Source: Janthinobacterium lividum (GTDB taxonomy: Bacteria; Pseudomonadota; Gammaproteobacteria; Burkholderiales; Burkholderiaceae_D). From it: a DNA stretch of 64,000 nt. Made by a program: the position numbers and the translations under genes. How positions within the stretch are numbered: the stretch's first letter is position 1; every line of letters starts with the position of its first letter. Below, in pieces: positions 1 through 64,000 of the stretch. The notes under the pieces are model-generated. The model was not told the DNA's origin. It did no database searches and saw only the letters and a program-made list of their open reading frames with translations. The stretch covers positions 1,054,001 through 1,118,000 of the forward strand of contig NZ_CP139976.1 in the NCBI RefSeq assembly GCF_034424625.1, read 5' to 3'.

Positions 1-667
1 TTTCAGACAGTTTGGTGCGTGCGCGGTTCATCGCTTCGAGCTGGTTGAACGGCCCGATACGCACGCGGTGCAGCACGCCGGCGTCGGTGCTGCGGTCGCT
101 GATGGCCGCTTCGAAGCCGAGCAGCGCCAGTTTGCCGCGCGTGCTTTCGGCGTCCGACATGTCATGGAAGGCGCCGGCCTGCAGATAATAAATCCATTTG
201 TCGCTGGCTGCATCGGCCTTGGCCTCTTTTGCGTCGGCCTTGGCTTGCGGCGCGGGCGCCGCTGGTGCTGCCGCCGGCGTTTTCGGCGCCGGCTTGTCCT
301 TCAATGTACCGATCAATTCCTGCAGCGCGTCCGGCGGCGGCGCCTTCGGCTGCTGCGCTGGCGCCGGCGCAGCAGGCTGCGTTGGCGTGACGATCTCGCG
401 CGGCTCCTTGGAGAAGTCGCGCGCCGCTTCCTTGGCTGCTTCCTTGTTGCCGTACATCGGCTTGTTCGGGTCGGCGATCTGGCCGGCCGTCGGTTCGGTC
501 GATTTGCCGGCCTTGCCCGACTTGTCGGTGAAAGGCGAGGCGCCCTTGGTGATCACCAGGGCGACCACCACGGCAATGCCCAGGCCGATGACCAGGCCAA
601 TGATGATGCCGACCAGGGTATTGCCCTGCTGGCGCCGGGTCGAAGAGAAACGGGAAGCGTGATTCAT
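1..667 (-). CDS. SPOR-domain cell-division/peptidoglycan-binding protein (FtsN-like), 3' end off window
   Basis: The reading frame opens with ATG at 665-667 on the minus strand and runs off the left edge, giving about 222 codons. Residues 1-15 are basic and polar. One membrane segment follows (about 17-41, NTLVGIIIGLVIGLGIAVVV), then a long Pro/Ala/Lys-rich linker (about 45-155). A SPOR domain begins near residue 157 (KWIYYLQAGAFHDMSDAEST and a later RVRIGPFN). This is the FtsN-type layout: short cytoplasmic tail, one membrane pass, flexible periplasmic spacer and a SPOR domain that binds denuded septal glycan. The start lies 20 bases after the argS stop on the same strand, so the two are probably co-transcribed. 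The SPOR assignment is firm; identity as the true FtsN is inference. Confidence 0.85.
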   Translation of the reverse strand, partial: MNHASRFSSTRRQQGNTLVGIIIGLVIGLGIAVVVALVITKGASPFTDKSGKAGKSTEPTAGQIADPNKPMYGNKEAAKEAARDFSKEPREIVTPTQPAAPAPAQQPKAPPPDALQELIGTLKDKPAPKTPAAAPAAPAPQAKADAKEAKADAASDKWIYYLQAGAFHDMSDAESTRGKLALLGFEAAISDRSTDAGVLHRVRIGPFNQLEAMNRARTKLSE

Positions 668-687
668 TGACTGTTAGACCTTCGCGA

Positions 688-2397
688 TTACATTTTGTTT
701 GGCGCGGACACGCCGATCAGTGCCAGGCCGTTGCGCAGTACCTGGCGCGCGGCGATGACGAGGGCCAGGCGGGCCATCTTGACGGCTTCGTCCTCGACCA
801 GCACTTTTTCGGCGAAGTAGAAGCTGTGCAGGTTGGCGGCCAGGTCGCGCAGGTAGAAGGCGACCTGGTGCGGGCCCAGTTCCGCTTGCGCGCGCGCCAG
901 CATTTCCGGGTAGGCGGCCAGGGTCGCCAGCAGGGTCGCTTCGGTCGGCGCTGTCAGGGGAGACAAGTCGACGCCGGCGACCGTGCTGGCATCGCCGCCC
1001 CAGTTTTCCAGGATGCGGCAGATGCGCGCATGCGCGTACTGCACGTAATAGACCGGGTTTTCATCGGTGGTTTTCAGCGCCACGTCGACGTCGAAGACGA
1101 ATTCCGTGTCGGCCTTGCGCGAGATCAGGAAGAAGCGCACGGCGTCGCGGCCCTTGGCGATGTCACCGCCGCCCGACCATTCGATCAGGTCGCGCACGGT
1201 CACGTAGGAGCCGGCGCGCTTCGAAATCTTGACTTCTTCGCCGTCCTTCATGACGGTGACCATCTTGTGCAGCACGTAGTCGGGGTAGCCTTGCGGGATG
1301 CCCATGTCGACGGCCTGCAGGCCGGCGCGCACGCGCGCGATGGTGCCGTGGTGGTCGCTGCCCTGGATATTGATGGCCTGCACGAAGCCGCGCTGCCATT
1401 TCACCAGGTGATAGGCCACGTCAGGCACGAAATACGTGTAGGTGCCGTCCGTCTTGCGCATCACGCGGTCCTTGTCGTCGCCGAAGTCGGTGGTGCGCAG
1501 CCACAGCGCGCCATCCTGTTCGTAGGTGTGGCCCGCCTTGATCAGGGTTTCCACGGCGCTGTTGACCTTGCCGTCCGCATACAGCGACGATTCCAGATAG
1601 TAATTGTCGAACTTCACGCCAAACGCCTGCAAGTCGATGTCCTGTTCATTGCGCAGGTAGGTGACGGCGAACGGGCGGATCGAATCGATGTCTTCCACGT
1701 TGCCATTGGCCGTAGCAGGCTGGCCATCGCTGGCCGAGACCGTCTTGCCGGCCTTGAAGTCGTTGGCGATGTCGTCGATGTAGTCGCCGTTGTAGGCGGA
1801 CTCGGGCCATTCGGCGTCGCCCGGCTTGAAGCCGCGCGCGCGCGCCTGCACGGAATTGGCCAGGGTCTGGATCTGCACGCCTGCGTCGTTATAGTAGAAC
1901 TCGCGCGTCACCTGGTAGCCTTGCGCGTCGAACAGCGAGGACAGGGCGTCGCCCAGGGCTGCCTGGCGGCCGTGGCCCACGTGCAGCGGGCCGGTCGGGT
2001 TGGCCGAGACGAATTCCAGGATGACTTGCTTGCCGGCGCCTGCCGTGCTGCGGCCATAGCTGTCGGCCTCGCTCAAGATGGTGTTGACCACGGCTTGCTT
2101 GGCGGCGGCGGAGACGCGCACGTTGATGAAGCCGGGGCCGGCGATTTCCACTGCCTCGACCAGGCCCTTGCCGGCCGGATTGGCCAGCACGGCCGCAACG
2201 ATGGTTTGTGCCAGTTCGCGGGGATTCTGTTTCAGCTGCTTGGCCAGTTGCATGGCGATATTGCAGGCGACGTCGCCATGCGATGCATCGCGTGGTCGCT
2301 CGAGCACTACGCTAGGCGCAAGCGAAGTGCCGGCCAGGACGGGAGCGAGGGCGGCCTGGAACAGGGCGATGATTTCTTGTTTCTGTTGGGCGAGCAT
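688..2397 (-). CDS. argS: Arginyl-tRNA synthetase
   Basis: This 569-residue class I aminoacyl-tRNA synthetase charges tRNA-Arg in the cytoplasm. The N-terminal tRNA D-loop recognition domain (about 1-95) precedes the Rossmann domain. The HIGH signature appears as HVGH within [19 protein letters not shown] (about residue 135). As is usual in ArgRS, KMSKS is replaced by a weakly related segment ([13 protein letters not shown], about residue 405). The C-terminal anticodon-binding DALR domain closes the protein with [16 protein letters not shown]. Length matches the family. The SPOR-domain gene follows 20 bases downstream. A TATAAT-type -10 lies about 95 bases upstream. Confidence 0.97.
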
Positions 2398-2773
2398 GAG
2401 CAGGATGGCGGTGGAACCGCGTTAAGAATGAATAGAATGAATCAAAAAGCAAAACGGACGGCAAGTACCCAAGCCGCCCAGACTGCGTTAATTATACTGG
2501 TTTGCTGCCGGGAACAATACGCCAGCCGGCAGTGTCCCCGCGCCGGCGTGTTTCACGATATTATCAGGACAGCATGCCCATGTTGGTGCACGAAAACATC
2601 AGCATGGGACATTCTGCTTGTATATATGCAGTTTTTTGCCGCAATTTACATGTATCGCTGCAATCGCTTGGGTCAGAGGGCGCCACAAACGCTACAATCG
2701 ACCCTTTATTGATGACGCGCGGCCGCGACTTTGCCACCATGCAGCCCGCCGCGCGCAGCCACACCGGATAACT
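2398..2773. other. Divergent intergenic region between argS and rsmB
   Basis: This 376-base gap separates the divergently transcribed argS and rsmB. It is more AT-rich than the flanking genes. It holds a minus-strand TATAAT at 2491-2496 facing argS and a plus-strand TACAAT at 2693-2698 facing rsmB, preceded by TTGGGT at 2668-2673 with a long 19-base spacer. Plus-strand reading frames entering the gap have no gene-like content, and I see no RNA gene. Confidence 0.6.
2491..2496 (-). promoter_or_regulatory. Predicted -10 element for argS
   Basis: The minus strand reads CAGTATAAT, a perfect sigma-70 -10 hexamer about 95 bases upstream of the argS start. No good -35 is visible at 16-18 bases spacing (best TATTGT). 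Confidence 0.4.
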
Positions 2774-4195
2774 ATGAACAAGCGCCCCACGCTGAAATTG
2801 AAAACCAAGCCGGCGCCAGGCCAGGCTCCTGCCGCACCGAAACTGCGTCCCAGCTACCATCCCGACCTGAAACCGGTCTTGCAGCCAGGCTTCCAACCCG
2901 ATTTGCGTGCCGATTCGCTGGCGTTTTGCCTGCTCGGCGCGGCCAATGCCGTGGCGCAAGTGCGCACGGGCACGGCCCTGCCGCAGGCGCTGGCCAAGGT
3001 GTTTGCGCAATCGAACGCCAGCCCGCAGGCGCGCGGCGCCATCCAGGATATTTCCTACCGTACCATGCGCCAGCTAGGCCGCAGCGAAACCCTGGTCGGC
3101 CTGATGACGTCGAAGGCGCCCGAGCCGCCGATGCTGGCCGCCCTGCTGTGCTGCGCGCTGTCGCTGATGTCCGCCGAGCCGGGCGAACAGCCGTACGAAG
3201 AATTCACGGTGGTCGACCAGGCCGTCACGGTCGCCACCTCGCACCCCGACCTGGCGCATGCCAAGGGCATGGTGAATGCCGTCTTGCGTCGTTTCTTGCG
3301 CGAGCGCAAGTCCTTGCTGGAAGCGGCCCTGCAGCAACCTTTGGCGCAATGGAATTATCCGCAGTGGTGGATCGACTCGCTGCGCCTGGCCTATCCGCGC
3401 GACTGGCAAGCCATTCTGACGGCCGGCAATGCCGTGCCGCCATTGACTTTGCGCGTGAATCGCCGCAAGAGCACGGTCGAAGCGTATCTGGCCGTGCTGG
3501 CCGAGGCGGGCATTGCCGCGCGCCAGGTGGGGCCGTTCGCCGTGCGCCTGGACAAGCCGATCGGCGTGGCCTTGATCCCCGGCTTCGAGCAGGGCGTCGT
3601 TTCCGTGCAGGATGCTGGCGCGCAATTGGCCGCGCCGCTGCTGGATTTGCAGGATGGCATGCGCGTGCTGGACGCCTGCGCGGCGCCGGGCGGCAAGACG
3701 TGCCATATCCTTGAGCTGGCCGACGTGCAGGTGACTGCCATCGATGCGGACGCCAAGCGCCTGCCGCGCATCGCGGAAAACCTCGAGCGCCTGGGCCTGG
3801 ACGCCACCTTGAAGGCGCAGGATGCGCAATCGAGCGCGTGGTGGGATGGCCAGCAGTTCGACCGCATCCTGGCCGACGTGCCATGCACGGCTTCGGGCAT
3901 CGTGCGCCGCCATCCTGATATCCGCTGGTTGCGCCGCAAGGGCGATGCGTTCCAACTTGCAACACTTTCATCCAAAATTCTGGACAACCTGTGGCAGATG
4001 CTGCGCCCCGATGGTAAATTGCTGTTCGTGACATGTTCATTGTGGCCGCAAGAGTCCGAGGCACAGGCGGCGGCATTTGCGGTACGCAATAATGCAACCC
4101 GATTGACAGCGCCTGGCCAGCTGTTGCCGACTGGCAGCGCGGAGCAGGACCACGACGGTTTGTTCTATGCGCTATTCCAAAAAAATGCGGCTTGA
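2774..4195 (+). CDS. rsmB: 16S rRNA (cytosine-967-C5)-methyltransferase RsmB
   Basis: The protein has 473 residues from the ATG at 2774. An in-frame ATG at 2618 would add 52 residues of unrelated composition, so the internal start is preferred. RsmB makes m5C967 in 16S rRNA using S-adenosylmethionine. A NusB-like helical RNA-binding domain (about 45-195) precedes the Rossmann methyltransferase domain. The SAM loop is ACAAPGGKTCH, the first conserved cysteine lies in LADVPCTASGIVRRHPDI, and the catalytic-site cysteine is in FVTCSLWPQE near the C-terminus. The N-terminal 35 residues are Lys/Pro-rich. A DUF4390 gene and the ntrYX pair follow on the same strand, an arrangement typical of betaproteobacteria. 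Confidence 0.95.
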   Translation: MNKRPTLKLKTKPAPGQAPAAPKLRPSYHPDLKPVLQPGFQPDLRADSLAFCLLGAANAVAQVRTGTALPQALAKVFAQSNASPQARGAIQDISYRTMRQLGRSETLVGLMTSKAPEPPMLAALLCCALSLMSAEPGEQPYEEFTVVDQAVTVATSHPDLAHAKGMVNAVLRRFLRERKSLLEAALQQPLAQWNYPQWWIDSLRLAYPRDWQAILTAGNAVPPLTLRVNRRKSTVEAYLAVLAEAGIAARQVGPFAVRLDKPIGVALIPGFEQGVVSVQDAGAQLAAPLLDLQDGMRVLDACAAPGGKTCHILELADVQVTAIDADAKRLPRIAENLERLGLDATLKAQDAQSSAWWDGQQFDRILADVPCTASGIVRRHPDIRWLRRKGDAFQLATLSSKILDNLWQMLRPDGKLLFVTCSLWPQESEAQAAAFAVRNNATRLTAPGQLLPTGSAEQDHDGLFYALFQKNAA

Positions 4196-4238
4196 GCGAT
4201 TCGTCGATACTTATCCTACGGACTACACCGGCACACTT

Positions 4239-4799
4239 GTGACAACACGACTCTTCCGACTCCTGGCCCTGCTGCTGATGCTGGCATGTACCATGCCACG
4301 CGCGCATGCCGCCGACATGGTCGAGATCACCCGTGCCTACATCGAGTCGAGCGAAGAGGGCTACAAGCTGGCCGCCACGTATTCCTTCGAGCTCAATCAC
4401 GACCTCGATGATGCGGTACAGCATGGCGTGCCGCTGTATTTCACGACCGAAATCGAACTGACCCGGCCCCGCTGGTACTGGTTCGATGAAAAAGCCATCG
4501 TGGCGCGCCAGACCAGCAAGCTGTCCTACAACGTGCTGACGCGCCAGTATCACGTGTCGGGCGTGGGCTTGCAGCAAAGTTTCCCCACCCTCGACGATGC
4601 GCTGTTCCTGATCCGCCGTCCCAGCCGCTGGCTGGTGGCGCGGCGCGGCGAGCTGAAAGTGGGGCAGACATATAACGTCACCTTGCGCATGGGCATGGAC
4701 CGCGACTACCTGCCCAAGCCGATACAAGTCAATGCCTTCAATAACAGCGACTGGCGCCTGGCTTCGAATAAAAAAACCTTCTTGTATACGGCGGAGTAG
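4239..4799 (+). CDS. DUF4390 domain-containing secreted protein
   Basis: This is a conserved protein of unknown function, about 186 residues from the GTG at 4239. The reading frame is open back to ATG 4167, but that start would overlap the rsmB end and place a charged segment before the signal peptide. Starting at GTG gives a clean Sec signal (basic VTTRLFR, hydrophobic LLALLLMLAC, AHA-A cleavage). The mature part is beta-rich with conserved features such as RPRWYWFDEK and the C-terminal NNSDWRLASNKKTFLY. DUF4390 genes regularly sit directly before ntrY-type kinases, and here the stop codon overlaps the ntrY GTG by one base. Start choice is inference. Confidence 0.8.
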   Translation: MTTRLFRLLALLLMLACTMPRAHAADMVEITRAYIESSEEGYKLAATYSFELNHDLDDAVQHGVPLYFTTEIELTRPRWYWFDEKAIVARQTSKLSYNVLTRQYHVSGVGLQQSFPTLDDALFLIRRPSRWLVARRGELKVGQTYNVTLRMGMDRDYLPKPIQVNAFNNSDWRLASNKKTFLYTAE

Positions 4800-7096
4800 T
4801 GAGTCAAGCATTGCGCTATCTGCTGGTAGTGGGCGGCGGCATCGTCAGTATCCTGCTGTTCCTGCTGGCGTCGGCTTCCGATAATTCCGGCTTTTTCGAC
4901 CGCTACTACACCTGGCTGCTGGGCTTGAACGCGGCCGTGGCCGTGTCCCTGCTGGCGCTGGTGGGCATTTCCCTGGCGCGCCTGTACGCGCGCTACAAGA
5001 GCGGCAAGTTCGGCTCCAAGCTGATGACGCGCCTGGTGATGCTGTTTGCCGCCGTCGGCATTCTGCCGGGCCTGGTGATTTTCCTTGTTTCCGTGCAATT
5101 CGTCTCCCATTCCATCGAATCCTGGTTCAACGTCAAGATCGAAGCGGCGCTGGAATCGGGGATTGAACTGGGCCGTGCCGGCCTCGATGCGGCACTGGTC
5201 GAGCTCGACCACCGGGGCCGCAAGGCCGTCGAAGAACTGGGCGCCGACCCGGTGGCCGGCCCGGCCGTGCTGACCAGCCTGCTGCGCGAAGAGGGCATGC
5301 AAAATGTCATGCTTGTCAGCGGCGACGGCGTGCTGCTGGCCAGCGCCGGGCCGCATAGCGCAGCCGACTTGCCGACGCCGGCCATGCTGGTGCAGGCGGC
5401 CTTGCCGGCCGGCTATGCCTCCGCCGAGGGCGGGCTGGAGCTGCACGACGATGGCACGGAGTCAGGCGGCGGCGGTTTCCGCTCGGGCTTGCCGGCGTCG
5501 GTGGAAACGGCGGCCAGCCTGCGCCTGCGCGTGCTGGTGGCCGTGCCGGGGCCTTCCGTCTCGCCCCGCTACCTGCAATTGCTGCAATCGGTACCGCCCA
5601 AGCTGGCGACGAATGGCGAAGTGCTGCGCGCCGCCTACAGCGAATACAAGGAACGTTTCGTCGCGCGCGTGGGACTGCGCAAGATGTACATGGAAATCCT
5701 CACCTTGACCTTGCTGCTGGCCATCTTTGGCGCCATCGGCAGCGCTTTCCTGATCGCGGGCAACCTGGCCCAGCCCCTGCTGCTGCTGGCCGAAGGCACG
5801 CGCGCCGTAGCCGAGGGCGACCTGTCGCCGCGCCCCATCGTCGCCACCAAGGATGAACTGGGTACCCTGACGCAGTCGTTCAACATCATGACGCGCCAGC
5901 TGCTCGATGCGCGCACGGCCGTGGAAAGCAACCGCGCCGCCCTGCAAAACGCCAAGGCCCACCTGGAATCGGTGCTGGCGAACATGTCGGCCGGCGTGAT
6001 GGTGCTCGACGGCGATTTCAAGCTGGTGACCTGCAACGAGTCGGTCGAGCGCATCCTGCAGCATTCGGGCATGAGCATGGTGGGCCAGCCGCTGGCGCAT
6101 ATTGCTGGAATGGAAGAATTTGGCGGCGCCATCATCAGCGCCTTCACGGCGCAAAGCGCGCAATCGGCATCGGGCCGCAACCAGCAGCGCCTGCACTGGC
6201 AGCGCCAGATCGAGATTCCCCGACGCCTGGGCAGCAGTGCCGACGAGCATGACATCACTTTGCTGGCGCGGGGCTCGCGCCTGCCGCTGGAGTCCGGCAG
6301 CGGTTACATCGTCGTGTTCGATGATATTTCCGACGTGATTTCCGCGCAGCGCTCGATCGCCTGGGGCGAAGTGGCGCGCCGCCTGGCGCATGAAATCAAG
6401 AATCCGCTCACGCCGATCCAGCTGTCGGCCGAGCGCCTGCAGATGAAGCTCGAAGGCAAGCTGGAGCAGCCGGACGCCGACCTGCTCAGTCGCGCCACCA
6501 CCACCATCGTCAAGCAGGTCGATGCGATGAAGCGCATGGTCGACGACTTCCGCGACTATGCGCGCACGCCGCCGGCCGTGCTCACGCCGCTGCGCTTGAA
6601 CGAGCTGATCGAAGAGATACTGAACCTGTACCTGCGCGGCGACGATGGCGACATCATCCACCCGCTGCTGGCGCCGAATCTGCCGATGGTGATGGGCGAT
6701 CCGACCCAATTGCGCCAGGTGATCCATAACCTGCTGCAGAATGCGCAGGACGCGATGACCGACTTGCCGCCGGACTCGCCGCATCCGCGGATTGACGTAA
6801 GGACGGAAGCAATTCATTATCGCAGTGCGGACGGCGGCGTGAATATCGCCGTGCGGCTGGCCATCAGCGACAATGGCCCTGGTTTCGCGCCAAAAATCCT
6901 GGCGCGGGCTTTCGAGCCGTATGTGACCTCGAAGGCGCGCGGCACGGGATTGGGCCTGGCGATGGTCAAGAAAATTATCGATGAACACGGCGGACGCATC
7001 GATATCGAGAACCGGGTCGACGGCAATGGCGCTTCGGTGGTCATTTTGCTGTTAAAGTTAGCTCCCGACACTCCTGCCCAGGAATTCCTGGCGTGA
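4799..7096 (+). CDS. ntrY: NtrY-like membrane sensor histidine kinase
   Basis: The protein has 765 residues and starts with GTG overlapping the previous stop by one base. Three hydrophobic segments lie near residues 6-27, 37-58 and 78-102. An extracytoplasmic region and a fourth segment (about 300-322) precede a HAMP domain (VAEGDLSPRPIVATKDELGT). A PAS domain follows (about 390-500, SVLANMSAGVMVLDGDFKLV). HisKA holds the phospho-accepting histidine in RRLAHEIKNPLTPIQLSAER. The ATPase domain shows the N box (HNLLQNAQDAM), G1 (SDNGPGF) and G2 (GTGLGLAMVKKII). This is the NtrY layout, a kinase linked in other proteobacteria to nitrogen, redox or envelope control. The response regulator lies 98 bases downstream. 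Confidence 0.93.
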   Translation: MSQALRYLLVVGGGIVSILLFLLASASDNSGFFDRYYTWLLGLNAAVAVSLLALVGISLARLYARYKSGKFGSKLMTRLVMLFAAVGILPGLVIFLVSVQFVSHSIESWFNVKIEAALESGIELGRAGLDAALVELDHRGRKAVEELGADPVAGPAVLTSLLREEGMQNVMLVSGDGVLLASAGPHSAADLPTPAMLVQAALPAGYASAEGGLELHDDGTESGGGGFRSGLPASVETAASLRLRVLVAVPGPSVSPRYLQLLQSVPPKLATNGEVLRAAYSEYKERFVARVGLRKMYMEILTLTLLLAIFGAIGSAFLIAGNLAQPLLLLAEGTRAVAEGDLSPRPIVATKDELGTLTQSFNIMTRQLLDARTAVESNRAALQNAKAHLESVLANMSAGVMVLDGDFKLVTCNESVERILQHSGMSMVGQPLAHIAGMEEFGGAIISAFTAQSAQSASGRNQQRLHWQRQIEIPRRLGSSADEHDITLLARGSRLPLESGSGYIVVFDDISDVISAQRSIAWGEVARRLAHEIKNPLTPIQLSAERLQMKLEGKLEQPDADLLSRATTTIVKQVDAMKRMVDDFRDYARTPPAVLTPLRLNELIEEILNLYLRGDDGDIIHPLLAPNLPMVMGDPTQLRQVIHNLLQNAQDAMTDLPPDSPHPRIDVRTEAIHYRSADGGVNIAVRLAISDNGPGFAPKILARAFEPYVTSKARGTGLGLAMVKKIIDEHGGRIDIENRVDGNGASVVILLLKLAPDTPAQEFLA

Positions 7097-7194
7097 GGGT
7101 CTGGTTTAGTATTTAAAACACTAATAAAATCATAGTTGTCCGCCGCGTGCATCTTGTGCGCGACGGCCGGCGAAATGAGGAAGGCAAGACACGA

Positions 7195-7914
7195 ATGGCA
7201 AACATACTCGTAGTGGATGATGAAATGGGTATCCGTGAGTTGCTCTCGGAAATTTTGGGCGACGAAGGACATGCTATCCAGCTGGCCGAAAATGCGCAGC
7301 AGGCGCGCGAAGCGCGTGCCGCCGGTGCGCCGGATCTGGTATTGCTGGATATCTGGATGCCCGACACCGACGGCGTCACCCTGCTCAAGGAGTGGCAGCG
7401 CGACGGCTTGCTGACCATGCCGGTAATCATGATGTCGGGCCATGCCACCATCGATACGGCGGTCGAGGCGACGCGCATCGGCGCCATGAACTTCCTGGAG
7501 AAACCGATTGCCCTGCAAAAACTGCTGAAGGCGGTCCAGCAAGGCTTGACGCGGGCACAGGAAACCGTGCGCGCGCCGAGCGTGGCGCCGCGTCCCGTGG
7601 CACCCGTGGTGGCCGAGGAAAGCAGCCATCCCGTGCCCAGCTTTGGCGGCAGCGCGCCGCAACAGCTGATGGTACGCCCGGGCATCGCCGTACCGGCTGT
7701 GGCCGAAGGCCATGGCTACAACCTGTCGTTCGACTTGCCCCTGCGCGAGGCGCGCGACGCGTTCGAGCGCATGTATTTCGAACACCACCTGGGGCGCGAA
7801 GGCGGCAGCATGACCCGCGTGGCGGAAAAAACGGGCCTCGAACGCACCCATTTGTACCGCAAGCTGAAACAGCTGGGCGTCGAACCGGGCAAGCTGGCCA
7901 AGAAAAGCCTGTGA
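7195..7914 (+). CDS. NtrX-like response regulator lacking the AAA+ domain
   Basis: The protein has 239 residues from ATG 7195, preceded by AGGAAGG; an upstream in-frame GTG at 7147 has no ribosome site. Residues 1-120 form a complete receiver domain: acidic pair D8/D9, phospho-acceptor D52 (LVLLDIWMPD), SGHAT switch segment and LEKPI lysine. A Pro/Ala-rich linker (about 121-180) leads straight to a Fis-type DNA-binding helix-turn-helix (about 184-239, MTRVAEKTGLERTHLYRKLK). Canonical NtrX has a sigma-54-contacting AAA+ ATPase of about 240 residues between these parts. It is absent here, with no frameshift visible. The regulator therefore cannot remodel RpoN and probably acts by simple DNA binding. 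It pairs with the NtrY kinase upstream. Confidence 0.9.
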   Translation: MANILVVDDEMGIRELLSEILGDEGHAIQLAENAQQAREARAAGAPDLVLLDIWMPDTDGVTLLKEWQRDGLLTMPVIMMSGHATIDTAVEATRIGAMNFLEKPIALQKLLKAVQQGLTRAQETVRAPSVAPRPVAPVVAEESSHPVPSFGGSAPQQLMVRPGIAVPAVAEGHGYNLSFDLPLREARDAFERMYFEHHLGREGGSMTRVAEKTGLERTHLYRKLKQLGVEPGKLAKKSL

Positions 7915-8312
7915 CGGCAGCCGTGCGGCGTCCGACGCCGCTGACCCTGGTCAGCGGTGGACGCGCCGCCGGGCGCGAGGCGGCCATCGCGCAAGCCTTG
8001 CCGCCGGACCAGCCGGCCGCCGTGATCCTTGAAGGATTGGCTGACGGTAACGGCATCCTGGCCTACCTGGCCGAGCAAGTTTCTCCATCCCCATCATTTC
8101 CATTGCAACTGTTGCGCATCGCGCCCGGTTGCCTGTGCTGCAGCGGCAATCTCGTATTGCGTGTAACATTGAATCGTCTGCTGCGCCATCCACCCGCGCG
8201 CTTGTTCATCAGCCTGGCCGACGCCTCGCACATCGAACAATTGCGCACCTGGCTCACCGCCAGTCCCTACGATGCCCTGCTGGCGCTGCAAGCAGACATG
8301 GTGGTTTCCTGA
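7911..8312 (+). CDS. Small G3E/CobW-GTPase-like protein with decayed P-loop
   Basis: This 133-residue protein starts with GTG inside the ntrX-like stop (GTGA overlap), so translation is probably coupled. It resembles only the first part of a G3E (CobW/YjiA) metal-chaperone GTPase. The opening strand TLVSGGRAAGREAAIAQAL sits where a Walker A loop belongs but has R22-E23 instead of Lys-Ser/Thr. The hallmark metal-binding motif is kept as GCLCCSGNL (Cys74, Cys76, Cys77). A segment LFISLADASHIEQL follows. The base-recognition part and C-terminal CobW domain are missing. Nucleotide hydrolysis looks unlikely; metal or zinc sensing through the CxCC motif is possible. Function is unknown. Confidence 0.7.
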   Translation: MTAAVRRPTPLTLVSGGRAAGREAAIAQALPPDQPAAVILEGLADGNGILAYLAEQVSPSPSFPLQLLRIAPGCLCCSGNLVLRVTLNRLLRHPPARLFISLADASHIEQLRTWLTASPYDALLALQADMVVS

Positions 8313-8464
8313 CGATTTCCTGATCGACTTACCGCAAGCGCAGTTTGCATCTCGTTACAACTCTGTAGCCCGCAGGGTGGCATGGCCGCTTGAAATGGCG
8401 CCGTGTAACCCCACCTCTGTTCTGACACCGCAGGAGCTTCTCCTGCTTGAGCGAAGGATGCAAA

Positions 8465-8722
8465 ATGAACCTGATCTATAACAGCGAACAATATAGCGTC
8501 GTGGAATTCGGCGTCGATGGCAACCTGGAAGCCTTGCGCTTTGGCGGCTATGAAATCGTCGACAAGGGGGGCAAGCGGGAAACGTTTATCGCCGGCATCC
8601 TTGCGCAAAACTTCCGCCGCGACGTGACGGAGCTGATCGCCAGCGAACCCAGCATGGAAGAGATCGATGAATTTTTGGGCAGCTATGATTCCCTCATGAG
8701 CCAGCCTGTGCTGTTGCATTAG
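8465..8722 (+). CDS. DUF3567 domain-containing protein
   Basis: This is an 85-residue acidic soluble protein starting at ATG 8465 behind GAAGGATG. An in-frame start 18 bases upstream is less likely. It reads MNLIYNSEQYSVVEFGVDG and later FIAGILAQNFRRDVTELIA, the pattern of the DUF3567 family found mainly in Burkholderiales. There is no signal peptide, membrane segment or cysteine motif. Its function is unknown. The 152-base gap before it contains a short GCAGGAGCTTCTCCTGC hairpin and no gene. Confidence 0.85.
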   Translation: MNLIYNSEQYSVVEFGVDGNLEALRFGGYEIVDKGGKRETFIAGILAQNFRRDVTELIASEPSMEEIDEFLGSYDSLMSQPVLLH

Positions 8723-8735
8723 GGTGATGGCTATC

Positions 8736-8774
8736 GCCGCCATACCAATCCGCCAGGCGGCGTGGTATGGTGGC
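8736..8774. repeat. Intergenic stem-loop
   Basis: Twelve-base arms (8736-8747 and 8763-8774, GCCGCCATACCA / TGGTATGGTGGC) pair with one G-U wobble and enclose a smaller CCGCC/GGCGG hairpin. No T-tract follows, so it is not a standard terminator. It lies 26 bases before the amidotransferase start. Confidence 0.5.
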
Positions 8775-8799
8775 CGTGTTATCCCGCTGCAAACAGACC

Positions 8800-9579
8800 A
8801 TGTGCCAACTTCTTGGAATGAATTGCAATGTCCCTACGGACATTGTCTTTAGTTTTACCGGCTTCGCCATGCGTGGCGGCCATACCGATACCCACCATGA
8901 TGGCTGGGGCATCGCCTTTTTCGAGGGCGCCGGCGTGCGCCATTTCGTCGACCACCAGGCGGCCATCGCCTCGCCCGTGGCCGAACTGATCAAACGCTAC
9001 CCCATCAAGTCGCGTAATGTCATCGCGCACATCCGCAAGGCCACGCAAGGGCAGGTGGCGCTGGAAAACTGCCACCCCTTCGTGCGCGAACTGTGGGGCC
9101 GCTACTGGGTCTTTGCCCACAATGGCGATTTGAAGGATTTCCACCCCGTGCTGACGGGCAGTTACCGCCCCGTCGGCTGCACGGACAGCGAGCTGGCTTT
9201 CTGCTATCTGCTGCAGGAGTTGCATGGGCGCTTTGGCGATGCCCCGCCGGCGTTGCCGCAACTGCATGCCGCCCTGGCGGAGTTGTTGCCTGGCATCGCC
9301 GCCCACGGCACCTTCAACATGATGCTGTCGAGCGGCGAGGCGCTGTTTGCCCATTGCTCGACCAGCTTGCACTATCTGGTGCGACAACATCCGTTTCCAA
9401 CTGCTAAACTCTCCGATGAAGACCTGAGCGTGGACTTTTCCCAGGTGACGACTCCCCAGGACAGAGTGGCCGTGATCGTTACCCAGCCGCTGACGACGAA
9501 TGAGCAATGGACGGCGTTTGCGCCGGGTGAATTGAAATTATTTGTCGACGGGATGGTGCAAGAAACCCCTGCGCCCTAA
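8800..9579 (+). CDS. Class II glutamine amidotransferase, YafJ-like
   Basis: The protein has 259 residues from ATG 8800, which places the catalytic cysteine at position 2 (MCQLLGMN), as N-terminal nucleophile hydrolases require once Met is removed. The upstream in-frame start at 8767 would bury it and is rejected. Conserved class II motifs follow: HHDGWGIAFFEG, VIAHIRKATQG, ENCHPFVRE and FAHNGDLKDF. It is a stand-alone glutaminase domain with no fused synthase, as in the YafJ family, whose substrate is not established. No ribosome site is obvious; a stem-loop precedes it. An EAL-HDOD gene follows on the same strand. Confidence 0.88.
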   Translation: MCQLLGMNCNVPTDIVFSFTGFAMRGGHTDTHHDGWGIAFFEGAGVRHFVDHQAAIASPVAELIKRYPIKSRNVIAHIRKATQGQVALENCHPFVRELWGRYWVFAHNGDLKDFHPVLTGSYRPVGCTDSELAFCYLLQELHGRFGDAPPALPQLHAALAELLPGIAAHGTFNMMLSSGEALFAHCSTSLHYLVRQHPFPTAKLSDEDLSVDFSQVTTPQDRVAVIVTQPLTTNEQWTAFAPGELKLFVDGMVQETPAP

Positions 9580-9716
9580 TTTGTTGACGACAATAAACTG
9601 GATTGCTGCCAAAATACCCACAGCGCGGGCGGAATTCAGCTAAAGTATTGTCAATAGTGAACCTTGATGCGGGCGCGGCGCGGCCGGTGTCACTCGACGT
9701 GATTGATGAAGAGTTA

Positions 9717-10997
9717 ATGATCGATATTTCCAGCAACGACATCACCCCGAAACCCTTGCGCGTGCGCGAGTTCTATCTGGGGCGACAACCTATCCTTGAC
9801 CGCAATCAAGCCTTGTTTGGCTATGAGTTGCTTTTCCGCAACGCTCCGGTCGGTCCCGCCAACATTACCAGCGACCTGTCTGCCACGGCATCCGTCATCG
9901 CCCACGCTTCCCAGCTGGGCATGGAAAAGGTCATCGGCGACGCGCTCGGTTTCGTCAACGTCGATGCCGACGTGATCATGAGCGACATCTTCGTGTTTCT
10001 GCCGCGTGAAAAAGTCGTGCTGGAAATCGTTGAATCGATGCCCGTCACGCCGGAAGTGCGTGCACGCATCAGCGAACTGGTGGGCCATGGCTTCACCTTC
10101 GCGTTGGAAAACGTCGTATCCGATACGTCGCAAGTGCAGGAACTGCTGCCACTGGTGCAGTACGTCAAGATGGACATGAGCACGGTCGACCCGAAAGTGC
10201 TGGCAGCGCTGGCGCCCCGTTTCAAGCAGGAAAACAAGAAACTGGTGGCGGAAAAGGTCGAGACGCGCGAAGAATTCAAGTCGGGCCTGGATCTGGGCTT
10301 CGATTACTTCCAGGGCTATTACTTTGCCAAGCCGGCCATCATGACGGGCAAGAAGCTGTCGCCGTCGCAACTGGCAGTCATGGAACTGATGACCTTGGTC
10401 ACATCGGACGCCGACAACATGGATATCGAGCGCGCCATCAAGCGCGACGTGTCGCTGGCCCTGAACCTGCTGCGCCTGGTTAATACGCCGGCCGTGGGCG
10501 CGCGCCAGCGCATCGATTCGCTGAGCCAGGCCGTGACCGTGCTGGGCCGCCGCCAATTGCAGCGCTGGCTGCAAATCATGCTGTACGCGGAACCAAGCAA
10601 GCGCGGCCATAGCATGACGCCGCTGCTGATGCTGGCCACCACGCGCGGCCGCCTGCTGGAATTGCTGGCGCATAAACTGCGCCCGAACCACGCCCATTCG
10701 GCCGATATCGCCTTTACGGTCGGCATCATGTCGCTGATGGATACCCTGTTCGGCGTGCCGATGTCGGAAATCCTCAGCCAGATCGAAGTCATCGACGAAG
10801 TGGCCGAAGCGCTGCTGTCGCGCGAGGGCTTCTACGGCGACCTGCTGCGCTTGGCCGAATGCATCGAGCGCATCGAAGACATGGAAGGCGAAATCGTGCC
10901 AACCTTGCGCGACCTGGCCATGTCGCCGGACGACCTGGTGGAGCTGGAAATGGCCGCCTACGAATGGAGCGATAACGTAGTCCGCTACGCGCTGTAG
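9717..10997 (+). CDS. EAL-HDOD domain protein (YuxH type), probably non-catalytic EAL
   Basis: The protein has 426 residues if the ATG at 9717 is used; the frame stays open to 9603, so the start is uncertain. The first half is an EAL fold: ExLxR kept as ELLFR (37-41), substrate asparagine in FVNVDADV, glutamate in VVLEIVES, lysine in YVKMDMS and glutamate in VAEKVET. The metal-binding DDFG loop is replaced by LENVVSD, so c-di-GMP hydrolysis is unlikely and ligand sensing or protein binding is more probable. The second half is an HDOD domain (from about 215, SPSQLAVMELMTLV). The TAG stop lies inside a palindromic repeat. Confidence 0.88.
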   Translation: MIDISSNDITPKPLRVREFYLGRQPILDRNQALFGYELLFRNAPVGPANITSDLSATASVIAHASQLGMEKVIGDALGFVNVDADVIMSDIFVFLPREKVVLEIVESMPVTPEVRARISELVGHGFTFALENVVSDTSQVQELLPLVQYVKMDMSTVDPKVLAALAPRFKQENKKLVAEKVETREEFKSGLDLGFDYFQGYYFAKPAIMTGKKLSPSQLAVMELMTLVTSDADNMDIERAIKRDVSLALNLLRLVNTPAVGARQRIDSLSQAVTVLGRRQLQRWLQIMLYAEPSKRGHSMTPLLMLATTRGRLLELLAHKLRPNHAHSADIAFTVGIMSLMDTLFGVPMSEILSQIEVIDEVAEALLSREGFYGDLLRLAECIERIEDMEGEIVPTLRDLAMSPDDLVELEMAAYEWSDNVVRYAL

Positions 10998-11097
10998 GTC
11001 GGATTAGCGCGGCCGCCAGGCCACGCGTAATCCGACTACATTGTTGACGCTGATCGTAGTGATGTCGGATTACGGCCTGCGGCCTAATCCGACCTAC
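10994..11097. repeat. REP/BIME-like paired palindromic repeat, copy 1
   Basis: Two palindromic units built on GTAGGTCGGATTA / TAATCCGAC stand head-to-head (10994-11038 and 11063-11097) with about 24 bases between. The second unit (35 bases) is the exact reverse complement of the first unit of the copy at 42479-42571. The TAG stop of the EAL-HDOD gene (10995-10997) is part of the element. Confidence 0.85.
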
Positions 11098-11108
11098 CCC
11101 ATTTATCT

Positions 11109-11149
11109 AAAAGAGCCCTGCACGGCGTCGCCGTGGCAGGGCTTTTTTA
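11109..11149. terminator. Bidirectional rho-independent terminator
   Basis: A GCCCTG-CACGGC stem with a one-base bulge pairs with GCCGTGGCAGGGC and is followed by TTTTTT, with an A-run on the left. It lies between the convergent EAL-HDOD gene and the SPW-repeat gene. Confidence 0.8.
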
Positions 11150-11154
11150 CGCCG

Positions 11155-11526
11155 CTACGCAGCGGCGCCGGGCCAGTGCTTGTGCAGCTCGGGGTCGGTG
11201 CGCAGTTCCCACAGGGCCAGCACGACAACGGCGATACCGACGAGCAACTCGTTCCACATGACGACGGGCTGATCGGCCAGCCGCAGTACCCATGGCGAGG
11301 CCGCCACCCAGACGCCGACCAGCAGGTTGACGACGACGGCCCAGAAATAGGTCTTGTACAGGTCGAAGGCGGCCAGTACGGCGATCACCAGTCCCGAGAC
11401 AAAGGCGTTGATCATCTGCGGTGAACCTTCGGGATAGGAAAAGGCCCAGGGCGAGACGACCAGCCATAGACCCAGCAACAGGATCACTTGATCCTGCCAG
11501 CGTTTTAGTTTGAAATTGGTTGCCAT
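11155..11526 (-). CDS. SPW repeat-containing membrane protein
   Basis: This 123-residue protein starts at ATG 11526 behind AAGGAGG; the frame is open further upstream but has no comparable site. It has four hydrophobic segments in two similar halves. Each half carries the family's Ser-Pro-Trp signature: LWLVVSPWAFSYPEG near residue 22 and VWVAASPWVLRLADQ near residue 77. The tandem layout suggests an internally duplicated two-helix unit in the inner membrane. Members are widespread and have no known function. It lies downstream of metH on the same strand with a gap of 112 bases. Confidence 0.88.
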   Translation of the reverse strand: MATNFKLKRWQDQVILLLGLWLVVSPWAFSYPEGSPQMINAFVSGLVIAVLAAFDLYKTYFWAVVVNLLVGVWVAASPWVLRLADQPVVMWNELLVGIAVVVLALWELRTDPELHKHWPGAAA

Positions 11527-11638
11527 ATATCCTCCTTGCCGGTTGGGAACGGGCCGGAGCGGGCATGCAGCATGCCAGCCGGCATACTGCGTTAGTGCGC
11601 TTCGGCGCGCGATAAGTTCCGCGCGCCTTGTACCTATA

Positions 11639-14600
11639 TTATGACAGATTGGGTGCCAGCCAGCGTTCCACGTCCTCGATGTTGACGTTGCGGCGCTTGG
11701 CCATGTCTTCCACCTGGTCCATGCCGATCTTGCCGACGACGAAGTATTTCGACTCCGGGTGGGCAAAATAGAAGCCGGAGACGGCCGCGCCGGGGAACAT
11801 GGCATACGATTCCGTCAGCTGCATGCCGATTTCCTCGGCCTGCATGACCTCGAACATCTGTTTCTTGACCGTGTGCTCCGGGCAAGCCGGGTAGCCGGGC
11901 GCGGGGCGGATGCCGACATACTTTTCGGCGATCATGTCGTCGTTGCCCAGGTGTTCATCCGGTACATAGCCCCACAAATCCTTGCGCACGCGCTCGTGCA
12001 GGTATTCGGCAAACGCCTCGGCCAGGCGGTCCGCCAGGGATTTGAGCATGATGGACGAGTAATCGTCGTGCGCATCCTCGAAGCGTTTTTCGTACTTTTC
12101 AATGCCCAGGCCGGACGTGACGGCGAACATGCCGATGTAATCCTTCACGCCCGATGCTTTCGGAGCAATGAAGTCGGCCAGGCACTGATTCGGACGCTGC
12201 ACGCCGTCGACCACGGGTTTGACGCCTTGCTGGCGCATGCCGTAATAGGTGAACGCCACGGTACTGCGCGTATCGTCCGTGTACACCTCGATATCGTCGT
12301 CATTGACGCTGTTGGCCGGCAGCAAGGACACGACGCCATTGGCCGTCAGCCAGCGCCCGTCGATGAGTTTTTTCAGCAAGGCCTGGCCTTCCGCGTACAC
12401 CTTGGTGGCCGCGTCGCCCACCACTTCATCCGTCAAAATGGCGGGGAAGGGACCTGCCAGGTCCCAGGTCTGGAAGAACGGGCCCCAGTCGATATAGTTG
12501 GCCAGCGTGGCCAGGTCGACATTCTTGAACACGCGGCGGCCGATGAACTTCGGTTTCACGGGCGTGCAGGGGCCGTCGAACGGCACGACCATCCTGTTGG
12601 CGCGCGCCTGCGCCAGCGGCAGGATGGGCAGGGCCTTCTTGTTGGCGTGCTGCTCGCGGATGCGCGCGTAATCGATTTCGATGTCTTCCACGTATTTGTC
12701 GCGCTGTTCCGGCGTCAGCAACGATTGCGCCACGGATACGGAACGCGAGGCGTCCGGCACGTAGATGACGGGGCCTTCGTAGTTATGCGCGATTTTCACG
12801 GCCGTGTGGGCACGGCTGGTGGTGGCGCCGCCGATCAGCAGGGGGATCTTCAGCATACGGAAGTGTTCGTCGCGCTGCATTTCCTTGGCGACATACGCCA
12901 TTTCTTCCAAGGATGGCGTGATCAGGCCCGAGAGACCAATGATGTCCGCGTTTTCCACCTTGGCGCGCGCGAGGATTTCCGAGCACGGCACCATCACGCC
13001 CATGTTGACCACTTCGAAGTTATTGCACTGCAGAACGACGGTGACGATATTCTTGCCGATGTCATGCACGTCGCCTTTCACGGTCGCCATGATGATCTTG
13101 CCTTTCGGCTTGGCGACGATGCCCGTGCGCTTTTCTTCCAGCAGCTTTTCTTCCTCGATAAACGGGATCAGATGGGCCACGGCCTGTTTCATCACGCGCG
13201 CCGATTTCACCACTTGCGGCAGGAACATTTTACCCTGGCCAAACAGGTCGCCGACCACGTCCATGCCGGCCATCAAGGGGCCCTCGATCACATGGATGGG
13301 GCGCCCGCCATTGTGCAGCAATTCCTGGCGCGCCTCTTCCGTGTCTTCCACGATGAATTGCGTGATGCCGTGCACCAGCGCGTGCGACAGGCGCGCCTGT
13401 ACGGTGCCTTCGCGCCAGGCCAGGGTTTGCGCCTCGGCCTTGCCGCCCGCCTTCAGGGTACCGGCAAATTCGATCATGCGCTCGGTCGAGTCTTCGCGGC
13501 GGTTCAGCACCACGTCTTCCACGCGCTCGCGCAATTCCGGGTCCAGGTTGTCGTACACGCCCACCATGCCGGCGTTGACGATGCCCATGGTCATGCCGGC
13601 CTTGATGGCGTGGTACAGGAAGACGGTGTGGATGGCTTCGCGGGCTGGATCGTTGCCGCGGAAACTGAAGGACACGTTCGACACGCCGCCCGAGATCTTC
13701 GCGTACGGCAAGTTTTCCTTGATCCAGCGCGTGGCGTTGATGAAGTCGACGGCGTAGTTGTTGTGCTCTTCGATGCCGGTGGCGACGGCAAAGATGTTCG
13801 GATCGAAAATGATGTCTTCCGGCGGGAAGTCGAGCGCATCGATCAATAAATGGTATGCGCGGGCGCAAATCTCGATCTTGCGTTCGAAGGTATCGGCTTG
13901 CCCTTTTTCATCGAAGGCCATGACGATGACGGCCGCGCCATAGCGGCGGCACAGTTTTGCCTGGCGCAGGAATTCCTCTTCGCCTTCCTTCATGGAAATC
14001 GAGTTGACGATGGCCTTGCCTTGCACGCATTTCAGGCCCGCTTCGATGACGGACCATTTCGACGAGTCGACCATGATGGGCACGCGCGAAATATCGGGTT
14101 CCGAGGCGATCAGGTTCAAAAAGCGCGTCATGGCGGCCAGCGAATCGAGCATCGCTTCATCCATGTTGATGTCGATCACCTGCGCGCCGTTTTCCACTTG
14201 CTGGCGCGCCACGGACAGGGCTTCGTCGTATTGCTCGTTGAGAATCATGCGCGCGAACGCTTTCGAGCCCGTGACGTTGGTGCGCTCGCCCACGTTGACG
14301 AACAGCGACTCGTCATTGACGACGAACGGCTCCAGGCCCGCCAGGCGCAAGTCGTGCGATGGGGCCGGCACGGTGCGCGGCGTGTTTTTCGATAGCAATT
14401 CGCCGATGGCGGCGATGTGCTCGGGCGTGGTGCCGCAGCAGCCGCCCGCCATGTTCAAAAAGCCCGCGTCGGCAAATTCGCGCAGCAGGGCGGACGTGTC
14501 GGCTGGCAACTCGTCGAAACCCGTGTCGCTCATGGGGTTGGGCAAGCCCGCATTCGGGTAGATGCACACGAAGGTGTCGGCGATCTTGGCCAGCTCTTCC

Positions 14601-15433
14601 GCGTACGGGCGCATCAGGGCGGCGCCCAGCGCGCAGTTCAGGCCGATGGTTAGCGGTTTTGCGTGGCGCACGGAATTCCAGAAGGCGGGCACGGTCTGGC
14701 CCGACAAGATGCGTCCCGAGGCGTCCGTGACGGTGCCGGAAATCATCAGCGGCAGGCGCACGACATCCGGGTTTTGCTCGTAGAACAGGTCGATGGCGAA
14801 CAGGGCCGCCTTGCAGTTCAGGGTATCGAAGATGGTTTCCACCAGCAGCACGTCGGCGCCGCCTTCCACCAGGCCCTGCGTCTGCTGCAGGTAGGCGGCC
14901 ACCAGCTGGTCGAAGGTGACGTTGCGCGCTGCCGGGTCGTTGACGTCGGGCGAGATCGATGCCGTCTTCGGCGTGGGACCGAGGGCGCCGGCGACGAAGC
15001 GCGGCTTGTCCGGGGTGGAATACTTGTCGCAGGCGGCGCGCGCCAGCTTGGCTGCCTGCACGTTCATTTCATAGGCCAGGTGGGCCATGTGGTAATCGTC
15101 TTGCGCGATGGTCGTGGCGCCGAAGGTATTCGTTTCGATCAGGTCGGCGCCGGCCGCCAGGTAGCGCTCGTGGATTTCCTGGATGATGTGCGGCTGTGTC
15201 AGGGTCAGCAGCTCATTATTGCCTTTGACGAACAGTTCGCGCGCGCCACTGTCGGCCGGCGCGGCGAAATCGATGAAGCGGCCGGCGGGGCCGCCGCGAT
15301 ACGCTTCTTCGTCGAGCTTGTACTGCTGGATGATCGTGCCCATGGCGCCGTCGAGGATCATGATCCGCTGCGCCAGAATGGCGCGCAAGGTGGCTTCGGT
15401 CGGGGACATGGCGGGGATCACGGTATCGTTCAT
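11639..15433 (-). CDS. metH: Cobalamin-dependent methionine synthase
   Basis: This is a full-length 1264-residue MetH, which moves a methyl group from 5-methyltetrahydrofolate to homocysteine through methylcobalamin. All four modules are visible. The homocysteine domain (about 1-340) has zinc cysteines in LNCALGAAL and [11 protein letters not shown]. The pterin domain (about 360-630) contains [13 protein letters not shown]. The cobalamin domain (about 660-900) has the lower axial histidine in [10 protein letters not shown]. The reactivation domain at the C-terminus contains [12 protein letters not shown] and [11 protein letters not shown]. Start ATG 15433 gives the usual family N-terminus. 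No cobalamin riboswitch could be recognised in its leader. Confidence 0.98.
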
Positions 15434-15579
15434 TTCATGCTTTCAATAGGCAAACGGGCGGCGGCGCGGCGACAAGACTGGTACGAGGCGGATGCGGGCC
15501 AGCAGGATCAGCTGACGGAGAGTGCCGGCCGGGTAGGGCAGGCAGAAGGTGGCAATCGCCTGATTTCACCGGGTCTAAA

Positions 15580-15585
15580 ATTATA
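15580..15585 (-). promoter_or_regulatory. Predicted -10 element for metH
   Basis: The minus strand reads TATAAT here, about 147 bases upstream of the metH start. A -35 match is not convincing. Confidence 0.35.
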
Positions 15586-15756
15586 CGGCATCAGGCTGCT
15601 TTGGTTTTAAGCAAAAGCGGCCGTTCGCCCCACGGCTGGCCTTCTTGCAACACATCGCCTCCTGCCACGCCTGCCGCTGAAATTACATTCCTGAAAATCT
15701 TACTCAAAACGTTAATTCTTCCGCCAAAGTTGGCAGAAAAATACTGTCCTCTAGGA

Positions 15757-15774
15757 TGTGGAAAAATTTCCACA
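15757..15774. repeat. Perfect palindrome, candidate operator
   Basis: TGTGGAAA-AA-TTTCCACA is an inverted repeat with 8-base arms and 2 central bases, placed in the AT-rich island between divergent genes. It could be a dimeric regulator site; no known consensus is matched. Confidence 0.4.
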
Positions 15775-16074
15775 TTATTTGTCCTGCCTCAGCATATTTT
15801 TAATGAATGGAATGGCAATAGCTGCAAAGGAAATTAATTTTGATTTAAGGCAATACAGAGTGAGGGAAATAATGCTCAGAATAAAGTTTGCCAAGCAGAT
15901 ATTTTAACTATTATCAAAACCAATTGAATCAAAAGCATTAATAGTTGTCTTTGGGAATCGAATTAACCCATAATATTGGTTCTTAGAAATTAAATTCTCA
16001 CCAAAAGTCACCAATATGTCACATTTATCTCGTGTCCTCCCCGGCATCGCGCTGCACAAACATGGTTGCCAGCC

Positions 16075-18552
16075 ATGAAAAACCATCTGCTCGTAGCATT
16101 GTTTGTCGTGCTGGGCCTGTCCGCCTGCGGTGGCGGTGGTGGCGGTGGTGGCGACACGGTGGTGGCGACCACCTCGGGCACGCCCGTCCTGACTCCTGCC
16201 GTGACGGCCGTCTCGGCGGCGAATGTTGCCGTGGGCGGCAGCCTGGTGGTCACGGGCACAAATCTGGGCCGCGTGACGGCCTTCCAGGTGGGCGGCGTGA
16301 CCGTTGCCACCAGTGCCGCCAGCGAGACCAGCGTGACCCTGGCCATGCCTGGCGTGCCCGTCACGGGTGCCTTGAGCCTGGTCAGCGCCAGCGGTACGGC
16401 GGCCACCAGCTATAACGTCAATGTGTACCTGCCGTTGAGCGTGGGCAGCGTCGCGCCGGCGACGGGCGGTGTCGGCTCCAGCGTGACGATCACGGGCGGC
16501 GGCATGGGGGCCGTGACAGCGGTACAGTTTGGCAATGGCGCGGCGGCAACGCCGCAAAGCCAGACGGCCAGCAGCGTGACAGTGGTGGTGCCTGCGGGTG
16601 CAGCGACAGGCGCGCTGACGGTGCGCGGTCCCTACAACGATGTGATCAGCAGCGACGCGTACACGGTCCTGGCCAGCGTGGCAGTGACGTCGATCACGTC
16701 GGCCGTCAACGGCGCGACCTTGTCGGTGACGGTGCAGGGCAGCAATCTCGACCAGGTCAGCTCGGCTTCGGTGGGCAATACGCCGGCCGTCATCGTCAGC
16801 GCCAGCGCCAGCCAGCTGCTGCTGTCCGCGCCAGCCTCGGCAACGGGCAATGTGATGCTGTCGGCCGCTTCGCGCATCGCCGTAAATGCGGGCACGGTGT
16901 CGGCCTTTACCTTGGGCAGCATTGATTTCGCGCAAGTACTGAATTTGAACGCCAGCAATACGGCTTTGCGTCTGACGCGCGGCAAGCCGGCTGCCGTGCG
17001 CGTGTCCGTGCTGGCCACGCAGGCGGGCCAGGCCAGCCCGGCCGTGACCTTGAATGCGACCGCCGCCAATGGCAGCAATCTGGGCAGCATCGCGATGACG
17101 GGGCCGGCGCTCTTGCCGACGACGACGAACGATGACAGTTTCAATGGCAATTTCAGTGCCGTCCTGCCCTCCGGCTGGATCTTGCCCGGCGTGCGCGTGC
17201 GCGTGACGGCCGTCGGCAATGACGGCGTGCAAGTGAGCCAGGAAGCGGCACCCATGGTGGCCAGCCTGGCCAGAATCCGTTTGGTACTCGTCCCCTTGAG
17301 CACCGACGATGGCGTGGCGCAACTGCCGGACGCCGAGGTGATCCGCGCTGCGCTGTTGCGCGTGTATCCGTATGCGACGGAAAATATCAGCATCACCACG
17401 CGCGCCGCGCTGAGCATGCCAGGCAGCAGCACGGCCGACAGCTGGTGGAGCGATACCCTGGGCAAGCTGGAAAACAAGCGCGCGCTGGAAGACAGCGGTG
17501 CCTATTACTATGGTTTCGTGCCGAGAATGTCCTCCACCCGCGCCGCCGGCCTGGCCTACATCAACCAGCGCAGCAGCGGCAGCGACTTCACGTCGGCCAT
17601 CGGCCTGGATGCCCGCTTCAACAGCATCGCATCGGTCGATCCATTCGGCAATCAATGGCCTGAATGGCTGACCACGCTCGTGCACGAGCTGGGCCACAAC
17701 CACTCGCTGCAGCACGTTGCCTGCGGCGGCCCGGCCGGCGCCGCTGCCGACTACCCGTATGCGGATGGCAATCTGGGACCGCAACCCCTGTATAACAGCA
17801 ACTATGCGGGCAGCATCGGCCAGCTGAGCAAGGCAGTCTATGGCAGCACGCCGATGAAAGACGTGATGAGCTATTGCAGCGGCGCCTGGTTCTCCGACTA
17901 CAGCTATGCGCGGGTGCAGCAATTCCTGGAAAAACGCAGCACGCAGGGGACGGGCAGCAATGTGCTGGCCGCCAGCATGTCCGTGGCCGAGAACGGCTAC
18001 CTGACCATTTCCGGCCGCATCACGCCAGCCGGCGTGGCCTTGCGCCCAGCCGTTGCCTCGTCGGCGCGCATCGGCGCCGCTGCCAGCGGCAGTGGCCATG
18101 CTTATACCTTGCGCGTGTTGACGGCGTCCGGACAGACTATCGACTTGCCCTTCGATGGCGTCTCCGTGGCCGACCATGGCGGCAACGCCATGAGCCACTT
18201 CCGCGTCAGCTTCGCCAATCCGGGCGAAATCAGCGATGTGCAAGTGCTGGCAAATGGCAAGGCTTTGGCCAAGCTGGAACGCCCGGCGCGCCGCAGCAAG
18301 GCTGCCGCCAACGATGCCACGTTTGATGCGACGCAAAGCGGCGGCCAATTGGTGCTGGTTTGGAATGCCGAGGCGGAACCGTATGCCGCCGTCATGCACG
18401 TGGCTGCCGATGGCCGCAAGACGGTGGTTGCCAGTGACTTGACGGGTGGCAAAGCCAATGTCGACGTGAGCGCCGTGCCGGCCGGTGGCCGTTTTGAAGT
18501 CAGCCTGTCGTCGTCCGTGGGCGCACGCCTGATGAAGGTGCAGCGCCGCTAA
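16075..18552 (+). CDS. Lipoprotein zinc metallopeptidase with N-terminal IPT/TIG-like repeats
   Basis: The protein has 825 residues from ATG 16075. The signal peptide ends in a lipobox (LSAC, Cys18) followed by eight glycines, so the mature protein is lipid-anchored with a flexible leader. About residues 40-310 are repeated Val/Thr/Gly-rich beta modules (SVTITGGGMG, VTVQGSNLDQ) like IPT/TIG domains. The catalytic domain carries HELGHNHSLQH (His537, Glu538, His541, His547), a metzincin HExxHxxxxxH site. A VMSYC Met-turn-like segment lies about 60 residues later. M66/M11-type secreted peptidases are the closest match I can suggest. It is transcribed alone with a terminator after it; substrate is unknown. 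Confidence 0.8.
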   Translation: MKNHLLVALFVVLGLSACGGGGGGGGDTVVATTSGTPVLTPAVTAVSAANVAVGGSLVVTGTNLGRVTAFQVGGVTVATSAASETSVTLAMPGVPVTGALSLVSASGTAATSYNVNVYLPLSVGSVAPATGGVGSSVTITGGGMGAVTAVQFGNGAAATPQSQTASSVTVVVPAGAATGALTVRGPYNDVISSDAYTVLASVAVTSITSAVNGATLSVTVQGSNLDQVSSASVGNTPAVIVSASASQLLLSAPASATGNVMLSAASRIAVNAGTVSAFTLGSIDFAQVLNLNASNTALRLTRGKPAAVRVSVLATQAGQASPAVTLNATAANGSNLGSIAMTGPALLPTTTNDDSFNGNFSAVLPSGWILPGVRVRVTAVGNDGVQVSQEAAPMVASLARIRLVLVPLSTDDGVAQLPDAEVIRAALLRVYPYATENISITTRAALSMPGSSTADSWWSDTLGKLENKRALEDSGAYYYGFVPRMSSTRAAGLAYINQRSSGSDFTSAIGLDARFNSIASVDPFGNQWPEWLTTLVHELGHNHSLQHVACGGPAGAAADYPYADGNLGPQPLYNSNYAGSIGQLSKAVYGSTPMKDVMSYCSGAWFSDYSYARVQQFLEKRSTQGTGSNVLAASMSVAENGYLTISGRITPAGVALRPAVASSARIGAAASGSGHAYTLRVLTASGQTIDLPFDGVSVADHGGNAMSHFRVSFANPGEISDVQVLANGKALAKLERPARRSKAAANDATFDATQSGGQLVLVWNAEAEPYAAVMHVAADGRKTVVASDLTGGKANVDVSAVPAGGRFEVSLSSSVGARLMKVQRR

Positions 18553-18569
18553 GCGCTGTGGCTGGATAC

Positions 18570-18601
18570 AAAAAAGGCTTGCCGCGGCAAGCCTTTTTTT
18601 A
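18570..18601. terminator. Bidirectional rho-independent terminator
   Basis: A self-complementary AGGCTTGCCGCGGCAAGCCT stem is flanked by A and T runs. It serves the convergent metallopeptidase and fmt genes. Confidence 0.9.
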
Positions 18602-18639
18602 TGGCCATCGGCATGATGGCGCGGTGCAACCCGGTGAAG

Positions 18640-19596
18640 TCAGGCGAAGCGTTTGCCTTCGAGCGGGAAGCCCTTGATGAATTCGGCCGCGGGCAGGCGC
18701 TTGCCGCCCGGTTTTTGCAGTTCCGTCAGGCGCAGCGAGCCATTGCCACAGGCCACGACGATGCCGTGCTGGGCGTCGGCTGCCAGCACCTGGCCGGGCG
18801 CTTCCTTGCTATCCGCTTCGAGCACGTCGGCGGCCCAGATCTTGATGGTGGTGCCATCGACCTGGCCGCAGGCGCCGGGAAACGGATTGAAGGCGCGGAT
18901 CTTCAGGCCCAGTTCCAGTGCCGGCAGGCTGAAATCGAGCGCCGCTTCTTCCTTGGCGATCTTTGCCGCGTAGGTGACGCCCGCTTCCGGCTGCGGCACG
19001 GCTTCCAGCGGCTGCTGCTGCATCTTGCGCAGGGTTTCGACGATCATCTTGCCGCCCAGGGCGGCCAGCTTGTCGTGCAGGCTGGCGGTGGAGTCGCCCG
19101 CTTCGATGGGCGTGCGCTCGATGGCCAGCATCGGGCCCGTATCGAGGCCTTCTTCCATCTGCATGATGGTCACGCCCGTTTCATCGTCGCCCGCTTCGAT
19201 GGCGCGGTGGATGGGCGCCGCGCCGCGCCAGCGCGGCAGCAATGAACCGTGGATATTGATGCAGGGTTTGATGTCGAGCGTGCTGCGCGGCAAGATCAAG
19301 CCGTAGGCCGCCACCACCATCACGTCGTAGTCGGTGGCCAGCAGGCGCGCGTGGGCTGCCTTGGCTTCGGCGGCGCGCTGCGGGTCCTTGCTGTCCATGC
19401 GCAGCGACAAGGGCTGCAGCACCTCGATGCCATGTTGCTGCGCATATTGCTTGACGGCCGAGGCGTGCAATTGCATGCCGCGCCCGGCAGGGCGGTCGGG
19501 CTGGGTCAGCACCAGCGGAATCTCGAATCCCGCTTCGTGCAAGTCTTTCAGGGCCGTGGCGGCAAATTCAGGCGTGCCTGCGAAGATCACTTTCAT
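18640..19596 (-). CDS. fmt: Methionyl-tRNA formyltransferase
   Basis: This 318-residue enzyme transfers a formyl group from 10-formyl-tetrahydrofolate to the initiator Met-tRNA. The N-terminal catalytic Rossmann domain starts [19 protein letters not shown]. It contains the formyl-folate site as [20 protein letters not shown], including the catalytic Asn-His pair. The aspartate loop is in [13 protein letters not shown]. The C-terminal OB-like tRNA-binding domain begins near residue 207 and includes [12 protein letters not shown]. It lies 97 bases downstream of def on the same strand. The two enzymes act at opposite ends of N-formylmethionine use and are commonly co-transcribed. Confidence 0.97.
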
Positions 19597-19693
19597 ATGG
19601 TTCCTTGACGTGAGGTGTACAGGCCCGCGCCCAAATGCGCCAGGCTGGCGTGGTGTAACGACGACTGTTGTTGCTTAGTCTATCAGCAGTGGC

Positions 19694-20236
19694 TTAGAAG
19701 CGGCGGTTCTGAGCGCGCAGGCTCGCTTCGCGCTCGAGACCACGGATTTCCTTGATCATCTTGGTCTTGATGCGGTTGCGCTTGAGCGGCGACAGGTATT
19801 CGACGAATACCTTGCCCAGCAAGTGATCCATCTCATGCTGGATGCAGACGGCCAGCAAGCCATCGGCTTCCAGTTCGAACTGTTTGCCGTGGCGGTCCAG
19901 GGCGCGCACCTTGATGCGGGCCGGGCGCTCGACGCCATCGTAGACGCCAGGCACGGACAGGCAGCCTTCATCGTAGACCTGCTTTTCTTCGCTGGCCCAG
20001 GTGATTTCCGGGTTGATGAACACTTGCAGCTGGTTTTTCTCTTCGGTGATGTCGATCACCATCATCTGGATATGCTCGTCCACTTGCGACGCGGCCAGGC
20101 CGACGCCCGGGGCGTCGTACATGGTTTCGGCCATGTCGTCGATCAGGGTTTGCAGACGCGCGTCAAATTCGGTGACGGGCTTGGCGATCGTGTGCAGGCG
20201 AGGATCGGGGTAACGCAGGATATTTAATATGGACAT
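19694..20236 (-). CDS. def: Peptide deformylase
   Basis: This 180-residue metalloenzyme removes the formyl group from nascent polypeptides. All three family motifs are present: GVGLAASQ (motif 1), EGCLSVPG with the metal-binding cysteine (motif 2) and [10 protein letters not shown] with two metal histidines and the catalytic glutamate (motif 3). The N-terminus [14 protein letters not shown] is standard for the gammaproteobacteria-like type 1 class. The C-terminal tail is basic and may touch the ribosome. It is first in the def-fmt unit and is divergent from dprA. Confidence 0.97.
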
Positions 20237-20540
20237 ACGGATTCGACTGGTTAAGGTGGGCGCCGGTGCGCCGGATTATTCATGCCTGGGCCATGCGAAC
20301 GATGGCAGGGCTATTTTATTTGAGTACGCTACGGTTGGGCGCGTATGGCACAACGGCGCGGCAGATGCGTTTGCCAGTGCGCTATTCGTCTGCTGCAAAG
20401 GGAAATTTTATCACAGACGCCCATGCTCCTGTGGATGACGGGCCGTTTTGCACGGCCATTGCACGCATTGTTGCGCGCGTCGGTATCGCGTGCGCGCCAT
20501 GGCGCTAGCATGGGATGGCACAGCACACAGCGAGGTTGTC
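20237..20540. other. Divergent intergenic region between def and dprA
   Basis: About 304 bases with no convincing gene. The plus-strand dprA frame stays open through part of it. No strong sigma-70 promoter is obvious on either strand. Confidence 0.4.
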
Positions 20541-21644
20541 ATGCATGCAATTGCCACGACGGCAGACGCGGCCACGGAACTGGCGGGCTGGCTGCGCCTG
20601 CAGCATCTGCCCGGCGTGGGGCCGGTGGCGGCGCGTGCCTTGCTGGTCAGCTTCGGCTTGCCGCCGGCCATCTTCAGCGCGTCCTTCGAGGCCTTGCGCG
20701 AAGTGGTGCCGGCCAGCGTGGCGCGCGCCATCGTGCAGCCGCCCAGGCCGGTGGCCAACAGCCAGCTCGAGCTTACTCTGCAGTGGCTGCAAGGCCCCGG
20801 CAATGCCGTGCTGACCCTGGCCGATGCCGCGTATCCGCCCCTGCTGCTGGAAATCGCCGATCCGCCGCTCTTGTTATATGTACGGGGGCGGGCGGAATTG
20901 CTGTCGCGTCCCGGCGTGGCCATCATCGGCAGCCGCAATGCCAGCGCGCAAGGCATGCAGAATGCGGCCGCCTTTGCGCAAGCCCTCAGCACGGCAGGCT
21001 TGACCATCATTTCCGGGCTGGCGCTGGGCATCGATACGCACGCGCACGAGGGCGGCTTGCGCGGCGCGGGGGCCACCGTCGCCGTGATCGGCACGGGCGC
21101 CGATCTGGTGTATCCGCGACGTAACCTTGATCTGGCGCAAAGAATTGCCGAACAGGGTTGCATCGTCAGCGAGTATGCACTGGGGCTGCCCGCAATGCCA
21201 GGTAACTTTCCGCGCCGCAACCGCCTGATCAGCGGCCTGGCGCGCGGCGTGCTGGTGGTCGAGGCGGCCGCGCAATCGGGCTCCCTGATCACGGCCCGCC
21301 TGGCCGGCGAGCAGGGGCGCGATGTGTATGCCTTGCCCGGTTCCATCCATGCCACCCTGGCCAAGGGTTGCCATGCGCTCATCAAGCAGGGCGCCAAGCT
21401 GGTCGAGTCGGCCGATGACGTGCTGCAAGAGCTGCAGTGGCTGGGCGGCATCCCCGGCGCGCCGGCCGTGGTGGAAGACGAACCGCCGCTGCTGGCCGCG
21501 CTGGGCCACGATCCCCTCGATGCCGATACCCTGGCCGCGCGCAGCGGCCTGGCCATGGGCGCGCTGATGGGCGAACTGCTGGCGCTGGAGCTGGCGGGCC
21601 GGGTGGAGCGCTTGCCAGGAGGACTGTTTCAACGCTGTAAATGA
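20541..21644 (+). CDS. dprA: DNA-processing protein DprA
   Basis: The protein has 367 residues if ATG 20541 is used, behind GCGAGG; the frame is open to 20448 but that extension is Cys/His/Arg-rich and unlike the family. DprA loads RecA on incoming single-stranded DNA during natural transformation. A short helix-hairpin N-terminal domain (WLRLQHLPGVGPVAARALL) precedes the extended Rossmann DNA-binding domain. Typical motifs are VAIIGSRNAS, IISGLALGIDTHAHEGGL, YPRRN, FPRRNRLISGLA and VEAAAQSGSLITA. The C-terminal winged helix (about 310-367) is present. It is upstream of smg and topB in a common betaproteobacterial order. Confidence 0.95.
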   Translation: MHAIATTADAATELAGWLRLQHLPGVGPVAARALLVSFGLPPAIFSASFEALREVVPASVARAIVQPPRPVANSQLELTLQWLQGPGNAVLTLADAAYPPLLLEIADPPLLLYVRGRAELLSRPGVAIIGSRNASAQGMQNAAAFAQALSTAGLTIISGLALGIDTHAHEGGLRGAGATVAVIGTGADLVYPRRNLDLAQRIAEQGCIVSEYALGLPAMPGNFPRRNRLISGLARGVLVVEAAAQSGSLITARLAGEQGRDVYALPGSIHATLAKGCHALIKQGAKLVESADDVLQELQWLGGIPGAPAVVEDEPPLLAALGHDPLDADTLAARSGLAMGALMGELLALELAGRVERLPGGLFQRCK

Positions 21645-21738
21645 CAGCTTGTCACTTGTGTGGCGGCCTTGCCGCACGGCGGCGCTTTGTCGGCGCGCAC
21701 CCTTGTGTCGCAGCGAACTTAGCTGATAGAGTAGAGCC

Positions 21739-22203
21739 ATGTTCGATATCCTGGTGTACCTCTACGAGACTTACTATCGCCCCGATGCCTGCCCCGAGCC
21801 GGCAGTCCTGGCGCGCAAACTGTCGGCCGTCGGTTTCGACGACGTGGAGATTTCCGAAGCGCTTGTCTGGCTGACGGATTTGAATGCCATGGCCGGCGTC
21901 GAGCAAACCCTGACGGCCAGTTCCACGGGCACGCGCTTCTATGTACAGCAGGAAAGCGACGTGCTGGGCACGGCCGCCATCGGCTTCATCCAGTTCCTGG
22001 AAAGCGCCAAGGTACTCTCGCCGCTGCAGCGCGAAATCGTCATCGAACGGGCGCTGGCGCTCGACGAGGCACCCGTGTCGCTGGGCAAGCTGAAAGTCAT
22101 CGTGCTGATGCTGCTGTGGAGCCAGGGCAAGGAACCGGATGCCCTGATGTTCGACGACTTGTTCGTCGACGATGAAGATCTCCCGCCGCGCTTATTGCAC
22201 TAA
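21739..22203 (+). CDS. smg: Smg family protein (DUF494)
   Basis: This 154-residue protein begins [20 protein letters not shown], the characteristic opening of Smg/DUF494 proteins. It is predicted to be all helical with an acidic C-terminus ([19 protein letters not shown]). Its function is not established; it is historically named for its place next to dprA (smf) in Escherichia coli, an order kept here with a gap of 94 bases. The 283-base gap after it, before the topoisomerase gene, contains no recognisable gene. Confidence 0.93.
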
Positions 22204-22486
22204 TATATAGCCGTATTCTTCGCTGTCTGCCCGACCCTGGCGCCGCTGCCGCGCCATCCCCTTTACCATGTGTTGCACCAGCGCACCCGCCAGCCTGTTG
22301 TGTTTGCGCTTGCGCATTCTTGCTTGCAGATAACTTGCCGAATTCTTCAATAGGCGCTTATCATTGGCCGCTTGACAAGACCACAAGTCACACGGCCTTG
22401 CGCAGACAAAAGCGTCGGCGCCTGGCAATGCACTGTATGATGCGCATGCTGAAACTATCCTAGAGCATTTTTCGAGACTAAAAAAT

Positions 22487-25153
22487 ATGACAAAAACCCT
22501 CATCATCGCCGAGAAGCCTTCTGTCGCGAACGATATCGCGAAGACGCTTGGCGGCTTTACCAAGCACGATGAGTACTTTGAATCGGATGAATACGTCCTG
22601 TCGTCGGCGGTCGGCCACTTGCTGGAGATCGCCGTACCGGAAGAATTCGACGTGAAGCGCGGCAAATGGAGTTTCGCGCACTTGCCGATGATTCCACCGT
22701 ATTTCGCGCTGAACCCGATCGCCAAGACGGAAGCGCGCCTCAAAGTATTAAACAAGCTGATCAAACGCAAAGACGTCACCACCCTCATCAACGCATGCGA
22801 TGCGGGGCGCGAAGGCGAGCTGATTTTCCGCCTGATCGCGCAAAACGCCAAGGCCAAGCAACCGGTCAAGCGCCTGTGGCTGCAGTCGATGACGCCGGGC
22901 GCCATCCGCGACGGTTTCTCGCACCTGCGCAGCGACGAAGAAATGCTGCCGCTGGCCGATGCGGCCCGCTGCCGTTCGGAAGCCGATTGGTTGATCGGCA
23001 TCAATGGCACGCGCGCCATGACGGCGTTTAATTCGAAGGAAGGCGGCTTCTATCTGACCACCGTGGGCCGCGTGCAGACGCCGACCCTGTCGATCGTGGT
23101 CGAACGCGAAGACAAGATCAAGAAATTCGTGCCGCGCGACTTCTGGGAAGTGCGCGCCGAATTCGTCTGCGCGGCCGGTATCTATGAAGGCCGCTGGCTC
23201 GACACGAAGTTCAAGAAGGACGAGAACGACCCGGAGAAGCGCGCCGAGCGCCTGTGGAGCAAGACGGCTGCCGACTCGATCGCCACCGCCTGCCGCGGCC
23301 GCCAAGGCATCGTCACGGAAGAGTCGAAACCGACCACTTCGATGGCGCCGGGCCTGTTCGACCTGACCAGTTTGCAGCGCGAAGCGAACTCGCGTTTCGG
23401 CTTCTCCGCCAAGAACACACTGGGCCTGGCCCAGGCGCTGTATGAAAAGCACAAGGTATTGACGTATCCGCGTACCGATTCGCGCCACCTGCCGGAAGAC
23501 TACATGCCGACCGTGCTGCAGGCGCTGGAAACGGTCAAGGAAAACAGCAACTACCACCAGTTCGCCAAGCAGATCATCGACAAGGGCTGGGTCAAGCCGA
23601 ACAAGCGCATCTTCGACAATACCAAGATCTCGGATCACTTCGCGATCATCCCGACGACGATCGCGCCAAAGAATTTGTCCGAGCCGGAACAGAAGCTGTA
23701 CGACCTGGTCACGCGCCGCTTCATGGCCGTGTTCTTCCCGCCTGCGGAATTCCAGGTCACCACGCGCTACACGGAAGTGTCCGGCCATCAGTTCAAGACT
23801 GAAGGCAAGGTCATGACCAATCCGGGCTGGCTGGCCATCTACGGCAAGGAAGCCTCGACGGACGCGGACAAGGAAAGCAATGGCAACGGCAATCTGGTGC
23901 CGGTCGCCAAGGGCGAGAAAGTCCAGACGGAAAGCGTCAACGCCAACGGCCTGGTCACCAAGCCGCCTGCGCGCTTCACCGAGGCAACGTTGCTGTCGGC
24001 CATGGAAGGCGCCGGCAAGCTGATCGACGACGACGAGCTGCGCGATGCGATGGCTGGCAAGGGCCTCGGCACGCCAGCGACGCGCGCGGCCACCATCGAG
24101 GGCTTGCTGACGGAACGCTATCTGATCCGTGAAGGCCGCGAACTGATTCCGACGGCCAAGGCGTCGCAGCTGATGACCTTGCTCAAGGGCCTGGGCGTCA
24201 ACGAATTGACGGCGCCGGAGCTGACGGGCGAGTGGGAATACAAGCTGTCGCAGATGGAAAAAGGCAAGATTTCGCGCGAAGAATTCATGCGCGAAATCGC
24301 GCAGATGACGCAAATCATCGTCAAGCGCGCCAAGGAATACGACAACGACACGATCCCCGGCGACTACGCGACCCTGGAAACGCCGTGCCCGAATTGCAGC
24401 GGCGTGGTAAAGGAAAACTACCGCCGTTTCGCCTGCACCAAGTGCGAATTCTCGATGAGCAAGACGCCGGGTTCGCGCCAGTTCGAAATCGCCGAAGTGG
24501 AGCAATTGCTGAAGGACCGCACCATCGGCCCGCTGCAAGGCTTCCGCTCGAAGATGGGCCGTCCGTTCGCCGCCATCCTGCGCATCGTGCGCGATGAAGA
24601 GATCAAGAACTTCAAGCTGGAATTCGATTTCGGCCAGAACGACGAGAGCGAAGATGGCGAAGGCGTCGATTTCACGGGCCAGACGCCTGTGGGACCTTGC
24701 CCCAAGTGCAACGCTGGCGTGTACGAAATGGGCCTGGCCTATGTGTGCGAACACAGCGTGGCCAAACCGAAGACGTGCGATTTCCGCAGCGGCCGTATCA
24801 TCTTGCAGCAGGAAATCTTGCCGGAACAAATGGCAAAACTGCTCAACGATGGCAAGACGGACTTGCTGCCGGGCTTTGTTTCGCAGCGTACCCGCCGTCC
24901 GTTCAAGGCATTCCTCGTGCGCGGCAAGGATGGCAAGGTGAGCTTCGAGTTTGAAGAGCGCAAGGCCAAGCCGGGCGCGAAGACCAAGGCGGCAGCCGTC
25001 GAAGCCGAAGGCGAAGAAGGCGCGGCGCCAGCGAAGAAGACGGCCGTCAAGAAAGCGGCAGCCGTCAAAAAGGCGCCAGCCAAGAAAGCCACGGCCGTGA
25101 AAAAGCCGGCCGCCAAGAAGGCGCCGGCGAAGAAGGCGGCAGCGGCGGAGTAA
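22487..25153 (+). CDS. topB: DNA topoisomerase III with histone H1-like Lys/Ala-rich tail
   Basis: This is an 888-residue type IA topoisomerase of the TopB class. The Toprim domain opens KTLIIAEKPSVANDIAKTLG and has the acidic metal triad in NACDAGREGELIFRL. The catalytic tyrosine lies in LTYPRTDSRHLPEDYMP (about residue 329). Two zinc-ribbon-like stretches follow (CPNCSGVV...CTKC near 635 and CPKCNAG near 740), more than in E. coli TopB. The last 60 residues are nearly all Lys, Ala, Pro and Val in AKKAP/VKKA repeats, like histone H1-type AlgP tails. The tail should bind DNA non-specifically. A terminator follows. Confidence 0.95.
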   Translation: MTKTLIIAEKPSVANDIAKTLGGFTKHDEYFESDEYVLSSAVGHLLEIAVPEEFDVKRGKWSFAHLPMIPPYFALNPIAKTEARLKVLNKLIKRKDVTTLINACDAGREGELIFRLIAQNAKAKQPVKRLWLQSMTPGAIRDGFSHLRSDEEMLPLADAARCRSEADWLIGINGTRAMTAFNSKEGGFYLTTVGRVQTPTLSIVVEREDKIKKFVPRDFWEVRAEFVCAAGIYEGRWLDTKFKKDENDPEKRAERLWSKTAADSIATACRGRQGIVTEESKPTTSMAPGLFDLTSLQREANSRFGFSAKNTLGLAQALYEKHKVLTYPRTDSRHLPEDYMPTVLQALETVKENSNYHQFAKQIIDKGWVKPNKRIFDNTKISDHFAIIPTTIAPKNLSEPEQKLYDLVTRRFMAVFFPPAEFQVTTRYTEVSGHQFKTEGKVMTNPGWLAIYGKEASTDADKESNGNGNLVPVAKGEKVQTESVNANGLVTKPPARFTEATLLSAMEGAGKLIDDDELRDAMAGKGLGTPATRAATIEGLLTERYLIREGRELIPTAKASQLMTLLKGLGVNELTAPELTGEWEYKLSQMEKGKISREEFMREIAQMTQIIVKRAKEYDNDTIPGDYATLETPCPNCSGVVKENYRRFACTKCEFSMSKTPGSRQFEIAEVEQLLKDRTIGPLQGFRSKMGRPFAAILRIVRDEEIKNFKLEFDFGQNDESEDGEGVDFTGQTPVGPCPKCNAGVYEMGLAYVCEHSVAKPKTCDFRSGRIILQQEILPEQMAKLLNDGKTDLLPGFVSQRTRRPFKAFLVRGKDGKVSFEFEERKAKPGAKTKAAAVEAEGEEGAAPAKKTAVKKAAAVKKAPAKKATAVKKPAAKKAPAKKAAAAE

Positions 25154-25170
25154 TCCGGCGCCAGCCAAAC

Positions 25171-25200
25171 AAAAGCCAGGGATGTCCCTGGCTTTTTTTA
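25171..25200. terminator. Bidirectional rho-independent terminator
   Basis: AAAAGCCAGGGA-TG-TCCCTGGCTTTTTTT forms a strong stem with T-runs on both strands, between convergent topB and the histidine-rich protein gene. Confidence 0.9.
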
Positions 25201-25213
25201 CGTCCCGAGACTC

Positions 25214-25939
25214 TTAGTCAAGGTAGTCGGAATACTCGCGCTGCGCGTAGTTCTGCAGATTCGCCCACGGCTGCGCCTTGCTGACGGTCGGCTGCAGCTT
25301 GACGTCGACCCGGCGATAGAAGGTATTCGCGCGGTCGCCGCTTTCGATGATCAGGGGAATCTGCTTTTGTTCATCCCACAGGATGCGCTGGAACACGCCA
25401 TTTTTTTCCACTTCGCGCCAGCGCGCGCCCGTCACGTTCGATGCCTGTTTCGACAGCGGCATGGCGGCCACCAGTTTCGGGTCCAGCAGATAGAAACTGT
25501 TTTCCCAGGAGCCGTCGAAATTGACGTTTTCGTATTCCGCTTTCGGGATCGCCACCACCACCTTGTCATGCGCATCGATGTATTCCACGCGCACGGTGTT
25601 CTTTTCCAGCATCACGTGGCGCGGTATCAGCACGGGATTGAAGTGCTTGTGTTCATGCTGCGTGGCCTTCAGCGCCACTTTGGTGTTGTCGCCGTGCTTG
25701 TGGCCTGCATGCGTGTCCGTTGACGGCGCCAGCACGCGCTCGACCCACACGTGGCCGGGACGGCGCAGCATCTTTTCTTCGTAGCGGCTCTCGCGCGTCA
25801 CGCCTTCTGGCGTCAGGACGCGGCTGTAATAGGTGATGCCCAGGTCCAGGTCGGCAGTAGCAGGCGGGGTGGCAGGAGCGGCTTGCGCGCTGGCGGCAAA
25901 GCCGGCGGCGAGGAGGATGGCGATCAGGGACGATTTCAT
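25214..25939 (-). CDS. Periplasmic histidine-rich protein of unknown function, downstream of alkaline phosphatases
   Basis: This 241-residue protein has a Sec signal peptide (MKSSLIAILLAAGFAASAQA). I do not recognise its family. The striking feature is a histidine cluster: His77, 80 and 82 (THAGHKHGD) and His95, 97 and 99 (QHEHKHF), plus His63 and His108. This resembles periplasmic zinc-binding loops. The remainder is beta-rich (VRVEYIDAHDKVVVAIPKAE). It follows the second alkaline phosphatase by 74 bases on the same strand. Since alkaline phosphatases need two Zn and one Mg ion, a role in metal delivery or folding is possible but is inference. Confidence 0.7.
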   Translation of the reverse strand: MKSSLIAILLAAGFAASAQAAPATPPATADLDLGITYYSRVLTPEGVTRESRYEEKMLRRPGHVWVERVLAPSTDTHAGHKHGDNTKVALKATQHEHKHFNPVLIPRHVMLEKNTVRVEYIDAHDKVVVAIPKAEYENVNFDGSWENSFYLLDPKLVAAMPLSKQASNVTGARWREVEKNGVFQRILWDEQKQIPLIIESGDRANTFYRRVDVKLQPTVSKAQPWANLQNYAQREYSDYLD

Positions 25940-26013
25940 GGTGTTGCCTTTACGTGCAGAGGGGCGGAGGGCCTACGCCATCCGCCCCGGTGGGGTTGCC
26001 GTGTTGATGTGGA

Positions 26014-27438
26014 TCAGAAGCCGAAGGCCGCCTTCAGCAAGTCAAACACCTTGGTGTTGTCCAGGGTGCCCTTGAAGGTCTTGGAGCCGGCGCCCGTGGC
26101 CAGCAGCTTGACGTCGCCGCCGCCGTGGGTTTCGCTGGCCAGGCGCACGCCTGTTTCCTGCAGGTAATTGTCTTTCAGGGCCGTGGCGCTGTCGACGTTG
26201 CTGCGCAGGGCAGGGCGGTTCGGGCCATTGCCGAACACCAGGGTGGTGTAGGTATTGCCATCGGCATCCTTGCTCGGCTGGTTATCCTTGTAGCCGCGGT
26301 TGATGTCGAGGATAGGGTTGCCGCGCTTGCCGTAACCGTTGAAGGCCAGGGTATGGTCATGGTCGGCCGTGACGACGATCAGGGTATTTTCCAGCTTCGG
26401 ATCGGTTTCTCGGATCTTGCCGATGGCTGCCTTGATGGCGTCGTCGAAGGCGATGGTATCCGTCAGCGCGCGCTTGGCGTTGATGCCGTGCAAGGCGTGG
26501 TCGATGCGGCCGCCTTCGACCATCAGGAAGTAGCCGTTCGTGTTTTTCGACAGCAAGTCGATGGCTTTCAGCGTCATTTCCGACAGGCTAGGCTGGGTCG
26601 CGCCTTCGCCCAGCGGTGGCGTGGCCGTACGGTCCAGTTCATATTCCAGGTGGCTGCGGGTGCTGTACAGGCCGATAAATTTCTTGCCGCTCGGCGCTGC
26701 CGCCATTTCCGCTTTCGTCGCGGCCACGGTGTAGCCCTTGGCGGCAAATTCCGTCAACAGGTTGCGGCCATCGGCGCGGCCATACTTGTTGCTTGCCGAC
26801 CAAGGCGTAAAGTGATTGCGGCCGCCGCCCATCAGCACGTCGACGCCATCTCCCAGGGCCGCGTTGTAGCCCGCGCCGCCCGGCGCCGTTTGCGCGGCGA
26901 TCGCGTATTGCGCATTGCGGTTGCAGATGTGCGAGAAAGTCGTCGCCGGCGTGGCGTGCGTCAGTTCCGTGGTGGTGATGGCGCCCACGGCCTTGCCCTT
27001 GGCTTTTGCCAGTTCCAGGATGGTCGGCGCGCTCTTGCCGCCGGCCGGGCAATTGTCCACACCCAGATTGCCGTTGGCATCGCGGCTGGGTTCCTTGGCG
27101 ATCGTGTCCTGCGCCATCGAGATGACTTCATTGTTCATCTTGACGCCGGTCATGTAGGCGGCCATCGATGGCGCGCTGTCCGTCGTTTGCGCATCGTTCG
27201 AGAACGTCTTGATGCGCGCCGTGCGTTCCAGCGTGTCCATCGTCAGGCTGCCGTCTTCCTTGTACTGGTAGATGCGCGCCGCCGTCACGACGGACGGGCC
27301 CATGCCGTCGCCGAGGAAGAAGATGACGTTCTTGGCGTCGGCGGCGTAGGCGCTGGCAACGCTGGCGGCCACGAGCGTGGTCAGCAAGGAGAGTTTCAGG
27401 GCCGATTTCAGTACGGCGGGTGTCGATGCAAGTTTCAT
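26014..27438 (-). CDS. Secreted alkaline phosphatase (PhoA family), second of a tandem pair
   Basis: The protein has 474 residues from ATG 27438; a TTG at 27450 is a weaker alternative. A Sec signal peptide ends near AYA-A. The PhoA fold signatures are clear: metal aspartate in VIFFLGDGMGPS, nucleophilic serine in TTDSAPSMAAYMTG, MVEGGRIDHALHG for metal ligands and VVTADHDHTLAF for the Zn histidines. Near the C-terminus, SETHGGGDVKLLATG supplies the last zinc histidine. It hydrolyses phosphomonoesters in the periplasm or outside. It is a paralogue of the gene directly upstream (29-base gap) with long shared blocks. Confidence 0.93.
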   Translation of the reverse strand: MKLASTPAVLKSALKLSLLTTLVAASVASAYAADAKNVIFFLGDGMGPSVVTAARIYQYKEDGSLTMDTLERTARIKTFSNDAQTTDSAPSMAAYMTGVKMNNEVISMAQDTIAKEPSRDANGNLGVDNCPAGGKSAPTILELAKAKGKAVGAITTTELTHATPATTFSHICNRNAQYAIAAQTAPGGAGYNAALGDGVDVLMGGGRNHFTPWSASNKYGRADGRNLLTEFAAKGYTVAATKAEMAAAPSGKKFIGLYSTRSHLEYELDRTATPPLGEGATQPSLSEMTLKAIDLLSKNTNGYFLMVEGGRIDHALHGINAKRALTDTIAFDDAIKAAIGKIRETDPKLENTLIVVTADHDHTLAFNGYGKRGNPILDINRGYKDNQPSKDADGNTYTTLVFGNGPNRPALRSNVDSATALKDNYLQETGVRLASETHGGGDVKLLATGAGSKTFKGTLDNTKVFDLLKAAFGF

Positions 27439-27467
27439 GTGCTTGTCCAATTCTTGTCTCTTGGGGA

Positions 27468-28928
27468 TTACAGACCGCCGGCGGTCTTGACCAGGCCGAA
27501 TACTTTGGTGTTGTCGATGGTGCCGAGGAAGGTTTCCGAACCCTTGCCGATGGCGCCCAGGAAGACGTCGGTGCCGCCGTGGGTTTCGTTGCCCGCCGTG
27601 GTGCGGATCACCGCTTCCTGGTGGTAATTATTGGCGCTGGTGACGGTTTCATCGAGGCTGGCCATGGCGGCGCGGCTCGACTGGGTGCGGTTTTCGCCAT
27701 TGCCGAAGCCGATGATCGAATACGGTGCGCCATCGAGGTCTTTCTCGACCGCGCCGGTCACGTAGTTCTTCACCACGCCCAGCACGCCAGGGTTGCCGGC
27801 AGCCGTCTTGCCCGTGCGCTTGGCGTAGCCGTTCAGCACCAGGGTGTGGTCATGGTCGGCCGTGACGATGATCAGGGTATTGGCCAGGGTCGGGTCGGTG
27901 AGCTTGGCTTTGTCGATGGCCGCCTTGATGGCGTTATCGAATGCGACGGTATCTTGCAGCGCTTTCTTGGCTGTGGTTTCGTGCAGCGCATGGTCGATGC
28001 GGCCGCCTTCGACCATCAGGAAATAACCCTTCTTGTTCTTGGCCAATACATCCATGGCCTTGGTGGTCATTTCCGCCAGGCTCGGTTCCTTGGCGGCATC
28101 GCGGTCCAGGTCGTAGCTCATGTGGCTGGACGTGAACACGCCGAACAGGCGCTCCGTCTTGGCCGCATCGACGGCCTTGAAGTCGGCGCCCGTGTTGGCG
28201 ACCGTGTAGCTCTTCGCTTTCAGTTCGGCGAGCAGGTCGCGTCCGTCGGAACGCTTGCCGCCATCCTTGAACGGCTTGAAGAATTGCGCGCCGCCACCGA
28301 GGACCACGTCCAGGCCGGCAGTGCCCAGCGCGCTGTTGTAGCCCGTACCGCCAGGCACCAGGGCTGCGGCGATATCGTTTTCCAGGTCGCGGTGGCAGAT
28401 GTGCGAATAGGTCGCCGCCGGCGTGGCATGCGTCACGCGTGCCGTGCTGACGACGCCGGCGGCAAAGCCCTTGGCCTTGGCCAGTTCCAGCAGGGTGGTG
28501 GCGGGCGTGCCGTTGCCGGTGCCGCATTTGTTGACCAGCTTGTTGCCGTTCGCATCCGTGCCCGGATCGATGGCGACCGTGTTGGCCGACATCGAGATGA
28601 CTTCATTGTTCATCTTGACGCCCGTCATGTAGGCGGCCATCGATGGCGCGCTGTCCGTCACTTGCGCGTCGTTCGAGAACGTCTTGACGAAGGCCGTTTC
28701 CGGCAGGGTGTCCATGGTCAGCGCACCCTCTTCGCCCACCGAATAGATGCGCGCGGCTGTCATGGTGGTCAGGCCCATGCCGTCGCCGAGGAAGAAGATG
28801 ACGTTTTTCGGCGGTGCTTCAGCCACTACCTCTTCTTTTTTGGCGTCGCTGCCGCAGGCGGCCAGCATCAGGGTGATGGCGACGCTGCAGCCAGCGACGG
28901 AAATTTTTCTGCGTGTCATGTGGTTCAT
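27468..28928 (-). CDS. Lipoprotein alkaline phosphatase (PhoA family), first of a tandem pair
   Basis: The protein has 486 residues from ATG 28928; ATG 28919 is possible. Unlike its neighbour it carries a lipobox (TLMLAAC, Cys25), so it is probably membrane-tethered. Catalytic motifs mirror the second copy: VIFFLGDGMGLTTMT, VTDSAPSMAAYMTG, MVEGGRIDHALHE, IVTADHDHTLVL and NETHGGTDVFLG. Blocks such as MNNEVISM are identical between the two. It heads a three-gene unit. A Pho-box-like direct repeat lies 37-58 bases upstream of the start, which would make the operon phosphate-starvation inducible. Confidence 0.92.
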   Translation of the reverse strand: MNHMTRRKISVAGCSVAITLMLAACGSDAKKEEVVAEAPPKNVIFFLGDGMGLTTMTAARIYSVGEEGALTMDTLPETAFVKTFSNDAQVTDSAPSMAAYMTGVKMNNEVISMSANTVAIDPGTDANGNKLVNKCGTGNGTPATTLLELAKAKGFAAGVVSTARVTHATPAATYSHICHRDLENDIAAALVPGGTGYNSALGTAGLDVVLGGGAQFFKPFKDGGKRSDGRDLLAELKAKSYTVANTGADFKAVDAAKTERLFGVFTSSHMSYDLDRDAAKEPSLAEMTTKAMDVLAKNKKGYFLMVEGGRIDHALHETTAKKALQDTVAFDNAIKAAIDKAKLTDPTLANTLIIVTADHDHTLVLNGYAKRTGKTAAGNPGVLGVVKNYVTGAVEKDLDGAPYSIIGFGNGENRTQSSRAAMASLDETVTSANNYHQEAVIRTTAGNETHGGTDVFLGAIGKGSETFLGTIDNTKVFGLVKTAGGL

Positions 28929-28964
28929 CCGGCTAGGTTTGAAAGAGCTAGCAAGATAACAATC

Positions 28965-28986
28965 CAATGTGACGCCCTCATGACGC
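28965..28986 (-). promoter_or_regulatory. Candidate Pho box (PhoB site)
   Basis: On the minus strand two GCGTCA-type half-sites (GCGTCATGAGG then GCGTCACATTG) repeat at exactly 11 bases, the PhoB period; each matches 4-5 of 7 consensus CTGTCAT positions. A GTTATC -10-like stretch follows toward the alkaline phosphatase genes. Confidence 0.45.
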
Positions 28987-29033
28987 TGTGACACATTTGG
29001 CCACGCCGGTGCGCGTCCGCCTGGCGTGTTGTT

Positions 29034-29723
29034 TTAGCGCACGTCCTCGGTGGAAAAGTACACCGTGCCGCGCAAGCGTGCCGTTGTTCCCAGCTGCGCG
29101 CGCAAGGCCGCCTGCAAGCTGGCGGCCGGGGTTTCCTGCACGCCCCGCTTGGCCGCCACGATGTCGCCATGCGGCGCCTGCGCAGGGCTGGTCCAGGCGA
29201 CGATATGTTCGAAATCGGGGCGGCTGTCGATGCGCTTGACGAGGAAGCGCTGCGTGCCGTCGCCCACCTGCAGATAGCGCGCGCTGGCGTGCGCGGCGGG
29301 TGCCGGCGACAGTTGGCGCATCAGCAGGACGCGCTCGACGATGATGGCGGCAGCGCCGTAACCGGGTTCGGCTTTTCCAGCCTTCTCGAAGTGCCCGCGC
29401 ACTACCGTCGCACGGAACTGGCGCAGCGGCAGCGGCGCGGCGGGCAGCAAGCGCGCCAGCTCGAAATGTTCCGGTTCGAGGGTCCACAGCGCCGTATGGC
29501 CATCGAGCTGCTGGCGCAGCCGCGCATCGAGGGCGGGGTCGGCCAGCCGCACTTGCAGCACCACCTGGTAATCGTGCGGCGCATGGAACATCGGCAGGTG
29601 CGAGGCATACAGCCCTTGCTTGCCGCCAAACAGCACCATGCCGTGCAGGCCCCAGGTCGGGGGCGCGGCGTGGGCGAGACTGGACAGCATCAGGAGCATG
29701 GCGGAAAGGAAGAAACGTAGCAT
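29034..29723 (-). CDS. Periplasmic protein of unknown function
   Basis: This 229-residue protein has a signal peptide (MLRFFLSAMLLMLSSLAHA-A). The mature N-terminus PPTWGLHGMVLFGGKQGLYA and the segment HLPMFHAPHDYQVVLQVRLA look like a conserved beta-rich secreted family, but I do not recognise it by name. There are no cysteines in the mature part and no catalytic motif. It lies on the minus strand, 105 bases upstream of the lipoprotein phosphatase start with the Pho-box-like site between, and is divergent from the LysR gene. It may share the phosphatase unit's transcription or be independent. Confidence 0.65.
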   Translation of the reverse strand: MLRFFLSAMLLMLSSLAHAAPPTWGLHGMVLFGGKQGLYASHLPMFHAPHDYQVVLQVRLADPALDARLRQQLDGHTALWTLEPEHFELARLLPAAPLPLRQFRATVVRGHFEKAGKAEPGYGAAAIIVERVLLMRQLSPAPAAHASARYLQVGDGTQRFLVKRIDSRPDFEHIVAWTSPAQAPHGDIVAAKRGVQETPAASLQAALRAQLGTTARLRGTVYFSTEDVR

Positions 29724-29822
29724 GGGAGGAATTGATGAGTTTTAATACCAGGATGATAGGGGCGGTATGATGGACGGTACAGCAACCATTTTTCACCTTT
29801 CGTGTCCCATTTGGAAATCATC

Positions 29823-30740
29823 ATGCATATGAGCCTTGCCGACCTGCGCGTGTTTTGCAGCGCCGCGCGCCTGCCGACCCTGGGCGCGGCGGCGCTGGAA
29901 TTGCACCTGACGCCATCGGCCGTGTCGAAAGCCTTGCGCCGCCTGGAGGGGGACATGGGCGCGCCCCTGTTTGACCGGAGCGGCAAGCAATTGCTGCTCA
30001 ACGACAGCGGCCGTTTGCTGCTCGAGCGTGCGCGCAGCTTGCTGGCGCTGGCCGAACAGGCGCGCCTGGACGTGATGGGCGAACGGGGCGCCATCGATGG
30101 CCGCATCGCCGGCCCTGCCTTGCTGCTGTGGCGCCACGCGGAGACCCTGGCGGCGGCGCTGGACGCCTATCCGCAGGCCAGCTTGCGTTTGCAACCGGCT
30201 TTCGAGGATGCGGCGCTGGCGGCCCTGGCGCGCGGCGATTGCCATGCGGCACTGGTGACGCAGGACGCCATCGCCCAGCGCGGCGCCGACTGGCCTGCCA
30301 CCTGGCACAGCACGGCGCTGGGCAGTATGCGCATGCTGCTGGCGGCCGGGCGCGGCCATGTGCTGGCGCGCGGCGTGCCGGCAGCCTGCGCATCCGTGCG
30401 CTGCGCCATGCAGGACGTCTTGCCGCACGCGTTTGCCAGCCCTGCCCACTCCCTGCTGTGCGGCGAGGAGCGGGGCCGCCATGCCGATGGCTGGCGCGGG
30501 GTGGCAGGGCGCACCATCCGCTACTGGAGCGACGACGTGCAGCTGCTGCTGGGCTATGTGCAGTCCGGCCGGGCGCTGGCCTACCTGCCCGACTTCGCCG
30601 TGCGCGCGCACGATTTGCTGCAGGTCGAGCTGGCCGGCAGCGTTGATTGCAGCGAACAGGTGCTGCTCGTGTGGGATGGCGCGCTGGCGGGGCAATGGCT
30701 GCATGCATTGGCGCGGCAGCTGTCTATTCATCCGAAATAA
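29823..30740 (+). CDS. LysR-family transcriptional regulator
   Basis: The protein has about 305 residues from ATG 29823 (GGAAA upstream); 29802 and 29829 are other in-frame starts. The N-terminal winged helix-turn-helix is typical: LADLRVFCSAARLPTLGAAA, then LTPSAVSKALRRLEGDMGAPLFDRSGKQLLL. The C-terminal effector domain (about 90-300) ends with the usual IRYWSDDVQLLLGYVQSGRALAYLPDF. It is divergent from the secreted unknown gene and is followed 88 bases later by an MBL-fold gene, either of which could be its target. It is not OxyR by sequence, since the redox cysteine context is absent. Confidence 0.9.
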   Translation: MHMSLADLRVFCSAARLPTLGAAALELHLTPSAVSKALRRLEGDMGAPLFDRSGKQLLLNDSGRLLLERARSLLALAEQARLDVMGERGAIDGRIAGPALLLWRHAETLAAALDAYPQASLRLQPAFEDAALAALARGDCHAALVTQDAIAQRGADWPATWHSTALGSMRMLLAAGRGHVLARGVPAACASVRCAMQDVLPHAFASPAHSLLCGEERGRHADGWRGVAGRTIRYWSDDVQLLLGYVQSGRALAYLPDFAVRAHDLLQVELAGSVDCSEQVLLVWDGALAGQWLHALARQLSIHPK

Positions 30741-30828
30741 GCAACAAACTATTGCGCTTTAACGGGTTTTTCTACCGGATTGAGCAACGTAAGATGCATG
30801 CATCCCAATCATTTTGTGAAGGCACAGC

Positions 30829-31698
30829 ATGTTCTCCAAATCCATCAGCAGCGTTCTTGTTTCCACCCTGTTTGCCGCCGGCGCCGCGTCGGCCGCCGCC
30901 AGCGCTCCCTTGACCCTGGAAGTCTTCAACCCGGGCGAAGCGGCGATCTTCCCTGTCGCTTCCGTGCTGGTTGCGGGCAAGCATGACGCCGTGCTGATCG
31001 ATGCGCAATTCTCGCGCGCCGAAGCGCAAAAGCTGGTGGAGAAGATCCGTGCCAGCGGCAAGAAACTGACGACCGTGTACATCAGCCACAGCGATCCCGA
31101 TTTTTACTTTGGCCTCGACGTGATCAAGGCCGCTTTCCCGCAGGCGAAAATCGTTGCCACGCCGGAAACAGTCGCGGAAATCCGCCGCAAGGCCGACGCC
31201 AAGGTCGGCTACTGGGGTCCTATCCTGAAAGACAATGCGCCGAAAAGCATCGTCATTCCCGAAGCGTTGCAAGGCAAGCGCATCAGCCTGGAAGGCCAGT
31301 CGCTGGATATCGCCGGCCCGACGCCAGCGCGCACCTATGTGTGGATTCCATCGATCAAGGCCATCGTCGGCGGCGTGGTACTGTTTGGCAACCTGCACGT
31401 ATGGACAGCCGATACGCAAAGCCTGCAATCGCGCCAGGACTGGCTCAAGACACTGGACGGCATCGCCGCCCTGAAACCCGTCACCGTCGTGCCCGGTCAC
31501 TTCAAGGTGGGTTCGCCCCTGACGCCGGACAGCATCAGTTTTACGCGCGACTATCTGGTGACGTTTGAAGCGGAAACGGCCAAGGCCGCCAATTCGGCCG
31601 CCCTGATTGAAGCGATGAAAATGCGCTATCCGAAGCTGGGCCTTGATGGCGCCCTGGAAACGAGCGCCAAGGTGGCCAAGGGCGAAATGAAATGGTAA
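30829..31698 (+). CDS. Secreted MBL-fold hydrolase with altered metal motif
   Basis: The protein has 289 residues with a signal peptide (about 1-23, VSTLFAAGAASAAAS). It has the metallo-beta-lactamase fold outline: VASVLVAGKHDAVLIDAQF strand, then the active-site loop, then VVPGHFKVG with a conserved histidine. The canonical HxHxDH loop is replaced by ISHSDPDFYFGL, keeping His and two Asp but losing two histidines. Metal binding may be altered to one site. Start ATG follows a weak ribosome site. A DsbA-family gene lies 20 bases downstream, so the pair is probably co-transcribed. Substrate is unknown. Confidence 0.82.
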   Translation: MFSKSISSVLVSTLFAAGAASAAASAPLTLEVFNPGEAAIFPVASVLVAGKHDAVLIDAQFSRAEAQKLVEKIRASGKKLTTVYISHSDPDFYFGLDVIKAAFPQAKIVATPETVAEIRRKADAKVGYWGPILKDNAPKSIVIPEALQGKRISLEGQSLDIAGPTPARTYVWIPSIKAIVGGVVLFGNLHVWTADTQSLQSRQDWLKTLDGIAALKPVTVVPGHFKVGSPLTPDSISFTRDYLVTFEAETAKAANSAALIEAMKMRYPKLGLDGALETSAKVAKGEMKW

Positions 31699-31718
31699 GC
31701 GGCAACAAGGAGTCAAGC

Positions 31719-32375
31719 ATGCCCACACTGCATTACATTTTCGACCCCCTGTGCGGCTGGTGCTACGGCGCCGCGCCGCTGGTCGAGGCGGCGCGCGCCG
31801 TGCCCGGATTGACGCTGGCGTTTCACGGCGGCGGCATGATGACGGGCAGTAATCGCCGCCAGATTACGTCCGCCTGGCGCGGCTATGTGCTGCCGCATGA
31901 CCGGCGCATCGAGCAATTGTCGGGCCAGCCGTTCGGCGACGCCTATATCGATGGCTTGCTGAACGACACGACGGCCATGCTGGATTCCGAACCGCCGATC
32001 ACGGCCATCCTGGCGGCCGAATCGTTGGCTGGCAAGGGCCTGGACATGCTGCAGCGCGTGCAGCGCGCTCATTACGTGGACGGCTTGCGCATTGCCGACC
32101 TGCCCGTGCTGGTGACCTTGGCGCAAGAGCTGGGCATGGATGGGACGGCATTCCAGGCCGAGTATGCGCAACAGGCGGGCACTGCCACGCAACGGCATAT
32201 CGATGCCAGCCGCGCCTTGCTGGCGCAGGTGGGCGGGCAGGGCTTTCCCACGTTCGTGCTCGACGATGGCAGCGGCACGCTGTCCGTGATCGATATCGGG
32301 GGCTTTTTGGGCCAGCCCGCGAAGTTGCAGGCGCAACTGGGTGGCGTGTGCGATGCGCAAAGGTGCGCATTGTAA
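31719..32375 (+). CDS. DsbA-family thioredoxin-fold protein (FrnE-like)
   Basis: The protein has 218 residues from ATG 31719 behind AAGGAGT; an in-frame ATG at 31692 overlaps the previous gene and is rejected. It lacks a signal peptide, so it is cytoplasmic. The active site is CGWC in YIFDPLCGWCYGAAPLVEA, followed by an inserted helical domain and the cis-proline segment GGQGFPTFVLDDG. This is the DsbA/2-hydroxychromene isomerase/FrnE type of oxidoreductase, often linked to stress tolerance. It follows the MBL gene and precedes the catalase gene by 92 bases. Confidence 0.88.
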   Translation: MPTLHYIFDPLCGWCYGAAPLVEAARAVPGLTLAFHGGGMMTGSNRRQITSAWRGYVLPHDRRIEQLSGQPFGDAYIDGLLNDTTAMLDSEPPITAILAAESLAGKGLDMLQRVQRAHYVDGLRIADLPVLVTLAQELGMDGTAFQAEYAQQAGTATQRHIDASRALLAQVGGQGFPTFVLDDGSGTLSVIDIGGFLGQPAKLQAQLGGVCDAQRCAL

Positions 32376-32467
32376 ATAGCTATCGATTCGATAAAATCAA
32401 TTAACTTTTCCTTTATTGTTGACCTGGTTACACTGCTTCCATTAGTCAACAACGAAGGAAAAGCAGC

Positions 32468-33931
32468 ATGAGCCAACAGCCGCCATTCAGTACCGCCTCG
32501 GGCATCCCCGTCGCCGACAACCAGAATTCCATCAGCGCCGGTCCCCGTGGCCCGCTGCTGCTGCAAGACTTCCACCTGATCGAAAAACTCCAGCATTTCA
32601 ACCGCGAGCGCATCCCCGAGCGCGTGGTCCACGCAAAAGGTTCGGGCGCCTACGGCACCTTTACCGTCACGCACGACATTTCACGCTACACCAAGGCCAA
32701 GCTGTTCAGTGAAGTGGGCAAGCAGACGGCGACCTTTGCGCGCTTTTCCACCGTCGGCGGCGAACGCGGCAGTGCAGACACGGAACGCGACCCGCGCGGC
32801 TTCGCCGTGCGCTTCTATACGGAAGAGGGTAACTGGGACCTGGTCGGCAACAACACGCCCATGTTCTTCATCAAGGACCCGATCAAGTTCCCCGACTTCG
32901 TCCATACGCAAAAGCGCGATCCGCAAAGCAACCTGAAATCGGCCGAGATGATGTTCGATTTCTGGAGCCATGCGCCGGAAAGCCTGCACCAGGTCACCAT
33001 GCTGTTCTCGGACCGCGGCACGCCGGACGGCTACCGCCACATGGATGGCTTCGGCAGCCACACGTATAGCCTGATCAATGCCGACGGCCAGCGCGTGTAT
33101 GTGAAATGGCACTTCAAGACGCGCCAGGGCATCAGGAATCTGCCTGCCGCGGAAGCGGGCCGCCTGGCCGGCGCCGACCCCGATTACGCCCAGCGCGACC
33201 TGTTCGGTGCCATCGAACGCGGTGATTTCCCGCAGTGGGAAGTCAAGCTGCAGGTGGCGACGCAGGAGCAGCTCGATGCATGGGAGCAGCGCACGGGCTG
33301 GAACCCGTTCGACCTGACGAAAGTGTGGCCGCATGCGGACTTCCCGCTGCTGCCGGTAGGCATCTTCGAGCTGAACCGCAACCCGGACAATTACCACGCG
33401 GAGGTCGAGCAGGCGGCCTTTTCGCCGGCCAACGCCGTGCCGGGCATGGGATACTCGCCGGACAAGATGCTGCAAGGCCGGCTGTTCGCCTACCACGACG
33501 CCCAGCTGTACCGGGTCGGCACGAATCACCAGCATCTGCCCGTGAATGCGGCCCGCTGCCCCTTCCATAACCAGCAGCGCGACGGCGGCATGGCGATCCA
33601 CAATGGCGGCGCGGCGCGCAACTATGCGAACGTGGCGGCGGCGGGCACGCAACCGCAAGGCCTGGGCCATGGCGAGGGGGCGCTGGCGCTCGATGGCGGC
33701 GCGGCGCGCTACGATGGGCGCGGCGTGGAAGACGATTACACGCAGGCCGGCAATCTGTTCCGCCTGATGTCCGCCCAGGCGAAGCAAAACCTGTTCGACA
33801 ACCTGGCAGGACCGTTGAGCCAGGTACGTGCGGAAACCTTGCAGCGTCAGCTCGGTCACTTCGACCGGGCCGATGCCGCCTACGGCGCCGGCGTGCGCGC
33901 CGCCCTGCAGGCGCGTGGCGTGACCCTGTAA
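32468..33931 (+). CDS. katA: Monofunctional heme catalase
   Basis: This 487-residue small-subunit (clade 3-like) catalase breaks down hydrogen peroxide. The essential distal histidine lies in ERVVHAKGSGAYGTF, the distal asparagine in LVGNNTPMFFIKDP and the proximal heme tyrosine in GRLFAYHDAQLYRVG. NADPH-binding clade features (VKWHFKTRQG) are present. Length fits clade 3. ATG 32468 follows AAGGAAAAGC. Upstream, 8-base inverted arms TTGTTGAC and GTCAACAA flank a TACACT -10-like hexamer. Its place after a DsbA-family gene suggests an oxidative-stress neighbourhood. The symbol katA is by similarity. Confidence 0.95.
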   Translation: MSQQPPFSTASGIPVADNQNSISAGPRGPLLLQDFHLIEKLQHFNRERIPERVVHAKGSGAYGTFTVTHDISRYTKAKLFSEVGKQTATFARFSTVGGERGSADTERDPRGFAVRFYTEEGNWDLVGNNTPMFFIKDPIKFPDFVHTQKRDPQSNLKSAEMMFDFWSHAPESLHQVTMLFSDRGTPDGYRHMDGFGSHTYSLINADGQRVYVKWHFKTRQGIRNLPAAEAGRLAGADPDYAQRDLFGAIERGDFPQWEVKLQVATQEQLDAWEQRTGWNPFDLTKVWPHADFPLLPVGIFELNRNPDNYHAEVEQAAFSPANAVPGMGYSPDKMLQGRLFAYHDAQLYRVGTNHQHLPVNAARCPFHNQQRDGGMAIHNGGAARNYANVAAAGTQPQGLGHGEGALALDGGAARYDGRGVEDDYTQAGNLFRLMSAQAKQNLFDNLAGPLSQVRAETLQRQLGHFDRADAAYGAGVRAALQARGVTL

Positions 33932-33941
33932 GCGTTTATTG

Positions 33942-33967
33942 CAGGCGGAACAAGCTGGTTCCGCCTG
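33942..33967 (+). terminator. Probable terminator hairpin after the catalase gene
   Basis: CAGGCGGAAC and GTTCCGCCTG form a perfect 10-base stem with a 6-base loop, followed by a T-poor tail TTGTTG. Confidence 0.6.
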
Positions 33968-34101
33968 TTGTTGATCCAGCACAAATTAGAGATGAATACC
34001 AAATATTGCCGTATGGACATATTTGCCGCCCATGCGTAGACTTGTCGGTCTGATGATCGCGCAGCCTTCCCGGCGGCGTCCTGACTAGAAAGTCTTGCAA
34101 T

Positions 34102-34485
34102 ATGAATATGGCGAAGCTGTCGGTGCATGGGGACGACCCCACGCTCAAATCCATCCTTGAAGTCTTGCCCACCGATCCGGAACGGCAATGGCGCAAGGGC
34201 GAGGCGAAGGGCGCGGGCCGCGTGCATCTCGATTCCGGCTTCGAGGTGCTGATCGCGCAGGCATCCAAATCGCAAGTGTTGCCCTCACGCATACGCAGCT
34301 ACCTGGCCGAATGCCGCTCGCGCGGCGTCAGCTTCAGCATGCCGCGCATCGTGGCCGAACTGCAACTGGAGTTGAATGGCGACGATACGCTCGATGCGCC
34401 GCTCGACCTCTCGCTGGCCGACATGCAGCACCTGACGGAAATGGGCATCAGCCTGAGTCTGGTAACGCGTTCCGCCGCAGCCTGA
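34102..34485 (+). CDS. Small protein of unknown function, possibly DUF4279-like
   Basis: This 127-residue soluble protein follows a 170-base gap. No signal peptide or membrane segment is visible. The pattern of a short strand, then Trp-Arg-Lys-Gly (ERQWRKGEA), a helix with SRIRSYLAECRSRG, a strand AELQLELNG and a final LSLADMQHLTEMGISLSL resembles the DUF4279 immunity-like fold, but this is a loose match from memory. ATG 34102 has ACTAGAAAG upstream. It is alone between the catalase and the ABC/peptidase gene, with a bidirectional terminator after it. Confidence 0.6.
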   Translation: MNMAKLSVHGDDPTLKSILEVLPTDPERQWRKGEAKGAGRVHLDSGFEVLIAQASKSQVLPSRIRSYLAECRSRGVSFSMPRIVAELQLELNGDDTLDAPLDLSLADMQHLTEMGISLSLVTRSAAA

Positions 34486-34501
34486 TGAGCGCCTGACACT
34501 T

Positions 34502-34537
34502 AAAAAATGGCCACCTGTTCAGGGTGGCCATTTTTTG
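34502..34537. terminator. Bidirectional rho-independent terminator
   Basis: AAAAAATGGCCACC-TGTTCA-GGGTGGCCATTTTTT is a perfect stem with A and T runs between convergent genes. Confidence 0.93.
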
Positions 34538-37500
34538 TCATGCTTCGGCGATGTCGACGGTGACCATATTGTCGTCCGGCTTGCGGTCGATCAGCTTGTT
34601 GTCGGGATCGATGCCCGCCTTGTCGGGGCGGCTGCCGACGATGACGGTATAGCTCGCTTCGCGCTTCGTCATGCGCAGGCGCTCGCGCAGCAGCGGATGG
34701 CCATTCGCGTCGTCGACGCCGATCTCGATCCAGTCGTGCAGGGGCGCGTCGTGTTCCTCGCCCTGTTCGCCGGCCGTCAATTTGCTCGCCTGCACCTTGA
34801 TGGTGACGGCGTACTTGCCGTCGCTGCGTTTCGTGGCCGTGGCCGACAGGGCGCGGTTGTCGAACAGCACGATTTTCTCGAACAGGTCGTCGATCAGGTA
34901 AGCCTGCTCGGGCGGCGCGACCTGGCGCAAGCCGGCAATCAGGGCTGTCACGCTCGCATACGGCGGGCCTTTCTGGCCATAGGTCTTGAGCAAGTCGCGC
35001 AGCACGCCGTTGACCTTGTCTTCGCCGATGATGTCTTGCAGCAAGTACATGGCCAGGCTGCCCTTGTTGTAGTGGATATAGGCCTGGTTTTCATTCTCGG
35101 CCAGCGGCAATTCCTTCTTGCGCTCTTCGCTGCGCCCCATCAGGTATTGATTCAGGTCATAGCGCAGGAAGCGGCGCATCTTGGCCGGCCCCACGGTTTT
35201 CTTCATCACCATCAGGGCCGAATATTCGGCCAGGGTTTCGCTGAGCACGGTAGCGCCGCGCGTATTGCCGCCCACCAATTGATGCGCCCACCACTGATGC
35301 GCCACTTCATGCGCCGTGACGTAGAACGGATAATCGATATCTTTCGGGTTCTTGTCATCCACCTTGGCGATGAAGCCCAGCCCTTCCGAGTACGGTATCG
35401 TGTTCGGGAACGATTGCGCAAATGTGGCGTAGCGGGGGAACTCGACGATGCGCAGGATCTTGTGCTGGTAAGGGCCGAAGTTTTTCGTGTAGTACTCGAG
35501 CGCTTCCTTGCTGCCGCGCACGAAGCGGTCCAGATTGTATTCATGGCCCGGGTGGTAATACACGTCGATGGCCACGTCTTGCCAGCGCTCGTGCCTGACG
35601 GCGTAGCGGGCCGACTGGAACGCGTAGAAATTCAGGATCGGCTGCTCCATCGTGTAGTGGAAGTAATGGCGGCCCTTGGCGATCCAGTCGTTGTCCAGCA
35701 TGCCAGGCGCGATGGCCGTCTGGCCGTCGACGGTGCTGACGGTGGCGTCAAAGTTGATGCGGTCGGCGTCGTTGCTGACGTAATTGTCGGCCAATCCCTT
35801 CGCATCGTCGCGCGGCAAGGCCCGTTCGCGCGCCGGCAAGCCGTGTTTCTTGCGGTCGCGCGGGTCTGTCAATTCCTGCTGCGCCTGGTAGCCGATGTGC
35901 GGCAGCACGGCATTCGTGAAGAAGGTGCCGTTGGCGACCACGGGCGTGTCCTGGCCCAGGCCGAAGATGCCGCGCGGCGCATAGCGGACGTCGAAATCGA
36001 GGCCCAGGGTAGCGCCCGGCGCCAGTGGCGCGGCCAGGCGGTAGCTGTAGAAGCCCAGCTTGCCATCATCGAGGCCGGGATGCACACGCGCGTCAAAACG
36101 CAGGCGCATGGTGGAGGTCGGGTCTTGCTGCACAAAAATGTGGCTGATCGGCAGGCTGGTCTTGTTTTGCAGCACATAGCGGCCCGTGACGGCGAGGGTG
36201 CGCTGCGCCGGATAGATGGCCACGTCGAGTTTCACGTCGGTGATTCTCGGCTGCGGCGTGGCGGCAAACTTGCGGTACTGGCGCTCGACACTGGCGCGGT
36301 CCGCATCGCGGGCGAATTCGGACTTGTAATCGTTGGCCACGTGGAAGACGTAGAACAGCACCGTGCCGGTGCCGAGGAAGAGCAGGGCGCCGCCGGCAAA
36401 GCTGGCCAGTACGCCGTGCGTCAGGCCATGGCGCGCCAGGCGCAGACGGATGCGCCAGCTATCCTGCGCGCCGCGGGGCCAGAACAGCAGGGACAGCACC
36501 GTCAGCATGACGGCCGCACCGCTCCAATACAGCAAGTACCAGCGCTCGCGTAACAGATAGTGGCCGGCGCCGTTCATGGCCGAATACACGAAGTCTGGTG
36601 TGTTGCCATACAGCAGCAGCGGGTCGCCCAGGCCCAGCGAGGAAAAGCTGATGCTGGCGATGTGGTACAGAATCATGGCGAAATACGCCAGGTACTTGTG
36701 GTTGATCAATACCTGCAAAAAGATGGCCAGCACGGCGATCAGCGCGTAGGACGGCAAGTGCGACAGGAACAGCGATTCCAGGTACAGGCCGGGGTCGAGG
36801 CGGTAATAGCCCTTGAAGATCTGAATCGACATGCCGCACAGCATGATGACCAGGCTCAGCAGTGCTTGCAGGCCGACCAGCGCAAACAGTTTCGACAGCA
36901 GGGGCAGCCAGTTCGGCACGGGCAGGGCGTCGAGCATCTGATACGTGCCCGCTTCCCGTTCGCGCCATACCAGCTCGCCCGCGTAGAAGGTGGTAATGAT
37001 CAGCATGAACAGGGCGAACGAAGCGTTGACCATGTCCAGCACCTTTTCCGTCACCGGATAGGTATTTGTGCCGTAGATGGAGCCCATGTCCAGCGCGCCC
37101 GCATACATGGTCAGCACGCCGGCCAGCACGATGACGACAAAATAGATGTTCTTGATGGTTTCGCGCAGGTTCAGCCAGCTCATCTTGACGAGCAGGGCGG
37201 CCAGGCTGCGCTGCGCGAAGTCCGGTGTTTCCTGCGTGGACAGCGAGGCGCTCGACAGGCGCAGCGGGACGTCGCCCTCGCTGCGGCGCTTGCCGGCGCC
37301 CGCGTCCGTCGTGGCGTGGAACTGGAAGCGCCAGTAGCCGAGCAGCAATGCCACCAGGGCGAGGCCGGACCAGATGGCGCGGTTCAGCAGGTACACGCCT
37401 TCCAAGGTCACCAGGCGCGTGTTGCGCTCCGCGTTTGGCCAGTATTCCGTCAGGCGTATCAGCGCCGTCGTGCCGAAAGGATCGATCAGGGCGGCCAGGG

Positions 37501-38116
37501 TCTTGTAGTCGAGGTCGCGCGCCAGCGATGGGGCCACCAGGTAGCCGATCAGCATGACTACCGAGCTGATGTACACAGGCAGCATGCGCCGCGTCAGGGC
37601 CGCGATGACGAAGAAGATGGCGCCGAAGATGAACAGGTTGGGCAGCAGCGTAAACATATACGGCATCAGGTAGGCCAGCGCCCGTTGCGGCCCCAGCCGT
37701 TCCGGATCGATGCCGGGCAGCCAGGCGCCCAGCCAGGCACCGATGACGATGCTGGAAAACACCACGGCCAGCACCAGGTAGGCGCCGAGGAAGCGGCCGA
37801 AGACATACTGGTATTTCCTGATCGGCGCGCTGAAGAAGAAATGCTGCATGCCGTATTCGAAATCCTGCTGCACCGAGCGGCCCATCATGGCGGCTACCAC
37901 CACGGCGCCGAAGCAGCCCAGCAGGCTGCACGTGAACGCCAGCGAGCGGGGCGCGTTGATCAGGAACTTGCCGCCGAAACTGATGCTCGCTTCCTTGAAG
38001 ACGCCGCCGGCGGCAGCCATCCACAGCATGGCCAGCGCCAGAAACATGGCGAAATACACCCAGGTGGACAGCAGCTTGAGCCGCTGTCGCGCTTCAAAGC
38101 GGGCGATGGCAAGCAT
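34538..38116 (-). CDS. ABC-2 permease fused to an M1-type zinc aminopeptidase domain
   Basis: This large protein (1192 residues from ATG 38116, behind AAGGGGACGG) joins two activities. About residues 1-600 hold two ABC-2-type permease units with some twelve hydrophobic segments (for example [20 protein letters not shown] and [17 protein letters not shown]). About 620-1192 form an M1-like gluzincin with HEVAHQWW (His936, Glu937, His940) and Glu960 in [13 protein letters not shown]. The HExxH-to-Glu spacing is one residue longer than in classical M1 enzymes. The soluble part follows a final membrane pass and is presumably extracytoplasmic. It begins 10 bases after its ATPase gene. Such fusions are catalogued but have no known substrate. 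Confidence 0.9.
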
Positions 38117-38126
38117 GGCCGTCCCC

Positions 38127-39020
38127 TTAGTCGCACTGCGGGGCGACGCGGTGGCGCCCGGCAATGGTGGCGAAATACAGGTCTTCCAGGTCGCCGATGG
38201 CTTCCTCGAAGCCGTCGCCCGGGTCGTCGTCGCTGTAGACGTGGATCAAGGTGCGGCCCGACAGCAAGCGCGTGGAAATGACGGCGTGACGCTGCTGGAA
38301 GCTGGCCAGCTCCTTCTTCTCGACGAAGCGCGCCCAGATCTTGCAGCTGACTTCGTCGATCAGTTCCTGGGTCTTGCCGCACAGTAGCAAATGGCCCTTG
38401 TTGATGATGGCCATGTTGGCGCACAGGTCAGCCACGTCGGACACGATGTGGGTCGACAGGATCACCGTCTTGTCTTCGCCGATGTCGGACAGCAGATTAT
38501 GGAAGCGGACTCTTTCCTGCGGGTCGAGGCCGGCCGTCGGTTCGTCGACGATGATCAGTTTCGGGTCGCCCAGCAGGGCTTGCGCGATGCCGAAGCGCTG
38601 GCGCATGCCGCCGGAAAAGCTGCCCAGGCGCTGGTGGCGCACGTCGAACAGATTGGTTTGCTGCAACAGGCCATCGACGACCTCGCGCCGGCGCGCCCGC
38701 TGCGACAAGCCTTTCAAGGTGGCGAAGTGGTCGAGCAGCTCGTAGGCCGTCACTTTCGGGTACAGGCCGAAGTCTTGCGGCAGGTAGCCCAGCATGCGGC
38801 GGATCTCGTCCTTGTCGTCGAGCACGTCGTAGTCGCCGAAGAAGATGGAGCCGGAATCGCATTCCTGCAAGGTGGCCAGCGTGCGCATCAGGGTCGACTT
38901 GCCGGCGCCATTCGGGCCCAGCAAGCCAAACATCCCGGGCGGTATCGTCAGCGACACGTTATCCAGCGCCGCCACGCCATTCGCGTAGGTCTTCGACAAT
39001 TTGCGAATCTGCAATTCCAT
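38127..39020 (-). CDS. ABC transporter ATP-binding protein (partner of the permease/peptidase fusion)
   Basis: This 297-residue ATPase has Walker A in [20 protein letters not shown], a Q loop, the signature [17 protein letters not shown], Walker [14 protein letters not shown] and the H-loop in [14 protein letters not shown]. The C-terminal 75 residues form a small accessory domain as in CcmA/NatA-type exporters. It lies 10 bases before the permease/peptidase gene, so the two make one export module. A minus-strand TACAAT about 65 bases upstream could be its -10. Confidence 0.94.
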
Positions 39021-39190
39021 ACAACTCCTAACTCATGCGTTGCAGCCCGATGGTGCAGGGCTTCTCTATGCTGGCATTGTATTGAATTTAAGACGTACTG
39101 GGCAGTTACATGCGATACACGGCATTTTCGCGTGGCCAGAGTGCAGATGGGCGGGGTGGACGGCACCCCGCTTCACCCTGGCTGGCGTGT

Positions 39191-40387
39191 CTAGTTGCGG
39201 AACAATACGGATTCCCGGTTGAACCACCAGCGGCACAGCATCAGCAGGGCGCCCGCGATCACCGTGGTCGAGGCCAGGATCACGCCGAACATGCGGTAAT
39301 CCATGGTGCCCTTGACCAGTTCCTTCATGGCCAGCGACACGTTGGTCAGCGGCACCATGGCCCACATCCAGTTCAGCTCGACGCCGGGCAGCATGGCCGC
39401 CACCGTGGGCAGGATGACGAACAGCATCAATGGCGTGATCATGCCGGCCGCTTCCTTGTAGCTTTTCGCGTAGATCGAGATCGACAGCAGCAGCGAGGCG
39501 AAGATGGCGGCTGTCGGCACCAGCATCAGGGTCACCATGGCCAGGTCGGGCAAGCCGATGCTGCGCACCATGACGGCCATGTTGCCTTCCAGCGAACTGC
39601 CGAAGATGGCCAGCAGGGCGCCCATGCTGCCCACCATCAGCACGGCCGAGGTCATGCCCACCGTAAACAGCACGAGGAACTTGGCCAGCACGATGGCGCT
39701 GCGCGGCACGGGCGCCAGCAGCAGGGTTTCCAGCGTGCCCCGTTCCTTTTCGCCGGCGCCCAGGTCGATGGCCGGGTACATGGCCGCCGTCAGGCACACC
39801 ATCAGCAGCAGATAGGGCAGCATGCCGCCGACGATGGCGCCCATCTGCTCGCGTTCGTTGGCCGTCGATTGCTTGTCGAGCACGATAGGATTGAGGGCAA
39901 AGGCCAGTTGGGCCGGGCTCAGGTTCAGGGCCGACAGCGTCCCTTCGCGCAGGCTGGCGTTATAGGTTTCGACGATCTCGCGCACCCGCTGCTGGGTCAC
40001 GTCGACAGTGCTGGCGCTGTTGTAGTGCAGCACCACCTTGGCTTGTTGCTGTTGCTGCAGCGCCTCTTCGAACCGGGGCGGAATGACGACGGCAAACTTG
40101 ATGGTGTCGTCGCCGATGGCGCGGCGGATATCGCCCTCGCTGGCCAGCGGCACTTCGCGCAGGTTGTGCTGCTGGGTAAAACGCGCGCTCAAGCCCGGCG
40201 AATGGTCCTTGCCGAACAGCGTGTAGCGCATTTCCGCCGTCTTGGCATTCTTGAACATATTGTTCGAGACATAGGCGAAGCCGCCAAAGATCAGCGGCAT
40301 GGCAAAGATGGGTATCAGGATGGTGAAGATCAGCGTCTTGCGGTCGCGCGTGAGTTCCAGCAACTCTTTCAGATAAATGGTCCACAT
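39191..40387 (-). CDS. ABC transporter permease, NatB-like
   Basis: This 398-residue ABC-2 permease opens MWTIYLKELLELTRDRKTL with a first membrane segment (IFTILIPIFAMPLIFGGF). A large extracytoplasmic domain (about 45-180) has a Gln-rich stretch near 105 (EEALQQQQQAKVVLHYNS). Five to six more membrane segments follow, including MVCLTAAMYPAIDLGAGEKE and the EKERGTLETLLLAP motif typical of NatB/ABC-2 exporters. NatB moves sodium in Bacillus, but substrates of homologues vary. It starts 3 bases after its ATPase gene stop. Confidence 0.9.
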   Translation of the reverse strand: MWTIYLKELLELTRDRKTLIFTILIPIFAMPLIFGGFAYVSNNMFKNAKTAEMRYTLFGKDHSPGLSARFTQQHNLREVPLASEGDIRRAIGDDTIKFAVVIPPRFEEALQQQQQAKVVLHYNSASTVDVTQQRVREIVETYNASLREGTLSALNLSPAQLAFALNPIVLDKQSTANEREQMGAIVGGMLPYLLLMVCLTAAMYPAIDLGAGEKERGTLETLLLAPVPRSAIVLAKFLVLFTVGMTSAVLMVGSMGALLAIFGSSLEGNMAVMVRSIGLPDLAMVTLMLVPTAAIFASLLLSISIYAKSYKEAAGMITPLMLFVILPTVAAMLPGVELNWMWAMVPLTNVSLAMKELVKGTMDYRMFGVILASTTVIAGALLMLCRWWFNRESVLFRN

Positions 40388-40390
40388 GGC

Positions 40391-41170
40391 TCAGGCTCCC
40401 TGGTTGATGACGCTGACAAAGGCGTCGTACAAGTCCGCGCTGCCGCCCAGGTGGCGCAGTTCGTTGACCGTGCCATTGAAGGCGGTGGTGCCGCGGTTGA
40501 TGATGCAGACGCGGTCGCACAGCTTTTCCACCTCGTGCAGGTGGTGCGTGGAAAAGATCAGCGGCACGCGCAGCGCCTTGTAGCTGGCGATGAAGTCGAG
40601 CAGGATCTTGGCCGACATCACGTCCAGGCCCGTCGTCGGTTCGTCGAGGATGACCACCTGCGGCTCGTGCACGACGGTGCGGGCGATCGCGCACTTCTGT
40701 TTCATGCCCGTCGACAACTGATCGGCCCGCTTGCCGCCGTATTCCTCCATCTGCAGAAGTGCAAACAGTTCGTCGCAGCGGCGTTTCAGCTTGTCGGCCG
40801 GCATGCCATGCAGGCGGCCGAAATATTCCACGTTCTCGCGCGCCGTCAGGCGGCCATACAGCCCCGTCGAGCCGGACAGGAAACCGATGCTCTGGCGCGC
40901 CACCAGCGGCTGGCGCAGCACGTCGACGCCGTTGACGAGGGCGCTGCCCGCGTCCGCTTGCAAGGCCGTCGACAGCAGGCGCAGGGTGGTGGTCTTGCCG
41001 GCGCCATTCGGGCCCAGCAGGCCCAGCACTTCGCCGGGGGCGCAGCTGAAACTGACGTCGCGTACGGCGTGAAACCAGCCTTCATGTTCGCGCGGATCGC
41101 TGACGTGCACGCCCTTGCCCTTATGGGGCGGCAGGCGAAAACGTTTTGCCAGGTGCTTGACTTCAATCAT
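40391..41170 (-). CDS. ABC transporter ATP-binding protein, NatA-like
   Basis: The protein has about 259 residues from ATG 41170; ATG 41179 and a start at 41209 are also in frame. Walker A is [20 protein letters not shown], the signature is [15 protein letters not shown], Walker B is [13 protein letters not shown] and the H loop is [14 protein letters not shown] Lys/His-rich insert ([18 protein letters not shown]) lies between the first two strands. It pairs with the NatB-like permease directly downstream. This second module sits next to the permease/peptidase module with a 170-base gap that holds a GC-rich hairpin but no gene. Confidence 0.93.
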
Positions 41171-41318
41171 GTGCTTCATCCATTCGACGGTGAAGAACGA
41201 GAGTAGCATGCAAAAAATGTAACTTGCAAGGTGGAAATATCGTTTGGTCTATTGAAAAAAACAGCATCTTCATGCAAGCTGGCCCGGTGGGCGCCGGCGG
41301 ACGGCGCGGGAGAGCGCA

Positions 41319-41750
41319 ATGCAAACGATCGATCAGGCGATGCAGGACAAGGTACTGGCCGTGGCGCGCGCCGGCATGACCAGTGCCGAAGCCATCGGTT
41401 TCTTCCGCGTCAGCCTGGGGCTGTACTACCTGGCCGGCCTGATGACGGAGGAAACCCTCGATTTCAAGCAGATCGACGCGAAGTACAACCGGTTTATCTA
41501 CCACTCGATAGGTGGCGGGCACAGCATCGCCAGCGTGCTGCAATTCATGAGCGGCGAGAAAGTCTTGCGCGTGCTGCAATCGGAGCGTTTTCGCGCCGCG
41601 TTTGCCGAATACTGCCCGGACATCCCCGTGGACAGCATTTCTTTCCTGATTTCACTGAACCTGGGCGTGGCGAAAAGCCTGTCGGGCCTGGATGCCGTCG
41701 GCCCCGTGGTGGACTGGATCGAGCAGGAAAAAGCGCGCACAAGTCAATAA
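41319..41750 (+). CDS. Conserved protein of unknown function
   Basis: This 143-residue soluble protein starts at ATG 41319 behind GGGAGAG. No family is recognised. It looks all-helical with segments EAIGFFRVSLGLYYLAGLM and SISFLISLNLGVAKSLSGL, and a glycine-rich SIGGGHSIASVLQFM in the middle. It carries one cysteine (EYCPDIPVDS) and no signal peptide. It lies between the divergent NatA-like gene and coq7, 87 bases upstream of coq7 on the same strand. A TATAAT for coq7 lies in the gap, so co-transcription is not needed. Confidence 0.6.
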   Translation: MQTIDQAMQDKVLAVARAGMTSAEAIGFFRVSLGLYYLAGLMTEETLDFKQIDAKYNRFIYHSIGGGHSIASVLQFMSGEKVLRVLQSERFRAAFAEYCPDIPVDSISFLISLNLGVAKSLSGLDAVGPVVDWIEQEKARTSQ

Positions 41751-41800
41751 AGCCCCGTACACCCTGCGCGCGGCGTGGGGACTGCTGGCCGCTATCGTCC

Positions 41801-41806
41801 TATAAT
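41801..41806 (+). promoter_or_regulatory. Predicted -10 element for coq7
   Basis: Perfect TATAAT 32 bases before the preferred coq7 ATG; no good -35 at 17 bases. Confidence 0.4.
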
Positions 41807-41837
41807 TCATGCTTTACTACTCATGAGCATAGCCACG

Positions 41838-42482
41838 ATGACCGCGAACCGCCATTTTGACCCCCTGGATCGTTTGATTGTTGGCGCCGACAAGGCCCTG
41901 CGCGTCATGGCGGGCGTGGCCTCGGCCTCGCGCCCCACGCCGGCCGCGCATGCGCCCGATGCGGAGCTGAGTCCGGCCGAGCAGCGCCACAGTGCCGGCT
42001 TGATGCGCGTCAACCATGTGGGCGAAGTGTGCGCACAAGCCCTGTACAACTCGCAGGCGCGCTATGCGCACAGCCCGGCCATCCGCGCCCAGTTCGACGA
42101 AGCGGGACGCGAAGAGGAAGACCACCTGGCATGGACGGCGCAGCGCCTGACGGAGCTGGGCTCGCGTCTGAGCCTGCTCAATCCCCTGTGGTATGCGGGT
42201 TCGTTTGCGCTGGGCACCATCGCCGCGCGCATGGGCGACGGCCGCAGCCTGGGTTTTGTGGTGGAAACGGAACGCCAGGTGGAAGCGCACCTGGCCAGTC
42301 ACCTGGAAGAATTGCCGCCGCAGGACGCCAAGTCGCGCGCCATCGTCAAGCAGATGGCCATCGACGAAGTGGAGCACGGCGCCGCCGCCCAGCGGCTGGG
42401 CGCCATCGATACCCCGGCGCCCGTGAAGGCGTTGATGGGCATCATGGGGAAAGTGATGACAAAAACGGCGTATTACTTGTAG
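41838..42482 (+). CDS. coq7: 3-demethoxyubiquinol 3-hydroxylase
   Basis: The protein has 214 residues from ATG 41838 ([20 protein letters not shown]); ATG 41823 is an in-frame alternative. Coq7 is a di-iron monooxygenase that adds the hydroxyl group to demethoxyubiquinol in aerobic ubiquinone synthesis. Both di-iron ExxH motifs are visible: REEEDHLAW and DEVEHGAAA. Additional glutamates lie in [16 protein letters not shown] and [11 protein letters not shown]. Its TAG stop (42480-42482) lies in a palindromic repeat. The convergent neighbour is an OsmC-family gene. Confidence 0.96.
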
Positions 42483-42571
42483 GTCGGATTAGGCCGCAGG
42501 CCGTAATCCGACAACATTGCTGGCGTCGGCGGTGTTGTCGGATTACGCGCTGGCGCGCTAATCCGACCTAC
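42479..42571. repeat. REP/BIME-like paired palindromic repeat, copy 2
   Basis: Two palindromic units of the GTAGGTCGGATTA family (42479-42513 and 42536-42571) flank a spacer of about 22 bases. The first unit is the exact reverse complement of bases 11063-11097. Both ends supply stop codons: TAG of coq7 on the plus strand and TAG of the OsmC gene on the minus strand (42568-42570). No other terminator is present between these genes. Confidence 0.87.
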
Positions 42572-42990
42572 TCTTCGATAATCTCGAAGGAATGGGTAAT
42601 TTCCGCCGTCTTCGCCAGCATGATCGACGCCGAGCAATATTTGTCATGCGACAAGGCCACGGCCCGTTCCACGGCCGTCGGTTTCAGGGACTTGCCCCGC
42701 ACGGTGAAGTGGAAGTGGATCTTGGTAAATACTTTCGGGTCGGTGTCGGCGCGGTCGGCCTTCAGGGTCACTTCGCAGCCGCTGACGGCTTCGCGCCCGC
42801 GTTTCAGGATCAGCACCACGTCATAGGCGGTGCAGCCGCCCGTGCCCAGCAAGACCATTTCCATGGGGCGTGGCGCCAGGTTGTGGCCGCCGCCATCGGG
42901 CGCGCCATCCATGGTCACCAGGTGGCCGGAACCCGTTTCTGCCCGAAAACTCATGCCCGACGGGCCATTCCAGCTGACTTTGCATTCCAT
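42568..42990 (-). CDS. OsmC-family peroxiredoxin-like protein
   Basis: The protein has 140 residues from ATG 42990, behind GGAGAG; the frame is open to 43101 but without a start site of quality. OsmC/Ohr-type proteins reduce organic hydroperoxides with a cysteine pair. Both are present: Cys in GTGGCTAYDVVLILKRGRE and Cys in HDKYCSASIMLAKTAEI. The N-terminus MECKVSWNGPSGMSF matches the YhfA-like OsmC group. The stop codon is formed by the palindromic repeat it shares with convergent coq7. Confidence 0.9.
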   Translation of the reverse strand: MECKVSWNGPSGMSFRAETGSGHLVTMDGAPDGGGHNLAPRPMEMVLLGTGGCTAYDVVLILKRGREAVSGCEVTLKADRADTDPKVFTKIHFHFTVRGKSLKPTAVERAVALSHDKYCSASIMLAKTAEITHSFEIIEE

Positions 42991-43084
42991 CGTACTCTCC
43001 GAAAATTGTAAGCGTTTTGTATTGTAATAGAGGAATGCCTGTCCATGTGCCGCCCGCCGGCCCGCAGCCGGCCTCGATTGCGGC

Positions 43085-43114
43085 TTGACGCGGCAAGGCA
43101 AAGCCGCTTATACT
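43085..43114 (+). promoter_or_regulatory. Sigma-70 promoter of rplM-rpsI
   Basis: TTGACG (43085-43090) and TATACT (43109-43114) with 18 bases spacing, the best promoter in the window. It gives a leader of about 95 bases before rplM with a small TCCGC/GCGGA stem. Confidence 0.75.
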
Positions 43115-43215
43115 TGTCGGCTTTCCGTTCGCTCAGGAAAAGTAAATAAGGCAGAGTCCGCACGGCAGCATCGGCGGAACCACCATTTGAGCGTGTAATC
43201 TATTAGGAAGTCAAC

Positions 43216-43644
43216 ATGAAAACATTTTCCGCTAAAGGACATGAAGTCCAGCGCGATTGGTTCGTGGTTGACGCGACGGACAAAGTCCTCGGACGTGTTG
43301 CCAGCGAAGTGGCACTCCGACTGCGCGGCAAACACAAACCAGAATTTACTCCTCACGTCGATACCGGCGACTTCATCGTCGTCATCAACGCAGGCAAACT
43401 GCGTGTGACCGGTACCAAAGCTACTGAGAAAATTTACTACCGTCACTCTGGCTATCCAGGCGGCATCTACGAAACCAACTTCCAGAAAATGCAACAGCGT
43501 TTTCCAGGTCGCGCGCTTGAGAAAGCGGTCAAAGGCATGCTGCCTAAAGGCCCACTCGGCTACGCAATGATCAAGAAGCTGAAAGTGTACGCGGAAGGTT
43601 CCCATCCGCACGCTGCTCAGCAACCTAAAGCACTTGTTCTCTAA
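43216..43644 (+). CDS. rplM: Large ribosomal subunit protein uL13
   Basis: This 142-residue protein is a 23S rRNA-binding primary assembly protein of the large subunit. It reads [20 protein letters not shown], then [20 protein letters not shown] and the signature [19 protein letters not shown], full length. The start follows TAGGAAG. It is followed 9 bases later by rpsI, the conserved two-gene order. Codon use is visibly less GC-biased than neighbours (more A/T at third positions), as expected for highly expressed ribosomal genes. A strong promoter lies upstream. Confidence 0.98.
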
Positions 43645-43653
43645 GGAACTGAC

Positions 43654-44046
43654 ATGATCGGTAATTACAATTATGGAACCGGCCGTCGCAAAAGTGCAGT
43701 GGCTCGGGTTTTTATCAAAGTTGGCACAGGCTTGATCGTTGTTAACGGCAAACCAGCAAACGAATACTTTTCGCGCGAAACGGGTCTGATGGTCATCCGT
43801 CAACCACTGGAACTGACCGGCAATGTCGAGCGTTTCGACATCAAAGTCAACGTCCATGGCGGCGGTGAGTCGGGCCAGGCTGGTGCAGTTCGTCACGGCA
43901 TCACCCGCGCTCTGATCGACTACGATGCAGCGTTGAAACCGGAACTGGCGAAAGCCGGCTTCGTGACCCGCGATGCACGTGAAGTCGAGCGTAAAAAAGT
44001 TGGTCTGCGCAAAGCACGTCGCGCAAAGCAATTCTCGAAGCGTTAA
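43654..44046 (+). CDS. rpsI: Small ribosomal subunit protein uS9
   Basis: This 130-residue protein has the conserved [20 protein letters not shown] opening, the [20 protein letters not shown] signature and the basic tail [11 protein letters not shown] that reaches the P-site tRNA. It is full length. The start follows AAGGAACTGAC, 9 bases after rplM. Two hairpins follow, the second with a T-tract. Confidence 0.98.
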
Positions 44047-44080
44047 TTTCTACGCTACAGCACCTTCCGGGGTGCTGGTC

Positions 44081-44116
44081 GAAAAGCCGCTGGACTTCGG
44101 TCCCGCGGCTTTTTTG
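44081..44116 (+). terminator. Rho-independent terminator of rplM-rpsI
   Basis: AAAAGCCGC ... GCGGCTTTTTT stem with T-tract. A second hairpin, CAGCACC/GGTGCTG at 44057-44076, precedes it. Confidence 0.85.
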
Positions 44117-44225
44117 CATTTCAGCGGGATGCGCCGTTGCGCTGTAAAATACGCGAAAACCCGCAGGGGTAGCGTTTCCCCTCTTCTTTATGCAATCTTA
44201 TGCAATCTATACACAAGGAAAGAAC

Positions 44226-45263
44226 ATGATCAAAGTTGGCATCGTCGGCGGCACTGGATACACGGGCGTGGAGTTGCTGCGCTTGCTCGCTACCCATCCA
44301 GATGTCGAGTTGACGGCGATTACCTCGCGCAAGGAAGATGGCTTGCCCGTTGCCGACATGTATCCTTCCCTGCGTGGTCACGTCAAGCTGGCGTTTTCCT
44401 CGCCGGACAAGGCGAATCTGGAACAGTGCGACGTGGTCTTCTTTGCCACCCCGCATGGCGTTGCCATGGCGCAAGCACCAGCCTTGCTGGCCGCCGGCGT
44501 GAAAGTCATCGACCTGGCTGCCGATTTCCGCCTGAAAGACCAGGCCAAGTTCGAGCAGTGGTACAAGATTCCCCATACGGCTCCCGAGCTGATCGAACAG
44601 GCCGTATATGGCTTGCCGGAACTGAACCGCGAAGACATCAAGCAAGCCAAGCTGATCGCCAACCCCGGTTGCTACCCGACCACCATGCAGCTGGGCTTTT
44701 ACCCGCTGCTCAAGGCGGGCCTGGTCAACGCGGGCGGCTTGATCGCCGACTGCAAGTCGGGCGTGTCGGGCGCCGGCCGCAAGGCGGAAATCGGCATCCT
44801 GTTTTCGGAAAGCAGCGACAGTTTCAAGGCCTACGGCGTGGCCGGCCACCGCCACCTGCCGGAAACGACGGCGCAATTGCAGCGTTTCACGGATGAGAAA
44901 GTGGCGCTGACCTTCACGCCGCACCTGGTGCCGATGATCCGCGGCATGCATTCGACCCTCTACGCGCAGCTGAACAAGGATGTCAGCAATGAAGAATTGC
45001 AAGCCTTGTTCGAAGCGCAATACAAGGATGAGCCTTTCGTCGACGTGATGCCGTTCGGTTCGCACCCGGAAACCCGCTCCACGCGCGGCTCGAACATGCT
45101 GCGCCTGGCCTTGCACCGCCCTGAAGGCGGCAATACCGTCATCGTGCTGGTGGTGCAGGACAATCTGGTCAAGGGCGCGTCGGGCCAGGCCGTGCAGTGC
45201 ATGAACTTGATGTTTGGCTTGAAAGAAACGGCCGGTTTGCAACACATCGCCCTGCTGCCGTAA
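44226..45263 (+). CDS. argC: N-acetyl-gamma-glutamyl-phosphate reductase
   Basis: The protein has 345 residues from ATG 44226 behind AAGGAAAG; an upstream in-frame ATG at 44190 is unlikely. It reduces N-acetylglutamyl phosphate to the semialdehyde in arginine synthesis. The NADP loop is [18 protein letters not shown]. The active-site cysteine lies in [16 protein letters not shown] conserved histidine segment is [10 protein letters not shown]-terminal [20 protein letters not shown] completes the family pattern. It sits between rpsI and a bactofilin gene, with terminators on both sides, so it is probably transcribed alone. Confidence 0.97.
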
Positions 45264-45268
45264 TTATC

Positions 45269-45303
45269 GGCGCCGCTGCTTGCGCGGGTCCGGCGCCTTT
45301 TTG
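45269..45303 (+). terminator. Rho-independent terminator after argC
   Basis: GGCGCCG ... CGGCGCC stem with a 15-base loop, followed by TTTTT. Confidence 0.75.
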
Positions 45304-45353
45304 CCGGACCTGTGATAAATTGGACTGCCACGTACCCCGACAGGATGACGTTC

Positions 45354-45743
45354 ATGTTCGAGCGCAATGCGAAAAACCCCATCGACACCCTGATCGGCGC
45401 TTCCACGCGGATCGAGGGCGACCTGCTGTTTTGCGGCGGCTTGCGCATCGATGGCCATGTGCGCGGCAACGTCTCGGGCGAGCCGGGCGAGCCCACGTAT
45501 GTGGTGCTGGGCGAAGCGGGCCGCATCGATGGCGAAGTGCGCTGTTCGAGCCTGGTCGTCAGCGGCGAGATCAATGGCCCCGTGTATGTGTCGGAAATGC
45601 TTGAAATCCAGCCAAAAGCCCGCATTGTAGGAGAGGTCTATTACAAAGTGCTGGAAATGCACAGCGGCGCATTGGTGCAAGGCAAGCTGAGTCGCCACGA
45701 CAGCGCCGATCCCGTGCTGCACCTGGCCGTATCGGAAATGTGA
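45354..45743 (+). CDS. Bactofilin (polymer-forming cytoskeletal protein)
   Basis: The protein has 129 residues from ATG 45354 (preceded by AGGATGACG); ATG 45345 is possible. It forms a right-handed beta-helix built of short strand repeats: TRIEGDLLFCGGLRIDGHV, GEAGRIDGEVRCSSLVVSGE, then EINGPVYVSEMLEIQPKARI and VGEVYYKVLEMHSGALVQGK. This is the bactofilin core with short unstructured ends. Bactofilins self-assemble without nucleotides into filaments at the membrane. Their gene often precedes erpA in betaproteobacteria, as here, with 98 bases between. Confidence 0.93.
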   Translation: MFERNAKNPIDTLIGASTRIEGDLLFCGGLRIDGHVRGNVSGEPGEPTYVVLGEAGRIDGEVRCSSLVVSGEINGPVYVSEMLEIQPKARIVGEVYYKVLEMHSGALVQGKLSRHDSADPVLHLAVSEM

Positions 45744-45841
45744 GCAGGAACAACACCGTCCAGCCGCATCAGCGGCGGCCGCAGCGCGAGTTGCGCCAAC
45801 AGTCTATAATGACTTAATGTTTTCTAGTAGGAGTGCCTGAT

Positions 45842-46204
45842 ATGAATGCCGTCGCTGAAATGCAAGATGTGATCCCTTCCCCTATTATCTTTACCGATAG
45901 CGCCGCCGAAAAAGTCGCGCAGCTGATCGAAGAAGAAGGCAATCCCGACCTGAAATTGCGCGTGTTCGTGCAGGGTGGCGGCTGCTCCGGTTTCCAGTAT
46001 GGCTTCACCTTCGATGAAATCGTCAACGAAGATGACACCACCATGGTCAAGAACGGCGTCCAGCTGTTGATCGATTCCATGAGCTACCAGTACCTGGTCG
46101 GCGCGGAAATCGACTACAAGGATGACCTGGAAGGCGCGCAGTTCGTGATCAAAAACCCAACTGCGACGTCCACCTGCGGCTGCGGTTCGTCTTTCTCCGT
46201 TTAA
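45842..46204 (+). CDS. erpA: Iron-sulfur cluster insertion protein ErpA
   Basis: The protein has 120 residues from ATG 45842 with AGGAG eight bases upstream; a GTG at 45833 is less suited. ErpA is an A-type carrier that hands Fe-S clusters to target enzymes, for example in isoprenoid synthesis. The three ligand cysteines are in place: [13 protein letters not shown] and the C-terminal CGCGSSFSV. Length and the [12 protein letters not shown] segment are typical. A TATAAT lies at 45805-45810. Confidence 0.97.
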
Positions 46205-46227
46205 GCACTAAACTGGGCAAGCAAGAC

Positions 46228-46253
46228 AATAGCGGATCTTCGATCCGCTATTT
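46228..46253. terminator. Bidirectional terminator hairpin
   Basis: AATAGCGGATC-TTC-GATCCGCTATTT, 8-base perfect core stem with A/T flanks, between convergent erpA and anmK. Confidence 0.75.
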
Positions 46254-46269
46254 GTGTTTCTACGCCGGC

Positions 46270-47361
46270 TCAGCGCGGATACAGCGCCCCCAGTACGCGT
46301 AAGCCCTGCGCACCCGTCACGGCCGGCAAGTTGCCCGGCTTGCGCTGGTTAAAACGCCAGGCCAGCCAGGCAAAGGCCAGCGCCTCGACCTGGCTGGGCG
46401 CCACGCCCAATGCTGCCGTCGATGCCACCGCCATGCCCGGCAATTCACGGGCCAGCGCCGCCATCAGGCTGGCGTTCTGCGCGCCGCCGCCACACACATA
46501 CACGGTTTCCGCCCGTGCGCCGTCGCGCACGATGGCGTGCGCCAGGCTGGCGGCCGTCAGCTGGGTCAGGGTCGCCTGCACGTCGGCTGGCCTGGCTTGC
46601 GGATAGCTGGCCAGCTTGGCGCCCAGCCAGTCGGCATGGAACAGGTCGCGTCCCGTGCTTTTTGGTGCAGGCAAGTCAAAATAGGGATCGTTGAGCAATT
46701 CTGCCAGCAGGGCAGGGATGACCTGGCCCGTGGCAGCCCAGGCACCGTCGGCGTCGTAGGGCTGGCCCAGGTGCTGCAAGACCCAGCCATCCATCAATGC
46801 ATTGCCGGGACCCGTGTCGTAGCCCGTCACCGTGCCGTCCGCGTGCAGTACGCTGATATTGCCGATGCCGCCGATATTGGCCAGCACGCGCGTGTGGCCC
46901 GGCAGATTGAAGATGGCCTGGTGGAAGGCGGGCACCAGCGGCGCGCCCTGGCCGCCGGCCGCCACGTCGCGGCTGCGCAAGTCGGCGATGACGTCGATGC
47001 CCGTCAGTTCGGCCAGCAGGGCCGGGTTGTTCAGCTGACGCGTAAAGCCCAGCTCCGGGCGGTGGCGGATGGTCTGGCCATGCGCACCGATGGCAGCGAT
47101 GGCGTCCGGGACTATGCCCGCGTTGCTCAGAAGCATGGCGACGCAATCGGCGTAATGGCGCACGAGTCGGTTTGCCGCCAGCGCTTCGCGTTCGATTTCA
47201 TTCTGGCCCGCACTTTGCAGCGCCATCAGGTCGGCGCGCAGGCTGGCGGGAAAGGGAATGTACGCGTCGCCCAGGCTGCGCGTGCCCTCGTCGGAAAAGT
47301 CGACCAGCGCACCGTCGACGCCATCGAGACTGGTGCCTGACATTAAACCGATATACAGCAT
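46270..47361 (-). CDS. anmK: Anhydro-N-acetylmuramic acid kinase
   Basis: The protein has 363 residues from ATG 47361, behind AAGGAATA; the frame extends to 47448 without a good site. It phosphorylates and opens 1,6-anhydro-MurNAc from recycled peptidoglycan. The signature N-terminus is [21 protein letters not shown], then [26 protein letters not shown] and [15 protein letters not shown]. The C-terminal [13 protein letters not shown] is also conserved. It is downstream of an M23 peptidase gene on the same strand, a plausible peptidoglycan-turnover neighbourhood, but a terminator lies between them. Confidence 0.96.
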
Positions 47362-47431
47362 GGGGTATTCCTTGAATGCGTCAGTGGTGAGGTGCATTGT
47401 GCCGCATTTGTGCCGGCCGCAGAAGCGCACG

Positions 47432-47478
47432 GGGAAAAACAAAGGCACCGGCCATTTGCATGGGCGGTGCCTTTCTTT
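47432..47478 (-). terminator. Rho-independent terminator of the M23 peptidase gene
   Basis: On the minus strand AAAGGCACCGCCCAT-GCAA-ATGGCCGGTGCCTTT forms a long stem followed by GTTTTT. Confidence 0.85.
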
Positions 47479-47503
47479 ATATGTTGCCCGAAGGCAGTGT
47501 TGC

Positions 47504-48871
47504 TTAGCGCGCAGCCAGTGCCGTGTCGTTCGGACGCAGCAGGGTGAAGCGGTGCATCATGTCGGCCGACACCATGCGGAAACGGCTCAGCTCGGCGGCC
47601 GTCAACGGCGCCTGGGCTTGTACGTTCAGCTTGCTTGGGTCCTGTGCCACGCCGCCGACGCGGAATTCATAGTGCAAATGGGCGCCCGTCGACCAGCCGG
47701 TGGTGCCGACATAGCCGATCACATCGCCCTGGCTGACTTTTTGACCTTTTTTCAGGCCCGAAGCGAAGCGGCTCATGTGTGCGTAGGCGGTGGAATAGTT
47801 GGCCCAGTGTTTCAGGACAACAACATTGCCATAGCCGTTTTGGCTGCCGACGGAATCGACCACGCCATCGCCCGAAGCGCGGATAGGGGTGCCGGTTGCT
47901 GCAGCGAAATCGATGCCCTTGTGCGCTTTCCAGTTGCCGGAAATCGGGTGCACGCGCATGGAGAAGCCGGACGAGATGCGGGAGAATTCGAGGGGGGATT
48001 TCAGGAAGGCTTTTTTGAGGGACTTGCCGTCGAAACTGTAGTAACCGCCGCCTTGCTTGCTGGCTGGGTCTTCGAACCAAACGGACTGGTAAGTCGTGCC
48101 GCGGTTGGTGAATTCACCGGCCAGGATGCGGCCCGCTCGGACAAATTCGCCATCTTGCCAGAATGTTTCGTAGACAACATTAAACGAGTCACCGCGTTTC
48201 AGGTCGGAGCGGAAGTCGATATTGGTGGAGAACATTTCCACGATTTGCGCGGAAATCGAGTCTGGCAGGCGGGTGCCGTCCAGGCTGGAGTCGGTGGCGG
48301 CGAACAGGGTGGAAGTAATCTTGCGCGCGTGCATTTCAACGCGGCGTTCCAGTTGGGCAGCTACTTCCGTGGCCACGAACTTGTCGCCCTTGCGGGTGAT
48401 CAGGATGTTCTTGACCGATTTGTCCGTGCCGTCGACGAGCGTGGCGCGCATCCAGTTGAGGTCGCCGTTTTCGGACGTTTGCGCTTGCACGCGCTTGCCC
48501 GATTTCAGCAACATCACGCCGCGCGCGATCTTGTCGGTTTTAATGAAATTGGCGGCCGCCGCATCATCCACGCCGAGACGGGTCAGCAGGGTGGCGAGGG
48601 TATCGCCAGCGCGGACTTTTTCTTCGTGGGTGAAATTCTGGTCTACCTGTTCCATCGCGGAAATTTGCGAGGCGAGATCAGGCATTTCCAGGTTCTGGGC
48701 GATGGACGTGACCGGCAAGTCGGATGCGTCGGGCGCCATGGGCGACACAGCGACCGCGCCGAAGGCGGCCACGGCGAGCAGCACTGCGGAGGCACCGATA
48801 ATGCGTGCCTTGCGTGTCGTCGTCAGCTGTGTGTACAAGCGTGAGCCTGTGATTTTATGTATAGGGTTCAT
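47504..48871 (-). CDS. M23-family peptidoglycan DD-metalloendopeptidase (MepM-like)
   Basis: The 455-residue protein has a cytoplasmic basic tip, one N-terminal membrane segment (about 23-45, [19 protein letters not shown]), then a LysM/OapA-like domain (about 80-150, [17 protein letters not shown]). The M23 zinc domain (about 300-420) holds [14 protein letters not shown] (first His and Asp ligands), a histidine in [12 protein letters not shown] and [10 protein letters not shown]. This is the E. coli MepM layout, an enzyme that cuts cross-links for envelope growth. It is divergent from tyrS across 154 bases. The catalytic residues are all present, so it should be active. Confidence 0.93.
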
Positions 48872-49025
48872 GCAATCAGTTAAAATTTGCCCTTGAACGT
48901 GACCTGAACTAATGCTCTTTGTTATTGTTATTTTGGTTCGTTTTCATACGGCAAGATTGATGGGATCGAGCATTATAGCAAACTCCGCAAACCTACTACC
49001 ATTTTGAGATCTACAGTCAAATTTT

Positions 49026-50291
49026 ATGGAAATCAACACCACCGCATCGCCTACAAAGGCTAACGCCGCTCAGACCGCGCTTCCGCTGTCGGACAGAGTA
49101 CAAGAAGCCCTCGCGATTACCAAGCGTGGCGTCGACGAACTCTTGATCGAAAGCGAATTTGCGCAAAAATTAGCCCGCTCCGAGAAAACCGGTGTTCCGC
49201 TGCGCATCAAACTGGGCCTGGACCCGACTGCACCCGACTTGCATCTGGGCCACACTGTCGTGCTGAACAAGATGCGCCAGCTGCAAAACCTCGGCCATCA
49301 AGTCATTTTCCTCATCGGCGACTTCACGTCCATGATCGGCGACCCTTCGGGCCGCAACGTCACGCGCCCGCCGTTGACCAAGGAACAGATCGAGATTAAC
49401 GCGATGACGTATTTCGCGCAAGCATCTTTGGTGCTGGATGCCAGCAAGACCGAAATCCGCTATAACTCCGAGTGGTGCGATCCGCTGGGCGCGCGCGGCA
49501 TCATCCAGCTCGCTTCCCACTACACGGTGGCGCGCATGATCGAGCGCGACGATTTCACCAAGCGCTTCCAGGGCGGCATTCCTATTTCCGTGCATGAATT
49601 CCTGTACCCGCTGATGCAGGGCTACGACTCGGTGGCCCTGAAGTCGGACCTGGAACTGGGCGGCACGGACCAGAAGTTCAACCTGCTGGTGGGCCGCGAA
49701 CTGCAAAAGCAGTACGGACAGGAGCAGCAGTGTATTTTGACCATGCCTCTGCTGGAAGGTTTGGACGGCGTGGAAAAAATGTCCAAGTCGAAGAATAACT
49801 ACATCGGCATCACGGAACCGGGCAACACCATGTTCGCCAAGCTGATGAGCATTTCCGACGTCATGATGTGGCGCTACTACGAGCTGCTGTCGTGGCGCTC
49901 GATCGCCGAACTGGCCCAGCTGAAGCGCGAAGTCGAGGAAGGCCGCAATCCGCGCGATGCCAAAGTTGCGTTGGCGCAAGAGATCGTTGCCCGCTTCCAC
50001 TCGCAGCAGGCGGCGGAAGAGGCGCTGGCCGACTTCGTCAACCGCTCGAAGGGCGGCATCCCCGACGATATCCCGGAAGTGACGCTGGCTGGCGCACCGC
50101 TGGGCATCCCGCAATTGCTGAAACAGGCAGGCCTGTGCCCATCGGCGTCGGAAGCCATGCGCAAGATCGACCAGGGCGGCGTGCGCATCGACGGCACCGT
50201 CATCAGCGACAAGGGCTTGCAAGTGGCGGCTGGCCAGTTCGTGTTGCAAGTTGGCAAGCGCAGTTTTGCGCGCGTCACCTTGACGGCATGA
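49026..50291 (+). CDS. tyrS: Tyrosyl-tRNA synthetase
   Basis: This 421-residue class I synthetase is of the TyrRS-2 (TyrZ-like) type. The HIGH motif is HLGH in [19 protein letters not shown], the KMSKS loop is [14 protein letters not shown], and a C-terminal S4 RNA-binding domain reads [19 protein letters not shown]. There is an unusual Ala/Thr-rich N-terminal extension of about 15 residues. The stop overlaps the dtd start by four bases (ATGA). This couples synthesis of TyrRS with the enzyme that removes wrongly attached D-tyrosine. Confidence 0.97.
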
Positions 50292-50737
50292 TCGCGCTGC
50301 TGCAGCGCGTTACGCAGGCCAAGGTCGACGTGGCCGGCGCCACCATCGGCGCCATCGATGCCGGCCTGATGGTGCTCGTGTGCGCGGAGCGGGGCGATAC
50401 GGAGAAGGAAGCGGACGCCCTGCTTATAAAACTGCTGGGCTATCGCGTGTTTGCCGACGAGGCGGGCAAGATGAACCGCAGCGTGACGGACGTGGCCGGC
50501 GGCTTGCTGCTGGTACCGCAGTTTACGCTGGCGGCCGACACCAAGTCCGGCACGCGCCCGTCGTTTACGCCGGCGGCCGCGCCGCAGGACGGCTTGCGCC
50601 TGTTCACGCATTTCGTGGACCAGGCGCGCAGCCGTCACGCGACCGTGCAAACGGGACAGTTCGGCGCCGACATGCAGGTGTCGCTGACGAACGACGGGCC
50701 CGTCACCTTCTGGCTGCAAGTAAACGCAAAGCAATAA
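50288..50737 (+). CDS. dtd: D-aminoacyl-tRNA deacylase
   Basis: The protein has 149 residues and starts with ATG inside the tyrS stop. Dtd hydrolyses D-amino acids from tRNA. The family pattern is clear: [17 protein letters not shown], then [20 protein letters not shown] (the catalytic SQFTL region, here PQFTL) and the C-terminal [10 protein letters not shown] carrying the cross-subunit Gly-cisPro. The usual Ser of SQFTL is replaced by Pro in this reading, a minor variation. A YbhB-like gene follows 26 bases later. Confidence 0.95.
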
Positions 50738-50763
50738 CTAAAAAATATAAAGAGGAGCAAGCG

Positions 50764-51408
50764 ATGAAATTGTGGAGCGAGACGTTTCGTGATGGCGGCC
50801 TGATGCCGGCCGACCATGCCTTTGCCGAGATCGATCCGGCCAGCCGCGTGCGCCTCGCCGGCAACCGCAATCCTCATCTGGCCTGGGACGAGGTGCCCAA
50901 CGGCACCGAGTCGCTGGCCCTGTTCTGCATCGACCCCGATGCGCCGCAAGACGCCAGCCTGGCCAACCGCGATGACCAATCGCTGCCGCTGACGGCGCCG
51001 CGCGGCGCCTTTTATCACTGGAGCTTGCTTGATATTCCCCTGGCCATGCGGGTTATTGCCGCTGGCGAGTTTTCCAGCGGCATCACGCCGCGCGGCAAGC
51101 CTGCCGCCAGCGGCGGTGCGTTGCCACTGCGCCAGGGCCTCAACGACTATACGGCCTGGTTTGCCGGCGATGCCGCCATGGCCGGGGACTATTACGGCTA
51201 TGATGGCCCGTGCCCGCCGTGGAATGACGAGCGCATCCACCATTATATTTTTCGCCTGTACGCGCTCGACGTGCCGCGCCTGGCGCTGCCCGAGCGTTTC
51301 ACGGGGCAGCAAGCCCATGCAGCCCTGTACGGCCACATCCTCGACGAAGCCCAGCTCGTCGTCGCCTATTCGCTTAACCCCGAATTGGCACTTACCCTGA
51401 AGAAATAA
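50764..51408 (+). CDS. YbhB/YbcL-type phosphatidylethanolamine-binding-like protein
   Basis: The protein has 214 residues from ATG 50764 behind AGGAGCAAGCG. It belongs to the bacterial PEBP (Raf-kinase-inhibitor-like) family. Conserved parts are NPHLAWDEVPNGTESLALFCID with DPDAPQ, FYHWSLLDIP, YYGYDGPCPPWNDERIHHYIF and LYALDV. Ligand-pocket Asp and His are present. No signal peptide, so it is cytoplasmic. The biochemical role of bacterial members is unknown. It lies between dtd and a histidine-phosphatase gene with 3 bases before the next start, so a tyrS-dtd-ybhB-phosphatase operon is likely. Confidence 0.92.
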   Translation: MKLWSETFRDGGLMPADHAFAEIDPASRVRLAGNRNPHLAWDEVPNGTESLALFCIDPDAPQDASLANRDDQSLPLTAPRGAFYHWSLLDIPLAMRVIAAGEFSSGITPRGKPAASGGALPLRQGLNDYTAWFAGDAAMAGDYYGYDGPCPPWNDERIHHYIFRLYALDVPRLALPERFTGQQAHAALYGHILDEAQLVVAYSLNPELALTLKK

Positions 51409-51411
51409 AGC

Positions 51412-52056
51412 ATGAGCACCACGATTTTACTGATACGCCATGGCGAGACGGCCTGGAATGCGGGCCGCCGCCTGCAGGGCCATATCGACATCGCCCTGAA
51501 CGAGGCGGGCCTGGCGCAAGCGGGGGCGCTGGGGCAGGCGCTGGCGGACGAACCGCTGGCCGCCATCATCGCCAGCGATCTGCAGCGCGCGCAGCAGACG
51601 GCGCAAGCCGTGGCCGACGTGAAAGATTTACCCGTGCAAACGGATTCCTTGCTGCGCGAGCGCTGCTATGGCGCCTTCGAAGGCTTGCTGTATGCGGACA
51701 TCGCCGCGCGCTATCCGCACGAATATGCACAGTGGCAATCGCGCCAGATCGATGCCGTGATGCCGTCGGGCGAGCGCCAGGCCGAAAGTTTCCGCCAGTT
51801 CTATGCGCGCGCGAACGGTGCCATCGCCCGCTGGGCCGGGAAATATGACGGCCAGACGATCGCCATCGTGGCCCACGGCGGCGTGCTCGAATGCGCCTAC
51901 CGCGAGGCGGTCGGCATGACGCTCGACAGTCCGCGCGACTTCCAGGTCAAAAATGCCAGCGTCAACCGCTTTTCTTACGCGGACGGCAAGCTGCATTTGG
52001 TGCATTGGGGAAATATCGAACATTTGAGCGCGCCCGCGATGGACGAGCTGGGCTAA
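51412..52056 (+). CDS. Histidine phosphatase superfamily protein (phosphoglycerate-mutase-like)
   Basis: This 214-residue protein opens STTILLIRHGETAWNAGRRL with the catalytic RHG histidine, then SDLQRAQQTAQAVAD, the acid residue in LRERCYGAFEGL and the second histidine in IAIVAHGGVLECAYRE. These are the four-residue pocket of the family. The substrate cannot be fixed from sequence: GpmB-, CobC- and broad sugar-phosphatase-type members look alike. The start follows the previous stop by 3 bases. The 161-base gap after it contains a dusB promoter. Confidence 0.92.
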   Translation: MSTTILLIRHGETAWNAGRRLQGHIDIALNEAGLAQAGALGQALADEPLAAIIASDLQRAQQTAQAVADVKDLPVQTDSLLRERCYGAFEGLLYADIAARYPHEYAQWQSRQIDAVMPSGERQAESFRQFYARANGAIARWAGKYDGQTIAIVAHGGVLECAYREAVGMTLDSPRDFQVKNASVNRFSYADGKLHLVHWGNIEHLSAPAMDELG

Positions 52057-52155
52057 GAGCCGGACGAACCGACGGACGGGCTCGCCGAGCCTCTGTTTTG
52101 CTGTGCTGCACAAGCGCGGCGCCCGCCCAAGCGCACTGAAGCAAAAAAATAGTGC

Positions 52156-52185
52156 TTATTAATTAGGCAGGGAATCGGTTAAAAT
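52156..52185 (+). promoter_or_regulatory. Predicted promoter of dusB-fis
   Basis: TTATTA (52156-52161) and TAAAAT (52180-52185) with 18 bases spacing, about 32 bases before the dusB GTG. Confidence 0.45.
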
Positions 52186-52217
52186 AGCAGGTTCCTCCGT
52201 CCATTCCAGGTTCTTCA

Positions 52218-53270
52218 GTGCAAATCGGCCCTCACATTCTGCGCAACAACGTTTTCGTCGCTCCCATGGCGGGTGTGACGGATCGGCCTTTCCGCCAGTT
52301 GTGCAAGCAGTTGGGTGCCGGCTACGCCGTGTCGGAAATGGCGGCGTCGAATCCGCGCCTGTGGGCGACGGAAAAAAGCTCGCGCCGCACGGACCACGAA
52401 GGCGAAATGGAGCCGAAGGCCGTGCAGATCGCCGGCGCCGATCCGCAAGACCTGGCCGACTGCGCCAAGTTCAATGTGGACCGGGGCGCGCAGATCATCG
52501 ACATCAACATGGGTTGCCCCGTCAAAAAAGTGTGCAACAGCTGGTGCGGTTCGGCCCTGTTGCAAGATGAAAGCCTCGTCGAAAAGATCTTGCACGCCGT
52601 CGTCAATGCCGTCGATGTGCCCGTCACCCTGAAATTCCGCACGGGCTGGAACCGTTCCAACAAGAATGCCCTGACCATCGCCCGCATCGCCGAGCAAGCC
52701 GGCATCCAGATGCTGACTTTGCACGGCCGCACGCGCGCCGATGGCTACAAGGGTGATGCCGAATATGAAACGATTGCCGCCGTGAAAGCATCGGTGGGTA
52801 TCCCCGTGGTGGCTAACGGCGACATTACCAGTCCTGAAAAGGCCCGCTTTGTGCTGGATCAAACGGGGGCCGATGCCGTCATGATCGGCCGCGCGGCGCA
52901 GGGCCGGCCGTGGATTTGCCGTGAAATCGACCATTTCCTGCGCACCGGCACCTTGCTGCCGGCGCCGTACGTGGATGAAGTGCGTACCCTGATGGACGAG
53001 CATTTACGCGCCCATTACGCATTTTACGGCGAATTCCTCGGCGTGCGCACGGCACGCAAGCACATCGGCTGGTATGTCAAGGATATGGAAGGCGGCGAAG
53101 CGTTCCGCCAGCAAATGAACTTGCTGGAATCGACGGACGCGCAATTGCTGGCCGTCGATCAATTTTTTGAGTCGCAATGGAAATTTGGCGAACGGTTACA
53201 ATACCGCCTCTCCGAATCCAGTGAAAGTGGCCTGATCGATGTGATCAAACCTGTGGCCACGGCAGCATGA
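52218..53270 (+). CDS. dusB: tRNA-dihydrouridine synthase B
   Basis: The protein has 350 residues with a GTG start (VQIGPHILRNNVFVAPMAGVT). Dus enzymes reduce uridines in tRNA using FMN. Catalytic cysteine lies in INMGCPVKKVCNSWCGSAL; FMN and substrate contacts are in VTLKFRTGWN, LTLHGRTRADGY, VVANGDI and MIGRAAQGRPWI. The C-terminal helical RNA domain is present. It precedes fis by 191 bases, the classic dusB-fis order in proteobacteria. Confidence 0.96.
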   Translation: MQIGPHILRNNVFVAPMAGVTDRPFRQLCKQLGAGYAVSEMAASNPRLWATEKSSRRTDHEGEMEPKAVQIAGADPQDLADCAKFNVDRGAQIIDINMGCPVKKVCNSWCGSALLQDESLVEKILHAVVNAVDVPVTLKFRTGWNRSNKNALTIARIAEQAGIQMLTLHGRTRADGYKGDAEYETIAAVKASVGIPVVANGDITSPEKARFVLDQTGADAVMIGRAAQGRPWICREIDHFLRTGTLLPAPYVDEVRTLMDEHLRAHYAFYGEFLGVRTARKHIGWYVKDMEGGEAFRQQMNLLESTDAQLLAVDQFFESQWKFGERLQYRLSESSESGLIDVIKPVATAA

Positions 53271-53461
53271 GCAGATAGCAAGGCAGTGATATAAGTTATA
53301 AGCAATAGTGACAAGCAAGAGTGATCAGCAGTACAAGGGCGAGCGCCTATACAGAGCGTCATGCAATATTAATTACAACACCGAGGCAAGAGGGCAGCAC
53401 GCGGACCGCATGGGCGGCGCGGCGCCGGATTGCCAGGTGTTCAGCCGGTTGAAGCATAAAA

Positions 53462-53695
53462 ATGAGCAAAGAAAGCATTCAGGAAGTCGTACAGAAAAGT
53501 CTAGAAGATTACTTCAATGACCTGGGCGAACAGCAAGCATCGAATATCTATGACATGGTCGTGCTGACCGTGGAAAAGCCCATCCTGGAAGTCGTGATGA
53601 CACGCGCCGATGGCAACCAGTCGCACGCCGCGCAGATGCTGGGCATCAACCGCAATACCCTGCGCAAGAAATTGCAGGAGCACGGTTTGCTGTAA
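53462..53695 (+). CDS. fis: Nucleoid-associated DNA-binding protein Fis
   Basis: The protein has 77 residues, the short betaproteobacterial form. The C-terminal helix-turn-helix reads GNQSHAAQMLGINRNTLRKK and is strongly conserved. The N-terminal part (MSKESIQEVVQKSLEDYF) is shorter than in E. coli Fis and lacks most of the beta-hairpin arms that activate Hin invertase. It bends DNA and controls stable RNA promoters. Translation begins after a weak ribosome site (GAAGCATAAAA). It is downstream of dusB with a gap long enough for its own promoter. Confidence 0.96.
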   Translation: MSKESIQEVVQKSLEDYFNDLGEQQASNIYDMVVLTVEKPILEVVMTRADGNQSHAAQMLGINRNTLRKKLQEHGLL

Positions 53696-53791
53696 TGCCG
53701 GCATGCAAGTGACGCCAAGATTTGAATCCGCCGCAGCCCGGCACCGGGCCTGCGCCATTCGCCAAGAACACTTAACCACCTAGCCACAGCC

Positions 53792-55378
53792 ATGATCAAA
53801 CAAGCTCTCCTCTCCGTTTCCGACAAGACCGGCGTTCTCGAATTCGCCCGCGCCCTGTCCGCCCTCGGCGTCAACCTCCTGTCCACCGGCGGCACCGCCA
53901 AATTGCTGGCTGACAACGGTGTTCCCGTCACGGAAGTTGCCGATTACACGGGTTTCCCGGAGATGCTCGATGGCCGTGTGAAGACCCTGCACCCGAAAGT
54001 GCACGGCGGTATCCTGGCGCGCCGCGATTTCCCTGAGCACATGTCGAAACTGGTCGAGCACGACATGCCGACCATCGACATGGTGGTGGTCAACCTGTAC
54101 CCGTTCCAGGGCACGGTCGCCAAGGCCGATTGCACCCTGGAAGATGCGATCGAAAATATCGATATCGGTGGCCCGACCATGCTGCGTTCGGCAGCCAAGA
54201 ACCACAAGGACGTGGTTGTCATCTGCGACCCGACCGACTATGACGTGGTGCTGGCGGAAATGCGTGCGGCCGACGGCAAGGCAGGCGACGTCAGCTACGA
54301 TACCAAGTTCATGCTGGCGAAGAAAGTCTTTGCGCACACGGCGCAATACGATGGCGCCATCACCAACTACCTGACCAGCCTGGGTCCGACGAAAGTGCAC
54401 GCCGAGCGCGGCGCCTATCCGCAAATCTTGAACGTTGCCTTTGAAAAAGTGCAAGACATGCGCTACGGTGAAAACCCGCACCAGAGCGCCGCCTTCTACC
54501 GCGACCTGGTCGCCACCGATGGCGCGCTGGCCAACTACCGCCAGCTGCAAGGCAAGGAATTGTCGTATAACAACATCGCCGACGCCGATGCTGCCTGGGA
54601 ATGTGTGAAGAGCATGGGCGGTTTCGAGCAAAGCGCCGCCTGCGTCATCGTCAAGCACGCGAATCCATGCGGCGTCGCCCTGGGCAAGAATGCGGCGGAA
54701 GCGTATGCGCGCGCCCTGCAGACGGACCCGACCTCGGCATTCGGCGGCATCATCGCGTTTAATACCGAACTGGATGGGGCCACGGCCGGCGAAATCGCCA
54801 AGCTGTTCGTCGAAGTGCTGATCGCCCCGTCGTTCTCCGCGGAAGCGAAACAGATTCTGTCGAGCAAGCAAAACGTGCGCATGCTGGAAATCCCGCTGGG
54901 CAGCGGCGTGCACGCCATGGACTTCAAGCGCGTCGGTGGCGGCTTGCTGGTGCAATCGCCGGACGCGAAAAACGTCGGCATCGGCGACTTGCGCGTGGTC
55001 AGCAAGCTGCAGCCTACGCCGCAGCAACTGGCCGACCTGATGTTCGCCTGGAAAGTGGCGAAATTCGTCAAGTCGAACGCCATCGTCTTCTGCGGCAATA
55101 ACATGACCCTGGGCGTGGGCGCTGGCCAGATGAGCCGTATCGACTCGGCCCGCATCGCTTCCATCAAGGCGCACAACGCCGGCCTGTCGCTGACGGGCTC
55201 CGTCGTGGCGTCGGACGCCTTCTTCCCGTTCCGCGACGGCCTCGACGTTGTCGTCGACGCGGGCGCCACCTGCGTCATCCACCCGGGCGGCTCCATGCGC
55301 GACCAGGAAGTGATCGATGCGGCGGACGAGCGCGGCGTCGTGATGCTTTACACGGGCACGCGTCACTTCCGTCATTGA
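53792..55378 (+). CDS. purH: Bifunctional AICAR transformylase/IMP cyclohydrolase
   Basis: This 528-residue enzyme catalyses the last two steps of IMP synthesis. The N-terminal MGS-like cyclohydrolase (about 1-195) reads [19 protein letters not shown], then [11 protein letters not shown] and [15 protein letters not shown]. The C-terminal transformylase domain has the Lys-His pair in [14 protein letters not shown] and ends with [19 protein letters not shown]. Length is full. It stands between fis and ruvC, 96 bases after fis. Long palindromes follow its stop. Confidence 0.98.
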
Positions 55379-55402
55379 TAATTGAACCCAACGGCAATGA
55401 CC

Positions 55403-55429
55403 GGGGTCGGACCCTGAGGGTCCGACCCC
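55403..55429. repeat. Perfect inverted repeat after purH
   Basis: GGGGTCGGACCC-TGA-GGGTCCGACCCC: 12-base perfect arms. A T-rich stretch (TTGTTTT) starts 6 bases later, so it may end purH transcription, but it also resembles a dispersed palindromic element. Confidence 0.6.
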
Positions 55430-55456
55430 AGATGTTGTTTTGGGTTGCTGCGACAC

Positions 55457-55497
55457 AATACGGCAGGCACCGGTTATTCACCGGTGCCTGCCGTATT
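55457..55497. repeat. 18-base perfect inverted repeat before ruvC
   Basis: Arms 55457-55474 and 55480-55497 are perfect complements (AATACGGCAGGCACCGGT) around the 5-base loop TATTC. The right arm ends 17 bases before the ruvC start and runs into a TATAGAAT -10-like stretch. Confidence 0.75.
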
Positions 55498-55514
55498 CAT
55501 TATAGAATCTGGCG

Positions 55515-56054
55515 ATGATTATTCTTGGCATCGATCCTGGCCTGCGCACGACCGGCTTTGGGGTCATTGAAAAACACGGCAACAAGCTGCGCTATATCGC
55601 GTCGGGTACCGTCAAGACGGGTTCCGAAGGGGAATTGCCGCCGCGCCTGAAGGTCATCCTGCAGGGCGTGAGCGAAATCGTCGGCACCTACCAGCCCGAT
55701 TGCGCGGCCATCGAAAAAGTGTTTGTCAACGTCAATCCCCAATCGACCTTGCTGCTGGGCCAGGCGCGCGGCGCGGCTATTTGCGCGCTGGTCAACGCCG
55801 ACCTGTCGGTGGCCGAATACACGGCGCTGCAAGTGAAGCAGGCCGTCACGGGCCATGGCAAGGCGGCCAAGGAGCAGGTGCAGGAGATGGTGTCGCGGCT
55901 GCTGTCCTTGCCAGGCTTGCCCGGCACGGATGCGGCCGATGCCTTGGGCGTGGCCATTTGCCACGCCAACAGCATCGATGCGCTGGCCATGATCGGTGCG
56001 CTGGCGCCCCAGCTGCAGGGGCTGCGCATGAAGCGCGGCCGTTTAGTGGGATAG
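55515..56054 (+). CDS. ruvC: Holliday-junction endonuclease RuvC
   Basis: This 179-residue resolvase has the four catalytic acids: Asp in [14 protein letters not shown], Glu in [16 protein letters not shown], and the Asp pair in [14 protein letters not shown]. It is a dimer that cuts Holliday junctions after RuvAB branch migration. Length is typical. It is first of ruvC-ruvA-ruvB with gaps of 42 and 6 bases. Its promoter region is largely occupied by an 18-base inverted repeat. Confidence 0.97.
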
Positions 56055-56096
56055 CTGCATGGCCCTCATATATATACACAACATTAGGAACACGCG

Positions 56097-56675
56097 ATGA
56101 TAGGCCGTCTCTCCGGTATTTTGCTTGAAAAGAATCCGCCACAATTGCTGGTCGATTGCCAGGGCGTCGGCTATGAAGTCGACGTGCCGATGAGCACGTT
56201 TTACAACCTGCCCCACGTGGGCGAAAAAGTCGTGCTGTTCACACACCAGGCCATCCGCGAAGATGCGCACCTGTTGTTTGGCTTCGGCAATGCAGCCGAG
56301 CGCGCCGTGTTCCGCCAGTTGATCAAGATCACGGGCGTGGGCGCGCGCATGGCCTTGTCTATCCTCTCGGGCATGACGATTGCCGACCTGGCGCAAGCCA
56401 TCACCCTGCAGGATTCCGGCCGCCTCGTGAAAGTGCCGGGCATCGGCAAGAAAACGGCCGAGCGCCTGTTGCTGGAATTGAAGGGCAAGCTGGGTGCGGA
56501 CATTGGCGCCGGCGGCGCGCACGCGGCGCCGGATGCGCAATCGGATATTTTGAATGCCCTGGTTGCGCTCGGCTATTCGGACAAGGAAGCGCTGGCCGCC
56601 GTGAAAAACGTGCCGGCCGGCAGCGGCGTGTCGGACGGCATCAAACTGGCGCTGAAAGCGCTGTCGAAAGGCTGA
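56097..56675 (+). CDS. ruvA: Holliday-junction branch-migration subunit RuvA
   Basis: The protein has 192 residues. The OB domain ([20 protein letters not shown]), helix-hairpin-helix domain with [17 protein letters not shown] and [19 protein letters not shown], and the C-terminal RuvB-binding helices ([18 protein letters not shown]) are all present. RuvA tetramers hold the open junction and recruit RuvB rings. It lies 42 bases after ruvC and 6 bases before ruvB. Confidence 0.97.
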
Positions 56676-56681
56676 TAGGGC

Positions 56682-57737
56682 ATGAGCATCCAGACCGACA
56701 GCTTCACGGAACAGCGCATCATCGACGCGGCCCCCATCTCGCACAACGAAGAGGCCATCGAACGGGCCTTGCGCCCCAAGCAGCTCGACGAGTATGTGGG
56801 GCAGGAAAAAATCCGCGACCAGCTCGAGATTTTCATTACGGCTGCGCGCCAGCGCAAGGAAGCGCTCGACCATACTTTGCTGTTCGGCCCGCCGGGCCTG
56901 GGCAAGACGACCCTGGCGCACATCATCGCGCGCGAAATGGGCGTCAATTTGCGCCAGACCTCCGGTCCCGTGCTGGAGCGCCCGGGCGACCTGGCGGCGA
57001 TCCTGACGAACCTGGAAGCGAACGATGTCCTGTTCATCGATGAAATCCACCGCCTGTCGCCCGTCGTGGAAGAGATTTTGTATCCGGCGCTTGAGGATTA
57101 TCAGATCGATATCATGATCGGCGAAGGCCCGGCCGCCCGTTCCGTAAAACTCGACCTGCAGCCGTTTACATTGGTCGGTGCCACCACGCGCGCCGGCATG
57201 CTGACCAATCCGCTGCGCGACCGCTTCGGCATCGTGGCGCGCCTGGAGTTCTATAACACGGGCGAATTGACGAAGATCGTCACGCGCAGCGCGGCCTTGC
57301 TGAAAGCACCGATCGACCCGGAAGGCGCGATTGAAATCGCCCAGCGCGCGCGCGGCACGCCTCGCATCGCCAACCGCCTGCTGCGCCGCGTGCGCGATTT
57401 TGCGGAAGTCAAAAGCAATGGCGAGATCACCAAGGTGGTGGCCGACCGCGCGCTGGCCATGCTCGACGTCGATTCCGCCGGTTTCGACGTGATGGACCGC
57501 AAGCTGCTCGAAGCCGTGCTGTTCAAGTTCGGCGGCGGCCCCGTCGGCATTGGGAATCTGGCGGCAGCCATCGGCGAAGCGGCCGATACCATCGAAGATG
57601 TGCTGGAACCGTATCTGATACAGCAAGGTTTCCTGCAGCGCACGCCCCGTGGCCGTGTCGCCACGCCGGCCGCCTACCTGCACTTTGGCGTCAGCGCCCC
57701 GCGCATGGGCCCGGGCGGCGAAGCGTGGGAACTGTGA
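56682..57737 (+). CDS. ruvB: Holliday-junction branch-migration ATPase RuvB
   Basis: This 351-residue AAA+ motor has Walker A in [14 protein letters not shown], Walker B in [12 protein letters not shown], sensor 1 in [11 protein letters not shown] and the arginine finger near PLRDRFG. The C-terminal winged helix is typical. The N-terminus has a slightly long acidic leader ([16 protein letters not shown]). It closes the ruvCAB set; its TGA overlaps the yaiI start by one base. Confidence 0.98.
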
Positions 57738-58237
57738 TGGCGGAAGGCAGCCAGCAGACCACGCCGGGCATGCAGATATGGATCGACGCTGATGCCTGTC
57801 CCGTCGTCATCAAGGAAATCTTGTATCGCGTGGCCGACCGCCTGGAATTGCCGCTCACCCTGGTCGCCAACCAGGGCTTGCGCGTGCCGCCCTCGCGTTT
57901 TATCCGCACCGTGCAAGTGCCGTCCGGCGCGGACGTGGCTGACCAGGAAATCGTGCGCTTGTTGAGTCCCGGCGACCTCGTCATCACGGGCGATATCCCG
58001 TTGGCTGCCGACGTGCTGACGAAGGGTGGTTTTGCGCTGAACCCGCGTGGCGAGTTTTACACGAAGGACAATATCGCCCAGCAACTGACGATGCGCGCTT
58101 TCATGGAAGAATTGCGCAGCGGCGGTGTCGACACGGGCGGTCCGGCCGCCTTCAGCCAATCCGACCGGCAACAGTTTGCCAATAGCCTGGACCGGCATCT
58201 GAGCAAGCACCACCGCAAGCCGGCCCCGGCGCAGTAA
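57737..58237 (+). CDS. YaiI/YqxD family (DUF188) protein
   Basis: The protein has 166 residues if it starts at ATG 57737, which overlaps the ruvB stop by one base; a start at Met 57770 ([12 protein letters not shown]) would match the family N-terminus closely. The conserved [18 protein letters not shown], then [18 protein letters not shown] and [14 protein letters not shown] mark DUF188, a PIN-like fold with acidic residues, possibly nuclease. The C-terminal tail is basic (HRKPAPAQ). A terminator with a local tandem repeat follows. Confidence 0.92.
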
Positions 58238-58262
58238 GCGGTGGACGAAAAAAACGTGGACG

Positions 58263-58291
58263 AAAAAAAACCGGCGCAAGCCGGTTTTTTT
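58263..58291. terminator. Bidirectional rho-independent terminator
   Basis: AAAAAAAACCGGC-GCAA-GCCGGTTTTTTT between convergent yaiI-type and OmpA-family genes. Just before it a 15-base unit GTGGACGAAAAAAAC is tandemly repeated (58241-58271). Confidence 0.88.
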
Positions 58292-58304
58292 ATGTGCATG
58301 TAAC

Positions 58305-59450
58305 TTAGCGTGCAACTTTGCGCGTGCCTACCACTTCCACCGTCACGCGGCGGTTCTTGGCGCGGCCGGCGGCACTCGTGTTGTCGGCCACCGGTTGCGT
58401 TTCTCCCTTGCCTTCCGTGTAGACGCGGCTCGTCTCGACACCTTGCGCCACCAGATAGGCCTTGACGGCTTCGGCGCGGCGCTGCGACAGTTTCTGGTTG
58501 TAGGCGTCGGAGCCGACGGCATCCGTATGGCCGACCGTGACGATCACTTCCAGGTCCATGCCCGTCAATTGACCGAGCAGCTGGTCCAGTGCGGCTTTGC
58601 CTTGCGGCTTGAGCGTCGATTGATCGAAATCAAACAACGCTTCCGAGGCAAACGATACTTTTTCCGCTACGGGGACAGGCGCCGGTGCGGCCACGATGAC
58701 AGGTGCCGGCATGGCGACGACAGGGGCGACTTCGGGCGCCGGCTGGTAGGCGGGCGTGGCGCTGGCCGGGCGGCCCAGTTTATACACGAGGCTGACGGAA
58801 TACAGGTCCGCATCGCCGCGGTTGCCGACGGCATCGTTCAGGCGATAACGCTCGACTTCGCCGCGCAGGGCCAGCGCTTCGCTGAACTTGTATTCCAGGC
58901 CGAGGCCCAGCTTGGCATTGAGTTTGCGCTCGCTGGCATGGGTATTGGTCGAACCCAGCAGGCGGTTACCGCTGAACTCCGTGTTGGTCTTGGTGTAGTG
59001 CATGCCGACACGGCCCAGTAATGACAGGCGCTGCGACAGCGGCAGCTGGCCCAGCAGGTCCAGGTTCACGCCGCGAAACGCTGCTTGTCCGTTCAGCACG
59101 CCGTTGCCGCTGGTGGTCGACTTGAAATCGAACTTGCCCAGGTCAAAGTAACCGGCTTCCACGGCGACATACTGGTTCAGTTGGCGGCCGACAAACAGCT
59201 TATAGCCGGTGTCGCGCTGGTCCTTGCTGAAGCCGGTGACGGTTTCGCCGTTGGCGGCCAGGCTGGTGCGCAGGCGCGGTTCGTCGATGGTGGCGCGCGA
59301 CTGGCCCACGCCCGCGCCGATGTACCAGGCGCTGTTGGCCCAGTCCGGGTTGATGAAAGTGTTGTCCTGCGCCTGCGCCGATTGCGCCGCCAGCAAGGCG
59401 CCGGCCATGACGCTCAGGGCGCCCAGTGTGTGTGCGATAGTCATCGTCAT
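58305..59450 (-). CDS. OmpA-family outer-membrane protein
   Basis: The protein has 381 residues with a signal peptide (to about AQA-Q, residue 28). An eight-strand barrel covers about 40-210 (WYIGAGVGQSRATIDEP, YKLFVGRQLNQYVAVEAGYF, ALRGEVERYRLND, YSVSLVYKLGRP). A Pro/Ala/Val hinge (about 215-255) leads to the OmpA peptidoglycan-binding domain: FDFDQSTLKPQGKAALDQL, VTVGHTDAVGSDAYNQKLS with QRRAEAVK, and AKNRRVTVEV. It anchors the outer membrane to the wall. It starts 7 bases after the ice-binding-like lipoprotein gene ends, so the two are translated from one transcript. Confidence 0.94.
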   Translation of the reverse strand: MTMTIAHTLGALSVMAGALLAAQSAQAQDNTFINPDWANSAWYIGAGVGQSRATIDEPRLRTSLAANGETVTGFSKDQRDTGYKLFVGRQLNQYVAVEAGYFDLGKFDFKSTTSGNGVLNGQAAFRGVNLDLLGQLPLSQRLSLLGRVGMHYTKTNTEFSGNRLLGSTNTHASERKLNAKLGLGLEYKFSEALALRGEVERYRLNDAVGNRGDADLYSVSLVYKLGRPASATPAYQPAPEVAPVVAMPAPVIVAAPAPVPVAEKVSFASEALFDFDQSTLKPQGKAALDQLLGQLTGMDLEVIVTVGHTDAVGSDAYNQKLSQRRAEAVKAYLVAQGVETSRVYTEGKGETQPVADNTSAAGRAKNRRVTVEVVGTRKVAR

Positions 59451-59457
59451 GTCCCGA

Positions 59458-61233
59458 TTATTTGGTGATCTGGTTGTTGCGCAGGGTAACGGCGGCAGCC
59501 GTCAGCACGCGGCCATTGAGCAGGGTCGTGTTGTCGCCCACCGTGATGGCGGCCGACTGGCCCAGGATATTGCCCTTGAAGACGCTGTTCGCGGCCAGGG
59601 TGGTCGGGCCGACGGGCAGCCAGCTGACGTTGTCGGCCGTGGCGCCGTTATTCAGGGAAACTACCGAATTGACGGTCGAGTCCAGGGTCAGCGCCGTGCG
59701 GAAGATGTACACGCCGGGACCGTTCAGTGTCAGCGTACCGGTAATGCTGATGGCACCGGCATAGCAATACACGCCGGGGCCGAAGGTCTGGCCACCGAGG
59801 TCGATGCCGCCGGCAAAGGTGACGTCGCAAGTCCGGCTATTGCCGTCCGTGATCGCCGCTTGCAAATCCGTCATGGCGCCGGCCAGGATGGCGCCCGACT
59901 TGTAGTTGGTAAAGCCGGCCGCCTGGGTCGGATCGGTGGTCTGCGAAGGCGCACCGACGTCGCCCGTGATCAGGGTGGTGCCGCCCGAGTTGTTCGTGAT
60001 CGAGGTGCCGGCCAGTACGCCGAACGGCGCCGCGCGGCCCAGGATGATCGGATTGAGGACGGGCGGGATGGCGACGGCCGTGACTGTCAGCAACGCGCTG
60101 CCCGACTGGCCGCCGGCCGTGGCCGTGATGCTGCTGGTGCCGGCGGCGATGCCGGTGGCGACGCCCGTGTTCAGTACGCTGGCGTTGGCAACGGTGCCCG
60201 ACGTCCAGGCGGCGCTGTTGGTGACGATGGCGTTCGAGCTGTCCGAATACGTTGCGGTGGCAATGAATTGCTGTTGGGCACCAACAGCGATGCTGGCCGT
60301 GGCTGGCGTGACGGCGATGCTGACCAGGGTGAGGGCAGGTACGGTCACGGTGGTGCTGGCCGTCTTGCCGTTGAAGCTGGCATTCATGACGCTGGTACCA
60401 AAGGCAACGCCGGTGACGAGGCCGCCGCTGGCGACGGTGGCCGAGACGGGCGTGACTGAAACGAAGGTGCTGCCGGTCGTGACGTCCACGCTGCTGCCAT
60501 CCGAATACGTGGCAAGGACGGCCAGCTGGCGCGTCGCGGCGGCCGGGATGACGGGGTTTTGCGGCGTGACGGCGATAGCCAGCAGGGTCGCTGGCGTGAC
60601 GGTCAGCACGGTGCTGGCTGTCAAGGTGCCCGTGGTAGCCGTGATCTGTGTCGTGCCGGCAACCTTACCCAGCGCCAAGCCGCCAGCGGCGATGCTGGCC
60701 GTGGTAGGGCTGGCCGAAGCAAAGGTCGACACGGCCGTGACGTCGCGCGTGGCGCCGTCGCTGAAGCTGCCGGTCACCGTGAATTGCTGTGTTGCGGCGA
60801 TGGCGATGGATGGCGCGAGCGGCGTGATGGCGATCGCCGTCAAGGTGGCCGGCGAGACGGTCAGCTGGGCCGCCGCGCTCTTGCCGCCGAACGCGGCGCT
60901 GATGCTGCTGCCGCCGGCAGCGATGCCGGTACTCAAGCCTGTGGCGCTATTGACTGTCGCACTGGCTGGCGTGGCCGACGTCCAGGCCGACTTGGCGCTG
61001 ACGTCTTGCGAGGAGCCGTCGCTATACGTGGCGATGGCCGTGAATTGCTGGCCCGCGCCGATGGCGACCGTGGCCGTGGCTGGCGTGACGGCCAGGCTGG
61101 ACAAGGTGGCAGCCGGCAAGCCGAGGATGGGATCGCGTCCCTGGTCGCCGCCGCCACAGCCGGCCAGGGCGGCCATGGCCAGCAGACCTGCCGAGACGAG
61201 CAGCGGGTTCAGATATCGCTTGAAGAGATTCAT
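59458..61233 (-). CDS. Ig-repeat lipoprotein with C-terminal ice-binding-like (DUF3494) domain
   Basis: The protein has 591 residues from ATG 61233 behind AAGGAATTAT; the frame runs open to 61269. The lipobox LAGC places the lipid on Cys26. Four bacterial Ig-like (Big2) repeats of about 86 residues follow (about 40-385), each with a VTP-ATxxIAxGxxQQF opening and YSDGSS middle. Residues 397-591 match the DUF3494 beta-solenoid of ice-binding proteins (ILGRAAPFGVLAGTSITN, then TFGPGVYCYAGAISITG and GPGVYIFRTALTLD). One cysteine pair (about 469 and 490) may form a disulfide. The domain also occurs in non-freezing adhesins, so antifreeze activity is inference. A folded leader precedes it. Confidence 0.9.
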   Translation of the reverse strand: MNLFKRYLNPLLVSAGLLAMAALAGCGGGDQGRDPILGLPAATLSSLAVTPATATVAIGAGQQFTAIATYSDGSSQDVSAKSAWTSATPASATVNSATGLSTGIAAGGSSISAAFGGKSAAAQLTVSPATLTAIAITPLAPSIAIAATQQFTVTGSFSDGATRDVTAVSTFASASPTTASIAAGGLALGKVAGTTQITATTGTLTASTVLTVTPATLLAIAVTPQNPVIPAAATRQLAVLATYSDGSSVDVTTGSTFVSVTPVSATVASGGLVTGVAFGTSVMNASFNGKTASTTVTVPALTLVSIAVTPATASIAVGAQQQFIATATYSDSSNAIVTNSAAWTSGTVANASVLNTGVATGIAAGTSSITATAGGQSGSALLTVTAVAIPPVLNPIILGRAAPFGVLAGTSITNNSGGTTLITGDVGAPSQTTDPTQAAGFTNYKSGAILAGAMTDLQAAITDGNSRTCDVTFAGGIDLGGQTFGPGVYCYAGAISITGTLTLNGPGVYIFRTALTLDSTVNSVVSLNNGATADNVSWLPVGPTTLAANSVFKGNILGQSAAITVGDNTTLLNGRVLTAAAVTLRNNQITK

Positions 61234-61246
61234 ATAATTCCTTTGT

Positions 61247-61300
61247 GCATGGCAGTCATTGCCGGGCATCCGCGGATGAGGTCATCCGGCAGAGCCATGC
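61247..61300 (-). promoter_or_regulatory. Structured leader with nested inverted repeats upstream of the ice-binding-like gene
   Basis: Three nested stems are visible: GCATGGC (61247-61253) with GCCATGC (61294-61300); TGCCGG (61260-61265) with CCGGCA (61286-61291); and two competing inner stems, CATCCGCGGATG (61267-61278) or GGATGA/TCATCC (61274-61287). It ends 13 bases before the start codon. Confidence 0.55.
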
Positions 61301-61460
61301 CGCCTTTCGCTACAGGGCGATGGCGTCACAGGCATGCACTATTTCATTTAGGAAACTGAAGGTATGTGCGCTGGCACGCTTAGCTTGTCTTTGACGGGGA
61401 ATGGGTTCAAAAGGGAACGATTCGGCCTGAAAAACAACGGCCGTGTGCGGAAAGCAGGCA

Positions 61461-61486
61461 CAAAAAAGCCGGCGCAGGGCCGGCTT
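61461..61486 (-). terminator. Rho-independent terminator of the DUF2147 gene
   Basis: On the minus strand AAGCCGGC-CCTGC-GCCGGCTTTTTTG; perfect stem with T-tract. Confidence 0.88.
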
Positions 61487-61506
61487 CGACAGGGCGGGGC
61501 GGTTGC

Positions 61507-61962
61507 TTACTCTTCGCGCACCCACGTTTGCGAGCGGCCAAACATCGGCACGCCGACATAGCCGCGCACTTGCAGCTTGGTGCCGCCTTCCGTCAGTTCT
61601 GCCTTGCTCTTGTAGACCTTGCCGGTGGCCGGGTCCGTGATTTCGCCGCCCGTCCATTCCTTGCCGTCATATTTCAGGCCGGACAGGATCACCAGGCCGA
61701 TGATGGGCTGGTCCTTGTTGGCGCCCGTGCACTTGTCGCACTTGGGATTTTGATCTTCATTCGGGCCACGGAACAGCTTTTCGATCTTGCCTTGCAAGAC
61801 ACCATTGTTTTCCGTGATGACAACGAGGGATTTCGGCTTGCCGCTGGCGTCATCGATGGTTTTCCACGTGCCGACGGGGGTATAGTTGCCGTCGCGCGCG
61901 GTGGCGCTGCCGGCGATGGCCAGGGCGGCCACCAGTACGCTTGCTTTGAATAGTTTATGCAT
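61507..61962 (-). CDS. DUF2147 domain-containing secreted protein
   Basis: The protein has 151 residues from ATG 61962; an open extension to 62019 lacks a start site. A signal peptide (LFKASVLVAALAIAGSATA) is followed by the DUF2147 lipocalin-like beta-barrel pattern: PVGTWKTIDDASGKPKSLV, LQGKIEKLFR, then PKCDKCTGANKDQPIIG and GLVILSGLKYDGKEWTGG. The Cys-x-x-Cys pair is common in the family and may bind metal or form a disulfide. The C-terminal YVGVPMFGRSQTWVR is typical. Function is unknown. It lies between valS and the ice-binding-like gene. Confidence 0.9.
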   Translation of the reverse strand: MHKLFKASVLVAALAIAGSATARDGNYTPVGTWKTIDDASGKPKSLVVITENNGVLQGKIEKLFRGPNEDQNPKCDKCTGANKDQPIIGLVILSGLKYDGKEWTGGEITDPATGKVYKSKAELTEGGTKLQVRGYVGVPMFGRSQTWVREE

Positions 61963-62000
61963 CGCTAGTCTCCTGTGGTTTTTTTGATCTGTTACGAAAC

Positions 62001-62006
62001 AGTATA
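62001..62006 (-). promoter_or_regulatory. Predicted -10 element for the DUF2147 gene
   Basis: Minus strand TATACT about 39 bases upstream of the start; -35 is weak. Confidence 0.35.
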
Positions 62007-62031
62007 GATACCAAGGCAAGACCAGCAGTGC

Positions 62032-62060
62032 TGCGCGGCGTCAGGAGATGACGCCGCGCA
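62032..62060. repeat. 12-base perfect inverted repeat downstream of valS
   Basis: TGCGCGGCGTCA and TGACGCCGCGCA around a 5-base loop. No T-tract follows on the minus strand. It may stop or stabilise valS mRNA. Confidence 0.55.
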
Positions 62061-62077
62061 ATCCTTCCAAACTTGCC

Positions 62078-64000
62078 TTATGCGCTGGCTAGTTTAGCAA
62101 ACTGTTCGCGCAGTTTTTCAATTGTCGCCGAAAAACTGAGCAAACGCTCGTTTTCTTGCGCAACGATGGCGGCAGGGGCGCGCGCAACAAAGCTTTCATT
62201 GCCCAACTTGCTGTTAACCTTGGCAATTTCCGCTTCGATGCGGGCGATTTCCTTGCCCAGGCGCTCGCGCTCGGCGGCCACGTCGATTTCCACTTTCAGC
62301 ATCAGCTTGGTGGTGCCGACGATGGCGACGGCCGCTGGCGAGTCCGGCAGCGCATCGACGATCTGCACTTCAGCCAGCTTGCCCAGCGACTGGATGTACG
62401 GTGCGTACGACGCCAGCGCGGCTTTTTCCGTGGCATTGCCCGCTTCGACGATCAGCGGCACGCGCACGGAAGGCGAGATCTGCATTTCGCCGCGCAGGTT
62501 GCGCGTTGCGTCCGTCAAGGCTTTCAGCTGCTGCATCCACGCTTCCGCGCTTTCATCGATCTTCTCGGTGTTGGCGATCGGATACGGCTGCATCATGATC
62601 GAATCGCCCTCTGGCTTGAGCGTCTTGCCGGCCAAAGGCGCCACCGTTTGCCACAACGCTTCCGTAACGAACGGGATGATCGGATGGGCCAGGCGCAGCA
62701 CGACTTCCAGCACGCGCAGCAGGGTGTGGCGGGTGGCGCGCTGCTGGCCTTCCGTGCCCTGTTGCACTTGGACTTTCGCGACTTCCAGGTACCAGTCGCA
62801 ATACTCGTCCCAGACAAATTTGTAGATGGTGGCGGCGATATTGTCGAAACGGAAGTCTTCAAAGCCCTTGGCCACGTCCAGTTCCGCCTTTTGCAGCAGG
62901 GAAATAATCCACTTGTCCGCTTGCGACAGGTCGGCGTCATTCGGCGTGCAGTCCTTGCCTTCCGTATTCATCATGACGAAACGGGTGGCATTCCACATCT
63001 TGTTGCAGAAGTTGCGGTAGCCTTCGCAGCGGCCCAGGTCGAAATTGATGTTGCGGCCCAGCGATGCATAGCTGGCCATGGTGAAGCGCACGGCGTCCGT
63101 GCCATAGGCGGAAATGCCTTCCGGGAATTCCTTGCGCGTTGCCTTGGTGATCTTTTCCGCGTCGCGCGGGTTCATCAAGCCCGTGGTGCGCTTGACGATC
63201 AAGCCTTCCAGGTCGATGCCGTCGATCAGGTCGATCGGGTCCAGCGTGTTGCCCTTCGACTTGGACATCTTCTGTCCCGTCGAATCGCGCACGAGGCCGT
63301 GCACGTAGACGGTTTCAAACGGCACCTTGCCCGTGAAGTGCGCCGTCATCATGACCATGCGCGCGACCCAGAAGAAGATGATGTCGAAACCCGTCACCAG
63401 CACGGACGATGGCAGGAAGGCTTTCATGTCCGGCGTTTCTTCCGGCCAACCCATGGTCGAGAACGGTACGAGCGCCGACGAGAACCACGTGTCGAGCACG
63501 TCGTCGTCGCGTTTCAACGGGCCCGTGCTGCCGGCCGCCTGCGCCTTGGCGATGGCTTCCGCTTCCGTCTTGGCCACGAAGATATTGCCGGCATCGTCGT
63601 ACCACGCCGGGATTTGATGGCCCCACCACAGCTGGCGCGAGATGCACCAGTCCTGGATGTTGTTGAGCCACTGGTTGTAGGTGGTGCTCCAGTTTTCCGG
63701 CACAAACTTGATTTCGCCGCTGGCGACCTTGTCCAGCGCCGTTTCCGCGATCGACTTGCCTGGGAAGAAGGTGCCTTCCGGGGCCGGTTTGCTCATGGCG
63801 ACGAACCACTGGTCCGTCAGCATCGGCTCGATGACGACGCCCGTGCGGTCGCCGCGCGGCACCATCAGCTTGTGCGGCTTGACTTGTTCCAGCAAGCCTT
63901 GCGCGTCGAGGTCGGCGACGATCTGCTTGCGCGCGGCGAAGCGGTCCATGCCGCGGTAGGCTGCCGGCGCGTCGTCCGTGATCTTCGCGTCCAGGGTCAG
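62078..64000 (-). CDS. valS: Valyl-tRNA synthetase, 5' end off window
   Basis: The C-terminal 640 residues of ValRS lie here; the frame is open to the right edge, so the HIGH motif and part of the editing domain are outside. Visible parts are the end of the editing domain ([19 protein letters not shown]), [31 protein letters not shown], and the KMSKS loop in [19 protein letters not shown]. The anticodon domain ([10 protein letters not shown]) and C-terminal coiled coil (about the last 65 residues, [20 protein letters not shown]) follow. It charges tRNA-Val and edits threonine. The coiled-coil tail is complete. Confidence 0.97.

Follow-up and report, generated by a model that had tools for sequence, protein, structure and literature searches.

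The closest described systems are the GTAG-type REP/BIME/REPIN repeats. In three accounts (PMC3733652, PMC2817692, PMC3116915), these repeats carry a GTAG head and a hairpin of ~30 nt, form inverted pairs, reach high copy number and lie mostly 3' of genes, and the repeats analysed here are alike in each of these respects. That the ends of GTAG repeats often supply TAG stop codons is already in print (PMC3733652). Section 15 of that paper, unlike the present analysis, neither counts stop overlaps nor compares the stops with those of repeat-free orthologues, and Janthinobacterium is absent from the text of the paper. A search of open-access papers at the level of titles and listings found no literature on the present repeat family or on a comparison of its orthologues. 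The orthologue comparison of the fused stops is what is new here; the overlap itself was already known.

REPs next to stop codons have also been studied in E. coli; according to PMC12306157, they can stall ribosomes when the stop is no more than 15 nt away. As described there, the two systems are alike in placing a stable hairpin right after a stop codon. They differ in that here the stop lies in the head, at a spacing of zero. By analogy with the E. coli REPs near stops, fused stops may terminate slowly.

The window is a stretch of 64,000 nucleotides from Janthinobacterium lividum (contig NZ_CP139976.1, positions 1,054,001 to 1,118,000), and all coordinates refer to it unless a genome or a fetched locus (L076 and the like) is named. 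Two inverted repeat pairs and the three genes that end in them are listed in Table 1. Direct reading confirmed that the repeat begins with GTAG and that the EAL-HDOD gene, coq7 and the OsmC gene all stop at its TAG, as first observed.

Table 1. Repeat pairs, stop codons and genes of the window (positions within the 64,000 nucleotides).
Feature	Positions	Strand	Sequence	Remarks
REP pair (BIME/REPIN), inverted, GTAG-headed	42479..42571		GTAGGTCGGATTAG...CTAATCCGACCTAC	occupies the whole convergent coq7-OsmC interval
First REP, GTAG head plus hairpin	42479..42512	+	GTCGGATTAGGCC.. (hairpin)	single-hairpin fold -18.9 kcal/mol
Second REP, inverted	42537..42571	-		GTAG head 42571-42568; fold of 42538-42571 (-) -17.7 kcal/mol
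Second REP pair of the window	10994..11097			likewise GTAG-headed; from sequence reading and RNA fold
coq7 stop	42480..42482	+	TAG of head	
OsmC-gene stop	42568..42570	-	TAG of second head	
EAL-HDOD-gene stop	10995..10997	+	TAG of head	
coq7	41823..42482	+		Pfam COQ7 PF03232; start from codon model; longest ORF from 41775
OsmC-like gene	42568..42990	-		Pfam PF02566; start from codon model; longest ORF from 43101
EAL-HDOD gene	9699..10997	+		EAL and HDOD domains (Pfam); start from codon model; longest ORF from 9603

The coq7-OsmC pair is predicted to fold into one long hairpin on either strand (-71 kcal/mol, z -11.0 on the + strand; -59.6 kcal/mol, z -9.4 on the - strand). On the basis of this fold, the coq7 and OsmC mRNAs would both be expected to have their 3' ends within the hairpin. 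Both genes end inside the element, and positions 42300-42800, which include the interval between them, held no terminator-like site matching the one pattern searched, in agreement with the earlier claim that no other terminator lies between the two genes. Past the other repeat pair of the window, at ~11115-11149, a G+C-rich inverted repeat is followed by a run of T. By eye this is a likely terminator; a narrower terminator pattern had no match there. Membership in the Rfam family naRNA4 (RF02564), an E. coli REP-derived RNA, was rejected on the covariance score: positions 42482-42568 align over the whole model with 30.6 bits (E 0.005), well below the gathering score of 59.5.

The 6.76 Mb genome to which the window belongs was searched for GTAGGTCGGATTA with at most one mismatch, which gave 159 sites, 81 on the forward and 78 on the reverse strand; a control pattern had a single match. 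Exact GTAGGTCGGNTTA heads numbered 126, of which 94 have A at base 10 and 32 do not. The first base of GTAG is nearly invariant, G in 126 heads of this genome and another base in only 2; a head that has A there (L414) is likewise at offset 0 from a stop. When the head motif was relaxed slightly, the window and the fetched loci yielded 27 inverted pairs, each 80-134 bp long. A same-strand gene end lies within -600 to +150 of 100/125 heads, so the repeats are mostly 3' of genes, and no head was inside a called gene by the test of the codon-usage script described below. With GTAG at the foot of a hairpin, high copy number, inverted pairs at short spacing and a mostly extragenic location, the element is a GTAG-type REP pair (BIME/REPIN) located just downstream of genes. 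The 14-mer GTAGGTCGGATTAG was also present in contigs of Marinobacter, Buttiauxella, Nitrospira and others, among the matches listed.

A Y1 transposase gene (RAYT) flanked by the same REP marks a RAYT-mobilised family. Y1_Tnp matches numbered 96 across 40 genomes, and the 31 loci checked among them (2 in the same genome as the window, 29 in other genomes of the genus) had no GTAGGTCGG-type head within 1.5 kb. Unlike RAYT-associated GTAG REPs, the present family thus has no cognate RAYT beside it in these 31/96 matches. The two Y1 transposase matches of the J. lividum genome itself are at genome positions 5222009-5222338 (L008) and 159576-159890 (L009); one of them has an in-frame TGA, and neither is near the repeat.

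The position of each head relative to the nearest gene end was then tabulated. The offset was measured between the T of GTAG and the closest stop on the same strand, and the table covers the 125 exact GTAGGTCGGNTTA heads of the fetched loci, leaving aside 33 other one-mismatch sites (159 - 126). Genes were called using a codon-usage script trained on the fetched loci, which missed some genes (e.g. the ORF at 43216-43644). Offset 0 was found for 17/125 heads, and no other single offset exceeded 5. Another 5/125 heads had offset +10, in which the stop is the TAG of GATTAG. Among the remaining heads the offset was -25 to -7 in 28, further upstream in 50 and out of range in 25; none of the 125 heads had a gene end at any other offset between -6 and +150. 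If all 25 allowed offsets were equally likely, 17 of 50 heads at one of them would have a binomial probability of 5e-12. Use of the repeat's TAG as a stop codon is thus far above that of neighbouring offsets, as the original prediction had expected of a genome-wide tabulation, and random distances between element ends and stops were not seen. TAG was also frequent among stops located 1-30 nt before a head (8/28, vs 23/231 in genes >200 bp from a repeat core; p = 0.0096); 3 of these 8 (L081, L023 and L076) read TAGGT, which resembles a decayed or duplicated head.

Heads in other genomes were sampled from 120 contig stretches, among the matches listed, and examined using a crude frame test that ignores real gene calls and takes the longest upstream frame that is open for at least 150 codons. 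The frame ended at the TAG in 22 heads of the J. lividum genome, at GATTAG in 10 and read through in 6. The corresponding counts elsewhere, 6/6/0 in other Janthinobacterium (46 heads) and 7/4/5 in other genera (116 heads), contain no clear excess of the TAG frame. The crude test gives no support for a wider rule beyond the J. lividum genome.

A comparison of coq7 loci with and without the element had been proposed, to see whether the C-terminus changed. The coq7 and OsmC gene ends were compared in 30 genomes of the genus, out of 40 searched. coq7 ends at the same codon in 30/30. The stop is the repeat's TAG in 4 of these; among the other 26 the repeat is slightly downstream in 7 and absent within 60 bases in 19. 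The last residues are YYI in 22 genomes, YYL in 7 and YYV in 1. The C-terminus is therefore not altered by the element beyond, at most, the last residue (Ile/Val to Leu), and Leu is also found in 3 genomes without a fused repeat. The OsmC gene has the same stop codon in 24/30 genomes and extends two codons further in the other 6.

Fifteen other offset-0 genes, including the EAL-HDOD gene, were compared with their orthologues in seven ingroup genomes and in an outgroup clade of four more distant genomes. Rows with <80% identity (74% in the outgroup clade) or an unaligned gene end were dropped, which left 91 ingroup orthologues. Degenerate or duplicated heads at the stop were reassigned by hand to the repeat-stop class, which reduced the orthologues without a repeat-borne stop from 58 to 54 in the ingroup and from 51 to 50 in the outgroup clade. 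A repeat-borne stop, intact or degenerate, was found in 37 ingroup orthologues, 35/37 of them at the codon used in the J. lividum genome. Without a repeat-borne stop, 42/54 orthologues also end at that codon (TAA 25, TGA 9, TAG 8). The exceptions are 12 orthologues in four genes (s4, s7, s11 and s12) that differ by 1 to 4 codons; among the ingroup orthologues of s4, s7 and s11 that lack a repeat stop, none uses the J. lividum codon. The outgroup clade contributed 54 orthologues, 4 with a repeat stop and 33/50 of the others at the J. lividum codon. Pooled over ingroup and outgroup clade, same-codon stops without the repeat are TAA in 42, TGA in 19 and TAG in 14. In the offset-0 class the repeat thus mostly re-spells the native stop, and the protein is unchanged in most cases. 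The five offset +10 genes are different: the repeat encodes their last three residues, RSD, and only 1/20 repeat-free orthologues ends at the same codon.

These results divide the proposal that the element serves as a supplier of stop codons at the 3' ends of genes. The TAG is used in excess and the repeats are mostly 3' of genes, as proposed. The gene end, on the other hand, is mostly pre-existing, since relatives that lack a repeat-borne stop terminate there too, by TAA, TGA or TAG.

Some gene ends are found both fused to the repeat and separated from it by a short spacer. The OsmC gene is fused in 6 genomes, as GAG TAG GTCGG in 5 and GAG TAG ATCGG in 1. Four genomes have the same repeat in spaced form, TGA N GTAGGTCGG with a one-base spacer, preceded by GAA in 3 and GAG in 1. 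On a tree of the flanking genes the fused label requires 5 changes, each of them imposed by branches with good support. One well-supported clade pairs a fused with a spaced form as sisters, and in two further clades the two forms are closely related. The fused label was not more clustered than shuffled labels (181/500 as low), which fits recurrent switching and also fits exchange of gene ends between strains. Elsewhere, spaced AAG TAA AAGGC GTAGG (L426) corresponds to fused AAG TAG GTCGG (J. lividum genome, L224), and spaced AAG TAA ATAGAATC GTAGG (L199) likewise to a fused AAG TAG GTCGG in the J. lividum genome. The gene end at L064 exists in three forms: fused CAG TAG GTCCG (L405), a 7-base offset CAATAGACAGTAGG in the J. 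lividum genome, and one cut after GTAGGTCGGA (L379).

We favour an origin of the fused ends by small deletions that remove both native stop and spacer, with the repeat's TAG rescuing the gene end, over the other explanations considered below, and put its chance of being correct at about one half. The repeat would first come to lie a few bases 3' of the native stop. Small deletions would then take out the native stop and the spacer, and a deletion would be tolerated when it joins GTAG in frame to the last codon, because translation then halts immediately at the head, whose G, in the third codon position, often leaves the residue the same. Once formed, a fused end would be kept because its loss is the loss of the stop. 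The stop would then be at the foot of a long predicted RNA hairpin over the 3' end, which should protect the end of the mRNA and may slow termination. The spike at offset 0, the same stop position in orthologues without a repeat-borne stop, the fused and spaced forms of one repeat and the raised use of TAG by genes that end 1-30 nt before a head all argue for deletion. The OsmC forms in particular favour it, since fusion takes one step rescued by the TAG, while making a new TGA and spacer by insertion is less simple; the reverse direction at OsmC, from fused to spaced, may also have occurred. Several observations argue against deletion. Random deletions should often cost 1-3 C-terminal codons, yet 35/37 repeat-stop orthologues end at the J. 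lividum codon, a figure in which many orthologues may share one fusion by descent. Short spacers would also be expected at offsets -6 to -3, where the J. lividum genome has no gene ends. The unclustered fused label, the TAG at 4/5 near-clean empty sites (see below), which direct insertion after TAG would produce, and the lack of a TAG-frame excess in other genera in the crude test count against it as well. Somewhat more tentatively than deletion itself, and at a little below even confidence, we suggest that the native stop is repeatedly captured in this way: replaced at the same codon through loss of stop and spacer, with the protein unchanged, the hairpin tied to the termination codon and a selfish repeat made hard to lose.

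The main competitor is target-directed insertion, in which the repeat enters right 3' of an existing TAG or GTAG, so that the TAG would be the gene's native stop from the outset. IS200/IS605 elements likewise use a short target and enter on its 3' side. The insertion at gene ends that was first proposed is one of two live options for the fusion route, although at OsmC the evidence points rather to a spacer lost afterwards, and we regard it as rather unlikely. The near-invariant G of GTAG (126 vs 2) fits both routes. A target was looked for at same-codon stops of orthologues without a repeat stop. The G before the stop is enriched there (20/42 in the ingroup and 16/33 in the outgroup clade vs 52/231; pooled 36/75, p = 6e-5, with rows that are not independent), and GTAG is found at 4/42 and 2/33 vs 5/231. 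TAG itself, at 8/42 and 6/33 vs 23/231, is slightly but not significantly enriched (pooled 14/75, p = 0.064). When only the closest such orthologue of each gene is taken, G is present in 8/12 (p = 0.0013) and TAG in 3/12 (p = 0.11), one of the three TAG cases being L134, later classed as a degenerate repeat. Near-clean empty sites have TAG in 4/5, but these sites were picked post hoc (L163 and L167 were dropped as apparent repeat remnants, and L142, with 15 nt, was added) and could equally be losses. Six sites have no more than 12 nt between the stop and the resumed right flank, and they split evenly, 3 with TAG and 3 with TAA. Where relatives lack a repeat stop, the codon is usually TAA or TGA, and in s3 five relatives read ACC TGA where the fused forms read ACG TAG. 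The absence of a Y1 transposase gene near the repeat in the 31 loci also speaks against this route. A strict GTAG target site was rejected, since the stops of relatives without the repeat stop are mostly TAA or TGA, and insertion next to such a site is retained only as a rival. Away from stops, no unambiguous clean empty site was found among 30 loci of a longer list (flanks of 16/27 pairs, 40 genomes): the candidate L379 is a truncated repeat, and L385, L388 and L392 have the same length with another palindrome.

Two further explanations are considered improbable. Repeats might land anywhere near gene ends, the frames with an immediate stop being the least harmful survivors. Of the three frames, two do meet an early stop in the head (TAG at base 2 and GATTAG ending at base 14), five genes end at its second stop with repeat-coded RSD, and the crude frame test above yields both kinds of stop together with read-through. 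Random insertion with tolerance nevertheless predicts truncated proteins and equal frames, whereas the called genes of the J. lividum genome are divided 17 vs 5 (p = 0.017) and the offset-0 class mostly retains its protein length. With a chance that is, if anything, a shade lower, gene ends together with their downstream repeats or terminators might be swapped whole by recombination between strains, so that a fused end spreads as an allele. Repeat-free orthologues often have other repeats or terminator-like hairpins right after the same stop, and the end states of coq7 and OsmC are scattered on the flanking-gene tree. Such exchange would move fused ends about, but it leaves the preference for offset 0 unexplained.

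The comparison adds that the overlap is mostly no accident of truncation: the repeat takes over a stop at an existing gene end, and at one locus it has apparently done so repeatedly. Short repeats would thereby have a simple route to becoming needed by their host. The natural pairs of fused and spaced ends, with the same gene and the same repeat, are material for measuring the effect of a hairpin at a stop codon.

Several minor features of the gene ends were recorded. Other repeat-like stretches replace the REP right after the same stops (L091, L096, L097, L101, L110, L118, L171, L206 and L209); they are of the types GCGCGTCGGTATAGGCGGCCTGCGATG.., GGGGTCAGACCCGNCGGGTCTGACCCC and CGCCTGA..GGCGC, and one such stretch provides the last codons and the TGA of OsmC in 6/30 genomes. 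Hairpin tips at a given gene end vary strongly from one relative to another and are mostly still self-complementary, for example at coq7 in L090 and L104. Recurrent insertion was considered as a reading of these tips, which are identical in 11/62 orthologous pairs vs 127/7503 random pairs within the J. lividum genome, and was set aside because turnover in place explains the tips equally well. Tandem copies of the first 9-10 bases of a head (GTAGGTCGG, GTAGGTCGGC), up to several units, often stand in front of it, as in L076 (head at 2483), L087 (2495), L085 (2459) and L078 (2517) of the J. lividum genome and in L187, L137 and L409 of relatives. The TAG of the outermost tandem copy is the stop codon in L076, L215 and L200.
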